Under the pieces are notes generated by a model. That model had not been told where the DNA came from. It searched no databases and saw only the letters and a program-made list of their open reading frames with translations. Of a stretch of DNA of 64,000 bases, positions 1-64,000 are shown piece after piece. Numbering within the stretch: the stretch's first letter is position 1; each line of letters starts with the position of its first letter. Both the position numbers and the translations under genes were made by a program. Origin of the DNA: a sulfur-oxidizing endosymbiont of Gigantopelta aegis (GTDB lineage Bacteria > Pseudomonadota > Gammaproteobacteria > GRL18); assembly GCF_016097415.1 (NCBI RefSeq), contig NZ_JAEHGE010000001.1, positions 1,766,015 to 1,830,014 of the forward strand. The letters run 5' to 3'.

Positions 1-1
1 A

Positions 2-91
2 GAAATTGCTGGCATTGCTCAACTGAGCCGGGCTTTGAATCGGATTTCACAATTATCCAATGTAATTGAAGTGTATAGAATTCGTGAATGA
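2..91 (+). CDS. RelA/SpoT-family C-terminal fragment (ACT domain end)
   Basis: Only the last 29 codons are inside the window; the gene enters from the left edge and stops with TGA at 89-91. The translated tail (AQLSRALNRISQLSNVIEVY, then RIRE) resembles the final helix and strand of the ACT domain that closes RelA-type (p)ppGpp synthetases, where a LSRVLNRISQLPNVI-like segment is common. The full-length family makes or degrades the stringent-response alarmone. The assignment rests on a short stretch and cannot distinguish RelA from SpoT; the upstream sequence would settle it. Confidence 0.55.
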   Translation, partial: EIAGIAQLSRALNRISQLSNVIEVYRIRE

Positions 92-129
92 TGTTTTTAT
101 TCAGAAGGTGGTAAGGTCTAGTGAGGCTG

Positions 130-225
130 GGTCGGAGTCAAATGGCTTAATATTATGATATTTATAATATAATCTAATCTAATCTAATCTAATCTAATCT
201 AATCTAATACCATTTGACTCCGACC
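130..225. repeat. Palindromic element with AATCT tandem core
   Basis: A perfect 16-bp inverted repeat (GGTCGGAGTCAAATGG at 130-145 and its complement at 210-225) flanks an AT-rich core. The core contains seven perfect copies of AATCT at 171-205 plus one degenerate copy. The arms resemble the GTCGGAGTCAAAT-type ends seen around REP or MITE-like elements in gammaproteobacteria. No coding sequence lies inside. It sits between the relA-like stop and the end of the convergent sqr gene and could act as a hairpin between them. Confidence 0.75.
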
Positions 226-242
226 TTTCCCAAAACAAGCGC

Positions 243-1511
243 TTATTTTAGACGATTGATACCCAATGCTTTGAGTAGGTATTTTTCGTAAATGGGCTCG
301 CTAGAACCTGATTTCATTTTACGTATAAAATACTTTTCAAAACCAATCTTCGCTAAATGCACCCATTTACCTTTTTTAAACCAGGCAAGATTACGTGGTG
401 GAATTTGTGGAATCGCAACAAATGCTGCGCCCGTATTACCCATATCAGCCAGACAAATCGCATTCCAGGTTGCTTCGTGACTTGGTTCAATATCAGTCAG
501 TTCATCAGCAATATTATGTACAATGGCAGTAACCATAGACTCAATCATATAGCCAGTCTTAGGTGCGCCAGTAGGTACAGGTGTTGCTTCAACAGGTGGG
601 ATAGCAATACAGACACCGGCAGAAAAAATATTTGGATATTTAGGACTGCGCTGATGTTTGTCCACAATAACAAAGCCACGAGGATTACATAAGCCTTCAA
701 CACCGGCAACTGCATCAACACCTTTAAAAGCAGGTAGCATCATGCCATGTTTAAAAGGCAGTTCATGTTGTTTCTTAATGCTACCATCTTCATTGAGTTC
801 ATCAATGAACATTTTACCGGCTTCAATTTTGGTGGTTTTTGCATTACAAATCCACTTGATTGAATGCTGGCGTAATTCTGATTCGAGCATACCTTGTGAA
901 TCACCCACACCACCTAAACCTAAATGACCGATATAGGGTTCAGAGGTTACATAGGTCATTGGAACCTGGTCACGGAGTTTACGTTTTTGCAGTTCTCTAT
1001 TAAGAATGAAAGCGTACTCATAAGCAGGTCCGAAACAACTGGCAAAAGGCATGGCACCGACAATTGCCGGGCCTGGATCAGCTGCTAGTTCTTCAAAGTT
1101 TTTAAAGGCAGTTTCTGCATGAGGCAAAGAACAGATAGATTGGCTATGCTCTGATGGACCTGAACCTTCAACCTCTTCAAAGGCTAGACGGGGGCCAGTG
1201 GCTATTACTAAATAGTCATAGCTGATTTTATCGTTATTGTTTAAAGTGAGTTCATTTTTTGCGGGATCAATTTTATCGACCCGATGAGCAACAAAGTTAA
1301 TGCCGCGCTTTTCTAAATAAGGACGAGTTTCAAAGCTGATATCTTTTCTTTCGCGCCAACCGACCGCTACCCATGGATTAGATGGTGTGAAGTCAAAGGT
1401 TTCATTTTCACTGACCATGGTAATTAAATGTTCTTTATCCAATGCATCGCGCATTTCATATGCACAAGGCATTCCCCCAGTTCCCGCACCAATAATAACA
1501 ACGTGTGCCAT
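243..1511 (-). CDS. sqr: Sulfide:quinone oxidoreductase (FAD-dependent)
   Basis: This 422-residue flavoprotein probably oxidises sulfide and passes electrons to the quinone pool at the membrane surface. The N-terminus has the FAD-binding glycine motif GAGTGG (residues 8-13), followed by the SQR-typical FDFTPSNPWVAVGW stretch around residue 40. Cysteines at 127, 159 and 353 occupy the positions of the three redox or sulfur-bridging cysteines of the Acidithiobacillus enzyme (128, 160, 356), which argues for true sulfide oxidation rather than a generic NADH dehydrogenase. Length is normal. The ATG is preceded by a purine-rich AGGAGA. The gene stands alone, convergent with the relA-like gene. A flavocytochrome c sulfide dehydrogenase-like role is less likely because no cytochrome gene is adjacent. 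Confidence 0.88.
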   Translation of the reverse strand: MAHVVIIGAGTGGMPCAYEMRDALDKEHLITMVSENETFDFTPSNPWVAVGWRERKDISFETRPYLEKRGINFVAHRVDKIDPAKNELTLNNNDKISYDYLVIATGPRLAFEEVEGSGPSEHSQSICSLPHAETAFKNFEELAADPGPAIVGAMPFASCFGPAYEYAFILNRELQKRKLRDQVPMTYVTSEPYIGHLGLGGVGDSQGMLESELRQHSIKWICNAKTTKIEAGKMFIDELNEDGSIKKQHELPFKHGMMLPAFKGVDAVAGVEGLCNPRGFVIVDKHQRSPKYPNIFSAGVCIAIPPVEATPVPTGAPKTGYMIESMVTAIVHNIADELTDIEPSHEATWNAICLADMGNTGAAFVAIPQIPPRNLAWFKKGKWVHLAKIGFEKYFIRKMKSGSSEPIYEKYLLKALGINRLK

Positions 1512-2012
1512 AGAATATTATCTCCTGATAATTGATCAAATTAAGCTAATTTATTTTCAATGAATAATGAAAAATCCATTTTTAATAGGCATTGTTAACT
1601 ATTTAAAAAAATTCTGGAGCACTGAGTTATAAGCGCAGTGGCAGAGTGAAACAGCTAAAGAATGTATGTAATTAAAAATAGCATATTAATTTCAAGATGA
1701 AAGAAAATATGAAATAATTTTATGAAAGGAATAGTCTAATCAGCGTAATTTATGCAACTTAATACAGGGTGTTTTGAACACGCAATTATAAGTCTGTATA
1801 AATAGAAGATGATTTAATAAATTCATTTTTAAATTGTTCAAATTAAATATTATTATTTTAGTATATAATAATTTGAAGGTATAAATGAAGTATTATATAG
1901 ATGTGTCTGAGTTATTGTTTTTTACAATAATAACTTTTTTTAAATAAAAGTAAAGCAATTTATGACTATCGCATTCGATTATTTAAAAAAATCGTTATAA
2001 ACCGTTAGCTTT
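1512..2012. other. AT-rich intergenic region, 501 bp
   Basis: There is no convincing ORF between the start of sqr and the end of the fimV-like gene. A TATAAT hexamer at 1864-1869 is followed, on the plus strand, by a stem (GTTATTGT at 1911-1918 pairing with a bulged ACAATAATAAC at 1924-1934) and a run of T at 1935-1941. That arrangement looks like a weak promoter plus terminator for a short RNA of about 70 nt, but the whole stretch is so AT-rich that chance is a real explanation. The sqr promoter should also lie here; none stands out. Confidence 0.4.
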
Positions 2013-4196
2013 TTATAACTGATGTATGTTTAAAGGTGCATTCCAGGATTGTTGAAAAATGTTTTCAACGCGGTGACGCAATACAAGGTCAACGTTAAGT
2101 AAGTCGATGTTATTTTTGACATGTTGTATGAATTGATCACGTTGATTTGCAGAACTATAACAGTCAAATAATTTTAAATGTAAGTCTTTGCTGGTGGGCA
2201 TTTTTTTTAATTCATTCAGTAGTCGCGTCTCTGCTTCTGAATAATTGCCATAGGCAAGATAGGTATCAATTTCACTGATGATGCTATTCGATGTATTTGA
2301 CCTAGTCAGACTATTTTCATATTCTTCAATTTCAGCAGTACTGATGTTTAACTCAAAGGTGATATCAGTTTCTTCTTCAGCTTCAACAATAGGGCTAGAG
2401 CCTTTAGCAGGAGAAGATTTTGCCTTGCCTGTTGGAGCTGAGTTAGAGCCATTGGCTGGACTAGAGCCAGAGTCTTCATCCGGTGTATTCATTTTCTTTT
2501 CAAAATATTCAAAGAAATCCATGTCTTCCTCATCTTTTTCATCACTGATATCAGTGCCTTGTAATGATGATGCGCTAGGGACTGATTGGCTTGCGGCTTT
2601 TACCTTGGGTGTGGTCTCTATAAAGGAGGCTTTAACCGGTGCTGATGGCTTGTCGTTGCTTGGATAGGGGGTATATGCGCCTTGCTTTATTTGTTTTCTC
2701 TTGTCGTTTTGTACACGAAGAATAAATAGTGTTGCTACCAGGATAAGAATAGTAAATATGGCCAGAGCAAAGGCAATCACCGGATTTGCTAATAGTTCAC
2801 GGACAAAGGAGCGAGGTTTGTTTGTGCTTACAATAGGCGATTCGACTTCAAGTTCAATGGTATTTGTTTTAGGGATAACTATAGCTTGGTCATTATCAAT
2901 TTTAGAAATATTGCTACTTTGAGTGCTTGTGCTGTTCTTTTTAGGCGTATCGCCCTCCGTTATTTCAGATATTGCTTCTGAAATCGGTGCTGTTGTCTCT
3001 ACTTCTTGTTTTAATTGTTCTGTTATGATGGATATTTGGCTGTTCAAATTCCTATTATGAGAATCAAGTGTCTGTAATTGGGAGGTCAGAGCATTGATCT
3101 TATCGCTTAGGTTCTCATTCTCACTTTGTAAGGATTTGATTGTTGAAATCGATTTTTTTAGCGCCTGATTAATGATCTTAAGATCAGCCTTACTTGTGAT
3201 CGGTGTGTTTAACAGCGTTTCAGTGGTTGGAATGATTTTAAGTTGGGAGTGGCCTTCAGGCTCTGTATTACCTGGCTTGTTTTTTGCGATAGCTGATTTT
3301 GCACGTGTTTCCAAATCACTCAGAAGCATTGATTTATGCTTATTGTCTACTTGCTTGGTCAGTGTGTTTTGTTTACTCAGTGCATTTTGCTTGTTTTGTG
3401 TTGGTTTTTTATTTGTAGCGATATTTTTCTGGGCTTGGTTTGAATAAGTTAGGGAATTATCTGGTAGCTGCAGTACTTGGCCTTGCTTTAATAAATTAAT
3501 GTTATTATTGATAAAAGCATGGGGGTTTAACTCAAACAAGGCTTGCATGGTCTGATAAGTAGAAGCACTTTTATGAGATTTTACTTTTTTGGCAATTTCC
3601 CACAAGGTATCCGCCTGCTTGACTGTATAGGTAGTTTTATTGCTTGTCTCACTGGCAGTGCTATACGAAAATCCTGTTTGCTTGTTTTTGCGTGAGATGC
3701 TTGATTTGTTGGAACGGGGAGGCTTGTTATATTTTGCAGTACGGGCTATTTTTTTTGCTGATGTTTTTTGAGTGGGTTTGGCTTTACGAATTTGCTTATG
3801 GATAAACTCGGGAGGATCTAATAAGAAGGTATATTCACGATTAAGATGACCTTTAGGCCATTTGAGATCAGCGATAAAAGTAATAAAAGGCTCACGTATG
3901 GGTTTTTTTGAGCTTAATTCAATGACAATAGAATCATTGCTCATTTTTACCGCTTTAAAGCGTACTTTTTTGAAAATTTCCGGTCTGGGTAAACCGGCAC
4001 GTTGATAGGTGCTAAAACTTGCATTCTTAATGACAAAATCATCAACTAAATTACTTTCAGAATCAACTAAGACTATTTGAGCTTTTAATGGCGTGTTTAA
4101 GGAAGAAAAAACGGTGATGTCACCTAAGCCAAGGGAAAAACCACTGCTAGGAAACACTAGGCTGGAAATAAAGAAAAATACCGATTTTTTCAACAT
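2013..4196 (-). CDS. FimV/HubP-family inner-membrane protein with LysM domain
   Basis: This 727-residue protein has the FimV layout. A signal peptide (residues 1-21) is followed by the FimV N-terminal motif LGDITVFSSLNTPLKAQI. A LysM peptidoglycan-binding domain lies near 190-247 (YTVKQADTLWEIAKK) and a coiled coil near 350-405. One transmembrane helix near 480-504 leads into a long acidic Ser-rich cytoplasmic part with a TPR-like helical pair near 650-700. FimV/HubP proteins organise the cell pole for type IV pili and chemotaxis. It appears to lack the usual extra C-terminal FimV domain and is shorter than the 900 or more residues typical of Pseudomonas FimV. It is not next to truA or asd, the common neighbours. 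The pilus link is relevant because pilQ in this window is broken. Confidence 0.8.
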   Translation of the reverse strand: MLKKSVFFFISSLVFPSSGFSLGLGDITVFSSLNTPLKAQIVLVDSESNLVDDFVIKNASFSTYQRAGLPRPEIFKKVRFKAVKMSNDSIVIELSSKKPIREPFITFIADLKWPKGHLNREYTFLLDPPEFIHKQIRKAKPTQKTSAKKIARTAKYNKPPRSNKSSISRKNKQTGFSYSTASETSNKTTYTVKQADTLWEIAKKVKSHKSASTYQTMQALFELNPHAFINNNINLLKQGQVLQLPDNSLTYSNQAQKNIATNKKPTQNKQNALSKQNTLTKQVDNKHKSMLLSDLETRAKSAIAKNKPGNTEPEGHSQLKIIPTTETLLNTPITSKADLKIINQALKKSISTIKSLQSENENLSDKINALTSQLQTLDSHNRNLNSQISIITEQLKQEVETTAPISEAISEITEGDTPKKNSTSTQSSNISKIDNDQAIVIPKTNTIELEVESPIVSTNKPRSFVRELLANPVIAFALAIFTILILVATLFILRVQNDKRKQIKQGAYTPYPSNDKPSAPVKASFIETTPKVKAASQSVPSASSLQGTDISDEKDEEDMDFFEYFEKKMNTPDEDSGSSPANGSNSAPTGKAKSSPAKGSSPIVEAEEETDITFELNISTAEIEEYENSLTRSNTSNSIISEIDTYLAYGNYSEAETRLLNELKKMPTSKDLHLKLFDCYSSANQRDQFIQHVKNNIDLLNVDLVLRHRVENIFQQSWNAPLNIHQL

Positions 4197-4429
4197 AATA
4201 GAAATAATTAACCCTAAAAAGATGCTCTAATAATAAGAAATGTAAGACTATGTAAACTGAATGCTTTTTTTGGCTATTATACCTAAAAGTATGTCATTAT
4301 CACAATAAATCAAGTTATTAGGACAAGTTATGCTTTTTCCTGATATAAACTCAGCTAATCAATCATTAAAGTGTTAGATATGAATAAAATAAAAAAACAA
4401 ACTCGAATTTTCATTAATGGTTTTTTTCG

Positions 4430-5938
4430 ATGAGTTTGTGGCAATATATTGGCTGTGCTGTATTGCTTGTTTTTCCTCTCTTAGTAGGGAATGCTCATGC
4501 TAATTCTGGCGCTTTTAGTGAGTCAGTGAAGCCCTTTGTCTGTCAATTATTAACCCCCGCACAAAAATCTACTTTCCAACAACTTGAGGTATACCATCGG
4601 CAATTAAATAATGGCTTGCAGGTGTATTTATTGGAAAACCATCAATTACCGGTGTTTTCTTTAAGAATGATTGTTGATGTCGGTGCAGCAGATGAGCAAA
4701 TAAATGAGGCTGGTTATGCGCATTTGTTTGAACACATGATGTTTAAGGGCTCAAAAAATGTACCGGATGGTGGTCATTTTGATGCGATAAGGCAAATAGG
4801 TGGTCGCATTAATGCCAGTACCGATTATGACAAAACCGTGTATTGGACTGAAGCACCGGCGATGTATCTTGAACGGGTTTTATGGTTGGAAGCAGAACGG
4901 CTTGCTAATTTAACCATCAATGAAGCTACATTAGCCAATCAGCGTGCAGCGGTACTGGAGGAAAAATTATTACGCATTGATAATGTCCCTTATTTTAAAA
5001 TTGCCAGTGAGTTTATGGTATCAGCCTGGCAGGGGACTGATTATGATCATCTTATTATTGGCTCAGAGGAAGATATAAGCACTGCAAGGGTGCCTGAAGT
5101 GACAGCATTTTTTAAGCAATACTATCAGCCTGATAATATCATTTTAGTCTTAGTCGGTGACTTTGATACGGATGAAGTTATGGGGCAAATTCGTCAGTAC
5201 TTTAGTGTTTTAGAGAATGATGTTTTAGAGAATGATGTTTTAAAGAATGGATCTTTAGAAAATGATCGTATAAAAAACAATCCAGTATTTGTTACAAAAA
5301 AAAAAGGGAAGTCCGAACGCCATTATGATCCATTAGCGCCTTTTCCTCTTTATGCTTTAGGCTGGCATACTCCGGGCAAGCATAATTCAGACTTTTATGC
5401 GGTTGAATTATTGGCTGATATTCTTTTAAATCATGATGCTGCTCGTTTAAAACGACTCTTAAAAGATGACCGAGCCTTGGTTTTTGAAACGATAGGCATG
5501 CCGCTGACTTTTGAGCAAGCGGGTATCACTGCAATGGGCATGGTGCCACATAGTTATGCCGATTTTTCACAAATACAAATGATAGTGAAAACTGAACTGG
5601 AAAAAATTCAACTCAATGGTGTATCGGACGCAGAATTATGTAGTGCAAAAAAACATCGCCAATTAATGATTTTAGAAAAAACAGCCGACAATCGTCAAAT
5701 AGCGGCTCTTATTGGTGATGGGGTATTGTTTTTTAATGATCCCTTACAGTTTATATCTGCGCTTGATGCATATCAGGGCGTGGAACATGCACAAATAAAG
5801 CAAGTGGCAAAGCAATATTTTACCGACGATTGGCTGGCCTTAGAAATAGAGCCGGGTGTTGGTATGCGTCTGGTAAAGTGGTTAATGGAAGTCTTGCCCC
5901 AGGGCTGGAGTGAGTCATTGGAGCAGCAATTTCTATGA
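4430..5938 (+). CDS. M16 family zinc metallopeptidase (catalytic member)
   Basis: A 502-residue pitrilysin/processing-peptidase-type protease, probably periplasmic. A hydrophobic signal peptide ends around AHA (residue 24). The inverted zinc motif HxxEH is present (H98, E101, H102 in HLFEH), with downstream acidic residues E177/E178 as the third ligand, so it should be active. The C-terminal M16 lobe follows. The next gene overlaps by 4 bases (ATGA) and encodes a sister protein without the zinc motif, the usual active/inactive pair that forms one chamber. A run of four 15-bp repeats in the linker near residues 260-279 is specific to this copy. Confidence 0.88.
   Translation: MSLWQYIGCAVLLVFPLLVGNAHANSGAFSESVKPFVCQLLTPAQKSTFQQLEVYHRQLNNGLQVYLLENHQLPVFSLRMIVDVGAADEQINEAGYAHLFEHMMFKGSKNVPDGGHFDAIRQIGGRINASTDYDKTVYWTEAPAMYLERVLWLEAERLANLTINEATLANQRAAVLEEKLLRIDNVPYFKIASEFMVSAWQGTDYDHLIIGSEEDISTARVPEVTAFFKQYYQPDNIILVLVGDFDTDEVMGQIRQYFSVLENDVLENDVLKNGSLENDRIKNNPVFVTKKKGKSERHYDPLAPFPLYALGWHTPGKHNSDFYAVELLADILLNHDAARLKRLLKDDRALVFETIGMPLTFEQAGITAMGMVPHSYADFSQIQMIVKTELEKIQLNGVSDAELCSAKKHRQLMILEKTADNRQIAALIGDGVLFFNDPLQFISALDAYQGVEHAQIKQVAKQYFTDDWLALEIEPGVGMRLVKWLMEVLPQGWSESLEQQFL
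5207..5266 (+). repeat. Four in-frame 15-bp tandem repeats in M16 gene
   Basis: Units starting at 5207, 5222, 5237 and 5252 follow the pattern GTTTTAGAGAATGAT with increasing divergence. They encode a pentapeptide repeat (VLEND, VLEND, VLKNG, SLEND) in what should be a surface loop or linker of the peptidase. The first two units are nearly identical, so copy number may vary by slippage. Confidence 0.85.
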
Positions 5939-7512
5939 AAATAGAAAACATTATGATCGCTTTATTCAGTGTATTATTGCTATCCAGTTGCGGTAATTTG
6001 AGTATGCAACAAGATATTTCTCAAGTTATACCGGTCAAAGATGTTTATCTAAATCCCGAACCTGAATCTGATTTTTTACCCAAGTCAATCAGACAAAGTG
6101 AAAGAAAAAATACTGTCACTGATGCTAGTATCGAAGTGATTAGCGATGGAAAATTTCAGCAAATCATTTTAGATAATGGTTTATTGATAGATTATAGGGT
6201 GCGTGATCAGATACCCGGTATTCGTTTAGCAGTTTTAGTCGAAGCAGGAAAATATCACCTAAATCCTAAAGATGAATTACTTTCACCTCTGGTATTGAAG
6301 CTATTAAAACAGGGTAGTAAAAAATACCCCTATGAAAAATTTCAGCAATATGCCAGTTTATTAGGTCAGCCTATTCATTATTGGCAAAGTGCACATTACT
6401 CAATCATGTCGGTAGATATCTTGCCTCAGGATTTGTCTTTTGCTTTGGATTTAATGTCACAGCAAGTGGGTTTTCTTGTTCCAGATATGATTAGTAACTC
6501 TGATGCTGCGCTAGAGCAAACTGCATTAGATCGAATAGTACAGCAGCAATTATTAGAAAAAAAGTTAACGCAATCATCGGGGACTTATCTAGCTCGATTA
6601 TTATTTTATCAGTTGCATTATTCCCCAAGCCATCTTTATTATCACTCTCAGGCCAATAGCAAGGCGATAAAAGAAGTTAAAATAGCAGAACTCATGGCTT
6701 TTTATCAACAAAAATATCAGCCTCAACATAGCCGTATTATTTTGTCGGGAAATATTGATGTACAATCATTAAACAAAGAAGTTAATCGCTACTTTTCCTC
6801 TTGGAGTGATAAGTCTGAAGCTTTAAATAGAGATAAAAAATTAAAGATTGAAGCAGAACAGAGTAGCAATACCTTGTTGATAGCTCAGAATCGTTTTGAT
6901 TATATTGAACGCCAGGGCTCGCAACAAATTGACTTGCTTTACGGACGGGTGACCGTAGCCAGAGATTCGCCGGATTGGCCAGCTTTAAAAATATTGGCTG
7001 CTGTTTTAGGGGGAGGGCCAAATTCGAGGTTGTTCATTGATCTGCGTGAACGACAAGGACTCATGTATGCCATTAAGGCCAGACAATTAAGTGGGCGCTA
7101 TAAAAGTCCGTTCTTGATTCAAACATCTATCGCCCATGAAAAATTATTAGATACCATTAATGGTATCAATAATCACCTTGATGAACTTTGTCATAATCCT
7201 GTCAGTGAATTCAGTTTAAAAAAGATTAAACAGCAAATGTTGGGGGAGAATATTTTTAAGTTTCAAACCAATAGGCAATTGGTGAACAATAAAATCCTGC
7301 AATTTGAAAATGATTTGGTTGATGATTATTCAAAAATTCTGAATAAAAACATTGCCAACATAAGCACACAGCAATTATTTTCGGTGGCAAAGCGATATTT
7401 TTGTCAGGAACGCCAATTCATTGCTGTCGGGCAAATTAAACAGTTTGAGAAAAGCATAAAAAAGGCCTTGAATAATTATGCTATTGAACAACACCGGTTG
7501 CCATTAGAGTGA
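5935..7512 (+). CDS. M16 family peptidase-like lipoprotein (non-catalytic partner)
   Basis: A 525-residue protein whose N-terminus has a lipobox (LLSSC, Cys19), suggesting a lipid-anchored periplasmic protein. It has two M16-type lobes: the C-terminal one has GGGPNSRLFIDLRERQGLMY, the substrate-binding R/Y region typical of M16B subunits. The position of HxxEH in the first lobe is occupied by LSPLVLKLL and no other copy is visible, so it should not bind catalytic zinc. It overlaps the catalytic gene by 4 bp, indicating translational coupling and probably a heterodimer. Substrates cannot be predicted. Confidence 0.85.
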   Translation: MKIENIMIALFSVLLLSSCGNLSMQQDISQVIPVKDVYLNPEPESDFLPKSIRQSERKNTVTDASIEVISDGKFQQIILDNGLLIDYRVRDQIPGIRLAVLVEAGKYHLNPKDELLSPLVLKLLKQGSKKYPYEKFQQYASLLGQPIHYWQSAHYSIMSVDILPQDLSFALDLMSQQVGFLVPDMISNSDAALEQTALDRIVQQQLLEKKLTQSSGTYLARLLFYQLHYSPSHLYYHSQANSKAIKEVKIAELMAFYQQKYQPQHSRIILSGNIDVQSLNKEVNRYFSSWSDKSEALNRDKKLKIEAEQSSNTLLIAQNRFDYIERQGSQQIDLLYGRVTVARDSPDWPALKILAAVLGGGPNSRLFIDLRERQGLMYAIKARQLSGRYKSPFLIQTSIAHEKLLDTINGINNHLDELCHNPVSEFSLKKIKQQMLGENIFKFQTNRQLVNNKILQFENDLVDDYSKILNKNIANISTQQLFSVAKRYFCQERQFIAVGQIKQFEKSIKKALNNYAIEQHRLPLE

Positions 7513-7587
7513 TTTTTACCTATCCTACACAGTTATTTCACGGGTATATATCTGTGATGCTTAATCTTCTGTCCTGGTTAAAATTTC

Positions 7588-8649
7588 ATGTCAAAAAAAA
7601 TTCAAGCAATTCCTACTAATTTAATCACCGGCTTTTTAGGCAGTGGGAAAACCACGGCCATTTTAAGTTTATTGCGCTCACGGCCTGAAAATTCCAATTG
7701 GGCAGTCTTAGTGAATGAATTTGGTGATGTGGGTATTGATGGTGATATGTTTGCACAGGATGGTCTGGGGGAAGGGGTTTTTATTAAAGAAGTACCCGGT
7801 GGCTGTCTCTGCTGTGCTGCGGGTTTACCATTGCAAATTGCCCTGAATTTATTAATAAAACAAGCAAATCCAGAGCGTATACTCATTGAACCCACAGGGG
7901 TTGGACACCCTAAAAAAGTCATGGATGTGTTGACGGGCGAGTTTTACAAAAGTGTTTTGGACATACGCGCAACGATATGCCTGGTTGAAGCGCATAAATT
8001 AAATGATAGCAAATACCGTAATAATGAGACCTTTATCGATCAAATTAATATGGCTGATGTGATCCTTGCCAGTAAGTCCGATCAGGCAAGCTCGAAAGAC
8101 TTGGACTTTTTTAAGCAATTTTTTCAGAACTTTGAGCCAGCTAAAGCAAAAGTAGAGACTATTGAATTTGGCCAATTTAATAGTGATTACCTTAATATTG
8201 AACGTAAGCTGTTACGTAGCGCCACTTATCCCAATGCACATGCGCCTGTTGCAGAAAAAAATCAGTCTTTAGATACGGATGATTCACACTCTCATGATGT
8301 ACCCGTGGTTGATGATAATGCTCAAGCGGAATTCAAATGGCAACGCTTTGAAAATAATGGTCAGGGATACTATGGCTGTGGCTGGATTTTTGATCGCTCA
8401 ATGGTATTTTCCAAGACCAAACTCATTGAATTTGTTAATGATGATGCCTTTAGTCGAGTGAAGGGAATTTTTCATACTGAGGATGGATGGATATTATTAA
8501 ATCGTTCTGATGAGCAATTAAGCCAGCAGACCTCAACACATCGTGATGATAGTCGGGTGGAGCTAATAGAAGCACAAGCGCATGATTGGAATAAAGTTGA
8601 AGCTGCTATTTTAGCCTGTATTCAACCTAAAAAAATCATCTTAGAGTAA
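7588..8649 (+). CDS. G3E-family GTPase (CobW/COG0523)
   Basis: A 353-residue metal-handling GTPase. The P-loop is GFLGSGKTT (residues 15-23). The family metal site CxCC is C73-C75-C76 in GGCLCC, and the ExxG-type IEPTGVG switch follows. A short His/Asp-rich linker (SHSHD near 235) precedes the CobW C-terminal domain. COG0523 members insert or deliver zinc, cobalt or other metals; the exact metal cannot be read from sequence. It lies 75 bp after two M16 zinc-peptidase genes, so zinc delivery to the upstream peptidase is possible, although that enzyme is exported and this protein is cytoplasmic. No Zur-type operator was recognised upstream. Confidence 0.88.
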   Translation: MSKKIQAIPTNLITGFLGSGKTTAILSLLRSRPENSNWAVLVNEFGDVGIDGDMFAQDGLGEGVFIKEVPGGCLCCAAGLPLQIALNLLIKQANPERILIEPTGVGHPKKVMDVLTGEFYKSVLDIRATICLVEAHKLNDSKYRNNETFIDQINMADVILASKSDQASSKDLDFFKQFFQNFEPAKAKVETIEFGQFNSDYLNIERKLLRSATYPNAHAPVAEKNQSLDTDDSHSHDVPVVDDNAQAEFKWQRFENNGQGYYGCGWIFDRSMVFSKTKLIEFVNDDAFSRVKGIFHTEDGWILLNRSDEQLSQQTSTHRDDSRVELIEAQAHDWNKVEAAILACIQPKKIILE

Positions 8650-8937
8650 AAGTAATTAATCAGTATATTGTAATATTCAACCCTAGGGAATACCCTTATG
8701 TTTCTACTTTTGTTTCTATGTTCTCATACACGTTGAAATACCAAGGGGAACGGGGAGTAGAACTTAATCATCTTTTAGTCTTGGTTAAATTACCGCACAA
8801 TTCAAGACAGGATGTTGCAGAAATTAGATGTGAATAATATTAACCATGATTCAGTATTAAGTTTGCCAAAAAAGCTCATTTTTTAATGGGCTTTTTTATT
8901 GGATCTTTGATAAAATTAGCCATTATCATTTTTAGCA
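8650..8937. other. 288-bp intergenic between GTPase and selD-fusion genes
   Basis: No ORF of note. It ends with an intrinsic terminator (8868-8900). About 220 bp separates the GTPase stop from that terminator, longer than a usual 3' UTR, so a small transcript ending there is possible. No recognised riboswitch or SECIS-like structure was found. Confidence 0.4.
8868..8900 (+). terminator. Rho-independent terminator
   Basis: AAAAAAGCTCATT (8868-8880) pairs with AATGGGCTTTTTT (8885-8897), with one G-U pair, and ends in a T run. It isolates the selenium genes from the upstream M16/GTPase group. Confidence 0.75.
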
Positions 8938-11313
8938 ATGATACCTTTCGATTTCATAAGTGGGTCCCCGGTGAACAAGCTTCCAGATATTACTGTTAAA
9001 GAACTCGTTCTGATTGGCGGTGGCCATAGTCATGTTGGCTTATTGAAAATGTTTGCCATGAATCCATTGCCCGGTCTCAGGCTGACCATGCTATCCAGTG
9101 ACATTCATACGCCTTATTCAGGTATGTTACCGGGCTATATTGCCGGACAATACTCTTTTGATGATGCTCACCTTGATTTAAGACCCCTCTCTGAGTTTGC
9201 ACGTTGCCGCTTATACCATACCAGAGTAAGCCATATTGATGCTGATCAACAGCTGATCTATTCTGATAATCGTCCTCCTATCCGTTATGATCTATTGTCG
9301 ATTAATATTGGTTCAACCCCTGATGCTTTTGATATTCCCGGCGTCAAAGAATTTGCCATTCCGGTTAAACCGGTCGATCAGTTTATCAGCCATTTAGAGA
9401 CGATTATTCATCGTGCATTAACAGAAGAAATGTTTCAGCGCATTGTTGTTGTGGGTGGTGGTGCGAGTGGTGTTGAATTAATTCTCTCCATCCAACAACG
9501 TATTCAAAGTGAATTAAAGCGTCAGGGAAAAGCCCCGAAGACGATGCAATTTATTCTCATTAGTGCGGCAACAACAATATTGCCATCACATAATAATTCT
9601 GTAAAAAAACGTGTGTTAAAGCTTTTTCAACAACGTGGCATTGCACTGCATTTGAACTCATACATTGCTTCGATAGCAATTGCATCATCGACAAGTAATA
9701 TATCATCTGCTAGCAAGGACTCATCAAAATATGTCAGTAAAAAAATAGTCCATTGCAATAATGGTTCTAAATATGAAGCTGATGCCGTTATTTGGTGTAC
9801 GACTGCCAGCTCGGCAAAATGGCCAAAAGCTTCAGGTTTAGCAGTGGATGAACGGGGCTTTATTAAAGTAAATGATTATCTGCAATCCATCTCCCATGAC
9901 AATGTTTTTGCCGCCGGGGATATTGCTGCAATGGTTAATTATCCACGTCCCAAGTCAGGGGTTTTTGCCGTTCGCCAGGGGCCTCCATTATTTGAAAATA
10001 TGCGTCGCTTTATCAGTGGACAGTCACTCAAAGCCTTTAAACCCCAGAAACGTTTTTTAAGCCTGCTTAATTGTGCAGACAAAACAGCAATAGCTTCCAG
10101 AAGTATGTTCGCATTTCAAGGGCATTGGGTATGGCAGTACAAGAACTGGATCGATGTACGTTTTATGAAACTGTTCAGTGATTTACCAGCAATGAACGAA
10201 ACTCATGAACTGGAGATTTCCCAGCACATGGTGGATGAATCCGCCTTAAAACGCTTACAGGAAATACCCATGCGCTGTGGTGGTTGTGGCGCAAAAGTGG
10301 GCAGTACAATCTTAACCAGAGTGATCGACCGTTTATTAGAGCGCTATAAATCCAAGCAACAGGAAAGCGTGGTTTTAGGCTTGGAGCAGGCCGATGATGC
10401 CGCTGTAATTGCTGTTCCAGAGGGTAAATTACTGGTGCAATCACTGGATTACTTTAAGACCTTTATTAATGATCCTTATTTGTTAGGAAAAATTGCTGCC
10501 AATCATGCTTTGGGTGATTTATATGCCATGGGAGCGACACCGCATTCGGCTTTGGCATTGGTTACTTTACCTTATTCCTTGGCTGATATTCTTGAAGATG
10601 AATTATTTCAAATTATGTCCGGTGCGCTTGAAGTGATGCAAGAAAATGACATGAGCTTATTAGGTGGCCATACCGGTGAAGGCAGTGAAATGGCCTTTGG
10701 TTTAAATGTGAATGGCTTTGTTTCAGCTGACGAGATGATGACAAAGTCAGGCTTACAGTCTGATGAAGTGTTAATTTTAACCAAGCCGCTGGGAACAGGG
10801 ACATTACTGGCAGCCAATATGCGCTTTAAAGCTAAAGGACGCTGGATCGAAGAAGCGATTGCGCACATGCTGCAATCAAATCGTCAAGCAGCCGATATTT
10901 TTAAAGCCTTTGGGGCTCGGGCATGTACCGACATTACCGGCTTTGGTTTGCTTGGGCATTTAGCTGAAATGCTAAAAGCCTCAAAACTTTCAGCGCAAAT
11001 TGATTTGACTGCCTTACCAATATTAAAGGGTGCACACGACATGATTGCTGAGGGTATTTTTAGTTCCCTTCAGGATGACAACCTCAAGTTAAAAAGACTG
11101 GTATCCAACCTTGAACAATTTACCAGTCATAAAAACTATCCCTTATTATTCGATCCTCAAACTGCGGGTGGCCTACTTGCCGGTATTGCAAAAGATAAGG
11201 CTGATTTATGTTTAGAACAGTTACAGCAAGCTGGATATTCATCTGCGGTCGTCATAGGTATTACTCATGCTAATAATGACCTTATGTCCAGCACAATTAA
11301 ACTTTCAGGTTAG
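8938..11313 (+). CDS. selD: Fused NADH-dehydrogenase-like oxidoreductase / selenide, water dikinase
   Basis: A 791-residue fusion. Residues 1 to about 380 form a pyridine-nucleotide-disulfide oxidoreductase with two Rossmann motifs (IGGGHSHVG near 27 and VVVGGGASGVE near 180) and a C-terminal FAD motif (VFAAGDIA). From about residue 440 it is a SelD selenophosphate synthetase, starting RCGGCGAKVG with the catalytic-position cysteine near 446-449, not selenocysteine, followed by the ATP-binding DDAAV motif. SelD makes selenophosphate from selenide and ATP. The oxidoreductase half may reduce or deliver the selenium substrate; that is inference from the fusion, which is known in other proteobacteria. 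mnmH follows 6 bp later. A GTG at 8970 is an alternative start. Confidence 0.92.
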   Translation: MIPFDFISGSPVNKLPDITVKELVLIGGGHSHVGLLKMFAMNPLPGLRLTMLSSDIHTPYSGMLPGYIAGQYSFDDAHLDLRPLSEFARCRLYHTRVSHIDADQQLIYSDNRPPIRYDLLSINIGSTPDAFDIPGVKEFAIPVKPVDQFISHLETIIHRALTEEMFQRIVVVGGGASGVELILSIQQRIQSELKRQGKAPKTMQFILISAATTILPSHNNSVKKRVLKLFQQRGIALHLNSYIASIAIASSTSNISSASKDSSKYVSKKIVHCNNGSKYEADAVIWCTTASSAKWPKASGLAVDERGFIKVNDYLQSISHDNVFAAGDIAAMVNYPRPKSGVFAVRQGPPLFENMRRFISGQSLKAFKPQKRFLSLLNCADKTAIASRSMFAFQGHWVWQYKNWIDVRFMKLFSDLPAMNETHELEISQHMVDESALKRLQEIPMRCGGCGAKVGSTILTRVIDRLLERYKSKQQESVVLGLEQADDAAVIAVPEGKLLVQSLDYFKTFINDPYLLGKIAANHALGDLYAMGATPHSALALVTLPYSLADILEDELFQIMSGALEVMQENDMSLLGGHTGEGSEMAFGLNVNGFVSADEMMTKSGLQSDEVLILTKPLGTGTLLAANMRFKAKGRWIEEAIAHMLQSNRQAADIFKAFGARACTDITGFGLLGHLAEMLKASKLSAQIDLTALPILKGAHDMIAEGIFSSLQDDNLKLKRLVSNLEQFTSHKNYPLLFDPQTAGGLLAGIAKDKADLCLEQLQQAGYSSAVVIGITHANNDLMSSTIKLSG

Positions 11314-11319
11314 AGATGT

Positions 11320-12432
11320 ATGTCAAAAGCAATTGATAGAGATTTAATTCGTTCATTATTTATGAATGATGTACCCTTGATGGATGTGAGAGCACCGATA
11401 GAATTTGAGCAAGGGGCATTTCCCATGGCGGTGAACCATCCACTCATGAATGATCAGGAACGTCATGATGTGGGTATCCGTTACAAACAACAGGGGCAGG
11501 ATGCCGCTATTAAGTTGGGCAATAAATTGGTGAGCGGTGAGTTAAAAGAACAGCGAATTGCACAGTGGCAGGCTTTTGCTAAAGCACATCCCGATGGTTA
11601 TTTATATTGTTTTCGTGGCGGACTACGTTCACGGACAACACAGCAATGGCTGAAAGAAAGTGGTGTCGATTTACCATTGGTTAATGGTGGCTATAAGGCC
11701 ATGAGACGCGTACTACTGGATGAGCTTGAACAATCAATTGCGGAGTCACATTTTGTTGTGTTGGGTGGTAGAACTGGTACAGGAAAAACCTGGCTATTAA
11801 AAGAACTCAGTGGGGCAATTGATCTGGAAAGTTTTGCTCATCATCGTGGTTCGAGTTTTGGACGTTTTCCTGATGGGCAGCCATCACAAATTAATTTTGA
11901 AAACAATTTATCCATAGCTTTAATGAAATATCGTGCTAATGGCATCAAGCAATTTTGGCTTGAAGATGAAGGTAAATTGATCGGCAGTATTTCTTTGCCC
12001 CTATCATTACAAAAAAAAATGCAGCTAGCTAATTTAGTGATGCTTGAAGAAGAACTGCCATACCGTATTAATATTACTCTAAAAGATTATGTTATTGACC
12101 TAGTGGCTTATTACAAAAATTATTATGCCTATTCTAGCGAAGATGCTTTTCAGGTCTTTGCCGACTATCTTCAGGCCAGTCTTGAACGCATCAAAAAACG
12201 CCTGGGCGGTGAACGTTATGTGTTAATTTTAGAGCAAATGAAACTTGCTCTTGAAGAGCAAAAGCTATCTGGTCAGGTAGATTTACATCGCATCTGGATC
12301 GAGTCCCTACTCACGCAATATTATGATCCAATGTATGATTATCAAGCTGACAAAAAATCACAGCGAGTCATTTTCCGTGGCTCTTCCCATCAGATCCTCG
12401 CCAATCAAAAGAAAAACCTTGATATGGATTAA
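11320..12432 (+). CDS. mnmH: tRNA 2-selenouridine synthase
   Basis: A 370-residue enzyme (SelU/YbbB) that replaces the sulfur of 2-thiouridine at tRNA wobble position 34 with selenium, using selenophosphate. The N-terminal rhodanese domain carries the active-site cysteine C97 in YCFRGG. It is followed by a P-loop domain with GGRTGTGKTW near residue 150. It starts 6 bp after the selD-fusion gene, so the two form one unit and its selenium donor is made by its neighbour. No selA or selB is visible, so selenium may be used here only for tRNA modification. Confidence 0.93.
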   Translation: MSKAIDRDLIRSLFMNDVPLMDVRAPIEFEQGAFPMAVNHPLMNDQERHDVGIRYKQQGQDAAIKLGNKLVSGELKEQRIAQWQAFAKAHPDGYLYCFRGGLRSRTTQQWLKESGVDLPLVNGGYKAMRRVLLDELEQSIAESHFVVLGGRTGTGKTWLLKELSGAIDLESFAHHRGSSFGRFPDGQPSQINFENNLSIALMKYRANGIKQFWLEDEGKLIGSISLPLSLQKKMQLANLVMLEEELPYRINITLKDYVIDLVAYYKNYYAYSSEDAFQVFADYLQASLERIKKRLGGERYVLILEQMKLALEEQKLSGQVDLHRIWIESLLTQYYDPMYDYQADKKSQRVIFRGSSHQILANQKKNLDMD

Positions 12433-12477
12433 GGCGTCTTTTTCCATAAATTGTAAAATCCTCTCAAGCTAGAGAAT

Positions 12478-12502
12478 AGTTCCAAAGCGTAATTTTGGAA
12501 CT
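12478..12502. promoter_or_regulatory. Perfect 9-bp inverted repeat before hemerythrin gene
   Basis: AGTTCCAAA (12478-12486), 7-bp spacer, TTTGGAACT (12494-12502). It lies 46 bp after the mnmH stop and 31 bp before the hemerythrin start. It could be an operator or the stem of a weak terminator, as the tail TGTATTTAATTT is T-rich but not a clean run. It does not match FNR, NorR or NsrR consensus sequences. Confidence 0.5.
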
Positions 12503-12532
12503 TGTATTTAATTTATCTTTGAGGGGTTTCCT

Positions 12533-12970
12533 TTGTTGACACAGACAATTAGCGCCTTTATGACTAGCCATCATAAGGAGTGTGATGAACAATTTGCACA
12601 GGCAGAAGAATCAGTTGCTAATGGTGACTGGACTTTGGGTAGCAAGCAATGGCAAGCGTTTTCTGCTGAATTGGAAAAACATTTCACTCGTGAGGAAACA
12701 ATACTTTTTCCAGAATTTGAAGAGCAAACCGGCATGACAGGCGGACCTACGCAAATGATGCGTATGGAACATGAACAAATGCGTGCCCTAGTGAATGAAA
12801 TTAATACAGCCAGTGAAAATAAAGATAAGGATCATTTTTTAGCCTTGACTGAAACGCTGATGATCACCATGCAACAACACAATATGAAAGAAGAACAAAT
12901 TCTCTATCCTATGACTGATCAATCATTATCGAATGCGGTTGCCATTGTCGATAAGATGAAGCGAAACTAA
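12533..12970 (+). CDS. Hemerythrin HHE domain protein
   Basis: A 145-residue four-helix-bundle protein predicted to carry a non-heme di-iron site. Ligands fit the HHE pattern: HH near residue 13, HFTREE near 49, MEHEQM near 78 and QQHNMKEEQILYP near 115. Such proteins bind O2 or NO, or act in iron-sulfur repair (YtfE/RIC), but the N-terminal ScdA domain of RIC is absent. The start is TTG at 12533, supported by a GAGGGG ribosome-binding site 6 bp upstream. It heads a run with a DUF2249 gene, a 12-helix membrane protein and a binding protein (gaps 38, 19 and 23 bp). Confidence 0.85.
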   Translation: MLTQTISAFMTSHHKECDEQFAQAEESVANGDWTLGSKQWQAFSAELEKHFTREETILFPEFEEQTGMTGGPTQMMRMEHEQMRALVNEINTASENKDKDHFLALTETLMITMQQHNMKEEQILYPMTDQSLSNAVAIVDKMKRN

Positions 12971-13008
12971 ACTAATCGTATAGTTATTTTTGACTACAAA
13001 ATTTTGTC

Positions 13009-13329
13009 GTGAATGAGACAGTGAATGAATTATTTATAGATGTCAGTGACTATGATCCCCCAGAGCCTTTTGAAGCGGTTATCGCACTATTAAGGAAAAT
13101 GAAGAGGGGGGATTATATTCGTATGCTACATCGAAAAAAACCCTTACCTTTATTTCAGTTATTGCAAGAGCAGGGCTTTGACTATCGTTTAAAAGAAAGT
13201 TTAAAAGAAAGTTCAAATAAAACCGTCAATGAAGCCATAGCCCAAAGTGAATCATCAAAATTATGGACTATCATAATCTGGAAAAAAAATGACATTCCAG
13301 TGAATGACTATTGTATAAAGCATTTTTAA
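13009..13329 (+). CDS. DUF2249 (TusA-like) domain protein
   Basis: A 106-residue protein with the DUF2249 signature: PPEPFEAVIALL near the N-terminus, GDYIRMLHRKKPLPLFQLL in the middle and a final strand LWTIIIWKK. The fold is TusA-like, but the cysteine that makes TusA a sulfur carrier is not visible. These proteins often travel with hemerythrin and NO-related genes. The GTG start at 13009 was chosen; GTG at 13021 is equally possible. A short in-frame duplication (LKESLKES) precedes the last strand. Confidence 0.75.
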   Translation: MNETVNELFIDVSDYDPPEPFEAVIALLRKMKRGDYIRMLHRKKPLPLFQLLQEQGFDYRLKESLKESSNKTVNEAIAQSESSKLWTIIIWKKNDIPVNDYCIKHF

Positions 13330-13348
13330 CAAACGATTATAAAATTTC

Positions 13349-14776
13349 ATGAATACTAAAGGGCTTTCCCTTAATACCATTCCTCCCTTGCTTATCCCTT
13401 TGCGATTTTTTTTAACTGCGCCTTTATTCGGAATGCTGGCGGCTTTATTTATGCTTTATATCGGGGCTGACCTTTGGCTTTCTCGTTGGTTAATGAATGC
13501 CTTAGTATTGACTCATCTTATGACCATAGGCTTTATGCTAATGGTTATGATTGGTGCCTTATATCAGTTTATTCCAGTGATGATTGGACGCTTTATTCCC
13601 GGTGGTAGTCAACGGGTAATGATAATACACATACTATTAACTGTTGGCACTTTAGCATTAACCTTGGCGTTTTCGCAGCTGTTTGTAGTACAGCAAGGCC
13701 TATATTGGCTGGCTTTTATTGCTCTGGGTATTGCAATTTCTTTGTTCACTTGGTCATTAATTCCGCTCTTCTTAAGTGATATTAATGAGCACTTAATTAT
13801 TTTTCTGGTGCGTATTTTATTTTTTGTTTTAACCATTACCATCGGCTTAGGTTTGTATCTGCTCTTAGCTTATGCCTATCCTGGTTTGTATCAAGAATGG
13901 GAGTTACAATATCGTTTTTATACGAACATCCATGCTCTGTGGGGATTGATAGGCTGGGTAGTCATTTTATTGATGGCGGTGAGTTCTCAAGTGATACCGA
14001 TGTTTTTTGTTACACCAGAATTTTCGGTTAATTACTTAAAACGCCTATCAGTACTGATTGTTTCTAGTTTGTTATTGATTACTTTATTGTTAGTGACGAT
14101 GCCGATATTTGGCTTTTCAGACAATATTCATTTAGTTGATTTTTTTCAGATTTTATTAAGTATCGAATTACTATTTTTTATTTCTTATACTTTAAAGCTC
14201 TTACAGCAACGTAAACGTAAAATAGCCGATGTCACCATTCATTTTTTCTATCTGGCTTTAATTTCATTATTAGTTGCAATCTGTTTATGGTGGTTATTTC
14301 ACTTATGGCCTAGCGGAGAATTGCTCAATTACTATCGTCAATATGAATTTAGCCTGGGGATCTTGTTGATTTATGGTTTGGCAAGCTCGGCGATTATCGG
14401 TATGTTACAAAAAATTGTGCCCTTTCTTATCTATCTGAACTTGCAAAATTTATCATTCAAACATCCGGAATCGATGTCGGTTAAACCTAATCTGGTACCG
14501 AATATGAAAATGATTATCTCTAGTAAACAATCCCGTTGGCAGATGTACTTTCACAGTGCTTCTTTAATGTTGCTTATTATTTCAGTGTATTTTCAAGCAA
14601 TCGTCATTGTGGCAGGGCTTGCTGTGTTATTAAATTTTGCCTGGCTGAGTTATGCGCTATGGCAGGGATTTTATTTATATAATAAAAGCCAGCAGGCAAT
14701 TTTGAATTTTCCTCAGTCTGTCCTTGACAGGGGTGTTATTTCTGATAAAAATGAGACTAAGATTAGTACTGTTTAA
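13349..14776 (+). CDS. Polytopic membrane protein, about 12 helices, heme-copper/NnrS-like
   Basis: A 475-residue protein, nearly all hydrophobic, with roughly 12 predicted transmembrane helices. Histidines sit inside helices at LTHLMTIGFMLMVMIGALYQF (near 50) and FYTNIHALWGLIGW (near 195). The pattern recalls membrane proteins in denitrification or NO clusters that resemble NnrS or a cytochrome oxidase subunit I without the full metal-ligand set. The family cannot be fixed by eye. It follows the hemerythrin and DUF2249 genes by 19 bp, which suggests a joint role in NO or O2 handling. Alternatives are a transporter or an orphan heme protein. Confidence 0.6.
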   Translation: MNTKGLSLNTIPPLLIPLRFFLTAPLFGMLAALFMLYIGADLWLSRWLMNALVLTHLMTIGFMLMVMIGALYQFIPVMIGRFIPGGSQRVMIIHILLTVGTLALTLAFSQLFVVQQGLYWLAFIALGIAISLFTWSLIPLFLSDINEHLIIFLVRILFFVLTITIGLGLYLLLAYAYPGLYQEWELQYRFYTNIHALWGLIGWVVILLMAVSSQVIPMFFVTPEFSVNYLKRLSVLIVSSLLLITLLLVTMPIFGFSDNIHLVDFFQILLSIELLFFISYTLKLLQQRKRKIADVTIHFFYLALISLLVAICLWWLFHLWPSGELLNYYRQYEFSLGILLIYGLASSAIIGMLQKIVPFLIYLNLQNLSFKHPESMSVKPNLVPNMKMIISSKQSRWQMYFHSASLMLLIISVYFQAIVIVAGLAVLLNFAWLSYALWQGFYLYNKSQQAILNFPQSVLDRGVISDKNETKISTV

Positions 14777-14799
14777 AAATTAATTTTAAAGGTCATTTA

Positions 14800-15564
14800 A
14801 TGAAATCTTTTATTCGCTTTTGTCTACTCATTACGTTTACGCTCATTCTAAATGTTGCACATTCTGAAACCCTAAAAGTTGGCATTTCAACGGCATATCC
14901 ACCGGTTGCATTTAAACATGAAGGAAAAATTGTTGGTATTGAAGCTGATCTAGCCTCTCATCTAGGTGAAATCACCGGCATGACGATTAAACTGATAGAC
15001 ATTCCCTGGAATGATCTGGAAGCTGCGTTAAATGATGGCAAAATTGATGTGGTCATGTCCGGAGTTTCGGTCACAGATGAACGTAAAAAACGCGTTGATT
15101 ATGCCGACGCCTATATGACCGTAGGGCAGATGGTACTGATTAAGGCAGATAAAATTATGTCCTTATCATCTAAGATGGCGATGTATTCCGCTGGCAAGCG
15201 CTTTGGCGTTGAAGAAAATACGACCGGACAGACATTTGTCAATAGTGAATTTCCAGGTTCAGATATTCAGGTTTTTGCCCAAATTGAAGAGGGCATCAAG
15301 GCGCTTAAAGCTGAACAGATTGACTATTTTGTTCATGATGCCCCGACGATTTGGCAATATACCGTCATGCCTCAGACTCAGGATAGAGAGTTATTTGGCT
15401 TGTATGAATATCTGACCAAAGAGCCATTGGCCTGGGTGGTAAAAAAAGGCAATACTGAATTGCTGGCTAAACTCAATAAAGCGCTGGCAACTATGAAAGA
15501 GCGAGGACTAGTGACTAGAGCTATCAACCGCTGGATTCCATTGAAAATAGAAGTGGGTGAGTAG
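14800..15564 (+). CDS. Periplasmic solute-binding protein, family 3 (amino-acid type)
   Basis: A 254-residue secreted protein. The signal peptide ends near AHS (residue 22). The mature part begins LKVGISTAYPPVAFKHEGKI with GIEADLASHL, the classic opening of family-3 binding proteins for polar amino acids; ADAYMTVGQ and DVVMSGVSVT also fit. No permease or ATPase is next to it, so it may serve an unlinked ABC transporter or act as a sensor. It is 23 bp after the membrane-protein gene and likely co-transcribed. An AAAGG sequence lies upstream of the ATG. Confidence 0.82.
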   Translation: MKSFIRFCLLITFTLILNVAHSETLKVGISTAYPPVAFKHEGKIVGIEADLASHLGEITGMTIKLIDIPWNDLEAALNDGKIDVVMSGVSVTDERKKRVDYADAYMTVGQMVLIKADKIMSLSSKMAMYSAGKRFGVEENTTGQTFVNSEFPGSDIQVFAQIEEGIKALKAEQIDYFVHDAPTIWQYTVMPQTQDRELFGLYEYLTKEPLAWVVKKGNTELLAKLNKALATMKERGLVTRAINRWIPLKIEVGE

Positions 15565-15568
15565 GAAT

Positions 15569-16111
15569 TTAGGTATTATCCTTGCGTGATTGCCTTTTAT
15601 GTCGGCGTTCATTGATGTGCCGGACGATGTGTAAGCGCCATAATAAGCGTATGCTTGAATAGGCAATTAGCGCACTCAAAGTACCGGCAATCAAACAGCC
15701 GAGTAAAAATGGTTGCCAGATGAGGTCTAATTGTTCGCTGAACCATTTTGCACTTAAGTGATATTCGCTGCTAATGGCTTCCTGACCCATAACAAAGGCA
15801 CCAATTTTATAAGCACCATAAAATATTGGCGGCATAGTGATAGGATTTGTAAGCCACACGAGTGAAACAGAAATAGGTAAATTCACCCGTACTAGAATGG
15901 CAATACCTGCGGCAATGATCATTTGCATGGGCAGAGGAATAAAAGCACAAAACAGCCCGACAGCAAAAGCCCCTGACACCGAGCGACGATTAAAATGCCA
16001 TAAATTACCATCGTGTAACAATTGACCGAAGATTTTTAAATGCTTATGGTCTTTGATCGTATTATGATCGGGCATGTATTTTTTTATAATTCTTTTGGGC
16101 ATAGATAGCAT
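15569..16111 (-). CDS. DUF2062 membrane protein
   Basis: A 180-residue inner-membrane protein with the DUF2062 core: RRSVSGAFAVGLFCAFIPLPMQM, then LVWLTNPITMPPIFYGAYKIG, and a C-terminal membrane segment before a basic tail. The function of the family is unknown. It converges on the binding-protein gene with 4 bp between stops and diverges from comEC, the common neighbour of this family in gammaproteobacteria. Confidence 0.85.
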   Translation of the reverse strand: MLSMPKRIIKKYMPDHNTIKDHKHLKIFGQLLHDGNLWHFNRRSVSGAFAVGLFCAFIPLPMQMIIAAGIAILVRVNLPISVSLVWLTNPITMPPIFYGAYKIGAFVMGQEAISSEYHLSAKWFSEQLDLIWQPFLLGCLIAGTLSALIAYSSIRLLWRLHIVRHINERRHKRQSRKDNT

Positions 16112-16209
16112 CTTGCTTTTATATTGGATAAATTTTATCTAACTTTCGAATGGCTTTTATATCGCCTTTTTGTTACTTAGCCTGATAGTAATTTAGGATC
16201 AAATCAATT

Positions 16210-18711
16210 ATGCGCACAAGGATTGTCGCGTTTCTTCTTGGGAATATCAGTTTTCTCTATTGGCCGAACGATGCATCTCTGGCAGATTATTTTCCGGAAC
16301 GTGGAAGCTTGCTGGAAGTTATTTTTATATTGCTGGCTTCTGCTTTAATTCTGCTTGTTTTATTATACAAATCAAAGCGGATGAATGTTAGTTCATTATC
16401 CACTATTTTTAAGATATTTTTAAAAAATAAAATATGGCCGGTTATTATCTGGCTTTTTCAATTCTCAGTGTTTGCCTTAGCCGGTGCTTTATTTACTTCA
16501 TTTTACATCCAACAGGCTGAATTGGTACTTGATTTAGAGCAATGGGAAGGTAAAACAATGACAGTAAAGGGCTATATTGATTCAATTCCGCATAAAACCT
16601 CTCGCAAACAAAGTTTTGAATTCATGCTTACGGCTAAAGAAGGCAAAGATAAGCGCTGGGATGATAGTTTCAGAGGTAGGGTTAAACTCAGTTGGTACCG
16701 ACATTATGAGCGCTTAGAGAGTGGTCAGCAATGGCAACTGAAAGTCCGTTTAAAAAAGCCAAATGGCTTTTTAAACGGGGGCTTTGACTATGAAAAATAT
16801 CTTTATCAGCATAGAATTGTGGCCACGGGCTATGTTAGAGAAGGTAAGCCATTAGCGCCTTCTGAGCAGTTACATGCAGGAATAGTCAAGCGATTGGTGT
16901 CTAATATCAGACAAGCTGTTGCCGTGAAATTGGATCAAATATTATTTGATTACCCCTATAAAGGCCTGATTAAGGCTTTGACCCTTGGGCTAAAAAAAGA
17001 CATTAAACCCGAGCAGTGGCAAGTGTTTTTGCGTACTGGAACCAGCCATTTAATTGCTATTTCGGGCTTACACATTGGCCTGATGTCATCGCTGGTGTGG
17101 TTTTTGGTTTTTACTCTATGGCGTTCTTGTCAGACATTAAACCAGAAAATACCGGCCTCGATAGTGGCTTCAAGCTTGGCTTTACTGGCAGCGCTACTTT
17201 ATGCGGCATTGGCTGGTTTTGCGATTCCCACCCAGCGGGCATTGATCATGTTGTCTGTGGTGTTTATGGCCATGATGTTAAAACGTGAGTTTCCTCCCAG
17301 TTATATTTTGTTATTGGCGGCTTTGGCGGTGGTTATTTTTGATCCCCTCAGTCCATTATCACCCGGTTTTTGGCTATCTTTTGGTGCGGTGGCTGTTATT
17401 TTATTGATTGTCTCTTCTCGATTGTCCATTAAAACAAAAAAAATCGATAAATTAAGGCAATTTGGCTGGCTACAATTTGCCATCTTTATTGGTCTTTTCC
17501 CACCCTTACTCATGCTGTTTAATCAATTTTCATTAATATCGCCCTTGGCAAACCTCATTGCTGTCCCCGTCATGAGTTTGTTTATTGTGCCTGTGACACT
17601 AATCGCCACTGGGCTTATTTTTGTATTTGAGCCTTTGGCACTGGTTATTTTTTCGGCCTTAGAATGGAGCATGGATGGCCTGTTTGTTTTTCTGAGCTTC
17701 TTAAGTCAATGGTCAGAGAGTTTAGTGAATTTATCACAACAGTCGTTGCCTATATTAATGATGGTTTTACTTGGCAGTCTCTGGTTACTTATGCCATCAG
17801 GTTGGCATGGACGATGGTTAGGCTTGTTTCTATTGCTCCCCGCCTTATTCATAGAAGCAGAAAAAATCCCTCAAGGCGAGGTGCATTTAACGATGTTGGA
17901 TGTTGGCCAAGGTTTGGCCATGATAGTGCGTACCCGGCATCATAATTTGATTTATGATACCGGCGACAAATTCAGTGCACGGTTTAATATGGCGGATAGT
18001 GTCATTATTCCCTATATGAAATTACAGGGTATTGCCAATATTGATACTCTGATTGTGAGTCATTCTGATCGCGATCATGCAGGATCCTTTGAGGAACTGG
18101 TCAAACAAGTCACAATTAAACGCGTGTTATCAGGAGAACAACAATGGCTAAGTGAGAAATTGGCCTCATTTACAGATAAAAATGAAAATAATCCGAAGAA
18201 ATTAATGTTAGGTATAAGTCAATGTAAATCAGGGGAGCAATGGCAATGGGATGGTGTGTACTTTGAAATTTTATCGCCAGAAAAACCCCTAAGTGACATC
18301 AAAGCTAATAACCGTTCCTGTGTTCTTTACATTCGCACGGCCACTAATCAAAGCTTTCTTTTAACCGGTGATATAGAAAAAAAGCTAGAAAAACAATTGC
18401 TTAAAAATTATCCGAGCTTGAAAGTTAATGTTTTACAAGTACCTCATCATGGCAGCAAAACATCCTCATCAATGGCTTTTTTAAGGCAATTGGAGCCGGA
18501 TATTGCTTTGTTTTCGTTTGGTTATCGCAATCGTTTTCGCCATCCTTCTCAGACAGTGCTTAATCGGTATAAGCAATTACAGATTAAATTATATAATACA
18601 GGCAACGGGGCTATTGAAATTAGCCGCAATATAACGAATAATTCATTTTCAGTAAAAGAATACCGTGTTGAAAATCAACGTCGTTGGCATAGAGAAATAA
18701 AAGCACTTTAG
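16210..18711 (+). CDS. comEC: ComEC/Rec2 DNA-uptake channel
   Basis: An 833-residue polytopic protein that forms the inner-membrane channel for single-stranded DNA in natural transformation. Order: N-terminal membrane segments and a DUF4131/OB-like domain; the Competence domain with many helices starting at LIAISGLHIGLM (near 282); then a metallo-beta-lactamase-like domain beginning LDVGQGLAMIV (near 565) with SHSDRDHAGS and QVPHHGSKTSSS. All hallmark motifs and normal length are present, so it looks functional. It leads the conserved comEC-exbB-exbD-lpxK block. Confidence 0.93.
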   Translation: MRTRIVAFLLGNISFLYWPNDASLADYFPERGSLLEVIFILLASALILLVLLYKSKRMNVSSLSTIFKIFLKNKIWPVIIWLFQFSVFALAGALFTSFYIQQAELVLDLEQWEGKTMTVKGYIDSIPHKTSRKQSFEFMLTAKEGKDKRWDDSFRGRVKLSWYRHYERLESGQQWQLKVRLKKPNGFLNGGFDYEKYLYQHRIVATGYVREGKPLAPSEQLHAGIVKRLVSNIRQAVAVKLDQILFDYPYKGLIKALTLGLKKDIKPEQWQVFLRTGTSHLIAISGLHIGLMSSLVWFLVFTLWRSCQTLNQKIPASIVASSLALLAALLYAALAGFAIPTQRALIMLSVVFMAMMLKREFPPSYILLLAALAVVIFDPLSPLSPGFWLSFGAVAVILLIVSSRLSIKTKKIDKLRQFGWLQFAIFIGLFPPLLMLFNQFSLISPLANLIAVPVMSLFIVPVTLIATGLIFVFEPLALVIFSALEWSMDGLFVFLSFLSQWSESLVNLSQQSLPILMMVLLGSLWLLMPSGWHGRWLGLFLLLPALFIEAEKIPQGEVHLTMLDVGQGLAMIVRTRHHNLIYDTGDKFSARFNMADSVIIPYMKLQGIANIDTLIVSHSDRDHAGSFEELVKQVTIKRVLSGEQQWLSEKLASFTDKNENNPKKLMLGISQCKSGEQWQWDGVYFEILSPEKPLSDIKANNRSCVLYIRTATNQSFLLTGDIEKKLEKQLLKNYPSLKVNVLQVPHHGSKTSSSMAFLRQLEPDIALFSFGYRNRFRHPSQTVLNRYKQLQIKLYNTGNGAIEISRNITNNSFSVKEYRVENQRRWHREIKAL

Positions 18712-18771
18712 CGTAGCGAACGGTTATATATTAGAGAAGTATATGTCAGCAAAAAAAGATAAGGGAAAAAT

Positions 18772-19392
18772 GTGTTTGAATTAATCGTAGCCGGTGGCTG
18801 GATCATGGCCCCAATTATTTTGTGTTCTATTTTAGCTTTCACTATTGTCGTGGAACGCTTTTGGACTTTGCGAGAGAAAAGAATTGCCCCGCCCAATTTG
18901 GCCGAGCAAATTATTAAATTGCATAATAAAAATCGTATTACCAGTGAAGCCATTACAAAATTACATAACAATTCACCCTTAGGGCGTATTTTGGCCGCAG
19001 GTTTGCGTAATATGAATAGCCAACGTGAATTAATGAAAGAAAGCATTGAAGAAGAAGGGCGTCAGGTGGTACTTGAATTAGAACGGTTCTTGAATACCTT
19101 AGGAACAATTGCTTCGATTACACCGCTTTTGGGACTTTTAGGTACTGTAATCGGCATGATCAAAGTTTTTGCCGTCATTACCAGCTTAGGTGTAGGGGAT
19201 CCTAAAATTTTAGCCGATGGGATTTCAGAAGCCTTATTGACTACGGCAGCTGGTTTATCTGTGGCTATTCCTAGTGTTATGTTTTATCGCTTCTTTCGTG
19301 GTAGGGTAGATGAATTATTACTAAAAATGGAAGCTCAAGCGGTTTACTTAGTCGAAGTGATTCATGGTGATCGTTCAGATATGAGTAATTAA
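18772..19392 (+). CDS. exbB: ExbB/TolQ/MotA-family proton channel protein
   Basis: A 206-residue inner-membrane protein with three predicted helices: residues 5-30 after FELIVAGGWIMAPI, and a pair around 105-175 (TIASITPLLGLLGTVIGMIKVF and AAGLSVAIPSVMFYRFF). With ExbD it should form the proton-driven motor that energises TonB-type or Tol-type partners. The GTG start has AAGGGA 5 bp upstream. It ends one base before the exbD start. No tonB is nearby; the linkage to lpxK suggests an envelope role. Confidence 0.9.
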   Translation: MFELIVAGGWIMAPIILCSILAFTIVVERFWTLREKRIAPPNLAEQIIKLHNKNRITSEAITKLHNNSPLGRILAAGLRNMNSQRELMKESIEEEGRQVVLELERFLNTLGTIASITPLLGLLGTVIGMIKVFAVITSLGVGDPKILADGISEALLTTAAGLSVAIPSVMFYRFFRGRVDELLLKMEAQAVYLVEVIHGDRSDMSN

Positions 19393-19393
19393 T

Positions 19394-19807
19394 ATGAATT
19401 TTCGTCATCGCAAAGCAGAAGAACTGGATGTCAATATAACGCCTTTGATTGATGTGGTTTTTTTGCTACTAATTTTCTTTATGGTTTCAACCACGTTTGA
19501 TCGTCAATCAGAACTGAATATTGAGCTACCAGAAGCCAGTGGTGAGATTTCTGAGTCAGATAGGGTTGAAATTGAAATTTTTATCGGCCCGACTGGCAAA
19601 TTCACCATCAATGGTCATGAGACACTTAATAGTCAAATTGACACACTGCTTAGAGCCTTGCGCGAAGCAGCAGGCAATGATAATGATCCTAGAATCATTA
19701 TCGCAGCAGATAAAAATACTACCCATCAGGCCGTCATGACAGCGATGGATGCTGCGCGTCAAATGGGCTTTGTACATATTACCTTTGCTGCTGTGAAGCC
19801 TGAATAA
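19394..19807 (+). CDS. exbD: ExbD/TolR-family protein
   Basis: A 137-residue protein with a short cytoplasmic N-terminus, one helix (VNITPLIDVVFLLLIFFMVS) carrying the family's essential aspartate (D22, in LIDVVF), and a periplasmic domain ending HITFAAV. Partner of the ExbB encoded directly upstream, and co-translated with it. Confidence 0.92.
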   Translation: MNFRHRKAEELDVNITPLIDVVFLLLIFFMVSTTFDRQSELNIELPEASGEISESDRVEIEIFIGPTGKFTINGHETLNSQIDTLLRALREAAGNDNDPRIIIAADKNTTHQAVMTAMDAARQMGFVHITFAAVKPE

Positions 19808-19848
19808 TTTGATTCATCTTCAACTGACGCGCTTTTAATCGATAAGCA

Positions 19849-20904
19849 ATGAAACCAATCACACATTACTGGCAGAGTTTTAACCTGATCAGTGTTTCCT
19901 TGGCGCCACTGAGTTTATTGTTCTGTGGCTTGGTTTCTTTACGTTGTTTACTGTATCGTCTGGGTCTATTAAAAACTGTTCAATCGCCTTTGCCGGTCAT
20001 TGTGGTGGGTAATATCTACATTGGTGGCAATGGCAAAACACCCTTCGTGATCTGGTTAGTTGAACAGCTTCAATTGGCTGGCTATACGCCCGGTGTAGTG
20101 AGTCGTGGTTATGGTGCGCTAGAGGAAGATGCTCTTGAAGCTGAGAATCACCCCTGGCCTCGACGCGTTAATCTTCAGCAGGACATCCAATTATTTGGCG
20201 ATGAACCCTATCTTATTCATCAGACAACACATTGTCCGGTGGTTGTTGACCCTAAGCGCTCTCGCGCAGTAGCTGCGCTGGCTCAAGAGACGGACTGTGA
20301 TGTTATTATTAGCGATGATGGTTTGCAACACTATGCCATGACTCGTTTGATTGAAATTAATATCACCGATGCTCAACGGCTTTATGGCAACGGCCTATGC
20401 CTGCCAGCAGGTCCCTTACGTGAACGAATGAGCCGTCTTAAGTCAGTTGATTATATTGTTTATAACCAATTTCGAAATGCTTCAGCGACGCCTATAAGCG
20501 CAGTTAATGATAAAGAATTTATTATGGCGTATGAGTTTTGCGAGCTGAAGACTTTAGCGGGCAACAATGAAAAATCAATGACTCTAGCAGATTTTAAGGG
20601 TAAAATTATCCATGCGGTGGCTGGGATTGGTGAGCCAATGAATTTTTTTCAAATGCTGGAAGCGCAAGGACTTAAAGTGATTGCACATGCTTTCGCTGAT
20701 CATTATTCATATAAAGCTGAAGATTTACTCTTTGATGATACCCATCCAATCATTATGACAGAGAAAGATGCCGTCAAATGCCAGTCTTTTATGGACGATA
20801 ACTTGTTGCAAGAGTCATTATCTGAAATATGGTATTTACCAATAAAAGTGCAACTTGATCCGCAACTCATTGGTAAAATCACACAGCAACTCAAGCAACT
20901 TTAG
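19849..20904 (+). CDS. lpxK: Tetraacyldisaccharide 4'-kinase
   Basis: A 351-residue enzyme that phosphorylates the lipid A precursor at the 4' position on the inner leaflet of the inner membrane. An N-terminal hydrophobic anchor is followed by the unusual P-loop GNIYIGGNGKTP (near 53-64) and the family motifs SRGYG, GDEP, DDGLQH and LPAGPLRE. It follows exbB-exbD, where many gammaproteobacteria carry msbA before lpxK; msbA is not here. Confidence 0.94.
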   Translation: MKPITHYWQSFNLISVSLAPLSLLFCGLVSLRCLLYRLGLLKTVQSPLPVIVVGNIYIGGNGKTPFVIWLVEQLQLAGYTPGVVSRGYGALEEDALEAENHPWPRRVNLQQDIQLFGDEPYLIHQTTHCPVVVDPKRSRAVAALAQETDCDVIISDDGLQHYAMTRLIEINITDAQRLYGNGLCLPAGPLRERMSRLKSVDYIVYNQFRNASATPISAVNDKEFIMAYEFCELKTLAGNNEKSMTLADFKGKIIHAVAGIGEPMNFFQMLEAQGLKVIAHAFADHYSYKAEDLLFDDTHPIIMTEKDAVKCQSFMDDNLLQESLSEIWYLPIKVQLDPQLIGKITQQLKQL

Positions 20905-20912
20905 AATCTTGG

Positions 20913-21003
20913 GTAGGGTGGGCACGCTTTTTGTGCCCACGCTGAAAAGTGTGAATATAAGGCTTTGAATCTGCGTGGGCAGATAAAGCCATGCCCACCC
21001 TAC
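20913..21003. repeat. Dispersed palindromic repeat, copy A (91 bp)
   Basis: Begins GTAGGGTGGGCAC and ends with its complement GCCCACCCTAC. The left side also folds on itself (GTGGGCACGCTTTTTGTGCCCAC). A second copy lies at 29578-29667 with its interior in the opposite orientation. It sits between lpxK and the Trm112 gene. Non-coding, MITE/REP-like; no transposase for it is visible in the window. Confidence 0.8.
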
Positions 21004-21053
21004 GGGTGAAGGCAAAAAACATTAAACATTAAACATTAAATCAGGGAATTATT

Positions 21054-21224
21054 GTGGACAAAAAATTACTGGATATTCTAGCTTGCCCAATCTGCAAAGG
21101 CGAACTTGATTATGACAAAGAACATAATGAGCTTATTTGCAAAAAGGATAAACTGGCTTTTCCCATCAATGATGATATCCCTGTCATGCTGGAATCAGAA
21201 GCACGTTCATTAGTCGCGGAATAA
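21054..21224 (+). CDS. Trm112-family small zinc-ribbon-like protein
   Basis: A 56-residue protein: [20 protein letters not shown], then a single later cysteine ([12 protein letters not shown]) and the ending PVMLESEAR. This is the YcaR/Trm112 family, whose eukaryotic members activate tRNA and protein methyltransferases. It lies between lpxK and kdsB in many gammaproteobacteria; here the next gene is unrelated. The start is GTG, with AGGGAATT just upstream. Confidence 0.9.
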
Positions 21225-21243
21225 GTCAGTTTTTTTAGAAACG

Positions 21244-22083
21244 CTACTGAAAAGGTTTAATCAGTTGGCGAATGACATCGTATTCTTTATCTTCTGTATA
21301 GGCAAAGCCATTATATTTCTTATCAACCGATTGAATAATGGCCAAGTGTTCAGGATCATTAGGATCAAGCTGTAAAAATGCTTGTTGAATTTTTTTCAAT
21401 AAGTCGTCATCAATATGCTTGCTAACGCTAATATTGTAAGGTGGTAACTCATCAGAACGGTAAAGAATACGGATACCCTTACCTTGCCACTTATAAGCCA
21501 TAGTGTCCTTCACTATACCGGCATCAAAATCACCATTAATGACAGCACGCACGATATTGTCATAGTGCCCTAAAAACTCGTAATTACCGAGTTCATTCAT
21601 GGGAATTCCTGAACCCACAACGACTGCACGTTGTAATAGGGCGGCCTTATCGCCAAATGCAAAATTTTTACCTTTGAGTTGTTCCAAGGTTTTTATCGGA
21701 CTGTTTTTATTGACCACAATCATTAAACGAAATGAGCCCTTGCCCTTGGTTACCGTTTTTACTACCAAGCGGGTATTACTTTTTTTATGTGCTTTTAGAT
21801 AGGCGACAGGGGTGAGATAAACCAGATCAACATCACCATTCACGGTATCTGCAATAGCTGTTTTCATATTAGGTGCCAGTTTTAATGACACAGGGATGTT
21901 AAGTGTTTGGCTAAGATAGTTAGTTAGTGGTGATAAGCGTTTATGCATCACCGCAGGAATATCCATCGCCACAGAGCCGAATAATAATTCTGCTTGGTGC
22001 TGATGTTCTGCCGATGCATTGGTAGGTACAAAAAAAGCAAGTAGGAAGCTATAAATAGCAACTAAGAATATTTTATGTGTCAT
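21244..22083 (-). CDS. PhnD-type phosphate/phosphonate-like periplasmic binding protein
   Basis: A 279-residue secreted protein from the ATG at 22081-22083. A signal peptide (IFLVAIYSFLLAFFVPTNASA) is followed by LLFGSVAMDIPAVMHKRLSPL and DVDLVYLTPVAYL, typical of PhnD/SsuA-like domains. No ABC permease or ATPase is present. Instead its start overlaps by 11 bp the end of a diguanylate cyclase gene, suggesting it senses a ligand for that signalling protein. The upstream partner is truncated by an IS66 insertion, so expression may have changed. Ligand specificity cannot be told from sequence. Confidence 0.82.
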   Translation of the reverse strand: MTHKIFLVAIYSFLLAFFVPTNASAEHQHQAELLFGSVAMDIPAVMHKRLSPLTNYLSQTLNIPVSLKLAPNMKTAIADTVNGDVDLVYLTPVAYLKAHKKSNTRLVVKTVTKGKGSFRLMIVVNKNSPIKTLEQLKGKNFAFGDKAALLQRAVVVGSGIPMNELGNYEFLGHYDNIVRAVINGDFDAGIVKDTMAYKWQGKGIRILYRSDELPPYNISVSKHIDDDLLKKIQQAFLQLDPNDPEHLAIIQSVDKKYNGFAYTEDKEYDVIRQLIKPFQ

Positions 22084-22675
22084 AGGATGTTTTTTGGCCT
22101 CTAATATCATTGTAATGAGTGACTTTATTTCTTCCTGTCTTTTTGCTCGCATATAATGCTAGATCGGAGTATTTATAAAATTCAGTGGTGGTAATTGTTT
22201 TTGCAATATCAGGAATAGTGGCCACCCCTAAACTGACGGTGACGTTAATCGGTTTTCCCTGAAATATATGCTTTTGTTTTTCGACACTGCTACGGAGTTT
22301 CTCGGCAATTTCCATAGCATTTTGAATGTTGGCTCTTTTACATAAAACAATGAACTCTTCGCCACCGACACGGCATAAAATATCCGTATTGCGTAATTGA
22401 GCTTTCATGTTATTAGCTACTTCTTTGAGAATAATGTCGCCCGCATCATGACCATAGCTATCATTGATTTTTTTAAAGAAATCGATGTCAATTAAAATTA
22501 AACTATTGTCATCCCCATGACGCAAAGACATTTCAATTTCAGTTTTCATCAAGTCTTCAAAGTGTCTGCGGTTGTAAAGGCCGGTTAATACATCTGTGAA
22601 TGAAAGACGTTTTAATTCCTCATTGATCTTTTGTAACTCATTAGATTGTTTTTGTAAGTTTTGATTGGTTTTGTG
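22073..22675 (-). pseudogene. Diguanylate cyclase (GGDEF) gene, 5' part removed by IS66
   Basis: An open frame of 200 codons runs from the IS66 boundary to the stop. It shows a coiled-coil signalling linker (KQSNELQKINEELKRLSF) followed by a complete GGDEF domain: DVLTGLYNRRHFE, LIDIDFFKKINDSYGH, the active motif GGEEF and the inhibitory RxxD site (RNTD) five residues before it. The catalytic domain therefore looks intact, but sensor and membrane segments are missing because the frame meets the IS66 end at 22676. A shortened product from an internal ATG or TTG (near 22549-22552) would start inside the GGDEF domain. The 3' end overlaps the PhnD-like gene. Confidence 0.85.
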
Positions 22676-22683
22676 GTAAGCGC

Positions 22684-24243
22684 TTAACGAACAGCGTTCT
22701 TTACCTTTTCCAATTCTGATTTTTTAAAATTCCAGGGAAGCAATGCTTCCAGCTTTTCAACCGTATCCGCATAAGGTAATTGGGTTAATACATAGACCAT
22801 ATACGTATATGGCTCAATATCATTGGCCTTAGCGGTTTCAATAAAACTATAATGAACTGCACTGGCATGTGCACCCTTTGGCGTATCTGAAAATAACCAG
22901 GCCTTTCTACCCACGCAGAATGGACGGATAGCATTTTCTGCCAGCACATTACTGATATTCAACCGACCATCTTCACAATAAACAGTCAGCTTAGGCCATT
23001 GATTATTAATATAGGTGAGTGCTTTTCCTGTCAAGCTGTCGTTCGGCACTTTGCCCAGGGTGTTATCGACCCATGTTCTTATTTTCTCAAGAAGCGGCAG
23101 GCTCTGTTTCTGACGAACCTTAAATTTTTCATTAACACTGGCTTCTTTTATCTCACGCTCAATTAAATACAGCTTATTGATATGGGCCAGTGCCACATCG
23201 GCTTTTGTAGGCTTTTGATTGCTCTTTTTCTTTGGTTGTGCCGTCTGAGAATCTTTGAATTTACGGCGAGTGTGATCCCAGCAGCCGACCGATGTGGCAT
23301 TATTTTGTGCACACACGGCATTGTAACCGGCATAGCCATCGGTTTGCAGATAGCCGCTAAAGCCATCAAGCAGGCGCAGTGGTACTTCCTTCTTACGAGA
23401 AGGATCGTATTCAAACAGCACACTGGGTTGTCCAGGTGGCCCGCCACGACTGACCCACATGTATTTGTTCGAATGAGCACTGAGTCCCGGCTCTTTTAAT
23501 ACTTTGAGCACCGTTTCATCCATTTGGATGATGTCACCCGACAGTTGATGTTCTCGCATGAGGTTGATGAGCGGCTGGAACTGATGAGCCAGTTTAATAG
23601 CCCAATTGGCCATGGTGGCTCGGGTTATATCGCCGCCATAGCGTGATAATATGCCTTCCATTCGATACAGAGGCAAACCATCGGCATATTTTGAGATAAT
23701 GATGTGTGCATCAGGTGAATACTGCCCATTGATTTAGGTAATGGATGTTTTGGCATGACCGCAGCTTTCATTGAACGACTGTCTGTGTCATTGGTGCCTG
23801 CAAAGACGGCTTTTTCCTGGAAGTATTCCAGTATTTGGACTTTAGCTGGAATGATATCCAGCTCTTCTCTGACTTTAGTGTAAAAACCTCAATGGCACCG
23901 GCTTTTTCTTCATCTGTCAGATCGATGAAGACAGGGACTCTTGGAATAGTCTTTGAGAAAGGCTTCCTGCCTGTTTTTTCTTTCTTCTTAGGCGAAGTGG
24001 TTTTAGGTTCAGGGAGCCCCTCATCGTCAGCCGCCTGCTCAGCTTCATCAAATAAGCGTTCCTGACCATCACTTTTTTCACTGCTGGGTGCAAAGCGTTT
24101 ACTACGAGCCAGACGAAGGGCTTCTTCCAGTATTTTTATACGTTGGTTTTTCTGTTCAATGACACTCAACAATTCATTCTTGTCCGCGTGTGAAAAAGCG
24201 GAAAATATAGAGTCGTTTTTGTGGATTCAGCCTTGTTTTGCAT
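22684..24243 (-). pseudogene. tnpC: IS66 transposase TnpC, frameshifted
   Basis: The large IS66 transposase (about 500 residues) is split over several frames. The N-terminal part (ending near 23885) has the coiled coil and the RFAPSSEKSD motif. A middle piece reads REELDIIPAKVQILEYFQ in a second frame. From about 23735 to the stop at 22684 a third frame has YADGLPLYRMEGILSRYGG and the DDE domain with WDHTRRKF and NVLAENAIRPF. Frameshifts lie near 23885 and 23735, with a possible third near 24205 between an ATG at 24243 and the rest. The transposase should be inactive. Confidence 0.85.
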
Positions 24244-24277
24244 GGCTTTATTATAACAAAAAATAGACTAAAAGTAC

Positions 24278-24643
24278 TTAAAATACAGACTCATAATGCA
24301 ATTTCTTATGCGGTTTCATGACACTGATATCATAGCCGTCTAATAGCCAGTTGATTTGTTGTCCGGTGATATTCATCAGGTCATCTTCACCCTTTGGCCA
24401 TTTGAACTTTTCTTCTGAGAGACTTTTGTAATAGAGTACAAAACCGGTATTATCCCAGAAGAGGCATTTAATTTTATTACGCTGACGATTGGTAAAGGCA
24501 TACAGATGGCCTGCAAAAGGATTATGACCTAATTCACATTCAACAATGGCACTGAGGCCAATAAAACTTTTACGAAAATCAACAGGCTTCAGATAGAGAT
24601 ACACCTGTGGCAGGCTGAGTGATGGACGTATGGCTGACTTCAT
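24278..24643 (-). CDS. tnpB: IS66 accessory protein TnpB
   Basis: 121 residues with the IS66 Orf2 signature: VYLYLKPVDFRKSFIGLSAIV, NPFAGHLYAF, NRQRNKIKCLFWDNTGFVLYYK and WLLDGYDI. It looks intact and overlaps the tnpA remnant by 4 bp. Its role in IS66 transposition is not well defined, and it is unlikely to work with the broken tnpC. Confidence 0.9.
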   Translation of the reverse strand: MKSAIRPSLSLPQVYLYLKPVDFRKSFIGLSAIVECELGHNPFAGHLYAFTNRQRNKIKCLFWDNTGFVLYYKSLSEEKFKWPKGEDDLMNITGQQINWLLDGYDISVMKPHKKLHYESVF

Positions 24644-24862
24644 TGGAACAGTCCTGCTAATTGTTTTACCAGCTGTACATTATCGGCAGTCACTCCTTCA
24701 ATGCGTAGCTGATTGGGTAATTCTACAATTAATGCTGAGGTGCGGGCTGAATAGTGTTTCGGGGAGGATAGTTGAATAAAACCATTCCCCTTTGTCATCG
24801 CACTGGTTTGCGTTGTTGCACCCAGCAACTTACGCTTGTAATAGCCAAAACGTTTGATGTGA
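24640..24862 (-). pseudogene. tnpA: IS66 TnpA remnant cut by IS3
   Basis: About 73 codons of the C-terminal part remain (RFGYYKRKLLG, then FIQL and ALIVELPNQLRIEG, typical of the IS66 Orf1 end). The frame appears to continue a few codons into the IS3 terminus, with a chance GTG, but the helix-turn-helix N-terminus is gone. Confidence 0.75.
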
Positions 24863-25149
24863 TGTGTCAACACTTTTCCGGACAGTTTTCTAAATATTTT
24901 TTTGGCTGTTTCAAGTGATTTTTGTCATTTTGTATTTCCTATCATTTTAGTTTCTCATGTTAACTTTAAACAGATGAAGAGAAAGGGCTTTGCCCTCTGG
25001 AACGATAGAGCCGTTCCATTCACCCAAGGTATTTTCACAACGGTAATGATCCTGTTACAATATCTTCACGGCACAGGCTGAGGAGCCGATGGCCGTCAAC
25101 GGTAATGGGCGGCATTTATGTCGCCTTTACCCCTCTTCAATCAATCGAT

Positions 25150-26013
25150 TTAAGCTATTTCCTGCTGTATTTCATAATCGACTGGTGACAAATAATCATT
25201 AGCCGAATGAAGTCGCTCCCGATTATAAAATACCTCAATATATTCAAATGTTGCCTGCTTTGCTTCTACTCTGGTTTTGAATCGACAATGGTGCGTCAAT
25301 TCAGTTTTCAAACTATGAAAGAAGCTCTCTGATACAGCATTGTCCCAGCAATTTCCTTTGCGGCTCATAGACTGAATTATGTTATGATCCGACAATATTT
25401 TTCTATGACTATCAGAGGCATATTGGCTACCTCGGTCAGTATGCCAAAGCAATCCATCCATTGGTTTACGCTTCCATATGGCCATCAGTAAAGCATCATT
25501 GACTAGCTTGGCTTTCATTCGCTCATCCATCGACCAGCCAACAATTTGCCTAGAGAATAAGTCAATGACAACCGCTAAATATAACCAGCCTTCCTTGGTG
25601 GCAATATAGGTAATATCACCCACATAGTAGCGATCAGGTTGAGAGACAGTAAACTCTCTTTCCAGTAAATTTGGAGATATACGCTTATTATGCTTGGAAT
25701 TAGTCGTCGCTTTAAAGCGTCTCTTCGTTTTACAAAACAAACCGGCTTTTTTCATTAATCGACCAATTCTCCGGCGGCTTATATGAACGCCTTTTTCAGC
25801 CAGTTTTCTTTTAAGACGACGGGTTCCATAAGTCTTGCGACTGTCTTCAAACAGTTTTTTTAGCTGCTCAGTAAGCGCTTCATTTTCTTTCTCTCTATCC
25901 GTTTTAGGAGAGCTAACCCAATCATAATAGCAACTACGGGAAACATCCATAAAACGGCACAGAATCGTTACCGGGTAATCTTTAGCCTGATCAGTTATCC
26001 ATGCGTACTTCAC
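25150..26013 (-). CDS. IS3-family transposase OrfB (DDE integrase domain)
   Basis: 287 residues with an N-terminal HTH_21-like segment ([36 protein letters not shown]; see [12 protein letters not shown] near 80) and an rve domain. The catalytic triad is visible as the D of VGDITYI, the D of HTDRGSQY and the E of [13 protein letters not shown]. The start is GTG at 26011-26013, overlapping orfA. It is full length, so the IS could still move if OrfA works. Confidence 0.9.
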
Positions 26014-26311
26014 AAAGTTTCCCTTGCAAAGTACGCTGTGGCCTTTTTAATAAATCACGCTCCTGAATCACTTTTGCCAATTCTTTTTTCAGACGTTTTA
26101 CTTCATCATAAATGTGTTCATCACTTCTATTGGCTACCGTCTTCACCGGTTTGGAATATTTACTGATCCAGGTATGTAGAGTATTTACATTAACACCTAG
26201 CTCCCTGGCAGTCTGAGAAACGGGTTGATCCGTCTCATTAGCTAATTTGACAGCTGATTCTTTAAATTCTGATGTATAGCTTTTATTCGGTTTTTTTGTT
26301 TGATCATTCAT
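25991..26311 (-). CDS. IS3-family OrfA (helix-turn-helix)
   Basis: A 106-residue protein starting [15 protein letters not shown] and [21 protein letters not shown], then a leucine-zipper region ERDLLK. The family normally continues KKATAYFA; here that segment is found in a neighbouring frame, with ETL and a stop overlapping the orfB GTG. Only five T's at 26044-26048 (plus strand) hold the shift, so either one base has been lost or this run is a slippage site. The present C-terminus ([17 protein letters not shown]) is therefore likely abnormal. Confidence 0.85.
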
Positions 26312-26374
26312 TTTAGGTCACACTTTTTATCTTTTAGTTATTTTAAGTTGTGTGTCCGGTTAAGTATAGCCACA

Positions 26375-27790
26375 TTAACCATTGAAGTAAAAGGTTTGAG
26401 CAAAGCGCAAAAAGAAGCCAGACAAAAAGCTAAGTTTGGTTACACAGGTGAGCGTTTATCTTTGAATTTCCAAGACATTGAAATACGTGCGGTATTGCAG
26501 TTGATTGCTGATTTTACCGGAAAAAATATGGTCACCAGTGATACGGTGAATGGTAGTATTACTTTGCGCTTAAAAAATGTCCCCTGGGATCAAGCCTTGG
26601 CTATTATCTTAAAAACCAAAGGCCTTGGTATGCGCGAAGAAGGTAATGTGATGCGCGTAGCACCTATTGAAGAGTTGGCGGCCATTGAAAAACAGGAATT
26701 AGAGGCTAAGAAACAAATCGCGGCTTTACTACCCTTAGTAACGGAAACCATTCAATTACGTTTTGTGACAGCGACTGCAGTGGCAAAACTATTGGAAAAA
26801 ACGCGTAAACAAGCACAAAGAAATAGTCGTCGAAGTGGTCGGGGTAAAGGTGGTCGGGGTTCAAATGCAAATTCAGGGAGTGATATTTCCACAACTGGCG
26901 ATCCAAATGATCCAGAAGGGGCTTCTTATTACTCTGCGCGTGGAACTATTATGCCAGATGACCGAACTAATAAATTAATTGTTCGTGATACGGCGCGTAA
27001 TATCGAACAATTAAGAAAATTAATAAAAGATATTGATACGCCAACAAGACAGGTTCTGATTGATGCACGTATTGTTGCCGCAAGAGATGGTTTTCAAAAA
27101 GAAATGGGCTTGAGTTGGAACTTTGGTTCAGTAAGCAAAGGTGGTACAAGAAAGGATAGAGGAACTATTGAGAACGGAGGAACGACTCAGACAACGGTTG
27201 GTGGTGTAGATTTAGGTGGAGTTACTACTGGTAAGGGAGGATTGTTAGGGGTTACTTTTGCACTATTGAATAGTAGTTACTTAGTTGATTTAGAAATTGA
27301 GGCTTCTCAACAAGAAGGTAGCAGTGAAATTATTTCTAGCCCAAGGGTTGTAACCACTAACGGCAAAACTGCTTTGATAAGATCAGGTACTGAAATACCT
27401 TATTCAACAGTCAGCCAGAATGGCACACAAACACAATTCAAAGATGCATTTTTGAGCCTTGAAGTAACACCTTTGATTATTCCGGGAAATAAAGTCAACA
27501 TGGACTTGATAATCACCAAAGATAGCCCGGGAGAGGTTACTCCCAGTGGCGATCTATCTATTGATAGCAGAGAAATAGAAACATCAGTGTTAGTAGATAA
27601 TGGTAATACGGTAGTACTCGGTGGTATTTTTGAACATGAAAAATTTAGAGGTACTGACTCAGTTCCTATTTTAGGTGATATTCCTGTAATTGGTGCAGCG
27701 TTTAGGGTAAATTCAAGAAAAGATACTAAAGCTGAACTGCTCATCTTCATTACACCAAAGATTATGGATGAGACCTTATCATCCAGATAA
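26375..27790 (+). pseudogene. pilQ: Type IV pilus secretin PilQ, N-terminal part missing
   Basis: The remaining 471 codons include the secretin N0/N1 region (SLNFQDIEIRAVLQLIADFTG), an NTD repeat with a Gly/Ser/Arg-rich insert near 26820-26880, and the complete secretin pore domain (SSPRVVTTNGKTALIRSG, FLSLEVTPLI, LVDNGNTVVLGGIFE, PILGDIPVIGAAFR). Missing are the signal peptide and AMIN domains, about 250-300 residues. The frame runs out of the IS3 end, giving a chimeric ORF from ATG 26300 that starts [13 protein letters not shown] and has no proper signal peptide. The outer-membrane pore should not be exported from this locus. pilMNOP, normally upstream, are absent. Confidence 0.9.
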
Positions 27791-27809
27791 GTTAATCTCT
27801 AATCTTCAT

Positions 27810-27845
27810 AAAAAAGGGCTGTCGGGAAACCGCAGCCCTTTTTTT
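27810..27845 (+). terminator. Strong intrinsic terminator after pilQ
   Basis: AAAAAAGGGCTG (27810-27821) pairs with CAGCCCTTTTTTT (27833-27845). An inner CGG-GAAA-CCG extension closes the loop with a GAAA tetraloop. It separates pilQ from aroK. Confidence 0.9.
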
Positions 27846-27920
27846 ATATGAGGCTTGATTAAATTATTATGATTTGTCATATTACACATCATTTAGAAAT
27901 AGCGGTTTGGGGAATAGATC

Positions 27921-28433
27921 ATTAGCAATATTATTTTAATCGGACCAATGGGTGCTGGTAAAACGACCATAGGCAAACAAATAGCACGATCTCTGGGCTT
28001 TGATTTTTACGATAGTGATCGTGAAATAGAAGAACGCACTGGGGTGACAATTCCGTTGATTTTTGAACTAGAGGGCGAGTCGGGTTTTCGTCGTCGAGAA
28101 AAAGATATTATTGCCGAGTTGACCCAAAAAAAGCATATCGTGCTGGCGACAGGCGGCGGGGCTATTTTAAAAGTAGAAAATCAATTAGCTTTAAAACGTT
28201 CCGGTACGATAGTGTATTTATGTGCCGGTATTGAAGACCTATTAGAACGAACGGCTAAAGATAAAAATAGACCCTTATTGCAAACGGACGATCCCAGGAA
28301 AAAACTTCAGTCTATCCTAACGGAACGTGAACCCATTTACCGCGAATTAGCTGATATAATACTGGAAACAAATAAAATGACGGTGCATACTGCCGTGCAA
28401 GAACTAGAGGAGTTAATAAAGGCCGAAGGCTGA
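27921..28433 (+). CDS. aroK: Shikimate kinase, probable ATT start
   Basis: About 170 residues, phosphorylating shikimate in the chorismate pathway. The P-loop is [22 protein letters not shown] and ATGGGAILK are the substrate-binding motifs, and RPLLQ is the lid. Family proteins begin with a beta strand such as [12 protein letters not shown]. Here that strand lies upstream of the first ATG (27948), and an in-frame TAG stands at 27915. The only candidates between are ATC (27918) and ATT (27921). ATT has GGGGA 7 bp upstream and gives the expected MSNIILIG, so an AUU start is likely. aroB follows 8 bp later. Confidence 0.9.
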
Positions 28434-28441
28434 ATGCGCTC

Positions 28442-29548
28442 ATGATTACTTTAAACGTTGACTTGGGAGACCGTAGTTATCCCATTTTTATTGGTGAGGA
28501 TTTATTGCAAGATAAGTCTCTGATTAGCCCTTATATTGCGGGCAAGCAAGTGGTGATTGTCACCAATGAAACAATTGCCCCTTTGTATCTGGATAAAGTG
28601 CTATCCCTCTGCTCTGATTATCAATGTAAAACGGTTATTTTACCCGATGGGGAAGTGTATAAAACCTATGATGGTATTTTACCTATCATTGACTGTTTGA
28701 TGGAAAATCAATTTGATCGACGTGTGACTCTGATTGCCTTAGGGGGTGGTGTGATCGGTGATATGACCGGTTATGCAGCGGCTATTTATCGTCGCGGGGT
28801 TAATTTTATTCAAATTCCCACCACCTTGCTTGCTCAGGTGGATTCTTCTGTGGGTGGCAAAACAGGAGTGAATCACCCATTGGGTAAAAATATGATCGGT
28901 GCTTTTCATCAGCCACAATGTGTACTCGCTGATACCCTTACCCTCAATACCCTAGATGATAGACAATTAAGCGCCGGGATGGCAGAAGTTATTAAATATG
29001 CCCTGATTAATAGCGGTGAATTTTTTACCTGGCTGAAAGCTAATATGTCAGCCTTGAATCAGCGTGATCCAGAAGCCTTGGCCTATGCCATTGAATTTTC
29101 CTGTCAGGATAAGGCTGATGTCGTGGCTGCTGACGAAAAAGAACAAGGCCAGCGTGCCTTGCTTAATTTGGGGCATACCTTTGGTCATGCCATTGAAACG
29201 GGCTTAGGCTATGGCAATTGCCTGCATGGTGAAGCCGTTGCGATTGGTATGGTGATGGCTGCTGATTTATCTATGCGTCATGGCTGGATTGATGAATCGG
29301 TGCGACAACAAATAATTAGCCTAATTGAACTGGCAAACTTGCCTACTTGCGTACCGACAGAAATTGCTAATGGCCAGACGATAAAACTTTCAGTCGAAAA
29401 ATTTACCGAACTAATGGCTGGAGATAAGAAGGTGCTTGATGGTCAATTACACCTCATCTTGTTAAATGCTTTGGGCAGTAGCCTGATTACGTCTGATTTT
29501 GATGGTGAAAAACTAAGCCAAACACTGGAAGTTTTTGCCACGGCATAG
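28442..29548 (+). CDS. aroB: 3-dehydroquinate synthase
   Basis: A 368-residue enzyme, the second step of the shikimate pathway, NAD- and metal-dependent. Motifs: DGEVYKTYD, the glycine-rich [36 protein letters not shown], and metal-site segments [12 protein letters not shown] and HGEAVAIGM. It forms the classical aroK-aroB pair in front of the damX-like gene. Confidence 0.95.
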
Positions 29549-29577
29549 TATTTCCTAATGTTTTATGAGTAGAAACC

Positions 29578-29667
29578 GTAGGGTGGGCACGGCTTTTTGT
29601 GCCTACGCTGACTCACAACCTTATACTCACACTTTCAGCGTGGGCACAAAAAGCGTGCCCACCCTAC
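29578..29667. repeat. Dispersed palindromic repeat, copy B (90 bp)
   Basis: Same termini as copy A (GTAGGGTGGGCAC and complement), but the long inner segment (CAGCGTGGGCACAAAAAGCG, with CTTATACTCACACTTT beside it) lies on the right and is the reverse complement of that in copy A. The element occupies the aroB to damX-like intergenic space. Non-coding. Confidence 0.8.
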
Positions 29668-29716
29668 GATCTATAATAAAAAAGCAGTTAAATGGGCTTA
29701 AAATAGGGAGCAATAC

Positions 29717-32704
29717 GTGCCACAACTGGATAGATTAGGCTTAAGAGAAAATCCTTTCAAAAAAAATACCGATCAACGTTATTTTTATGCCGATAAAAGC
29801 CGTGCACAAATACTGGAATCAACTGAGCATTTGATTGAATACTCAAGTAATTTTCAGGTCATTATTGGTGCTCAAGGCGTAGGCAAAAGCCAACTCATGG
29901 AAGCTATCGCGAATAAGATTGATAATAATTGGCGTATAGCAAAAGTGAATAATGCTGATCAATACGATACCCTTTCTTTGATTCAAGCCATACTCGATGC
30001 CTTTGGTGCTGTTGATAATAATCACTCAGAACTGCTTGAAGTGTTGGAAGCTCAATTAGCTGAAATCAATCAGCTTGGTTTTAAGCCGGTCTTATTACTC
30101 GACAGCGCTCAAGCACTTTCTATTGATTCTTTGCGTTTTTTAATTCAATTATCACAGCAAAAACAAGACGATGAGCCCTATATTAATATTGTTTTATTTG
30201 CCACTGAAGACGTGACTGATTCGCTACAAAGCTCGGAACTTAGAGATTTTAGAGAAAATATCCATATTGCCACCTTGCTTGCCTTTGATAAAGAAGGGGT
30301 GTCAGGTTATTTAAGGCATAAAATGGCTGTAGCAGGCTTTGATCGCGAGTCACCTTTTACGCCCCGTATTATCGATAGTATTTTTAATGACTCACTGGGC
30401 TTGCCAGAAAAAATTAATCTTTTTGCAGACAAGTTTTTAACTTCTAGTGGTAAAGCAGAAAATTATATTTTAGATACAGACAGTTCATCAACAGCAGTAG
30501 AAACTCAACAAAGCGAAGCTGAAGCACCTTTTGAACTCGATATTGATGAAGCAATGGCAGAGCTTTCTGATGATCTCGGTACAACAGATCTCGGTACAAT
30601 AGATCTCGGTACTACAGATCTCGGTACAACAGAACTCGATCCTATTGAACTAGAGAATCAGTTTGACTCTGATAATGAGGCAGATTTTAGTCAGCAATTA
30701 GATGACTTAGGCTTATCTAATCCCTCCGAAGCAAATAATGATAACTTAATGGACTCATTTGCGGATGATGAATTTCAGGGGCATCGGAGTGATCGGGCTG
30801 AAGAACAATTGAGCCGTCTAGCAGAAAAATTTGAAGAAATTGAACAGCTGGATGAACAATCCAATGATAACTTTTTAAATGATCTCGATGATAATAAGCA
30901 TCAGATTGACAGCCAAAGTATAGAAGAGCCACCCAGCTCAGGCTTGCCTAAATTTATTATCCCCATTGCCGTGATTGGTTTATTAATTGTTGCAGTGCTG
31001 GTGATTAATAGTGTCTTTAAAGACACGGGTGAAATGGATTCTTTGGCGGATAAACAAGAGAAAATAGAATTATTACCTTTGGAACTCCCACCTCAACAAG
31101 GTGATTTGATTAGCAAAGAAGAAAAAGCCGTAAACGAAATTAAAACTCCCGCCATTCAGCCTGGGCCTATGGTAGCTGAGGTGGACAATAAGCCAGAGCT
31201 TGAAAGCAAGTCTGAGCTATTAGTCGTTGAAGCAGCCGTTGAGAAAATACCTACTAGCTCTGATACAGTAGTACCTCCGGCTACAAATGCGGATGAAAAA
31301 ATGCTAACTACACCTATTACAGCGCCTATTACAGCGCCTGCTGTAGCTGCCAAGGAAGAGCAAGCCACTGCCATCATTACGGCTAAAGTGACACAGGTTG
31401 AGCCTGAGCCACTTATTGGCTCAAATAGCCGTCAATACTTGACCATCAAGGGGACTCAGTTTACTCCGGATACGCTATTGGTCGTGACCTGGGGAAGCAA
31501 TAAAAAAGACTTTTCAGCACAACTAACACCCAAGCAATGGCAATACATTAATCAAACGACCATTAAGTTGCATTTGAGCACGGGAATAGAAGAACAACAA
31601 TGGCAAGTTAGCGCTCGAAATACCGCCGGGGCTGAGTCGCCGGCGGTGAGTTTTGATGTGGTACGGCCTTATATTTCTAAAAATGCCCTGGAACGCGTTT
31701 CACCCAATCCCCTAAAAGGCAGTAATAAGCGCCAGAAAATAGCGATTATGGGACAGGGTTTAACTAAGCAAACCGTGTTTGAAGTTAAGTGGGCTAAGAA
31801 TAATAAGCAGTTCTCGTCACGTTTAACGCCCAGCCAATTTGAGTTTGTTAATAGCCAGCAAATTAACCTATTCCTCACAACCGGCACAAAAGAGCGTACC
31901 TGGTCGGTGTCTTTCGTGGGCAAGGGGACTAAAAATAGCAAAGTTGAGTTTCAGGTGGTTAAAAAACTCCCTGCTAAAGCATTGGCTGCTAAAGCGCTGG
32001 CAGTTAAAGATAAGCCAATTGTGAAGGCGAAATTTAAAGACATTAATTGGCTGAAGCAACAAGCGGATGAGCATTACACATTACAACTTTTTGGTTCATA
32101 CAATAAACAGGCCATTGATGAACTGGTGAGCAAGCATGCACTGCAAGGTGATATGTTGCGTTTTGCCAGTCAGCGTGATGGTAAAACCTGGTACACCCTG
32201 ACCTATGGCAATTATGCTTCCAAACAGGATGCGACCCAAGCCATTACGGGTCTTGCTCCAGAGTTAGCACAGCCTGCACCCTGGATTAGAAGCATGGCGA
32301 GCATCAAAGAGAGTTTACAGCTGAAATCACTATCGGTGAAATCTGTTGCAGCAAAATCTGAGCCTGTTAAATCAACCCCAGTTAAACCTGCTATCGTGAA
32401 ATCTAAAGCCAAGGATGAAGCCTGGATTTGGACTCAAAACCCGGCGGAATATACCGTGCAATTAATTGCACTGAGTAGCGAGCAGGCTATTAAGGATTAT
32501 ATTCGTAAGACAGGCATTCAATCCGAAGCCGTTTATTTTAAAACTATTCGCAATAAAAAAGCACTTTATGTACTGCTTTATGGCCATTATTTGGATAAGC
32601 AATCAGCTGACCAAGCGGCAGGGAAACTGACCACAAAAATTAGCGGCAGTAAGCCCTGGGTACGTAGTTTTTCGACTGTCCATGAGATGATGGACAACAG
32701 ATGA
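29717..32704 (+). CDS. DamX-like protein: AAA ATPase domain, one TM helix, two Ig-like and two SPOR domains
   Basis: A 995-residue protein in the damX position (aroB-damX-gltB). Residues 1-250 are an ExeA-like AAA domain with P-loop GAQGVGKS (near 54). A low-complexity acidic linker follows, with four LGTTD-type repeats near 286-305, then one transmembrane helix at about 410-432. The periplasmic part has two similar beta-rich repeats (about 558-645 and 657-740; GSNSRQYLTIKG and GSNKRQKIAIMG) and two SPOR domains (about 783-860 and 909-985; YTLQLFGSYNKQAI and YTVQLIALSSEQAI). SPOR domains bind denuded septal peptidoglycan, so a role in division is likely. DamX of E. coli has one SPOR. The start is GTG at 29717 with AGGGAG upstream. 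Confidence 0.85.
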   Translation: MPQLDRLGLRENPFKKNTDQRYFYADKSRAQILESTEHLIEYSSNFQVIIGAQGVGKSQLMEAIANKIDNNWRIAKVNNADQYDTLSLIQAILDAFGAVDNNHSELLEVLEAQLAEINQLGFKPVLLLDSAQALSIDSLRFLIQLSQQKQDDEPYINIVLFATEDVTDSLQSSELRDFRENIHIATLLAFDKEGVSGYLRHKMAVAGFDRESPFTPRIIDSIFNDSLGLPEKINLFADKFLTSSGKAENYILDTDSSSTAVETQQSEAEAPFELDIDEAMAELSDDLGTTDLGTIDLGTTDLGTTELDPIELENQFDSDNEADFSQQLDDLGLSNPSEANNDNLMDSFADDEFQGHRSDRAEEQLSRLAEKFEEIEQLDEQSNDNFLNDLDDNKHQIDSQSIEEPPSSGLPKFIIPIAVIGLLIVAVLVINSVFKDTGEMDSLADKQEKIELLPLELPPQQGDLISKEEKAVNEIKTPAIQPGPMVAEVDNKPELESKSELLVVEAAVEKIPTSSDTVVPPATNADEKMLTTPITAPITAPAVAAKEEQATAIITAKVTQVEPEPLIGSNSRQYLTIKGTQFTPDTLLVVTWGSNKKDFSAQLTPKQWQYINQTTIKLHLSTGIEEQQWQVSARNTAGAESPAVSFDVVRPYISKNALERVSPNPLKGSNKRQKIAIMGQGLTKQTVFEVKWAKNNKQFSSRLTPSQFEFVNSQQINLFLTTGTKERTWSVSFVGKGTKNSKVEFQVVKKLPAKALAAKALAVKDKPIVKAKFKDINWLKQQADEHYTLQLFGSYNKQAIDELVSKHALQGDMLRFASQRDGKTWYTLTYGNYASKQDATQAITGLAPELAQPAPWIRSMASIKESLQLKSLSVKSVAAKSEPVKSTPVKPAIVKSKAKDEAWIWTQNPAEYTVQLIALSSEQAIKDYIRKTGIQSEAVYFKTIRNKKALYVLLYGHYLDKQSADQAAGKLTTKISGSKPWVRSFSTVHEMMDNR
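30572..30631 (+). repeat. Four 15-bp tandem repeats in the damX-like gene
   Basis: Units GATCTCGGTACAACA at 30572, 30587, 30602 and 30617 differ by single bases. They encode the pentapeptide DLGTT/I in the acidic linker before the transmembrane helix. In frame, so length changes by slippage would be tolerated. Confidence 0.9.
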
Positions 32705-32729
32705 CAGAGGCTTCTTGAAAGGGTATAAT
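32701..32729 (+). promoter_or_regulatory. Sigma-70-type promoter for gltBD
   Basis: -35 ATGACA (32701-32706) and -10 TATAAT (32724-32729) are 17 bp apart. The -35 overlaps the TGA stop of the damX-like gene. A start near 32736 would give a leader of about 110 nt before gltB. Confidence 0.7.
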
Positions 32730-32848
32730 GTCCGGCTCTTTCGCCACGTAGATGCGAGCAAGAATGGGTAATGAATAATGACCGGCTTGCTTGAGAATTA
32801 ATCGGCGTAAGGGTTTACATTCATTATATCCATCAATTGAGGCCTGTA

Positions 32849-35800
32849 ATGCCAGCATTTGAAGCACCAAAATCCATGTTTTCACCACAGTCTTTTGCGG
32901 CCAGTGATCCATTGCGAAATGATCATACCCAAAGCATCCAACAGTCACCTAAACCCTATTTGCCTGAAGCCTTGCAAGATACCCTCTATCGACCTGCTTT
33001 TGAGAAAGATAATTGTGGTTTTGGTCTTATCGCTCACATGGATGGCGCTAGTAGTCATTGGTTAGTGGAACGAGCAATTGAAGCCCTAGCACGATTGACT
33101 CACCGTGGTGCAATTTCAGCCGATGGTAAAACCGGTGATGGCTGTGGCTTATTATTGCAAACACCTGATAGCTTGATGCGTGCCGTGGCACAAGAACAAG
33201 ACATTAAACTGGCTGAAGACTATGCCGTGGGTGTTGTTTTCCTGAGTCAGGATAATGCAGAAGCAGACAAGGCTAGAAGCCAACTGAACCAAGAAATTCA
33301 GGCCGAAGGCCTTGAGGTAGCAGGCTGGCGTGTCGTTCCCGTGGATAAATCAGCCTGTGGTGATGAAGCATTGCTTTCCTTACCACAAATTGAACATATA
33401 TTTGTTAATCCTGCTGCAGGCATGGATACCGTTACTTTTGATCGCCATCTCTATATCGCTCGCCGCCGTGCTGAAAAAGCATTGCAGGGCAATGATGATG
33501 TGTTCTATATCCCTTCAATGAGTTCTCAGGTGATTTCCTACAAAGGCTTAGTGATGCCTGAGTTCTTGCCAGCATTCTATAAAGATTTGAATGACCCGCG
33601 CATGGCATCTGGTATGTGTGTTTTCCATCAGCGCTTCTCGACTAACACCTGGCCACAATGGCGCTTGGCTCAGCCATTTCGCTATTTGGCGCACAATGGT
33701 GAAATCAATACCATCCAGGGTAATCGCAACTGGTCTGTGGCACGTGGTCATAAGTTTTCCACGCCTTTGATTCCCAATATGGACGATATTCGTCCCTTGG
33801 TATCTATGAGCGGTTCAGACTCCAATAGCATGGATAATATGCTCGAAGCCTTATTGGCCGGTGGCATGGATATATTCCGTGCTATGCGTTTGTTGATCCC
33901 ACCTGCCTGGCAGAATGTCGATACCATGGATGCTGATTTAAAAGCCTTCTATGAATACAATTCCATGCACATGGAAGCCTGGGATGGTCCTGCCGGTGTG
34001 GTGATGACGGATGGTCGTTATGCTGCCTGCACATTGGATAGAAATGGTCTGCGTCCGGCGCGTTATGTGATCACTAAAAACACCCAGGGTGATGGTGGCA
34101 TTGCTGATGCGACTTATTCTGATTGTGTTATAACACTGGCATCTGAAACGGGTGTCTATGTTTATGATGAAGCGGATGTGATCAGCAAGGGGCGCTTAAA
34201 GCCGGGACAAATGCTGGCTGCAGATACCCGCACGGGGGAATTATTATTACCAGATGATGTTGATCAGCATCTGAAAACACAGAATCCATATAAAGATTGG
34301 CTGAAAAAAGGCATTAAAAACCTTAAATCTGAATTGCTTGAGCCTTCAAATATTGTTGGCTGCATGGTTGACGAGACTTATCGTATCTACGAAAAGCAGT
34401 TTCAAATTACCAATGAAGAAAAAGAATATGTCATCAAAGTGCTGGCAGAAAATGCGGCAGAAGCCATTGGCTCCATGGGTGATGATACCCCGATGGCCGT
34501 ACTTTCCAGTCGTGTCAGACCTTTTTATGATTATTTCCGTCAGCAATTTGCCCAAGTGACCAATCCACCGATTGATCCGATTCGTGAAAGCATCGTTATG
34601 TCTCTGGAAACTTGTTTGGGTGCGGAAAAGAATTTATTTGCTGAAACTGCCAGCCATGCTGAGCGTTTGATTATTGATTCCCCGGTTTTATCCTGTGCTA
34701 AATATGAAAACCTGTTGAACATTGATGATGATAATTATGCACATGAAATCATTGATCTTAATTTTTCACCTGAGCAAAGCCTCAAAGAAGCATTAAGCAA
34801 TATCTGTCAACAAACAGAAGTGGCGATAAACAAGGGTAAGGTGGTTATTATCTTAGATGATAGTCATCTCGCCAAAGATAAAATCACTCTGCATGCACTT
34901 ATGGCAACGGGTGCGGTACATCATCACCTGATTGCTAAAGGTTTACGCTGTGATGCCAATATCGTAGTCAAAACCGGTACGGCGCGTGATCCGCATCATT
35001 TTGCCACCCTGATTGGTTATGGTGCATCAGCGGTTTATCCGTATATGGCCTATGAAACGCTGGCGAAATTGATCAGCAGTAATGAAATTACTGATAGCAG
35101 TATTGGTAATGTTACCAAGGCCTACCGCAAGGGTATTAACAAAGGCTTGTATAAAGTGATGTCAAAAATGGGCATCTCAACCATTGCCAGTTATCGTGGT
35201 TCACAATTATTTGAAGCCATTGGTGTTGATGAAGAAGTCACCGAAATGTGCTTTAAGGGTACAACGAGCCGTATTGCGGGTGCTGGTTTCAGTGATTTTG
35301 ATTCCGATCAGCGCTTCTTAAATAAAGTTGCCTGGAATCCTCGCAAGAATAATGACCATGGTGGTATCTATCGCTATGTACATGGGGGTGAATACCATGC
35401 TTATAATCCCGACGTCGTTATGTATATGCAACAAGCAGTACAGTCCGGTGATTATAGTGCCTATAAAAAATATGCCGATGAAGTGAATAATCGTCCTATT
35501 GCTACCCTGCGTGATTTATTAAAATTGCGTGACGACATCGAGCCTATCGATATTGATGATGTCGAGCCAGTGGAAAATATGTTCTCGCGTTTTGATAGTG
35601 CTGCCATGTCACTTGGAGCCCTATCGCCTGAAGCCCATGAAACACTTGCCGAAGCGATGAACCGTTTAGGCGCACGCTCTAATTCTGGTGAGGGTGGTGA
35701 AGATCCAGCTCGTTTTAATACTTTAAAAGTATCAAAGATCAAGCAAATTGCCTCGGGTCGTTTTGGCGTGACACCACACTATCTAGTCAATGCAGAAGTA

Positions 35801-37465
35801 TTGCAGATCAAAGTCGCACAGGGTGCCAAGCCCGGCGAAGGTGGTCAGTTGCCCGGTCATAAGGTCGATGAAAATATTGCCAAACAGCGTTATTCAGTAC
35901 CGGGTGTGACCTTAATTTCACCGCCACCTCACCATGATATTTATTCAATTGAAGATTTATCACAATTGATTTATGACCTAAAACAAGTCAACCCAAAGGC
36001 TTTAGTATCAGTTAAGTTGGTGTCAGAACCCGGTGTCGGCACGATTGCTGCCGGTGTCGCAAAAGCCTATGCCGACCTAATTACCATTGCCGGTTATGAT
36101 GGTGGTACTGCGGCCAGCCCTCTGGCCTCGGTCAAATATGCCGGTTCACCCTGGGAATTAGGCCTGAGTGAAACCCAGCAAGCGCTTTGTGCTAATGACT
36201 TGCGTGGTAAAATTCGCCTACAAACAGACGGGGGTTTAAAAACCGGTCTGGATATTGTTAAAGCGGCCATTTTAGGCGCTGAAAGTTTTGGCTTTGGTAC
36301 TGCGCCGATGATTGCTATGGGGTGTAAATACCTGCGTATCTGTCACCTGAATACCTGTGCCATGGGAGTTGCGACTCAGAACAATATACTGCGTAAGAAA
36401 CACTTTATCGGCAAAGTCGAAATGGTTATGAACTATTTCAAATTTGTCGCGCAGGAAACCCGTGAGTGGATGGCATCATTAGGGGTCAGCAAACTAGAAG
36501 ACTTAATTGGCCGTACCGACTTACTGGAAATTATTGAAGGTAAAACGGCACGTCAGTCACGTTTAGATTTATCGCCCTTATTAAAAACAGTCGATGATCA
36601 AAGCAAGCCAAGATTTTGCATTGAACCCAGTAATAGCCCTTATGATAAGGGTGAAAAAGCCGAACAAATGGTTGCTGCTACCTTGTCTGCGATTGAAAAC
36701 AAGTCCGGTGGCATATTCGAGTTTGATGTACAGAACATTGACCGCTCTATCGGTGCGCGTTTATCCGGTGAAATCGCCCAGCGTCATGGCAACTTGGGCA
36801 TGAGTGATGCCCCCATCACCATTAAGATGAAAGGTTCTGCGGGTCAGAGTTTGGGTGTCTGGAATGCTGGTGGCCTGCATCTTGAACTCGAAGGTGATGC
36901 CAACGATTATGTCGGCAAGGGCATGGCGGGTGGTCGCATAGTGATCAATCAGGCCTGTGGTACAAGCTTCAAGAGTAATGAAACCACCATCATTGGTAAT
37001 ACCTGTCTCTATGGTGCGACCGGCGGTTCACTATTAGCCGCAGGTCTGGCTGGTGAACGCTTTGGTGTGCGTAATTCTGGTGCCCATGCTGTTGTTGAAG
37101 GTATTGGCGATCATGGTTGTGAATACATGACCGGCGGTGTTATTACGGTCTTAGGTGATACCGGACTGAACTTTGGTGCCGGTATGACCGGTGGTTTTGC
37201 TTATGTGTTAGATCAGGACAATCAATTTGTTGATCGCTATAACCATGAGCTCATTGATATTAACCGTATCGGTAATGAACAGATGGAAGCACATCGTCAT
37301 TATCTAAAAGGTAAGATTGCAGAATTTGTCCAGGCGACTGGCAGTGAATGGGGTCAATACATTCTAGATAATTTTGTAGATATGAGTGGCAAGTTCTGGT
37401 TGGTGAAGCCAAAAGCAGCATCAATTGATAGCCTATTAGAAACGCTTTCTAACGAAGCAGCTTGA
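32849..37465 (+). CDS. gltB: Glutamate synthase (NADPH) large subunit
   Basis: A 1538-residue protein that makes glutamate from glutamine and 2-oxoglutarate. A propeptide of 55 residues precedes the amidotransferase nucleophile C56 ([13 protein letters not shown]). The central domain, the FMN-binding synthase domain ([14 protein letters not shown]) and the 3Fe-4S cysteines ([16 protein letters not shown]) follow, with the GXGXG beta-helix at the end. ATG 32849 was chosen because TGAGG lies 6 bp upstream; a TTG at 32837 would leave that site inside the gene. gltD follows after 96 bp that contain a short direct repeat (TTGCTGTAGAAAAAA, twice). Confidence 0.96.
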
Positions 37466-37552
37466 ACTTTATAGCAGAGATTGCTGTAGAAAAAATTGCT
37501 GTAGAAAAAATAGTTATAGCGTGTAGCATTAGCCACCGAAAAAATAGTTTAA

Positions 37553-38977
<1,425 letters not shown>

Positions 38978-38989
38978 CCCAATTTGTAG

Positions 38990-39007
38990 GCTGGGCTTCT
39001 GCCCAGC
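38990..39007. repeat. Short hairpin between gltD and hemE
   Basis: GCTGGGC (38990-38996), loop TTCT, GCCCAGC (39001-39007). No T run follows, so it is more likely a small palindromic repeat or mRNA-stability hairpin than a terminator. Confidence 0.65.
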
Positions 39008-39031
39008 ACAGCTTCTCAGGAAAAGAAATAA

Positions 39032-40096
39032 ATGAGTGAATTAAAGAACGATCGTTTTCTAAAAGCCCTTTTACGTCAACCGGTGGATATGACTCCGGTA
39101 TGGATGATGCGTCAGGCAGGTCGTTATTTACCTGAATACCGTGCCACACGTGAGCAGGCCGGTAGTTTTATGGACTTGTGCATGAATGCTGATTTGGCCT
39201 GTGAAGTCACCCTACAACCCTTAGAACGCTATGCCTTAGATGCCGCTATTTTATTTTCTGATATCCTGACCATTCCTGATGCGATGGGCTTAGAATTACG
39301 TTTCGCACAAGGTGAAGGCCCCAAATTTGATAAGCCCATTCGTTCTGCTGCAGATGTCAATGCCTTAGGCATTCCTGATCCCGAAGGTGAATTACAATAT
39401 GTGATGAACGCTGTACGCACGATTCGTAAAGAACTCGATGGACGTGTGCCTTTGATCGGTTTTTCCGGTAGCCCCTGGACATTAGCCACGTATATGGTGG
39501 AAGGGGGTTCAACCAAAGAATTCGGCAAAGTTAAAGGCATGATGTTTGATGAGCCACAAACCATGCATAAATTACTGGATACCCTCGCGCAATCAGTGAT
39601 CAGTTATCTGAATGCGCAAATTGCTGCCGGTGCTCAGGCGGTAATGGTATTTGATACCTGGGGTGGTGTTTTGACGCCACGTGATTATAAAGAATTTTCC
39701 CTACGTTATATGGAGCAAATCGTCGCGGGTGTTACCCGTGAAAATGATGGCCGCACCGTACCTATCGTATTATTTTCTAAAGGTGCCGGTGGTTGGCTAG
39801 AAGTCATGGCTGAAACAGGCTGTGATGCTTTGGGTGTTGACTGGACGCTTGATATGGCCGATGCTCGTGCCCGCGTCGGTGACAAGGTTGCCCTACAGGG
39901 TAATATGGATCCCAGTATTTTATATGCTAATCCTGAGCGTATTGAGCAAGAAGTGAAAATTATTCTAGAAAGCTATGGTAAAGGTAATGGTCATGTCTTC
40001 AACTTAGGACATGGTATTCATCAGCATATTGACCCTGAAAATGTTGGCGTGTTTATTGATGCAGTACATGAGCATAGTACGCAGTATCATAAATAG
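39032..40096 (+). CDS. hemE: Uroporphyrinogen decarboxylase
   Basis: A 354-residue enzyme converting uroporphyrinogen III to coproporphyrinogen III in heme synthesis. Motifs: [16 protein letters not shown] (near 20-35), the conserved aspartate region [25 protein letters not shown] and the C-terminal FNLGHGI. AGGAAAAG lies before the ATG. It is the usual last gene of the aroKB-damX-gltBD-hemE cluster. Confidence 0.96.
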
Positions 40097-40120
40097 GGCT
40101 AGTTTTTTTGTATAAAAGCC

Positions 40121-40241
40121 GGAAGCTGGGCAGGTGTGCTAGTACCTTCAGAGGGACGCTTTAAACACATCCATGTGTCGCTTAGACTCGGCGTCCTGCC
40201 TCGGCAAACCCTCTGAAGGCACTAGCACCTACCCACCTTCC
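40121..40241. repeat. Imperfect palindromic intergenic element, 121 bp
   Basis: The left arm 40121-40155 contains GCTAGTACCTTCAGAGGG, and its complement lies at 40209-40241. About 31 of 33 aligned positions match apart from a 2-bp gap. The interior holds nested palindromes (GACGC...GCGTC and ACACATCCATGTGT). It occupies most of the hemE 3' intergenic region. This class of cruciform repeat is widespread in related gammaproteobacteria; function unknown. Confidence 0.8.
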
Positions 40242-40294
40242 TAACAGAGTCATGCCTATCTTGGGGAGCGAATTAAAAGCAAAGAGTAACCCAC

Positions 40295-40376
40295 CTGTAG
40301 GATGTGGTGAGGCACGAACCGCATCAATGGTAAATAGTCATTTTTGATGCGGTTCGTTCCTCACCACATCCTACAG
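40295..40376. repeat. Near-perfect palindromic element, 82 bp
   Basis: Arms of about 32 bp (40295-40326 and 40345-40376), beginning CTGTAGGATGTGGTGAGG, match with one mismatch; loop 18 bp. A distinct family from the neighbouring 121-bp palindrome. Together the two fill the 347-bp gap 40097-40443 between hemE and the FliL-like gene, in which no ORF was seen. Confidence 0.85.
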
Positions 40377-40443
40377 CTGAAGTGTAAAGCTGACTCATTC
40401 TGGCTTTAACTTTTCCCCTCCAAAAAAACCGCATTACAAACGA

Positions 40444-40884
40444 TCACTGAATCACAAAATTAGTAAAATAAAGCCCCTCTATTTGTTTCTTCCCGGTCAA
40501 TTCTTTAAGCACCGTTTGAACATCAGTCTGTACTTTTTCTTGTAGTGCTTTTTTCTTCTTAGGTGTATTCACGCTCTCCCTAGTCTGCTCTGAAAGCGCC
40601 GTAATAATGATGTCTCGCAATGGTGCATTATGCAGTTGAACGGCTTCAATGGCTTCTGGACTGCCTAATACTTGTAAACGTACCTGTAAAAAACGCATTC
40701 TACGTTCGCTGGTTTGCAGGTTGACGACAAATGGTGGTGAAAGCTCATAGTATTTCGTGTCATCCACTTCTTCGTCTTCTTCTGCATAAGCAGACGCAGT
40801 AAAAACAAAGGCAAGCATTAATAGCAAAATAAACCTTGCTGAGTGCTTAAAGATTGAGGAGCCTGAAGTATATTGATTGAGCAT
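40444..40884 (-). CDS. FliL-like flagellar basal-body-associated family protein
   Basis: 146 residues from the ATG at 40882-40884, which has GGAAG 5 bp upstream. An N-terminal hydrophobic segment (FILLLMLAFVFTASAYA) could be a signal peptide or anchor. The domain then follows the FliL pattern: YYELSPPFVVNL, RFLQVRLQVLG, PLRDIIITALSEQT and the ending LYFTNFVIQ. FliL supports the flagellar stator. No flagellar gene is nearby, so this is an orphan FliL-like protein, which are common in this class; its role is uncertain. Confidence 0.78.
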   Translation of the reverse strand: MLNQYTSGSSIFKHSARFILLLMLAFVFTASAYAEEDEEVDDTKYYELSPPFVVNLQTSERRMRFLQVRLQVLGSPEAIEAVQLHNAPLRDIIITALSEQTRESVNTPKKKKALQEKVQTDVQTVLKELTGKKQIEGLYFTNFVIQ

Positions 40885-40931
40885 ATTATCTTCCAAATAA
40901 ATAATGTGATTGATGGTGTTTATAGTTTAGT

Positions 40932-41828
40932 CTAAAAATCTGATTTACACAGTTTTTCTATCATACTAATGGCCTGATTAAGATAAGAAGAACCAAATAA
41001 ATTAGCATGATTGAGTATGTGGTATAAATTATACAGTGTTTTTCGTTGTTGATAGCCTTCATCTAAGGGCCAGGTTGCTTGATAGGCTTGATAAAAATCA
41101 GCGCTGAACCCACCAAACAGTTCTGTCATGGCCATATCGGTTTCTCTGTCACCATAATATAAGGCCGGATCAAAAAGCACCGGTTGATTGGCTGTTTGGA
41201 AAGCATAATTGCCTGACCACAAATCACCATGCAACAATGAGGGCACAGGCTGATGATTGTCTAAAATCGTGCTTAATTGTTCTAATAAGATGTCTGCAAG
41301 TGGCTGCAAGCGCCTTTTATGTCCCTTATCGTAGAGCATGTTGAATTGTGGTAGTAGTCGTTGCTCACGCCAGAATGTCAGCCAATCAGGATGCTGTGCA
41401 TTGCTTTGCGGAGTACTGCCAATCACATTATTTTGATACCAGCCATGTTGCTTGGCAGTGATTTGATGCATTTTTGCCAGCGCTATGCCAAAGGCTTGAT
41501 GATTACCTCGTGCATCCAAAGGTAAATATTCCAGTACCAGATAGCTATTATTATCCGTATGCCCAAAGCAAATGGGTTCAGGCACACGAATGGCCGAATC
41601 GGTGTTGGACAGAGCCTGTGATAATTCATTTAAAGCATCAAACTCAACCTGAAACATACTTTCCAGTGCGATTGAATTCAGTTTAACGAAAAATTCCTGA
41701 CCATCTGTTCCTGTGATCTGATAACATGAGTTGATACTGCCTCCACCGACACTGAGGTGGTTGCTGAGTTGCAGTGAAATATTCAGTGTTTGACTGATGT
41801 GCTCAGTGATAGGTTGCCAATGAATCAT
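40932..41828 (-). CDS. Fructosamine/ketosamine-3-kinase family protein
   Basis: 298 residues of the APH-like kinase fold. The glycine-rich GGGSINSCYQITG is near 28-40, the lysine is in FFVKLN, the catalytic loop is LLHGDLWSGNYAF (near 205) and the metal site DPALYYGDRETDMAM. Family members phosphorylate sugar amines to repair glycated proteins. It diverges from priA with 51 bp between starts. Confidence 0.9.
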   Translation of the reverse strand: MIHWQPITEHISQTLNISLQLSNHLSVGGGSINSCYQITGTDGQEFFVKLNSIALESMFQVEFDALNELSQALSNTDSAIRVPEPICFGHTDNNSYLVLEYLPLDARGNHQAFGIALAKMHQITAKQHGWYQNNVIGSTPQSNAQHPDWLTFWREQRLLPQFNMLYDKGHKRRLQPLADILLEQLSTILDNHQPVPSLLHGDLWSGNYAFQTANQPVLFDPALYYGDRETDMAMTELFGGFSADFYQAYQATWPLDEGYQQRKTLYNLYHILNHANLFGSSYLNQAISMIEKLCKSDF

Positions 41829-41879
41829 AAATACGTGTTTTTCAAGCCATAAAAAAGAAAATAATTAACTAAGTTTATA

Positions 41880-44153
41880 ATGCCAGAAGAAAAATTAAAA
41901 GCAGCCTTAAGTATTGTGCAAGTAGCTGTACCCACTCCCTTGCGTAGAAAATTTGATTATTTGCTACCGGATGACATTGATTCAGAACAGGTTTTGCCGG
42001 GTATGCGTGTGCTGGTTCCCTTTGGTCGTACCAAACAAATTGCTGTGGTACTGGCAATGGCAGCAAAAACAGATATTGAGTTAAAAAAACTCCGGCCTAT
42101 TGTTAAGGTGCTGGACAAAAAACCTATTTTGCCAACTGATATTATTCAATTATTGAATTGGGTAGCGACTTATTATCATCACCCCATTGGTGAAGTCTTT
42201 CAAGCCGCATTGCCCGTGCATTTTCGTAAAAAAGAATCCGCAAGCACTCAGGAGCAGCGATTATGGTTCTTGACGGAGGAGGCGAAAAAAGCTGATTGGG
42301 ATTGTTTAAAACGTGCTGTGCGTCAGCGCAGTATTTTAGAGCAATTAAAAAAATACCCTGAAGGTTTAACAAAAGAGCAAATTGCCAGTGAACAGGAAGG
42401 GCAATGGCAAAGTGCATTAAAAACCTTGCAGAAAAAAAACTGGTTACAAGAGCAAGTCCAGGCGCATATCCCCTATCAATATTGTTTGCCGGATAGTGCG
42501 AGTGATACGGCTATTATTAAAAATCCCGGCTTATCACTTAATGAAGAACAACAAAGTGCTGTTGCAAACCTGCTGAGTCGAGATGATTATTTTAGTGCCA
42601 GTTTGATTGATGGGATAACTGGCAGTGGTAAAACGGAAGTGTATCTGTCGGTGATCGAGCAGCAATTGAATAATGCCCGTCAGGTATTAGTATTAGTGCC
42701 GGAAATTGGTCTGACCCCGCAATTGATTTATCGTTTTGAACACCGTTTTTCGGTGATTATCGCGACCCTGCACTCTGGTTTAAATAATACCCAGCGGATG
42801 AAAATATGGCAGCAAGCGGCTAGTGGTGAAATTCGTATTTTAATTGGCACCCGTTCGGCTGTTTTTACCCCCATGCCAGATTTGGGGGTGATCATTATTG
42901 ATGAAGAACATGACTTGTCATTTAAGCAACAAGATGGCATTCGCTATTCCGCTAAGGACATTGCTCTAGTCAGAGCGAATTATGCTGATATTCCGATTAT
43001 GTTGGGCTCGGCAACCCCCTCGATGGAATCGCTTTATCTTTGTCAGCAAGAAAAAATGACTCACTTAAAACTGCGTCAAAGAGCAGGTAAGGCACGACCA
43101 CCGGAAGTGCATTTGATTGATATTCGCGGCCAGTATTTACAACATGGTATGAGTCGGACGCTGATTGATTTAATTAAACAGCATTTAGCCAAAGAAAATC
43201 AGGTTTTATTATTCCAAAATCGCCGTGGCTATTCGCCGGTTTTATTATGTAACAAATGCGGTTGGATCAGTCATTGTCACCGCTGCGATGCCAAGCTCAC
43301 CTATCATCGACAGCGTAATCATTTACGCTGTCACCACTGTCAGATAGAACAACCTTTGCCAGCACAATGTCCCGAATGTGGTCATGGTGACTTATCGCAA
43401 TTGGGCGTGGGGACTGAACGAGTCGAAAAAGTGGTGCGGGAGATTTTTCCAGAGATCGAAGTGATCCGTATTGATCGGGATACCACCCAGCGCAAAGGTG
43501 CCATGCAGAACCTTCTGGAACAGGCACGCGATGGCAAGCAGCAAATTCTAATTGGTACGCAAATGCTAGCCAAGGGACACCACTTTCCCAATGTCACCTT
43601 AGTGGCTATTTTAGATATTGATCAGGGGCTTTATTCCGTTGATTTTCGTGCCCCGGAACGCCTGGCACAATTGATCGTACAGGTCTCTGGTCGAGCGGGT
43701 AGGGAAGAGAAAAAAGGTCAGGTGGTATTGCAAACGGCTCATCCGGAAGATGAAATGCTCAATACCTTGCTCAGCCAAGGCTATGCCGGTTTTGCTGCTA
43801 ATGCCTTAGCGGAGCGCAAAGCTATTCTTCTACCGCCTTATGCCTATCAGGCTTTAATTCGAGCAGAAGCGAATCACATAAATAATTATCAGGCTTTTCT
43901 TGAGTATTGTTTCCAGACGATGAGCGCGATTAAACAGAACTTATCAAGTAAGAGTGATGTACAGTTTCTTGGTCCTGTTCCAGCACCGATGGAGAAAAAA
44001 GCAGGGAAATTCAGGGGACAACTCCTCGTGCAGTCTAGCCAAAGAAAAGAATTACACCGTATTTTACAAGATTTAATTTGGAATGTGGAATTGACTAAAG
44101 CCGCACAACGAGTGCGCTGGTCAATTGATATCGATCCTCAGGAATTGTATTAA
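41880..44153 (+). CDS. priA: Primosomal replication restart helicase
   Basis: A 757-residue superfamily-2 helicase that reloads the replisome at repaired forks. The N-terminal DNA-binding domain begins QVAVPTPLRRKFDYLLP. Walker A is GITGSGKTEVYL (near 246) and Walker B DEEHD. The paired zinc-binding cysteines run CNKCGWISHCHRC and CHHC...CPECG. The helicase motif GTQMLAKGHHFP follows. Full length. argS follows in many relatives; here an ATPase gene on the other strand lies between. Confidence 0.96.
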   Translation: MPEEKLKAALSIVQVAVPTPLRRKFDYLLPDDIDSEQVLPGMRVLVPFGRTKQIAVVLAMAAKTDIELKKLRPIVKVLDKKPILPTDIIQLLNWVATYYHHPIGEVFQAALPVHFRKKESASTQEQRLWFLTEEAKKADWDCLKRAVRQRSILEQLKKYPEGLTKEQIASEQEGQWQSALKTLQKKNWLQEQVQAHIPYQYCLPDSASDTAIIKNPGLSLNEEQQSAVANLLSRDDYFSASLIDGITGSGKTEVYLSVIEQQLNNARQVLVLVPEIGLTPQLIYRFEHRFSVIIATLHSGLNNTQRMKIWQQAASGEIRILIGTRSAVFTPMPDLGVIIIDEEHDLSFKQQDGIRYSAKDIALVRANYADIPIMLGSATPSMESLYLCQQEKMTHLKLRQRAGKARPPEVHLIDIRGQYLQHGMSRTLIDLIKQHLAKENQVLLFQNRRGYSPVLLCNKCGWISHCHRCDAKLTYHRQRNHLRCHHCQIEQPLPAQCPECGHGDLSQLGVGTERVEKVVREIFPEIEVIRIDRDTTQRKGAMQNLLEQARDGKQQILIGTQMLAKGHHFPNVTLVAILDIDQGLYSVDFRAPERLAQLIVQVSGRAGREEKKGQVVLQTAHPEDEMLNTLLSQGYAGFAANALAERKAILLPPYAYQALIRAEANHINNYQAFLEYCFQTMSAIKQNLSSKSDVQFLGPVPAPMEKKAGKFRGQLLVQSSQRKELHRILQDLIWNVELTKAAQRVRWSIDIDPQELY

Positions 44154-44182
44154 ATTTTGTTCGATGAGCTAATGGGGTAGCA

Positions 44183-45349
44183 TCAGCTTTGCTTATTGAA
44201 TAACTCGACTTGGTCGAAATGAATGGCTTTTTTATGATCACTAAAAACTCTTGTTTCAGCATTGTATATCAAGTAACAGAATTTTATATTGGCACTTATT
44301 TGTTTTAATTTATTTAAATTTTTAAACTGTCGTTCAGAATATGTTGAGCTTGATTTTATTTCAATGGCTGTTATATCGCGACCATTTTGTAGGATTAAAT
44401 CGACCCCAAAGCCATTGCTGTCTCGATAGAAATATAAATTAGAAATCTTACCCTCATTTAGCCTGCTTTTAAGGTATTCCATCACGATTAAATTTTCAAA
44501 AATATTGCCGACTAAGGGGTCTCTCGATATTTGTTCGGGTTTTTCAATGCCCAACAAGAAGGCTAATAAACCCACATCAACAAAGTAGTATTTAGGGGTT
44601 TTAACAACACGTTTACCATAATTTTCGAAAAAAGGAGGGAGTTTAAAAATAATGAATGAGGCTTCAAGAATAGAGAGCCAATTTTTTATGGTTTTTGTGT
44701 CAACACCCACATCATTGGCTAATGAATTATAATTAAATAACTGACCGACTCTCCCAGCCAATAATTTAATAAATTTTTCAAACAATAGGGTGTTTTTGAG
44801 ATTGATTAGTTGTCTGACATCACGTTCAACATAGGTTTGGTAATAGTTTGAATAGGCTTGCCCGGGTCTTTGATGATGATCATAGATCCGAGGTAAGAAA
44901 CCATGAAATACATAATCCTCGAAACGATCAAAGCTTATTTGGGCATGACTTAATTCTGAAATAGTTAAAGGAAATAATTTTAATATCCCTGTGCGTCCTG
45001 CCAATGATTGGCTAATCGCTTGGTTTAATTCTAATTGATGTGAACCCGTCAGAACAAATTCACCATTCATTTGATTTTCATCAACTTGTACTTGAATATA
45101 GCTTAATAATTGCGGTACTCGCTGAATTTCATCAAGAATAACAAAAGAGCCAAATTGCTTTAAAAATGCTTTAGGATCGGACTCTGCAAATTCTCTGTTT
45201 TCCGGCTGTTCAAGATTGCAGTAGGCATAATTTTCTAAAGCATTTTTGGCCAAGGTTGTTTTACCTGCCTGTCGAGGACCTAATATTGTCACAATAGGGT
45301 ACTCTTTAAGCAATTGGTGTAATTCATATTCTATATTACGTTTAATCAT
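44183..45349 (-). CDS. AAA ATPase with DUF4143 domain
   Basis: 388 residues: P-loop GPRQAGKTTLAK (near 23-34), Walker B FVILDEIQRVP, sensor VLTGSHQ, then a C-terminal DUF4143 segment with a restriction-nuclease-like patch (DLILQNGRDITAIEIKSS, like PD-(D/E)XK cores). Function of the family is unknown; members are mobile and scattered. It is convergent with priA and divergent from argS, breaking a normally adjacent pair, and is more AT-rich than its neighbours, so recent gain is plausible. A hairpin lies just upstream of its start. Confidence 0.88.
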   Translation of the reverse strand: MIKRNIEYELHQLLKEYPIVTILGPRQAGKTTLAKNALENYAYCNLEQPENREFAESDPKAFLKQFGSFVILDEIQRVPQLLSYIQVQVDENQMNGEFVLTGSHQLELNQAISQSLAGRTGILKLFPLTISELSHAQISFDRFEDYVFHGFLPRIYDHHQRPGQAYSNYYQTYVERDVRQLINLKNTLLFEKFIKLLAGRVGQLFNYNSLANDVGVDTKTIKNWLSILEASFIIFKLPPFFENYGKRVVKTPKYYFVDVGLLAFLLGIEKPEQISRDPLVGNIFENLIVMEYLKSRLNEGKISNLYFYRDSNGFGVDLILQNGRDITAIEIKSSSTYSERQFKNLNKLKQISANIKFCYLIYNAETRVFSDHKKAIHFDQVELFNKQS

Positions 45350-45361
45350 ACAATAAGTTTA

Positions 45362-45402
45362 GTTTATGTAATATAGGAGTTCAAGTCCTGTATTACATAA
45401 AC
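45362..45402. promoter_or_regulatory. 17-bp hairpin or operator upstream of the AAA ATPase gene
   Basis: GTTTATGTAATATAGGA (45362-45378) faces TCCTGTATTACATAAAC (45386-45402) with a 7-bp loop and one mismatch that becomes a G-U pair in RNA. It ends 12 bp before the ATPase ATG (minus strand). No T run follows, so an operator or a leader structure covering the ribosome-binding region is more likely than a terminator. Confidence 0.7.
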
Positions 45403-45485
45403 ACTCTAAAATAAAAGCTTTGTACTTTGAACTTCTCAGGTTAAAATGATAGGTTCACACATTAATTTTGAATGGAATATCGACC

Positions 45486-47243
45486 TTGAAAGACGCACTG
45501 CAACAACTAATTGCTCAGGCAATACAGACCCTTATTGATAATGGCTCCCTAGCCGTTGATATGCCGAGCATTAAAATAGATCGCACGCGCGACAAGACCC
45601 ATGGTGATTTTGCTGCGAATGTGGCCATGTTGCTGGCCAAGCCAGCACGCAAGAATCCTCGCGAAATTGCTACTCAGATCATCGTAGCCTTGCCTGAGAG
45701 TGATTTTGTGGAAAAAGTTGAAATTGCTGGACCGGGCTTTATTAATTTTTATGTCAGCAGTGATTCCATACAAGATGTGGTTAATACCGTCATCGCTCAG
45801 GCTGAGCGTTTTGGTTGCTCAGATAAAGGTGCAGGGAAAAAAGTACAAGTGGAATTTGTTTCTGCTAACCCGACGGGGCCTTTGCATGTTGGGCATGGTC
45901 GTGGTGCTGCTTATGGTGCAACCCTTGCCAATTTACTCAGGGCTATCGGTTACGAAGTGCATAGTGAATACTATGTTAATGATGCCGGTAGGCAAATGGA
46001 TATATTGGCCACCTCAGTCTGGCTACGTTATTTGGAAAAAAATAATGTGGCCATTACCTTTCCAGCCAATGGTTATAAGGGTGATTATATTCAGGGTATT
46101 GTTGCTGAAATTATCAATGAGCATGGTGATAACTATGTCGCATCGGCTGAAGAGGTCATGTCCGATCTGCCTGATGATGAGCCACAGGGTGGTGATAAAG
46201 AGCGACACATTGATGCCCTAATTGAAAAAGCGAAAAGTTTATTGGGTGATAATCGCTATCGCTACGTCTTTGAAATAGCATTGAACTCTATTTTAGATGA
46301 TATCCGTGATGATTTATCAGAGTTTGGCGTGGACTATCAGGAATGGTTCTCAGAACGTTCCTTAATGGATAAAGGTCTGGTGAATAAGGGCATAGAACGC
46401 TTGCGTGAAAGTGAGCATGTCTATGAGAAAAAGGGTGCTTTATGGTTTCGTTCAACAGCCTTTGGTGACGATAAAGACAGGGTAGTACAACGCGATAATG
46501 GTCAAACAACTTATTTTGCCTCTGATATTGCTTATCACATGGATAAATTTGATCGAGGTTATGAACAGGTAATCGATGTTTGGGGTTCTGATCATCACGG
46601 TTATGTACCTAGGGTCAAAGCCGCGCTTAATGCACTCAATTATGATGAAAATGCGCTTGATGTTTTATTAGTACAGTTTGCTAATCTTTATCGTGGTGGT
46701 GAAAAAGTGCAAATGTCCACCCGTAGTGGTTCATTTGTGACTTTACGCGAGTTGCGTGAAGAAGTGGGAGCAGATGCGGCAAGATTTTTTTATGTGATGC
46801 GTAAGTGCGAACAGCATTTGGATTTTGATCTGGATTTAGCGAAGTCTAAATCATCTGAAAATCCGGTCTACTATATCCAATATGCTCATGCCCGTATTTG
46901 CAGCATCTTTAGACAGATGGAAGAGAAAAGTTTAGCCTATGATCAGTCTATAGGATTAGAAAATTTATCATTGTTGGCAGAAGAGCATGAAAAAGATATT
47001 TTGCAACAATTAGCTAAATATCCAGAAGTCGTCAACATAGCTGCCTGTCAACATGAGCCACATTTGATTGCGCATTATTTGCGTGAATTAGCGAATGCCT
47101 TGCACACTTATTATAATGCCCATCAATTTATCGTTGATGATGTTAAATTACGTGATGCCCGACTGGTATTAATTGCCGCTACCCATCAGGTAATAAAAAA
47201 CGGTCTAGCCCTATTAGGTGTTTCTGCGCCGGATGAGATGTAA
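45486..47243 (+). CDS. argS: Arginyl-tRNA synthetase
   Basis: About 585 residues charging tRNA-Arg. HIGH-like motif [13 protein letters not shown] (near 115), the KMSKS-equivalent VQMSTRSG, and the DALR anticodon domain at the end (YYNAHQF). TTG at 45486 gives [13 protein letters not shown], matching the family N-terminus, with TGGAAT 8 bp upstream. Another TTG at 45468 in the same frame is less likely. No ATG is available at the expected position. Confidence 0.94.
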
Positions 47244-47285
47244 AATGCCTATTAGAATAACAAATCATTGTCAGGAAAATCAGTA

Positions 47286-47927
47286 ATGCCCGTCAAGAAA
47301 AAACGCGCTAGAAAAAAAATGGGTGCGACTCGAAATACTAAGCAAGGCGTATCCAAGTTTTCTATTTTTGTGATTACATTATTGCTGGGGGCCTTTGTTG
47401 GTTTTTTAATCTATCTGGATAAAATTCCTACCGATGGTGAGCAACAAGCTACTTCAAATCAACAGTCCTCGGCAAAAGCTACGGATAAACCAGATAATGT
47501 GAAGCCAAAACATCTGTTTGATTTTTATACCGTATTGCCGGATCGTGAAGTGGATGTGCTTGACTATGAAACAACACCGGCTAAGGTTTCGAGTGCTGAA
47601 CGAATAAAAACAGCCCCGACTAAAAAGCCAACTATTAAAAATACCCCTAAGCAAAAAACAGTAGCCAAGAAACAGGAGCCTATTGCCCCTAAAGGGCTTT
47701 ATCAGCTTCAAGTGGGTGCGTTTAAAGAGCTGAGCAAGGCTGATGCAATGAAGGCACGGTTAGCCTTTCTGGGTGTGGTGTCGAACATTCAGGTGATTCA
47801 AAACAATGGTCAGACTCTATATCGGGTAAGAATTGGTCCCAGTACCGATCAGCAAAAGATGCAACAGATTAAGGCGCAGTTAAAAGCGCAAAATATTAAT
47901 ACGTTTGTGCAGAAACTCAGTGGTTAA
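47286..47927 (+). CDS. FtsN-like SPOR-domain protein
   Basis: 213 residues: a basic cytoplasmic tail (KKKRARKK), one transmembrane helix (FSIFVITLLLGAFVGFLIYL, near 32-51), a Pro/Lys/Thr-rich linker and a C-terminal SPOR domain (YQLQVGAFKELSKADAMKAR, YRVRIGPSTDQQKMQ). Lying next to argS behind priA, it fits FtsN, the late division activator. ATG 47286 is preceded by AGGA. It is shorter than E. coli FtsN (319). Confidence 0.85.
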   Translation: MPVKKKRARKKMGATRNTKQGVSKFSIFVITLLLGAFVGFLIYLDKIPTDGEQQATSNQQSSAKATDKPDNVKPKHLFDFYTVLPDREVDVLDYETTPAKVSSAERIKTAPTKKPTIKNTPKQKTVAKKQEPIAPKGLYQLQVGAFKELSKADAMKARLAFLGVVSNIQVIQNNGQTLYRVRIGPSTDQQKMQQIKAQLKAQNINTFVQKLSG

Positions 47928-48007
47928 TTTGCTGCGTTTCGTGCCTCAGCGGTATTCTATTTCTAAGTATCACGGGTATACGCAATGAATAGGACTGTGA
48001 GCGTGTT

Positions 48008-48238
48008 ATGAGTTGCGCTGCTCTTTGCCCTGTTTGCGGTGCAGCAAATGCTTGTCACTTGGCAAAAGAAGCTAAGGCGGGAAGCCAAAATGTAATTGAA
48101 GATTGTTGGTGTTTTAGTCTTGAAAGGCTTAATGCTCAGCAATTGGAAGTTCAACAGCAGCTATTGAGGGAGATAAAAATTCCCCCTAACCGCTGTCTTT
48201 GCTCAGCCTGCTGGAATAAGTTTAAGTCAGTGGAGTGA
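48008..48238 (+). CDS. Cysteine-rich CWC family protein
   Basis: 76 residues with the signature CPVCGAANACHLA near the start, CWCFSLE in the middle and CLCSACW at the end, probably one or two zinc knuckles. Unknown function. The 3' end overlaps that of the convergent OmpA-type gene by 17 bp. Confidence 0.85.
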   Translation: MSCAALCPVCGAANACHLAKEAKAGSQNVIEDCWCFSLERLNAQQLEVQQQLLREIKIPPNRCLCSACWNKFKSVE

Positions 48239-48887
48239 GCCTGATCTCAACACGGCGATTTTGCGAGCGTCCCTGAGCGGTATCATTTGACGCAATCGGC
48301 TGGTCTTCACCTAGACCACGGGTCATAATTCTTTGTGCTAACACTTCTCTGGTTTGTAAGTATCGTGATACCGAGCTTGCTCTTTGTTGTGAGAGGGTCA
48401 TGTTGTACGATGCTTGGCCAACACTATCAGTATGGCCATAAATATCAACATAGGTCTTAGCATACTCGTTAATCACTTTGGCCACTGAGCCGAGTACCGG
48501 GTAAAAATCAGCTGAAATAGCACTGGAACCTGTTTTGAAAGTGATATTACCAGGCATGTTTAAAATAATCGAATCGCCAACACGTGTGACGCTTACTCCC
48601 GTGGCTTCAAGTTCTCTGCGTAACTTGGCTTCCTGTTGATCCATATAATAACCAATACCCCCACCGGCTAGTGCGCCGACCCCAGCACCAATTAAGGCGG
48701 CTTTGCGACTATCACCGGCGATCACACCGAGTATTGCGCCACTGAGAGCGCCAATTCCAGCACCTTTGACGGTGTTATTGGTTTTTTCTTCTCGGGTATA
48801 GGGATCAATACTGGTACATGCGCCCAAGAATAAACTGGAAAGTAAAATGCTTGTGCCTAGAAATTGTGCTTTGTTTAATGTTTTCAT
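48222..48887 (-). CDS. OmpA-family lipoprotein with glycine-zipper domain (YiaD-like)
   Basis: 221 residues. The lipobox LGAC puts the lipidated cysteine at residue 24. A glycine-zipper stretch (GAGIGALSGAILGVIAGD and GAGVGALAGGGIGYY) is followed by the OmpA peptidoglycan-binding domain with VDIYGHTDSVG, LSQQRASSVSRYL and SQNRRVEI. An outer-membrane anchor to peptidoglycan. It is 16 bp behind the DUF4124 gene and likely shares its transcript. Confidence 0.92.
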   Translation of the reverse strand: MKTLNKAQFLGTSILLSSLFLGACTSIDPYTREEKTNNTVKGAGIGALSGAILGVIAGDSRKAALIGAGVGALAGGGIGYYMDQQEAKLRRELEATGVSVTRVGDSIILNMPGNITFKTGSSAISADFYPVLGSVAKVINEYAKTYVDIYGHTDSVGQASYNMTLSQQRASSVSRYLQTREVLAQRIMTRGLGEDQPIASNDTAQGRSQNRRVEIRLTPLT

Positions 48888-48903
48888 TTTTTATCTGTCT
48901 TGT

Positions 48904-49344
48904 TTAGGAATCTTGTTTTGGGGTACACCAATAACTGATGTCTTTTTCTGCTTGTAACATGGTTGCCTTACTTTCTTCTTCTGTTAGACGGACTTTTTGT
49001 TTTAGCTGATCATCATAACGGTAGAGAAAGGGGGCTTTTTTATATTTTTGCAGGGTGTTTTTTGAGTCCTGGCAAATTTTAGCGCGTTCAGCAGCTTGTT
49101 TGCTTTTGCCATCTGTTTTATTAGACTTTCTTTGATCATGAAATATCTGACTGCCCAGATGCATTTTCTTGGCAGTGTCATCGCCAGGTCTGGCAGCATA
49201 ATGAACGCGACCATCTTGATCGGTCCACTTATATATTTCAGTACTATTAGTGGCTTTTGATTCAGCTAAAACTACACTGGCAAAAGTGCCGCTGAAAAAA
49301 ATTATCAGAGCGAGACTGATTATTTGACCGGTACGAGATTTCAT
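48904..49344 (-). CDS. DUF4124 periplasmic protein
   Basis: 146 residues. The signal peptide (IISLALIIFFSGTFASVVLA) ends near residue 27. DUF4124 motif: EIYKWTDQDGRVHYAARPGDD. A lysine-rich C-terminus has two cysteines. Function unknown; likely expressed with the OmpA-type lipoprotein downstream. Confidence 0.88.
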   Translation of the reverse strand: MKSRTGQIISLALIIFFSGTFASVVLAESKATNSTEIYKWTDQDGRVHYAARPGDDTAKKMHLGSQIFHDQRKSNKTDGKSKQAAERAKICQDSKNTLQKYKKAPFLYRYDDQLKQKVRLTEEESKATMLQAEKDISYWCTPKQDS

Positions 49345-49545
49345 TGTGACTCCTTAAACCTTAGAAGAAAAAGCGGTGATAATTTATTACTTACTTATTC
49401 TGTTATCACTATCACTATTAGTTGTAGTTGGATTATAGCTGTTTTTTTCTAAGTGTGATGCTGAAAACCATATAATTTATAATTTTAATTGTTTTGTTTG
49501 ATGTTTTTTGTGTTCTGAGTCTCTTTCCTGAGTAAAAAATTGAGC

Positions 49546-49577
49546 AAAAAAAAGCACCCGTTAGGGTGCTTTTTTTA
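49546..49577 (-). terminator. Terminator after amtB
   Basis: The stem AGCACCC/GGGTGCT is flanked by A8 on one side and T7 on the other, so it can end transcription from either direction. It lies 38 bp past the amtB stop, after a second 7-bp palindrome (GTTGTTA-TTGC-TAACAAC, 49583-49600). Confidence 0.9.
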
Positions 49578-49614
49578 CAGCAGTTGTTATTGCTAACAAC
49601 TTAAGACTGTCATA

Positions 49615-50898
49615 CTACTTGTTGGTGAATTCTGGGTAAGCTTCCATACCACACTCAGAAAGGTCAACACCTTGGTATTCTTCTTCTTCACTAACACGAA
49701 TGCCGAAGATCATTTTGATAACAAACCAAGTCGCAAAACTGGTTATGAATACCCAACCAAAGATAGTAGCAGCACCAATTAACTGACCTGAGAAGCTAGA
49801 GCTACCATTGGTTAAAGGGACTAACATCAGACCTAAGAAACCAACCACACCGTGGACAGAGATAGCACCAACAGGATCATCAATTTTAATTTTGTCAAAG
49901 AACAGGATACTAACAACAACTAATAAACCACCCGCAGCACCAAATAGTGTGGCAAGTAGTGGGCTAGGTGTTGAAGGCTCAGCAGTAATAGCAACCAATC
50001 CCGCTAAAGCACCGTTTAATAACATGGTTAAATCAGCCTTGCCGTACATAATGCGAGCAAGAATCAAGGCTGCAACAGCACCGCCAGCAGCAGCGGCATT
50101 GGTGTTCAAGAAGACCATGGCAACGGCATTTGCATTACCGATATCACCCAGTTTAAGTACTGAACCACCGTTAAAGCCGAACCAACCCATCCATAATATG
50201 AATGTACCTAAAGTGGCCAAAGGCAGGTTAGCACCTGGAATTGCTTTGATTTCACCATTTTTACCATATTTGCCTCTACGAGCACCCAGTAAAATAACAC
50301 CGGCTAAAGCAGCAGATGCGCCCGCCATGTGAACAATACCAGAACCAGCAAAGTCAGAGAAACCTAAGTCGCCTAAGTTATAAAAACCAAAGACATCAGC
50401 ACCATTCCAAGTCCAGGCACCTTCCATTGGGTAGATAAAGCCAGTCATAACAACAGCAAATAATAAGAATGCCCATAACTTCATACGCTCAGCAACTGCA
50501 CCAGAGACAATTGACATTGCAGTAGCAACGAAAACAACTTGGAAGAAAAAGTCAGACGCACCAGAGTAAATTGCACCACCGGTGAAGTCTGCTTGTGCAG
50601 TGAATGATTTTAATGTTTCATCAACATAGCCATCGCCAACGATAAGACCGTTTAGAAAGTAGCCGCCACTGCCATACATAATTTCATAACCGACAATCAG
50701 GTACATGATGCATGAAATCGCATAAAGTGCGACGTTTTTGGTTAAAATCTCAGCGGTATTTTTAGTTCGGACCAAGCCAGCTTCTAGCATTGAGAAACCC
50801 GCTGCCATCCACATGACTAAGGCGCCACACATTAAGAAATAAAAAGTATCTAGTGCATACTGTAAGTGATAAACATTTTGCAATACGGGGTTTTCCAC
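49615..50898 (-). CDS. amtB: Ammonium transporter
   Basis: 427 residues with about 11 transmembrane helices, beginning at DTFYFLMCGALVMWMAAGFSMLEAGLVRTKN. Signatures: DFAGSGIVHMAGASAALAG (pore histidine region), WFGFNGGS and HGVVGFLGL. There is no cleaved signal peptide. It imports ammonium and is gated by the PII protein encoded 23 bp upstream. The C-terminal tail (DLSECGMEAYPEF) is the GlnK-contact segment. Confidence 0.95.
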   Translation of the reverse strand: MENPVLQNVYHLQYALDTFYFLMCGALVMWMAAGFSMLEAGLVRTKNTAEILTKNVALYAISCIMYLIVGYEIMYGSGGYFLNGLIVGDGYVDETLKSFTAQADFTGGAIYSGASDFFFQVVFVATAMSIVSGAVAERMKLWAFLLFAVVMTGFIYPMEGAWTWNGADVFGFYNLGDLGFSDFAGSGIVHMAGASAALAGVILLGARRGKYGKNGEIKAIPGANLPLATLGTFILWMGWFGFNGGSVLKLGDIGNANAVAMVFLNTNAAAAGGAVAALILARIMYGKADLTMLLNGALAGLVAITAEPSTPSPLLATLFGAAGGLLVVVSILFFDKIKIDDPVGAISVHGVVGFLGLMLVPLTNGSSSFSGQLIGAATIFGWVFITSFATWFVIKMIFGIRVSEEEEYQGVDLSECGMEAYPEFTNK

Positions 50899-50921
50899 GA
50901 ATAATTCTCCTTAAGGCGAGC

Positions 50922-51305
<384 letters not shown>

Positions 51306-51317
51306 TTATGCTAACAA

Positions 51318-51332
51318 GCAGTTATTATGCCA
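51318..51332 (-). promoter_or_regulatory. Sigma-54 (-24/-12) promoter for glnK-amtB
   Basis: Minus strand TGGCATAATAACTGC has GG and GC dinucleotides in the exact sigma-54 spacing (consensus TGGCAC-N5-TTGC). It lies about 58 bp before the glnK ATG. Confidence 0.75.
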
Positions 51333-51396
51333 TTGAACAATTACTTAGTATTTACAAGGGCTTGTATCATACTCTTGTTCCTGAGCAAAATTAAAA

Positions 51397-51413
51397 CGCA
51401 CCACGATAGCAAT
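51397..51413 (-). promoter_or_regulatory. Possible NtrC binding site
   Basis: Minus strand ATTGCTATCGTGGTGCG matches the right half (TGGTGC) and the central CTAT of the NtrC palindrome TGCACTATATTGGTGCA; the left half is degenerate. It is about 90-100 bp upstream of the expected start, a usual enhancer distance. Confidence 0.45.
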
Positions 51414-51577
51414 ATCAAAGCGCTTTCTTAAAATGAAATGCACTGTATTGGTGTATTTGTTTTGCAGTAAATAGCCTTGAGTATTTAATTGGGTCATTTT
51501 TGAAATGATGTTAAACTGACGAGATAGTGTTAACTCAGGAATGAGCCCTTTTGATAGTTTGAGAGAGACTTAAATAA

Positions 51578-51826
51578 ATGAATAGCCAATTTTTTGATGA
51601 TTTAGCCAGTAAAATCACGCGCACGATGCCATCCGCCCCCACTGCCATGAAGCAGGAAATAGAACAATCGGTGCGTAATGTTTTGCGTAATGCCTTCGAT
51701 AAAATGGATCTGGTGACTCGAGAAGATTTTGAAGTACAATCCGCCGTATTACAAAAGACTCGAATTAAGCTGGAATTATTAGAGAAGAAATTAAGCGATC
51801 TGGAAAGCAAATTAGATATTAATTAA
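51578..51826 (+). CDS. ubiK: Ubiquinone biosynthesis accessory factor (BMFP family)
   Basis: 82 residues: an amphipathic N-terminal part (FFDDLASKITRTMP) and a C-terminal coiled coil (QKTRIKLELLEKKLSDLESKL), the UbiK/YqiC pattern. UbiK assists UbiJ in aerobic ubiquinone assembly. It frequently precedes yifB, as here (114 bp apart). Confidence 0.9.
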   Translation: MNSQFFDDLASKITRTMPSAPTAMKQEIEQSVRNVLRNAFDKMDLVTREDFEVQSAVLQKTRIKLELLEKKLSDLESKLDIN

Positions 51827-51940
51827 AGCAAAAACTATCCAATCATAGAAAATAGAGTGCCAATGACAGTTTATCCTGACAAGCTGAACTGATGAATTGA
51901 GTTATACTCTAAAGAGCAGATTACTTAAAAAAGGATTTTT

Positions 51941-53494
51941 ATGTCGCTCTCTATCGTTTATAGCCGTGCCGGTGGGCTGGATGCTCCATTGGTCACGGTC
52001 GAAGTCTTATTAACTAATGGCCTCCCAAGTTTGGGAATCGTTGGCCTTCCTGAAACCGCAGTAAAAGAAAGCAAAGATCGTGTTCGAGGCGCGATTATTA
52101 ATAGTCGCTTTGACTTCCCTGTACGGCGAATTACCATCAATTTAGCGCCTGCCGATCTCCCTAAAGAAGGGGGACGTTTTGATTTGGCTATTGCACTGGG
52201 TATTTTACTATCATCCAAGCAAGTCGAGTTAAGCAAAACGAATAAGGACAATGATTCTGAACAATCAGCGCCTATAGAACATGCACCCATAGAGCGATTT
52301 GAATTCGTTGGTGAGCTTGCGCTCAGTGGTGAATTACGTGGAGTAAAGGGCATTCTTCCCATTGCCGTACAGGCGAAAAAAAATAATCGCATTCTTATTG
52401 TGCCGGAAGAAAACGGCATTGAGGCATCTCTCATTAAGGGCTTGACGGTCTATACCGCTAAACATTTACTGGATGTCTGTGCTTTTCTAAAGGGTGAGCA
52501 AAAACTTGCTCAGCCAGAACTAAAAAGCACTGAAGAACAAGAGTTTTATGCGACTTGCCTATCCGATATTCGTGGCCAGCAAAATGCTAAACGAGCGCTT
52601 GAAATTGCGGCTGCGGGGCAACATAGCCTGTTGATGAAAGGCCCACCGGGTACTGGCAAAACCATGCTAGCTAGCCGCTTAGTCACTATTTTACCGAATA
52701 TGTCCGATGCCGAAGCGGAAGAAGTCGCAGCGATTCGCTCTGTTTGTGGTGAGGATGTCAATTTTTCTAATTGGGCTGTACGTGGCTTTCGGGTACCGCA
52801 TCATACCGCTTCAGGGGTTGCCTTGGTGGGCGGTGGCAGCTATCCCAAACCGGGAGAAATTAGTCTGGCACATCATGGTGTATTGTTCATGGATGAGTTG
52901 CCAGAGTTCAGTCAAAAAGTTCTGGAGGTATTACGTGAACCACTGGAATCTGGGCGTATAGCCATTTCACGAGCAGCCAAAAAAGCCGAATTTCCTGCTT
53001 CATTTCAGTTGATTGCCGCCATGAATCCCTGTCCCTGTGGTTATTGGGGCGATGTGCATAATAATTGTCGTTGCACGAGTGAGCAGGTGCAACGCTATCA
53101 AAATAAGCTCTCAGGGCCTTTTCTGGACAGAATCGATATGCATATTGATGTACCGGCGGTTTCGCATCAGGATTTACAGGAAAATAGCGATTTGATCGAA
53201 CAGAGTTCGGTGGTCAAAAAGAGGGTGATTACAGCCCAAAATCGGCAGAGAACAAGGCGTGGACATTGCAATGCTCACTTGACCAATAAAGAGATTGAGC
53301 AGGATTGTCGTTTATCATCGGATAACCAAAACGTGCTGGAGAAAACCATGAATAAAATGAAACTTTCTGCCAGAGCCTATCACCGGATACTTAAATTGGC
53401 ACGGACTATTGCAGATTTAGACAATAGTGATACTATCGAATTGCACCATTTAACCGAGTCCATTGGCTATCGAAAAATTGACCATTTTCAATAA
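51941..53494 (+). CDS. comM: YifB/ComM family AAA+ ATPase
   Basis: A 517-residue magnesium-chelatase-like protein. The N-terminal domain begins SLSIVYSRAGGLDAPLVTVE and has GLPETAVKESKDRVR. Walker A is GPPGTGKTML (near 235) and Walker B VLFMDELPEF. A cysteine cluster CPCGYWGD...CRC is near 365, and the C-terminal helical domain ends SIGYRKID. In Vibrio and Haemophilus ComM drives branch migration during natural transformation, fitting the comEC gene in this window. Confidence 0.9.
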   Translation: MSLSIVYSRAGGLDAPLVTVEVLLTNGLPSLGIVGLPETAVKESKDRVRGAIINSRFDFPVRRITINLAPADLPKEGGRFDLAIALGILLSSKQVELSKTNKDNDSEQSAPIEHAPIERFEFVGELALSGELRGVKGILPIAVQAKKNNRILIVPEENGIEASLIKGLTVYTAKHLLDVCAFLKGEQKLAQPELKSTEEQEFYATCLSDIRGQQNAKRALEIAAAGQHSLLMKGPPGTGKTMLASRLVTILPNMSDAEAEEVAAIRSVCGEDVNFSNWAVRGFRVPHHTASGVALVGGGSYPKPGEISLAHHGVLFMDELPEFSQKVLEVLREPLESGRIAISRAAKKAEFPASFQLIAAMNPCPCGYWGDVHNNCRCTSEQVQRYQNKLSGPFLDRIDMHIDVPAVSHQDLQENSDLIEQSSVVKKRVITAQNRQRTRRGHCNAHLTNKEIEQDCRLSSDNQNVLEKTMNKMKLSARAYHRILKLARTIADLDNSDTIELHHLTESIGYRKIDHFQ

Positions 53495-53511
53495 AATCTT
53501 ACAAAGAAAAT

Positions 53512-54894
53512 ATGAATAATAAACAATTTTATCAGCGCTTACAGAAAAAATTACCCCATTGGCAGGCAGAGGGTTGGCTGGATGCGGGTGCGGCAAAGCA
53601 AATTTTAAATGATGCGATATCCGATGTTAATAGCATTTCTGATAAATCCCACAAGCTCAGTCTTATTCTGGGAATTATGGGTGTCATGCTCTTATCTGCC
53701 GGTGCGATTAGCTTCTTTGCGGCCAATTGGCAGGGTATGAGTAAGCTATTCAAACTGGGCTTATTGTTCTCTTCAATGACGGGTGCCTATATTGCTGCTG
53801 CATGGGCCTTATCTGGGCAGCGCTATCCCGCTTTAGGGCAGGCTTTTTTATTGCTGGGAATTTTATTATTTGGCAATAATATCATGTTGATCGCACAAAT
53901 TTATCACATTGATAGTCACTACCCAAATGGCATTTTATTGTGGACGACGGGTGCCTTGCTCGTCACCATTGTGATGCGATCTGAAGTCGCACTGATTGCC
54001 GCCTGTATCCTGGCCTTGTTGTGGTCAGGCATGGAGATCCTTGAATTTGATCGCTGGCATTATCCGTGGTTAGTTTTCTGGTGTGTCAGTGCTTTTATTA
54101 GTATCCGGGGTGACTTTAAAGTGGCTGCTCATATCGTTGTGATCAGCCTTTTTTTATGGCTCTTATTGCATTATGAGCAATTAAGTCGAGGTAGTTCAGG
54201 CGGCGATATTGTACAGCTATACCTGCTATTGGGGCTGATGTTTTTTATGCTCGCACAGGTCATAAGCAAACTCATGACTGGCATACATCTCATCAATTAT
54301 CTTGCTCGCTATGCCTTGATCTTTATGCTGATTTTTCTATTTGTCTTGAGCTTTCCAGGCTTAGATTTATATCCACAGTCCTTTTATGGGCTAGAAAATG
54401 AATCGTTTTGGCAAAGCTGGCAAATTATCAAGCCCTTGATAATGGGGATAATTCTTTTAGCGACCGGCTGGTATTTTTTACATGCTAAACGAGTAATTCC
54501 TGTATACCAATGGTGTGGACTCGCATGGTTGTTGATTCTTATGGCAACATTGTTCTTTAACTTTTATTTTTATCAGGATTTTTTGACAGGTGGCGGTGAG
54601 ACTTTATCGGTGATTGTCATTAACCTGCTTATTTTTACACTGGTGGTTGGACTGATTTTTTCCGGTTTAATCGAGCATCAACTTTTTTATGTCAATACTG
54701 CTTTTATGCTGTTTACGCTGACTTTAACCAGCCGCTATTTTGATACCTTCTGGAGCTTGATGGATCGTTCCTTATTCTTTTTAGTCGGTGGACTGATTTT
54801 AATTATAGGCGGGTATTGGTTAGAAAAGAAACGCCGTCTTTTGAGCCAACGTTTATCTCATGACCTTGAAGCAGGAGTGAATGATGCAGTCTAA
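53512..54894 (+). CDS. DUF2157 multi-pass membrane protein
   Basis: 460 residues. The N-terminal soluble part (FYQRLQKKLPHWQAEGWLDAGAAKQIL) is the DUF2157 domain, followed by about 12 hydrophobic segments with LSAGAISFFAANWQGM. Function unknown. It starts 17 bp after yifB, and its end overlaps the next gene by 14 bp, so the pair is translationally coupled. Confidence 0.85.
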   Translation: MNNKQFYQRLQKKLPHWQAEGWLDAGAAKQILNDAISDVNSISDKSHKLSLILGIMGVMLLSAGAISFFAANWQGMSKLFKLGLLFSSMTGAYIAAAWALSGQRYPALGQAFLLLGILLFGNNIMLIAQIYHIDSHYPNGILLWTTGALLVTIVMRSEVALIAACILALLWSGMEILEFDRWHYPWLVFWCVSAFISIRGDFKVAAHIVVISLFLWLLLHYEQLSRGSSGGDIVQLYLLLGLMFFMLAQVISKLMTGIHLINYLARYALIFMLIFLFVLSFPGLDLYPQSFYGLENESFWQSWQIIKPLIMGIILLATGWYFLHAKRVIPVYQWCGLAWLLILMATLFFNFYFYQDFLTGGGETLSVIVINLLIFTLVVGLIFSGLIEHQLFYVNTAFMLFTLTLTSRYFDTFWSLMDRSLFFLVGGLILIIGGYWLEKKRRLLSQRLSHDLEAGVNDAV

Positions 54895-55486
54895 ATCAAC
54901 ACGCTCGATTATCTTGTCCATCTTGCTCATTATTGTGTTACAAAGCTTAATTCTTATTGCCATGATAGCCAGTCGTCAAGCCATATTATCTTCTGATACC
55001 TTAGTTATTTTAGAAACCAGACCGATTGATCCCCGCTCATTATTTCGTGGTGACTATGTGCGTTTGAATTATACAATTAATGACCTAAAGCTGAATGAGC
55101 TATCTGGAGATAGTCGCTTTAGTCGTAATGAAAGAGTTTATGTGGTGCTAAAACAAGCAGAGCAATACTGGGAAGCCGTTGCTGTCTATGCAAACAAGCC
55201 TGAGCTGATTTCGCTGTATCCGGATAATGTGGATAAATACGCCCTGATTCAAGGCATCGTTAAAGATGCTGTGGATCTAACTAAAAGTACTTCAGCCGCA
55301 TCTCGTTTAGAGGTAAGTTATGGCATTGAAAACTACTTTGTACCAGAAGGCGAGGGATTAAAGTTAGAACGTCCGCAAGCCGGTGATGAAGTGACACTGA
55401 AAATAGCACTGGACAAAGATGGCCAAGCAGCGATTAAAGCTCTGTTGTTGAATGGCGTTGAACAATATGAAGAGGCGCTTTTTTAA
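54881..55486 (+). CDS. GDYXXLXY protein
   Basis: 201 residues with one N-terminal transmembrane helix (IILSILLIIVLQSLILIAMIA) and the naming motif GDYVRLNY near residue 57, in the usual PIDPRSLFRGDYVRLNY context. It is encoded with a DUF2157 partner, the standard arrangement; function unknown. Either ATG 54881 or 54884 could start it; GGAG lies just before. Confidence 0.88.
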   Translation: MMQSKSTRSIILSILLIIVLQSLILIAMIASRQAILSSDTLVILETRPIDPRSLFRGDYVRLNYTINDLKLNELSGDSRFSRNERVYVVLKQAEQYWEAVAVYANKPELISLYPDNVDKYALIQGIVKDAVDLTKSTSAASRLEVSYGIENYFVPEGEGLKLERPQAGDEVTLKIALDKDGQAAIKALLLNGVEQYEEALF

Positions 55487-55489
55487 TTT

Positions 55490-56371
55490 TTAATAAATTT
55501 TTGCCTCACCTTCGGGACGTTTCTTAAAGCGCTTATAGCTCCATTGGTATTGGGCAGGGACTTCACGAATAAAATTTTCTACGGTTTGGTTCAAAGCGGT
55601 GGCTGAAATCAACGGGTCGGCATGGCTTATGTTGGGAACAGCAGGTTTAATATGCAAGTGATAACCCTTGCCCTTGGGTAGACGCTCAGCATAGCCAATG
55701 ACTATCGAAGCCCCCGTTTTGCTGGCCAGTTTTGAAATAAAGGTCATGGTGAGGGTTTGAATGCCAAAAAATGGTGCAAAAACGCCACTATTAATATCAT
55801 CTGGATTCTGATCTGGCAAAATCCCCGTGCCATTGCCCTGTTTTAGGGTTTTAAAAATACTTTTTACGCCTGAGGCATCGGCAGAGACAAGTTTTGCACC
55901 AGAACGAATCCGTGATTGACGGACAATATCATCTAGGGCTTTTATTTTCGGACGGGAATATAAAATAGTGACGGGAATATTGGCACCAAGATACAGCCCG
56001 GCGATTTCCCAACACCCCAGATGAGGTGTGAGCAAAAAAACACCCTTATTGGATTTCATTGCTGCATCCATATATTCTTTACCGGACACCTGTGTTAATA
56101 AGGCCAGGGTTTTTTCTGGAGACCATAACCACATGGGACCCATTTCGGTGAACTGTTTCCCCAATTCAATTAGGCTGTCTTTTAATATTTTTTCCTGCTC
56201 GTCTGCACTTTTATCGGCAAAGCAGAGTTGAATATTAATTCTTGAAACTCGCCAGCTTTTACCCTTGAGGTAGTAAAGTATCAGGCCAAGGTAAGAACCC
56301 ACAAAGTGATTTAACCTGAGTGGCATGAGAGCAAAAAAAGATAATGTAAGTCGAACCAAAAATGCTTGCAT
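55490..56371 (-). CDS. Lipid A biosynthesis lauroyl/myristoyl acyltransferase family
   Basis: 293 residues of the LpxL/LpxM/HtrB family. An N-terminal hydrophobic anchor is followed by the catalytic motif HLGCWE (HxxxxE, near 117-122), then ILPDQNP and GVFAPFFGIQTLT. It transfers a secondary acyl chain to lipid A at the inner membrane. Which position is acylated cannot be read. It starts 3 bp after the ttcA stop and should be expressed with it. Confidence 0.88.
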   Translation of the reverse strand: MQAFLVRLTLSFFALMPLRLNHFVGSYLGLILYYLKGKSWRVSRINIQLCFADKSADEQEKILKDSLIELGKQFTEMGPMWLWSPEKTLALLTQVSGKEYMDAAMKSNKGVFLLTPHLGCWEIAGLYLGANIPVTILYSRPKIKALDDIVRQSRIRSGAKLVSADASGVKSIFKTLKQGNGTGILPDQNPDDINSGVFAPFFGIQTLTMTFISKLASKTGASIVIGYAERLPKGKGYHLHIKPAVPNISHADPLISATALNQTVENFIREVPAQYQWSYKRFKKRPEGEAKIY

Positions 56372-56374
56372 TGC

Positions 56375-57202
56375 TTATCGAACATCCCCGTCAGTGCTTT
56401 GAACTAATGCGGTATCAACTGCCATTAATGGTTTTAAGGTGGTTAATAAATTATTAAACAAACGCTTATTCGACTGTTCTTCCTGTGCCAGTAATTGCTT
56501 CATGTGATCTCGCTGGGTTGGCATGCTGAAACAAGCAGGGCAACTATCAGGAATAACGGGTAATTGTGCTGCTTTGGCATATTCGCTTGTCAGTGCTTCA
56601 CGGGCATAGACTAATGGGCGAATGACACGAATATCTCCGGCTTGAATACTATAATTGGCCTTCATGGTCTGTAATTTACCATTATGAAAAGCAGACATCA
56701 GAAAGCTTTCGGCCAGATCATCTAAATGCTGTGCGAGCGCTAAGACATTGTAGCCCTCTTTGCGAGCGGTACTATATAAAATACCGCGCTTCATGCGCGA
56801 GCAAAACGAACAAAAGGAATCACCCTCCATTGCGCCTTCTGCTTGTTCTAAAATGGCCTGCTCCTGATAGAAATAAGGCACATCCAAATCAGCTAAATAG
56901 GCTTTTAATGGCGATGGGTCAAAGCCCTCTATTTGTGGATCAACGGTAATTGCACCAAGATGAAATTTTACGGGTGCATACTGTTTTAAATGGTGCAAAA
57001 TAAGTAATAGTGATAGTGAATCCTTACCTCCAGAGACGCCTAATAGAATTCTATCACCCTCATTGATCATTTTAAAATCAGCAATGGCACGCCCGACATG
57101 ACGCATGAGGGGTTTAGGTGGTTTTAGGTAGTTAACCTTGGTTTTGCTAGCTGAATTCAAACTTATTGATCCATCGATGATGTTAATTGATAGCGGTGAC
57201 AT
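56375..57202 (-). CDS. ttcA: tRNA 2-thiocytidine(32) synthetase, TtcA type
   Basis: 275 residues. PP-loop GVSGGKDSLS (near 54) with the cysteines of the iron-sulfur cluster in CSFCSRMKRG and the later DSCPACF. ALAQHLDDLAESFLM matches the GHHxDD region with changes. The N-terminal 25 residues before RHVGRAIADFKMI are extra compared with E. coli. It thiolates cytidine 32 in certain tRNAs. Adjacent to the acyltransferase gene, with no evident functional link. Confidence 0.87.
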   Translation of the reverse strand: MSPLSINIIDGSISLNSASKTKVNYLKPPKPLMRHVGRAIADFKMINEGDRILLGVSGGKDSLSLLLILHHLKQYAPVKFHLGAITVDPQIEGFDPSPLKAYLADLDVPYFYQEQAILEQAEGAMEGDSFCSFCSRMKRGILYSTARKEGYNVLALAQHLDDLAESFLMSAFHNGKLQTMKANYSIQAGDIRVIRPLVYAREALTSEYAKAAQLPVIPDSCPACFSMPTQRDHMKQLLAQEEQSNKRLFNNLLTTLKPLMAVDTALVQSTDGDVR

Positions 57203-57325
57203 TTGTCACTTAGCCGGTATCTTAACAGACTGATGGCTCTTTTTTAAATAGACGGGCTTTCTTGTTCGTCTGATTTTCTTTGCATGAGGTGTTATGTTTA
57301 ATGTGCTGTGCTGATGCTGCTCCAA

Positions 57326-58192
57326 TTAACTGCGAGCAATCTTCATTAAATGAGAAGCTTCCACTAAGAGGCAGTCAGCATGATCTGTTTGTTTTAAATA
57401 GGCCACCACGAGTTCAGAGGCTTCGCCCGTTAGAATATTGTTAATGCGTTCCATGGCCTTAAATTGTTCAGGTTTAAAGTCAATGACATCATTAATATCA
57501 TCAATCCGTAAAGCAACCGTTGGCGTGGTGCCGTCTTCGGTGATATAGAGTAAGACCTGACGGGTTGATTCTTTTAAATGCGTACGTGCTTGTTCAAAGC
57601 GTTTTAGGAGTCGTTTTAGAGTGATATTTCTCTCATAACGTAATAAATGTAGGGCATGATCAAGATCCTTATCTTTTTTCATATCCAGAAGCTTGTCAGC
57701 TAGAGAATGAATTTGTTTATGCGGCTGATCAAATTCAGCCAATACTTCCATCAGGGTTTCATCGCGGGTGTTAAAATGGTCATACCACTGGCCAAAGGCA
57801 CATTTGTGGGGATCTTTGACCTTAGTGAATGGGGTATCATTAACGAGACTATCTTCTAAGGCTTCTACCCACTCAACATGGTCTTTTTCTCTATCACAGA
57901 GTAATTGGATTAGTTCATTACTGTTTTCAACACCTGAAGCAAAGCCCAGCATATTGGCAAAATCTAATACCGGCACTGCATGGTTCTGAAATTCTACCAT
58001 ACCAACTAGTCCCTTAGCCCGTGCGGGGAGTGACTGAATATTGCCCATTTCCTGACTAATAGTGAGCACTCTCGAAATATCGATGGCATAGAGTGTATCG
58101 GATACCCAAAATGTAAATGCTCTGAGGCCTTGTGAGTATTGATCCATCATTTGATGATTGGATGGAAGCAATTCAACTGCTGACATATTCAT
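57326..58192 (-). CDS. CheW-like protein interrupted by a CZB zinc-binding domain
   Basis: 288 residues. Residues 22-95 form the first CheW half (RAFTFWVSDTLYAIDISRVL, then GLVGMVEFQNHAVPVLDF). Residues 100-175 are a chemoreceptor zinc-binding (CZB) domain with H105, C131 (in CAFGQWY), H158 and H162 (PHKQIH), the complete 3His-1Cys set. A helical connector leads to residues 210-285, the second CheW half (LLYITEDG, VALRIDDINDVIDF, ending LLVEASHLM). CheW couples receptors to CheA; CZB binds zinc and senses oxidants such as hypochlorous acid. No che genes are nearby. Confidence 0.87.
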   Translation of the reverse strand: MNMSAVELLPSNHQMMDQYSQGLRAFTFWVSDTLYAIDISRVLTISQEMGNIQSLPARAKGLVGMVEFQNHAVPVLDFANMLGFASGVENSNELIQLLCDREKDHVEWVEALEDSLVNDTPFTKVKDPHKCAFGQWYDHFNTRDETLMEVLAEFDQPHKQIHSLADKLLDMKKDKDLDHALHLLRYERNITLKRLLKRFEQARTHLKESTRQVLLYITEDGTTPTVALRIDDINDVIDFKPEQFKAMERINNILTGEASELVVAYLKQTDHADCLLVEASHLMKIARS

Positions 58193-58343
58193 TGTTGAGT
58201 CCTGTTCCGTAATTAAGAGTCTTGCTTGGTTTTATAAACTATTGTGTCTGTTTAAGGATAACGGATAATTGAAAAAAATCTTTAATATTTGCAGAAATTT
58301 TTGTTGAATTTAAATAAATTCTGATTTATAGAAAACATTCCGT

Positions 58344-58349
58344 TATAAT
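58344..58349 (+). promoter_or_regulatory. -10 element upstream of typA
   Basis: TATAAT with a TG-free upstream; the -35 at 17 bp spacing (CTGATT at 58321) is weak. It gives a leader of about 125 nt. No terminator lies between it and the GTG start. Confidence 0.5.
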
Positions 58350-58481
58350 GCGCGTTTCTTTTGGCATCTTAATGATAATATAACTCATTAAGACACCTCT
58401 CAAGCAAACCTGACTCTATTTAGTCAGATAGCCTTATCATTTAACCATAGCTTATGTTTAGCTTATTTTTGGACTTTCACC

Positions 58482-60308
58482 GTGAAAGATATTAGTAAAA
58501 TCAGAAACATCGCCATCATTGCACACGTTGACCATGGCAAAACCACGCTCGTAGATGAGCTTCTTAAACAATCAGGCACCTTCGATGAACGCGACGAAGT
58601 GTCAGAGCGTATGATGGACTCTAACGATCTGGAAAAAGAACGTGGCATCACGATTTTGTCCAAAAATACGGCGATTGAGTGGAATGATTACCACATCAAT
58701 ATCGTAGATACTCCGGGACACGCCGACTTCGGTGGTGAAGTAGAGCGGGTACTCTCCATGGTTGATTGTGTTTGCTTGTTGGTTGATGCCGTTGAAGGGC
58801 CGATGCCACAAACCCGCTTTGTCACACAAAAAGCCTTTGAACTTGGTCTGAACCCGATTGTTGTAGTCAATAAAATTGACCGTGATGGTGGTCGCCCTGA
58901 TTGGGTTGTTGATCAAACCTTCGATTTATTTGACCGCTTAGGTGGCACGGATGATCAGTTGGACTTCCCGATTGTTTATGCCTCAGCCATTAATGGTTAT
59001 GCTTCTTTAGAAGATGATGTGCGCGATGGCGATATGACTGCTTTATTTGAAACGATTGTGGAAAAAGTATCACCACCCGATGTAGATATCAATGCACCTT
59101 TTCGAATGCAAGTCATCAGTCTTGACTATAATAGCTATTTGGGTGTTATCGGTATCGGTCGTATCAAGCAAGGTACCATCAGTGCTAATACACCGGTTAT
59201 TATTGTTGATAGCGAAGGTAAAGAGCGTAAAGGCCGTATGTTGAAACTATTTGGTTTCAAAGGCTTGGAGCGTGTTGAAGTCCCTGAAGCACAGGCGGGT
59301 GATATTATCGCTTTCTGTGGTATTGAAGGGCTAAATATTTCCGATACCCTATGTGATCCAACTTCAGTTGAAGCGATGACCACACTAACGGTTGATGAGC
59401 CAACGGTGACCATGACTTTCCAAGTGAATAATTCCCCTTTTGCTGGTCGTGAAGGTAAGTTTGTGACCTCACGTCAAATCAAAGATCGTTTAGAAAAAGA
59501 ATTATTGCATAACGTCGCATTAAAAGTTGAGCAAACTGAAGATCCTGATAAATTTAAAGTTTCTGGTCGTGGTGAATTACACCTCGGTGTTTTGATTGAA
59601 AATATGCGCCGTGAAGGCTTTGAACTGGGTGTTTCTCGTCCAGAAGTGATCACCAAAGAAATTGATGGTGTCATGAGCGAACCGTTTGAAGAAGTGATGC
59701 TGGATGTTGAAGATGAGCATCAGGGCAGCATCATGGAAAAAATGGGTGATGTCAAAGGTGAACTGACCAATATGGTTCCCGATGGCAAAGGTCGTGTCAG
59801 ACTGGAATATATCGTACCTTCAAGAGGTTTGATTGGTTTCCAAACTGAATTTATGACCCAAACATCCGGTAGTGGCTTGTTTTATCATAACTTCTCTCAT
59901 TATGGCCCTATGCTATCAGGTGATTTTGCCAAGCGTGATAAAGGTGTTTTGATCAGTAATGGTCAGGGTTCATCGGTTGCCTTTGGTTTATTTAACCTAC
60001 AGGAACGTGGTCGTCTGTTTATCGGCAGTGGTGTTGATATTTATGAAGGCATGGTAATCGGTCTTCATTCTCGTAGCAACGACTTAGTGGTGAATGCCCT
60101 GAGAGCGAAACAACTGACTAACGTACGTGCATCTGGTACTGATGAAGCGGTGACTTTAACCACGCCTATTACCATGGCGCTGGAACAAGCACTGGAATTC
60201 ATTGATGAAGATGAACTGGTTGAAGTGACACCAGAAAGCGTACGTATTCGTAAGCGTTTATTGACTGAAAATGAACGTAAACGTGCGGGTCGCTCTAAAA
60301 AGACTTAG
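58482..60308 (+). CDS. typA: Translational GTPase TypA/BipA
   Basis: 608 residues. G1 is AHVDHGKTT, then [11 protein letters not shown] and VVNKIDR. Beta-barrel domain II, EF-G-like domains III and V and the BipA C-terminal domain with [19 protein letters not shown] follow. A ribosome-associated GTPase for assembly and stress growth. The start is GTG at 58482 with GGACTTT upstream. Full length. Confidence 0.97.
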
Positions 60309-60322
60309 CGCTACCTTAGATC

Positions 60323-60348
60323 AAGGGGACTATTTAATATAGCCCCTT
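60323..60348 (+). terminator. Possible terminator after typA
   Basis: AAGGGG (60323-60328) pairs with CCCCTT (60343-60348), with CT/AG adding two pairs. The following sequence (ATTCTGCTCC) is not T-rich, so efficiency is doubtful. Confidence 0.4.
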
Positions 60349-60468
60349 ATTCTGCTCCAATTCTTGCCAAAAAAAATCCCCTCTTTTTATTAATATCTGT
60401 TGCGTATTTTGCAAAAACTGCCTACTCTATACGTCATACAATAATAAATGATGAAACGGAAGGTAATC

Positions 60469-60909
60469 ATGAAATACTTTAAATCAGCACTTATCCTATC
60501 AACAGCATTGGCTTTTCTTATTTTAGCCACAGTCTCTCAAGCATCAAACTCCAAAGAGTATGATGACTATATTGTCTATTATAATGCTTTTCCAACTGAC
60601 TCACTGCCACAGGCAATGACCAAGCAATATGGCTTAAAGCGTAGTAAAAACTATGCAATGATCAATATTTCTGTGATGGAAAAAGCCGCCGGTGTACCAA
60701 CAGGTGTTAAGTCTAAAGTGACGGGACATTTGAAAAACCTAATGGGACAAACTCGTGAGATTGAATTCAGAGAAGTGAAAGAAGGTAAGGCGGTTTATTA
60801 TATTGCTCAAATCGGTGTACAAAGCAAAGAAACCGTTAATTTCATTATCAATATCAAGCCCGATGGTAATAAAGAAAAATACGAGATTAAATTTAGCAAG
60901 AAGTTTTAA
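60469..60909 (+). CDS. DUF4426 periplasmic protein
   Basis: 146 residues from the ATG with GGAAGG 5 bp upstream. The signal peptide (residues 1-25) ends near VSQA. The DUF4426 pattern is visible: YNAFPTDSLPQ, YGLKRSKNYAMINISVM, LMGQTREIEFREVKEG and IKPDG. Function unknown. Confidence 0.85.
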   Translation: MKYFKSALILSTALAFLILATVSQASNSKEYDDYIVYYNAFPTDSLPQAMTKQYGLKRSKNYAMINISVMEKAAGVPTGVKSKVTGHLKNLMGQTREIEFREVKEGKAVYYIAQIGVQSKETVNFIINIKPDGNKEKYEIKFSKKF

Positions 60910-60931
60910 TCGACTTTAAATATCAGCCTGC

Positions 60932-61642
60932 TTATGCTTGCATACGCAGGCTGATATTGAATAATGAAAACACCCCAAATGCGATAATAATCGCTCCCGC
61001 TAATGAACGTACCCATGTTTTCCGAATAAATGCCGATAAACTGGTGGCAAATACGCCCATTGCTAGTAATAATGGCAAAGTACCTAGGCCAAAACTCAAC
61101 ATAAGCAAACCGCCTTCAATAGCACTGCCGGTGGATATTGCCCAAATTAGAATGGTATAAACCAAGCCACAGGGCAGCCAGCCCCATAAAGTGCCCAAGA
61201 TAAAAGCCTGAAAAGGTGATTTAACAGGGATGAAGCGACGGCTAATGGGCTCTATTTTTTTCCAAATCACACCACCGGCTTTTTCTATTTGTCGCAGACC
61301 AAACCACCAACCACCAATATATAAACCTAGGGCAATCATAAAAAATGCCGCAAAAATTTGCAGGACGAATTGGACATTATTCAGCATGTTGAGGTTGGTG
61401 GCGAGCATACTGATACCGCCCACCAGCACACCCGCTAGGGTGTAGCTGAGTATTCGGCCACTATTATAGGCAATCAGATAGGGAAAACTGCCTTTTGCAG
61501 AGGGGGGAGAGTTCGCTAGAGAGGCTTCCTGTTTAATGCCAAAAGTGAGCGCACCAACAATCCCGCCACACATACCCAGACAATGCACACCACCTAATAT
61601 ACCGGCGATAAAGGCGGTGAGATAGGAAATTTCAACAGGCAT
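60932..61642 (-). CDS. SafE/DsbD_2-type membrane protein (sulfite exporter TauE/SafE family name)
   Basis: 236 residues, six predicted helices. The N-terminus has GILGGVHCLGMCGGIVGAL, and WGWLPCGLVYTIL occurs in the centre; the paired cysteines resemble the metal- or thiol-binding sites of the CcdA/DsbD-like YtfF group near cytochrome cbb3 maturation genes. Here no cco genes are adjacent. A role in copper or thiol transport is plausible, and the sulfite-exporter name should not be taken literally. Confidence 0.8.
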   Translation of the reverse strand: MPVEISYLTAFIAGILGGVHCLGMCGGIVGALTFGIKQEASLANSPPSAKGSFPYLIAYNSGRILSYTLAGVLVGGISMLATNLNMLNNVQFVLQIFAAFFMIALGLYIGGWWFGLRQIEKAGGVIWKKIEPISRRFIPVKSPFQAFILGTLWGWLPCGLVYTILIWAISTGSAIEGGLLMLSFGLGTLPLLLAMGVFATSLSAFIRKTWVRSLAGAIIIAFGVFSLFNISLRMQA

Positions 61643-61667
61643 TAGTGTTCTCTATCATGGCTTTTAA

Positions 61668-62492
61668 TTACAACTCTCGGTCATAGGTCATTATGAGTGG
61701 TGCATGATCAGAAAAACGCTTTTCTTTATAAATTGATGTGGATTTTAATAACGGTGCAAGCGAGGGGGAGATGACCTGATAGTCAATACGCCATCCGGTG
61801 TTATTAGCCCAGGCCTGACCTCGGTTTGACCACCAGGTGTATTGGTGTTCTTGTTTATTTAATTCCCGAAATGCATCACAGAGGCCTATGGGATTTTCCA
61901 CTGCAGTTTCAGAGTCAGCGTCAGGTTTATGCTCTGGCATACAAAACAATTGATCCAACCAAGCACGTTCTTCGGGCAAGCAGCCGGAACGTTTTTTATT
62001 GCCGGTGAAATTTTTAATATCAATGCGTTTGTGGACGATATTCCAGTCACCACAAACGATGTATTGACGCTCACTATCAGCCATGTCCTTCAGAATAGGC
62101 GTCATTTTCTCTAGAAATTCCATTTTTAATAATTGCCGTTCATCTTTGGAGGAACCGGAAGGTAAGTATAACGAGGCAATACTCAAGTCACCAAAGTCAG
62201 CCTGAATATAGCGACCTTCGCTATCGGCTACTTCCCAGCCCAGTCCTGTAGTAATTTTATCAGGCTCTTTTTTAGAGTAAATGGCGGTGCCGCTATAGCC
62301 TTTTTTCTCGGCATCAAAGAAATAACGAAAATAGCCCGGAGGTGAAAAGACTTCAGCATCGAGTTGATCGATTTGCGCTTTGGTTTCCTGAATACAAACC
62401 ACATCTGGGGATTCTTTGAGCATCCAGTCAAAAAAACCTTTTTTGGCCGCAGCCCGGATACCATTGAGATTGGCTGAAATAACTTTCATCAT
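61668..62492 (-). CDS. xthA: Exodeoxyribonuclease III
   Basis: About 274 residues, an AP endonuclease of base-excision repair. MKVISANLNGIRAAAKKG is the family N-terminus and supports the second ATG (62489). ETKAQ carries the metal-binding glutamate, VCGDWNIVHK the DWN motif, and SDHAPL the catalytic histidine. Normal length. Confidence 0.94.
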   Translation of the reverse strand: MMKVISANLNGIRAAAKKGFFDWMLKESPDVVCIQETKAQIDQLDAEVFSPPGYFRYFFDAEKKGYSGTAIYSKKEPDKITTGLGWEVADSEGRYIQADFGDLSIASLYLPSGSSKDERQLLKMEFLEKMTPILKDMADSERQYIVCGDWNIVHKRIDIKNFTGNKKRSGCLPEERAWLDQLFCMPEHKPDADSETAVENPIGLCDAFRELNKQEHQYTWWSNRGQAWANNTGWRIDYQVISPSLAPLLKSTSIYKEKRFSDHAPLIMTYDREL

Positions 62493-62582
62493 ATTTTTCT
62501 TGTTTTTGCCTGAGTGTTTTGTGAGTTATACCCGTGATACTGGGTGTATGGATAATAGGCGCAATTATAACTTAATCTAGGG

Positions 62583-62588
62583 TATAAT
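62583..62588 (+). promoter_or_regulatory. -10 element upstream of pyrE
   Basis: TATAAT 44 bp before the pyrE ATG; the expected -35 (CGCAAT) is poor. Possible start near 62595. Confidence 0.5.
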
Positions 62589-62631
62589 TCATTGCTTCCT
62601 CCTTTCTAATTTAGCTAATACAGGTCAAATA

Positions 62632-63273
62632 ATGCAAGATTATCAACGCGCTTTTATTGAATTTGCCATTAACAAAGGGGTACTTCGCTTCGGTGAATTC
62701 ACCCTGAAGTCAGGACGTATCAGCCCCTATTTTTTTAATAGCGGCCTATTCGACACGGGTGGTTCATTGGCAAAACTAGGGCGTTTTTATGCCAGTGCAT
62801 TAATCGATAATGCCATCGAATTTGATATGTTATTTGGTCCAGCCTATAAAGGCATCCCCTTGGCTGCAACCTGTTCTATCGCATTGGCAGATGAACATAA
62901 TCGTGATTTGCCCTATAGTTTTAATCGTAAAGAAGCCAAAGATCATGGTGAGGGTGGCACAATTGTCGGTGCTGCTATGCAAGGCAAGGTCATGATCATT
63001 GATGATGTTATTTCGGCTGGTACTTCAGTGCGTGAATCCATTGATTTGATTAATCAAGCAAATGCTATCCCCGCAGGTGTAGTGATCGCATTGGATCGTC
63101 AAGAATTAGGTAAGGGCAATGTTTCTGCAATTGCTGAAATTGAAAGTAATTATAAAATGCCCGTGACCAGTATTATCAAGCTAGAACACTTAATTGCCTT
63201 TTTGCAGGACAATACTGAAATGGCACAATATTACGATAAAGTTCAGGCTTATCGGGATCGTTATGGGGCTTAG
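62632..63273 (+). CDS. pyrE: Orotate phosphoribosyltransferase
   Basis: 213 residues, adding ribose-5-phosphate to orotate in pyrimidine synthesis. The PRPP-binding loop is [13 protein letters not shown] (near 124), preceded by [15 protein letters not shown] and [12 protein letters not shown]. Often beside xthA, as here, in divergent orientation. Confidence 0.96.
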
Positions 63274-63291
63274 GTTACAGTCATGAACATA

Positions 63292-64000
63292 TTACAGCCC
63301 TGAATGCACTAATTGCTCTTTTTCGTCCTGTGTTAAGACAATGGGGTTAGTCTGCATACTACTGGGGCTGATATTATCAACCAGTTTAGTAATGTCGTCA
63401 GTCGTGATGCCATAGGCTGATAAGGGAGCTAAGGCCATTTGTTCACTCCAATCTTTCAATAGTGTGAGCAATGCTTCTCTTGCCTGGGTATCGTTTAGAT
63501 TTTCATTGTTAGTCAATAAACGGCCTAGTTTTGTATAGCGTTGCAGACCAATATTATCGGGTTCGCGCGCGAGCATGGCCTGAATATTAATTTCGGTTGC
63601 AACAGCTAATACCGTGCCACAAGCAATGCCATGAGGGATGGGGAAAAAAGCACCGAGAGGAGAAGCCAGTCCATGCACACTGCCCAAACCAACCTGCGCC
63701 AAGGTAATGCCGGAGATCAATGCGGCATAGGCCATATTGGCTCGAGCCTGCTGAATAGCTTCACTTTCATCACCTTCATTAGCATGATACCAAAGCAATA
63801 AACTATCACGCACGGCTTCAATGCCACTTAAGGCTAAGGCATCAGTGAATGGGTTTGCCTTAGTCGATAAATAGGATTCCATTAGCTGTGTGAGTGCATC
63901 CATACCATTGGCGGCAATTAATGTTTTCGGACAACTGGTTAATAAATCAGGGTCGATAATGGCGAATTGGGGAATTAATTGTTCATTGCGAAATGATTTT
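63292..64000 (-). CDS. Iron-containing alcohol dehydrogenase, N-terminal part outside window
   Basis: About 235 C-terminal residues of the Fe-ADH fold (type III). The frame continues past an internal ATG to the right edge with IDPDLLTSCPKTLIAANGMD. The metal-site helices are visible: NGMDALTQLMESYLS and GSVHGLASPLGAFFPIPHG (two histidines). The specific alcohol or aldehyde substrate cannot be told. The stop is 18 bp from the end of the convergent pyrE gene. Confidence 0.88.
   Translation of the reverse strand, partial: KSFRNEQLIPQFAIIDPDLLTSCPKTLIAANGMDALTQLMESYLSTKANPFTDALALSGIEAVRDSLLLWYHANEGDESEAIQQARANMAYAALISGITLAQVGLGSVHGLASPLGAFFPIPHGIACGTVLAVATEINIQAMLAREPDNIGLQRYTKLGRLLTNNENLNDTQAREALLTLLKDWSEQMALAPLSAYGITTDDITKLVDNISPSSMQTNPIVLTQDEKEQLVHSGL

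Follow-up and report, generated by a model that had tools for sequence, protein, structure and literature searches.

A CheW-family adaptor interrupted by a CZB domain and its co-occurrence with one chemosensory cluster in gammaproteobacteria

Which chemosensory array does a CheW adaptor serve when a CZB domain sits inside it, and what could the CZB domain do there? The question is raised by one gene of a sulfur-oxidizing endosymbiont of Gigantopelta aegis, located in the stretch of 64,000 nucleotides that we analyzed, called here the window (contig NZ_JAEHGE010000001.1, positions 1,766,015 to 1,830,014). Proteins combining CheW with CZB are a published class, which represents 1.4% of 10,140 CZB proteins and is most abundant in Clostridia (Perera et al. 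2021, PMC8262984); they are also listed as known in an account which proposes that domains fused to CheW make it an input (PMC10653840). The reading that we favor, with a probability of about 0.38, is that in its family CheW-CZB is an alternative adaptor of one type of array, sensitive to zinc or oxidants through putative zinc binding and a zinc-cysteine switch. This array would be the one encoded by a CheA/CheW/CheR/CheD/CheB cluster, designated below the L152 type. Our observations concern the sequence, the fold match, the conservation of the ligands, the loss of the E38-R62 pair, and the co-occurrence with the cluster; from them we infer zinc binding, array membership, the switch, and the output.

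We analyzed the domain layout of the window protein (Table 1). Pfam assigned CZB to residues 105 to 168 (50 bits, 4e-13; cutoff, 29.4) and CheW to two stretches (34.5 bits and 1.9e-8 overall; cutoff, 23.5), the better of which, residues 26 to 91, corresponds to profile positions 3 to 67. The C-terminal half, scanned alone as a construct, gave no CheW match with Pfam. We compared profiles of the two halves with canonical CheW in hhalign: the N-half profile (51 N-halves, 40 kept by the program) matched columns 58 to 121 with a probability of 98.9%, and the C-half profile (51 C-halves, 45 kept) matched columns 129 to 199 with a probability of 94.4%, which places the CZB insert at the junction of the CheW halves. 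A CheW match was thus obtained on both sides, by Pfam for the N-half and by profile-profile comparison, not by Pfam alone, for the C-half. Promoter and terminator scans at the gene gave no more signals than shuffles would.

Table 1. Positions in the window of the CheW-CZB-CheW gene, its parts, and its neighbors
Feature	Position	Strand	Basis
CheW-CZB-CheW gene, 288 aa	57326..58192	-	Open reading frame, ATG start
CheW N-terminal half, residues about 20-88	57929..58135	-	Pfam, hhalign, AF2 strands 23-77
Helical CZB insert, residues about 87-209 in the model	57566..57934	-	AF2 helices; VIA 3t9o_B
CZB Pfam core, residues 105-168, with ligands H105, C131, H158, H162	57689..57880	-	Pfam and alignment
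CheW C-terminal half, residues about 211-288	57329..57562	-	hhalign; VIA model range 20-288
Presumed typA/bipA-like GTPase gene, divergent neighbor, outside the system	58482..60308	+	Adjoins the relative's gene in 9/9 loci L009-L017
Presumed ttcA-like gene, downstream neighbor, outside the system	56375..57202	-	Also flanks the empty site

The AlphaFold2 model of the window protein had a mean pLDDT of 71.5, with values of 43 to 69 in blocks of ten residues over the C-half; the other four models of this protein scored 54.6 to 58.9. Foldseek returned CheW as the top match. With VIA-align, 139 of the 140 residues of CheW (2ch4_Y) aligned over model residues 20 to 288 (Z 14.9), and 116 residues of the DgcZ CZB domain (3t9o_B) aligned over residues 90 to 208 (Z 13.2). 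A relative from Halochromatium (L019), whose CheW sequence is more ordinary (78.9 bits in Pfam), yielded a model with a pLDDT of 83.1 that aligned to all 140 CheW residues (Z 17.5) and to 3t9o_B (Z 13.8). A receptor four-helix bundle (9kup_B) also aligned, with Z scores of 13.7 on the CZB stretch of the window model and 13.4 on the L019 model; the fold is not specific among helical bundles, and the CZB identity of the insert rests on its sequence. The predicted fold, at modest confidence, is that of a complete CheW into which a helical bundle resembling CZB is inserted. Taken together, the Pfam matches to CheW and CZB, the half profiles, and the models identify the predicted product as a CheW-family adaptor with CZB inserted between its two beta-barrel subdomains, as a sequence-only reading had proposed.

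We then looked for relatives. The species-genome scan matched 13 loci, of which nine were full-length relatives from gammaproteobacterial MAGs with 70 to 85% identity and two had 35 and 39% identity (Saccharospirillaceae, Halochromatium roseum); the remaining loci were a partial match (L020) and another CZB protein (L021). The 13 titled loci came from 12 MAGs, including one symbiont MAG, and from one strain, Halochromatium roseum. The class sample gave matches in 11 of 369 genomes at E 1e-20, one match being interrupted by an in-frame stop, and the phylum sample in 27 of 398 genomes at E 1e-12, namely the window's genome, 24 genomes matching most of the model, and G407 and G536 with partial, weak matches. 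No relatives were found in plasmid records searched at E 1e-5. Removal of identical rows left 52 distinct CheW-CZB sequences, some incomplete and the window's included: 16 from the window's family, 11 from other carriers in the species and class scans, and 25 from a second group of carriers in the phylum sample. L021 was excluded as another CZB protein, and L061, L062, and L064 were excluded since they match only part of the model. Genome G445 has two CheW-CZB genes (L051 and L063) near each other on the same strand.

All four zinc ligands (H105, C131, H158, and H162 in the window protein), as well as W108 and W136, were kept in 52/52 sequences, five of which had been preselected for H105, W108, and C131: 47 had been chosen by profile score alone (from 50 rows), and the five came from 13 family loci, all of which passed a pattern demanding these three residues. 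The complete 3His-1Cys set proposed from the sequence, at the places named, was thereby borne out. The residue after the zinc cysteine is alanine in 42/52 sequences; in PMC8262984, it is described as poorly conserved or alanine in three subgroups that include CheW-CZB. In one sequence of another genome (L035, G160), the CZB retains all four zinc ligands but lacks the FG motif that otherwise follows the cysteine.

How does this form relate to known proteins? Like the published class, the window protein combines a CheW-like domain with a 3His/1Cys CZB in a single polypeptide; that class is most abundant in Clostridia, whereas the sequences collected here come from the window's class and phylum, and the available text of PMC8262984 on CheW-CZB makes no distinction between inserted and appended domains, names no member, and reports no test. 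TlpD and DgcZ have a CZB with the same ligands, in which the cysteine-zinc site is the target of HOCl and zinc (PMC6715182, PMC8262984), but it is located at the end of a receptor or of a diguanylate cyclase and not inside an adaptor. In CheWS of Treponema denticola, CheW is likewise combined with a sensor domain, which turns the adaptor into an input; in that experimentally characterized protein, a CheR-like domain that senses SAM is fused to CheW, whereas a zinc domain would lie within CheW here (PMC10653840). We did not find the inserted form described in the literature searched. The novelty implied by the sequence-only reading is borne out only in part, CheW-CZB being already a described class (PMC8262984, PMC10653840). 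The available text of these two papers tests no CheW-CZB protein and describes none in which CheW is split by the CZB; relative to it, three points are new: a true insertion, the loss of E38-R62, and an apparent co-inheritance with one chemosensory cluster.

The second of these points bears on whether CheW-CZB couples receptors to a kinase. In E. coli CheW, a salt bridge between Arg62 and Glu38 keeps the receptor and kinase sites aligned; the bridge, which is invariant in class F7, is required for function but not for assembly, and R62A CheW retains binding with impaired chemotaxis (PMC3828127). The window protein has T44 at the Glu38 place and Q69 at the Arg62 place, so that the conserved pair is absent. 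The pair is likewise absent in 49 of the 50 scorable CheW-CZB rows, only L019 having both residues, counts that describe related sequences and not independent events. The Glu place is occupied by Ser, Thr, or Ala in 46 of these rows, and the Arg place by Gln in 28 and Arg in 19; in the second group, Arg is often retained and Glu is not. Both residues are present in 30/30 rows of CheW, CheV, and what we take to be PilI-like proteins of the window's family (one row a duplicate). This comparison set, built without an RG-motif filter from 36 loci (29 with a CheW-like mid-locus frame, 7 dropped), covers the window's own family, with PMC3828127 standing for class F7. As the pair is nearly always lost, ordinary receptor-kinase coupling of the CheW type is not to be assumed for CheW-CZB. 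The sequence-only reading had proposed that zinc or oxidant (HOCl) controls receptor-CheA coupling itself; the structure models and the ligands kept in 52/52 sequences are compatible with such control, and the loss of E38-R62 tells against taking the coupling to be ordinary.

The same loss is an argument for an alternative that we consider somewhat unlikely, namely, that CheW-CZB is a divergent CheW without productive receptor-kinase coupling. Bound to receptors, or to nothing but other CheW-like domains, it would dilute the array, act as a spacer in it, or block CheA, its CZB serving mainly to homodimerize. CZB domains are homodimers (PMC8262984), the R62A variant shows that binding may persist while chemotaxis suffers (PMC3828127), and FrzB of Myxococcus xanthus, which like CheW-CZB is a divergent CheW that coexists with a normal CheW, shows no interaction with its CheA (PMC6952110). 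Against this stands the invariance of the four ligands and of W108 and W136, which is beyond the needs of a dimer handle. We know of no CZB in FrzB of Myxococcus xanthus.

We then examined the genetic context. The window's gene is an orphan next to typA and is not encoded in or beside an L152-type cluster; no chemotaxis gene adjoins CheW-CZB in the window or in L009 to L017 (names by eye). Among genomes without CheW-CZB, the site between the genes that we take to be typA and ttcA is empty in L157, L158, L160, L161, and L163 (ttcA of L163 is partly in view) and holds a remnant of 34 CheW-CZB residues in L162; in L156 and L159, the contig ends before the site can be judged. Just downstream of CheW-CZB, 8 of the 9 close relatives L009 to L017 have NfeD-like and band-7/stomatin-like genes (by eye, Pfam-checked for L009 alone); the pair is absent at this place in the window (57203-57325), where ttcA comes next. 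Neighbors are mixed in the second group, with no single partner emerging. Two of the three f67 genomes have a globin-like gene immediately downstream of CheW-CZB and co-oriented with it, after gaps of 54 and 95 bases (L066, 5991-7319, Pfam Bac_globin 1.2e-37; L073, 2371-3734, globin by eye). In L075 (G493), a gene two places away from CheW-CZB encodes a receptor-like protein of 1037 aa that contains a CZB-type motif (1086-4199 and 5877-6689; motif match only).

The window's genome has three CheA P3 matches, one of them in the L152 cluster. This cluster is composed of STAS, CheY, CheA, CheW, ParA, a receptor, CheR, CheD, CheB, a second STAS, a receiver-SpoIIE-HATPase protein, and an Hpt-like protein (CheY, CheD, STAS, and Hpt were identified by eye). 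The cluster CheW resembles that of E. coli (5e-39), the receptor contains globin, PAS, PAS, HAMP, and MCP domains, and the receiver-phosphatase-anti-sigma order is that of CrsR/HsbR. We liken the cluster to F7 systems such as Shewanella Che1, a label taken only from its gene content and the E. coli-like CheW. Che1 itself belongs to class F7 and presumably acts on RpoS (PMC9855816, PMC6482189). In Shewanella oneidensis, Che1 with CrsR-CrsA resembles L152 in having CheA, CheW, CheY, CheR, CheD, CheB, and a PAS-domain receptor, together with a receiver-phosphatase-anti-sigma regulator and an antagonist partner in the cluster; the endosymbiont's receptor has an added globin domain and its cluster an added ParA, and the available portions of the Che1 accounts do not mention CheW-CZB (PMC9855816, PMC6482189). 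At L154 (G000:C1:1340000-1356000), several copies of transposase-like frames surround the single-domain CheW gene of another system (by eye). Genome G000 also has three further Pfam CZB matches (L022, L023, and L025), two receptor-like (376 and 503 aa) and one GGDEF-EAL-CZB-like, the non-CZB parts being assigned by eye; species seem to have either CZB receptors or CZB cyclases and not both, according to PMC8262984.

Does CheW-CZB go with this cluster? In the window's family, 15 of 24 genomes matched the P3 domain of the L152 CheA at E 1.1e-20 or better, the best match among the other nine being 2.8e-17. An intact CheW-CZB was found in 15/15 genomes with the L152-type CheA versus 0/9 without it (Fisher P = 7.6e-7, counting G317, whose copy has an in-frame stop, as lacking CheW-CZB; the other eight have no CheW-CZB). 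A third CheA type showed no link to CheW-CZB in this family (5/15 carriers versus 2/9 noncarriers), and a second CheA type and flagellin each showed a weaker pattern (15/15 versus 5/9). In the class sample, a P3 match at E 1e-18 was found in 9/11 carriers versus 110/369 genomes (P = 0.00045) and, counting only genomes with a CheA, in 9/10 carriers versus 110/236 (P = 0.007); with 110/369 genomes matching, this cutoff is a rough class marker and not a test for the cluster. The two carriers without such a match are G317 and G302. In G317 (L028/L164), an in-frame TAG interrupts CheW-CZB and one receptor match, and no CheA or flagellin match was found; the stops may reflect decay of chemotaxis or a question of assembly or code.

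The cluster CheA and CheW were found by tblastn in 14/14 stretches from other carriers, including all eight class-sample carriers outside the window's family, G302 among them (CheA is truncated by the edge of the contig in L168 and L173); these stretches, picked around CheA or receptor matches, describe clusters and are no random test. Of these clusters, 8/14 contain the receptor's globin segment and 6/14 a long match to the receiver-SpoIIE-HATPase protein; some flank past CheB is visible in L167, L169, L171, and L174, with no such protein, and the flank is out of view in the other four. The common core is thus CheA and CheW, with CheR, CheD, and CheB wherever these are in view, and the globin and Crs-like parts do not belong to it.

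An unlikely possibility is that CheW-CZB serves instead the flagellar array, of the CheY-CheZ-CheA type, or several arrays, and conveys a zinc or oxidant signal to swimming. All 15 genomes with an intact CheW-CZB have the second CheA and flagellin, and in one genome of the second group, L074, CheW-CZB adjoins flagellar-looking genes (by eye). The second group also has no L152-type CheA by the P3 criterion in the 12/12 genomes examined (best E 4.4e-17 to 1.4e-13), and the partner of its CheW-CZB must therefore be another, so that the pairing with the L152-type array does not hold for all carriers. The weaker pattern within the window's family argues against this possibility, as five of the nine genomes that lack an intact CheW-CZB keep both the second CheA and flagellin.

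Could the association have arisen from loss? On the TypA tree, CheW-CZB and the L152-type CheA change seven times in the same taxa, but only two independent pairs have good branch support, too few to give a tree-corrected test of co-inheritance any power. Family genomes without CheW-CZB are smaller (P = 0.0009), and 4/9 of them are at least 90% complete; shared loss through genome reduction is therefore possible. That CheW-CZB has no tie to a given array, it and the cluster both being dispensable and lost together, is nevertheless a distinctly improbable explanation, favored by these smaller genomes and the weak tree support but at odds with the family genomes of 2.9 to 3.5 Mb, which still sort completely by the L152-type CheA (six with both, four with neither), and with the retention of flagellin and the second CheA in 5/9 genomes without an intact CheW-CZB.

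We return to the reading of CheW-CZB as an alternative adaptor of the L152-type array and propose how it may work. CZB domains are described as ordered when zinc is bound and disordered when it is not, and modeling indicates that the redox or zinc state reaches the ends of the domain, the N- and C-terminal helices alpha1 and alpha5; zinc homeostasis has been offered as an input besides HOCl (PMC8262984). In the window protein, each end of the CZB joins one CheW half. With the E38-R62 bridge gone and the CZB ends in both halves, a register held by zinc is the simplest mechanism: the zinc-cysteine state of the CZB would set the relative position of the two CheW subdomains and so do what the salt bridge does in ordinary CheW. 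Zinc-bound CZB would hold the subdomains in register, zinc loss or oxidation of C131 would free them, and the loosened ends would change receptor control of CheA. A stricter version, in which the zinc-ordered bundle wired to both subdomains has replaced the salt bridge and zinc or an oxidant switches CheA directly without a receptor, appears quite unlikely. In clusters with the STAS/RR-SpoIIE-HATPase pair, as in the window's genome, the output would probably be a partner switch acting on stress physiology rather than, or besides, swimming. The presence of RR-SpoIIE-HATPase in only 6/14 other clusters lowers our confidence in the array reading and in the receptor-free switch.

CheW is usually treated as a passive coupler; with a zinc or redox switch between the two subdomains, the adaptor would itself act as an input. 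If true, a CheW switched in this way would allow the control of CheA by CheW geometry to be tested cleanly, and the apparent co-inheritance described here suggests a concrete array and a proposed partner for the published CheW-CZB class.
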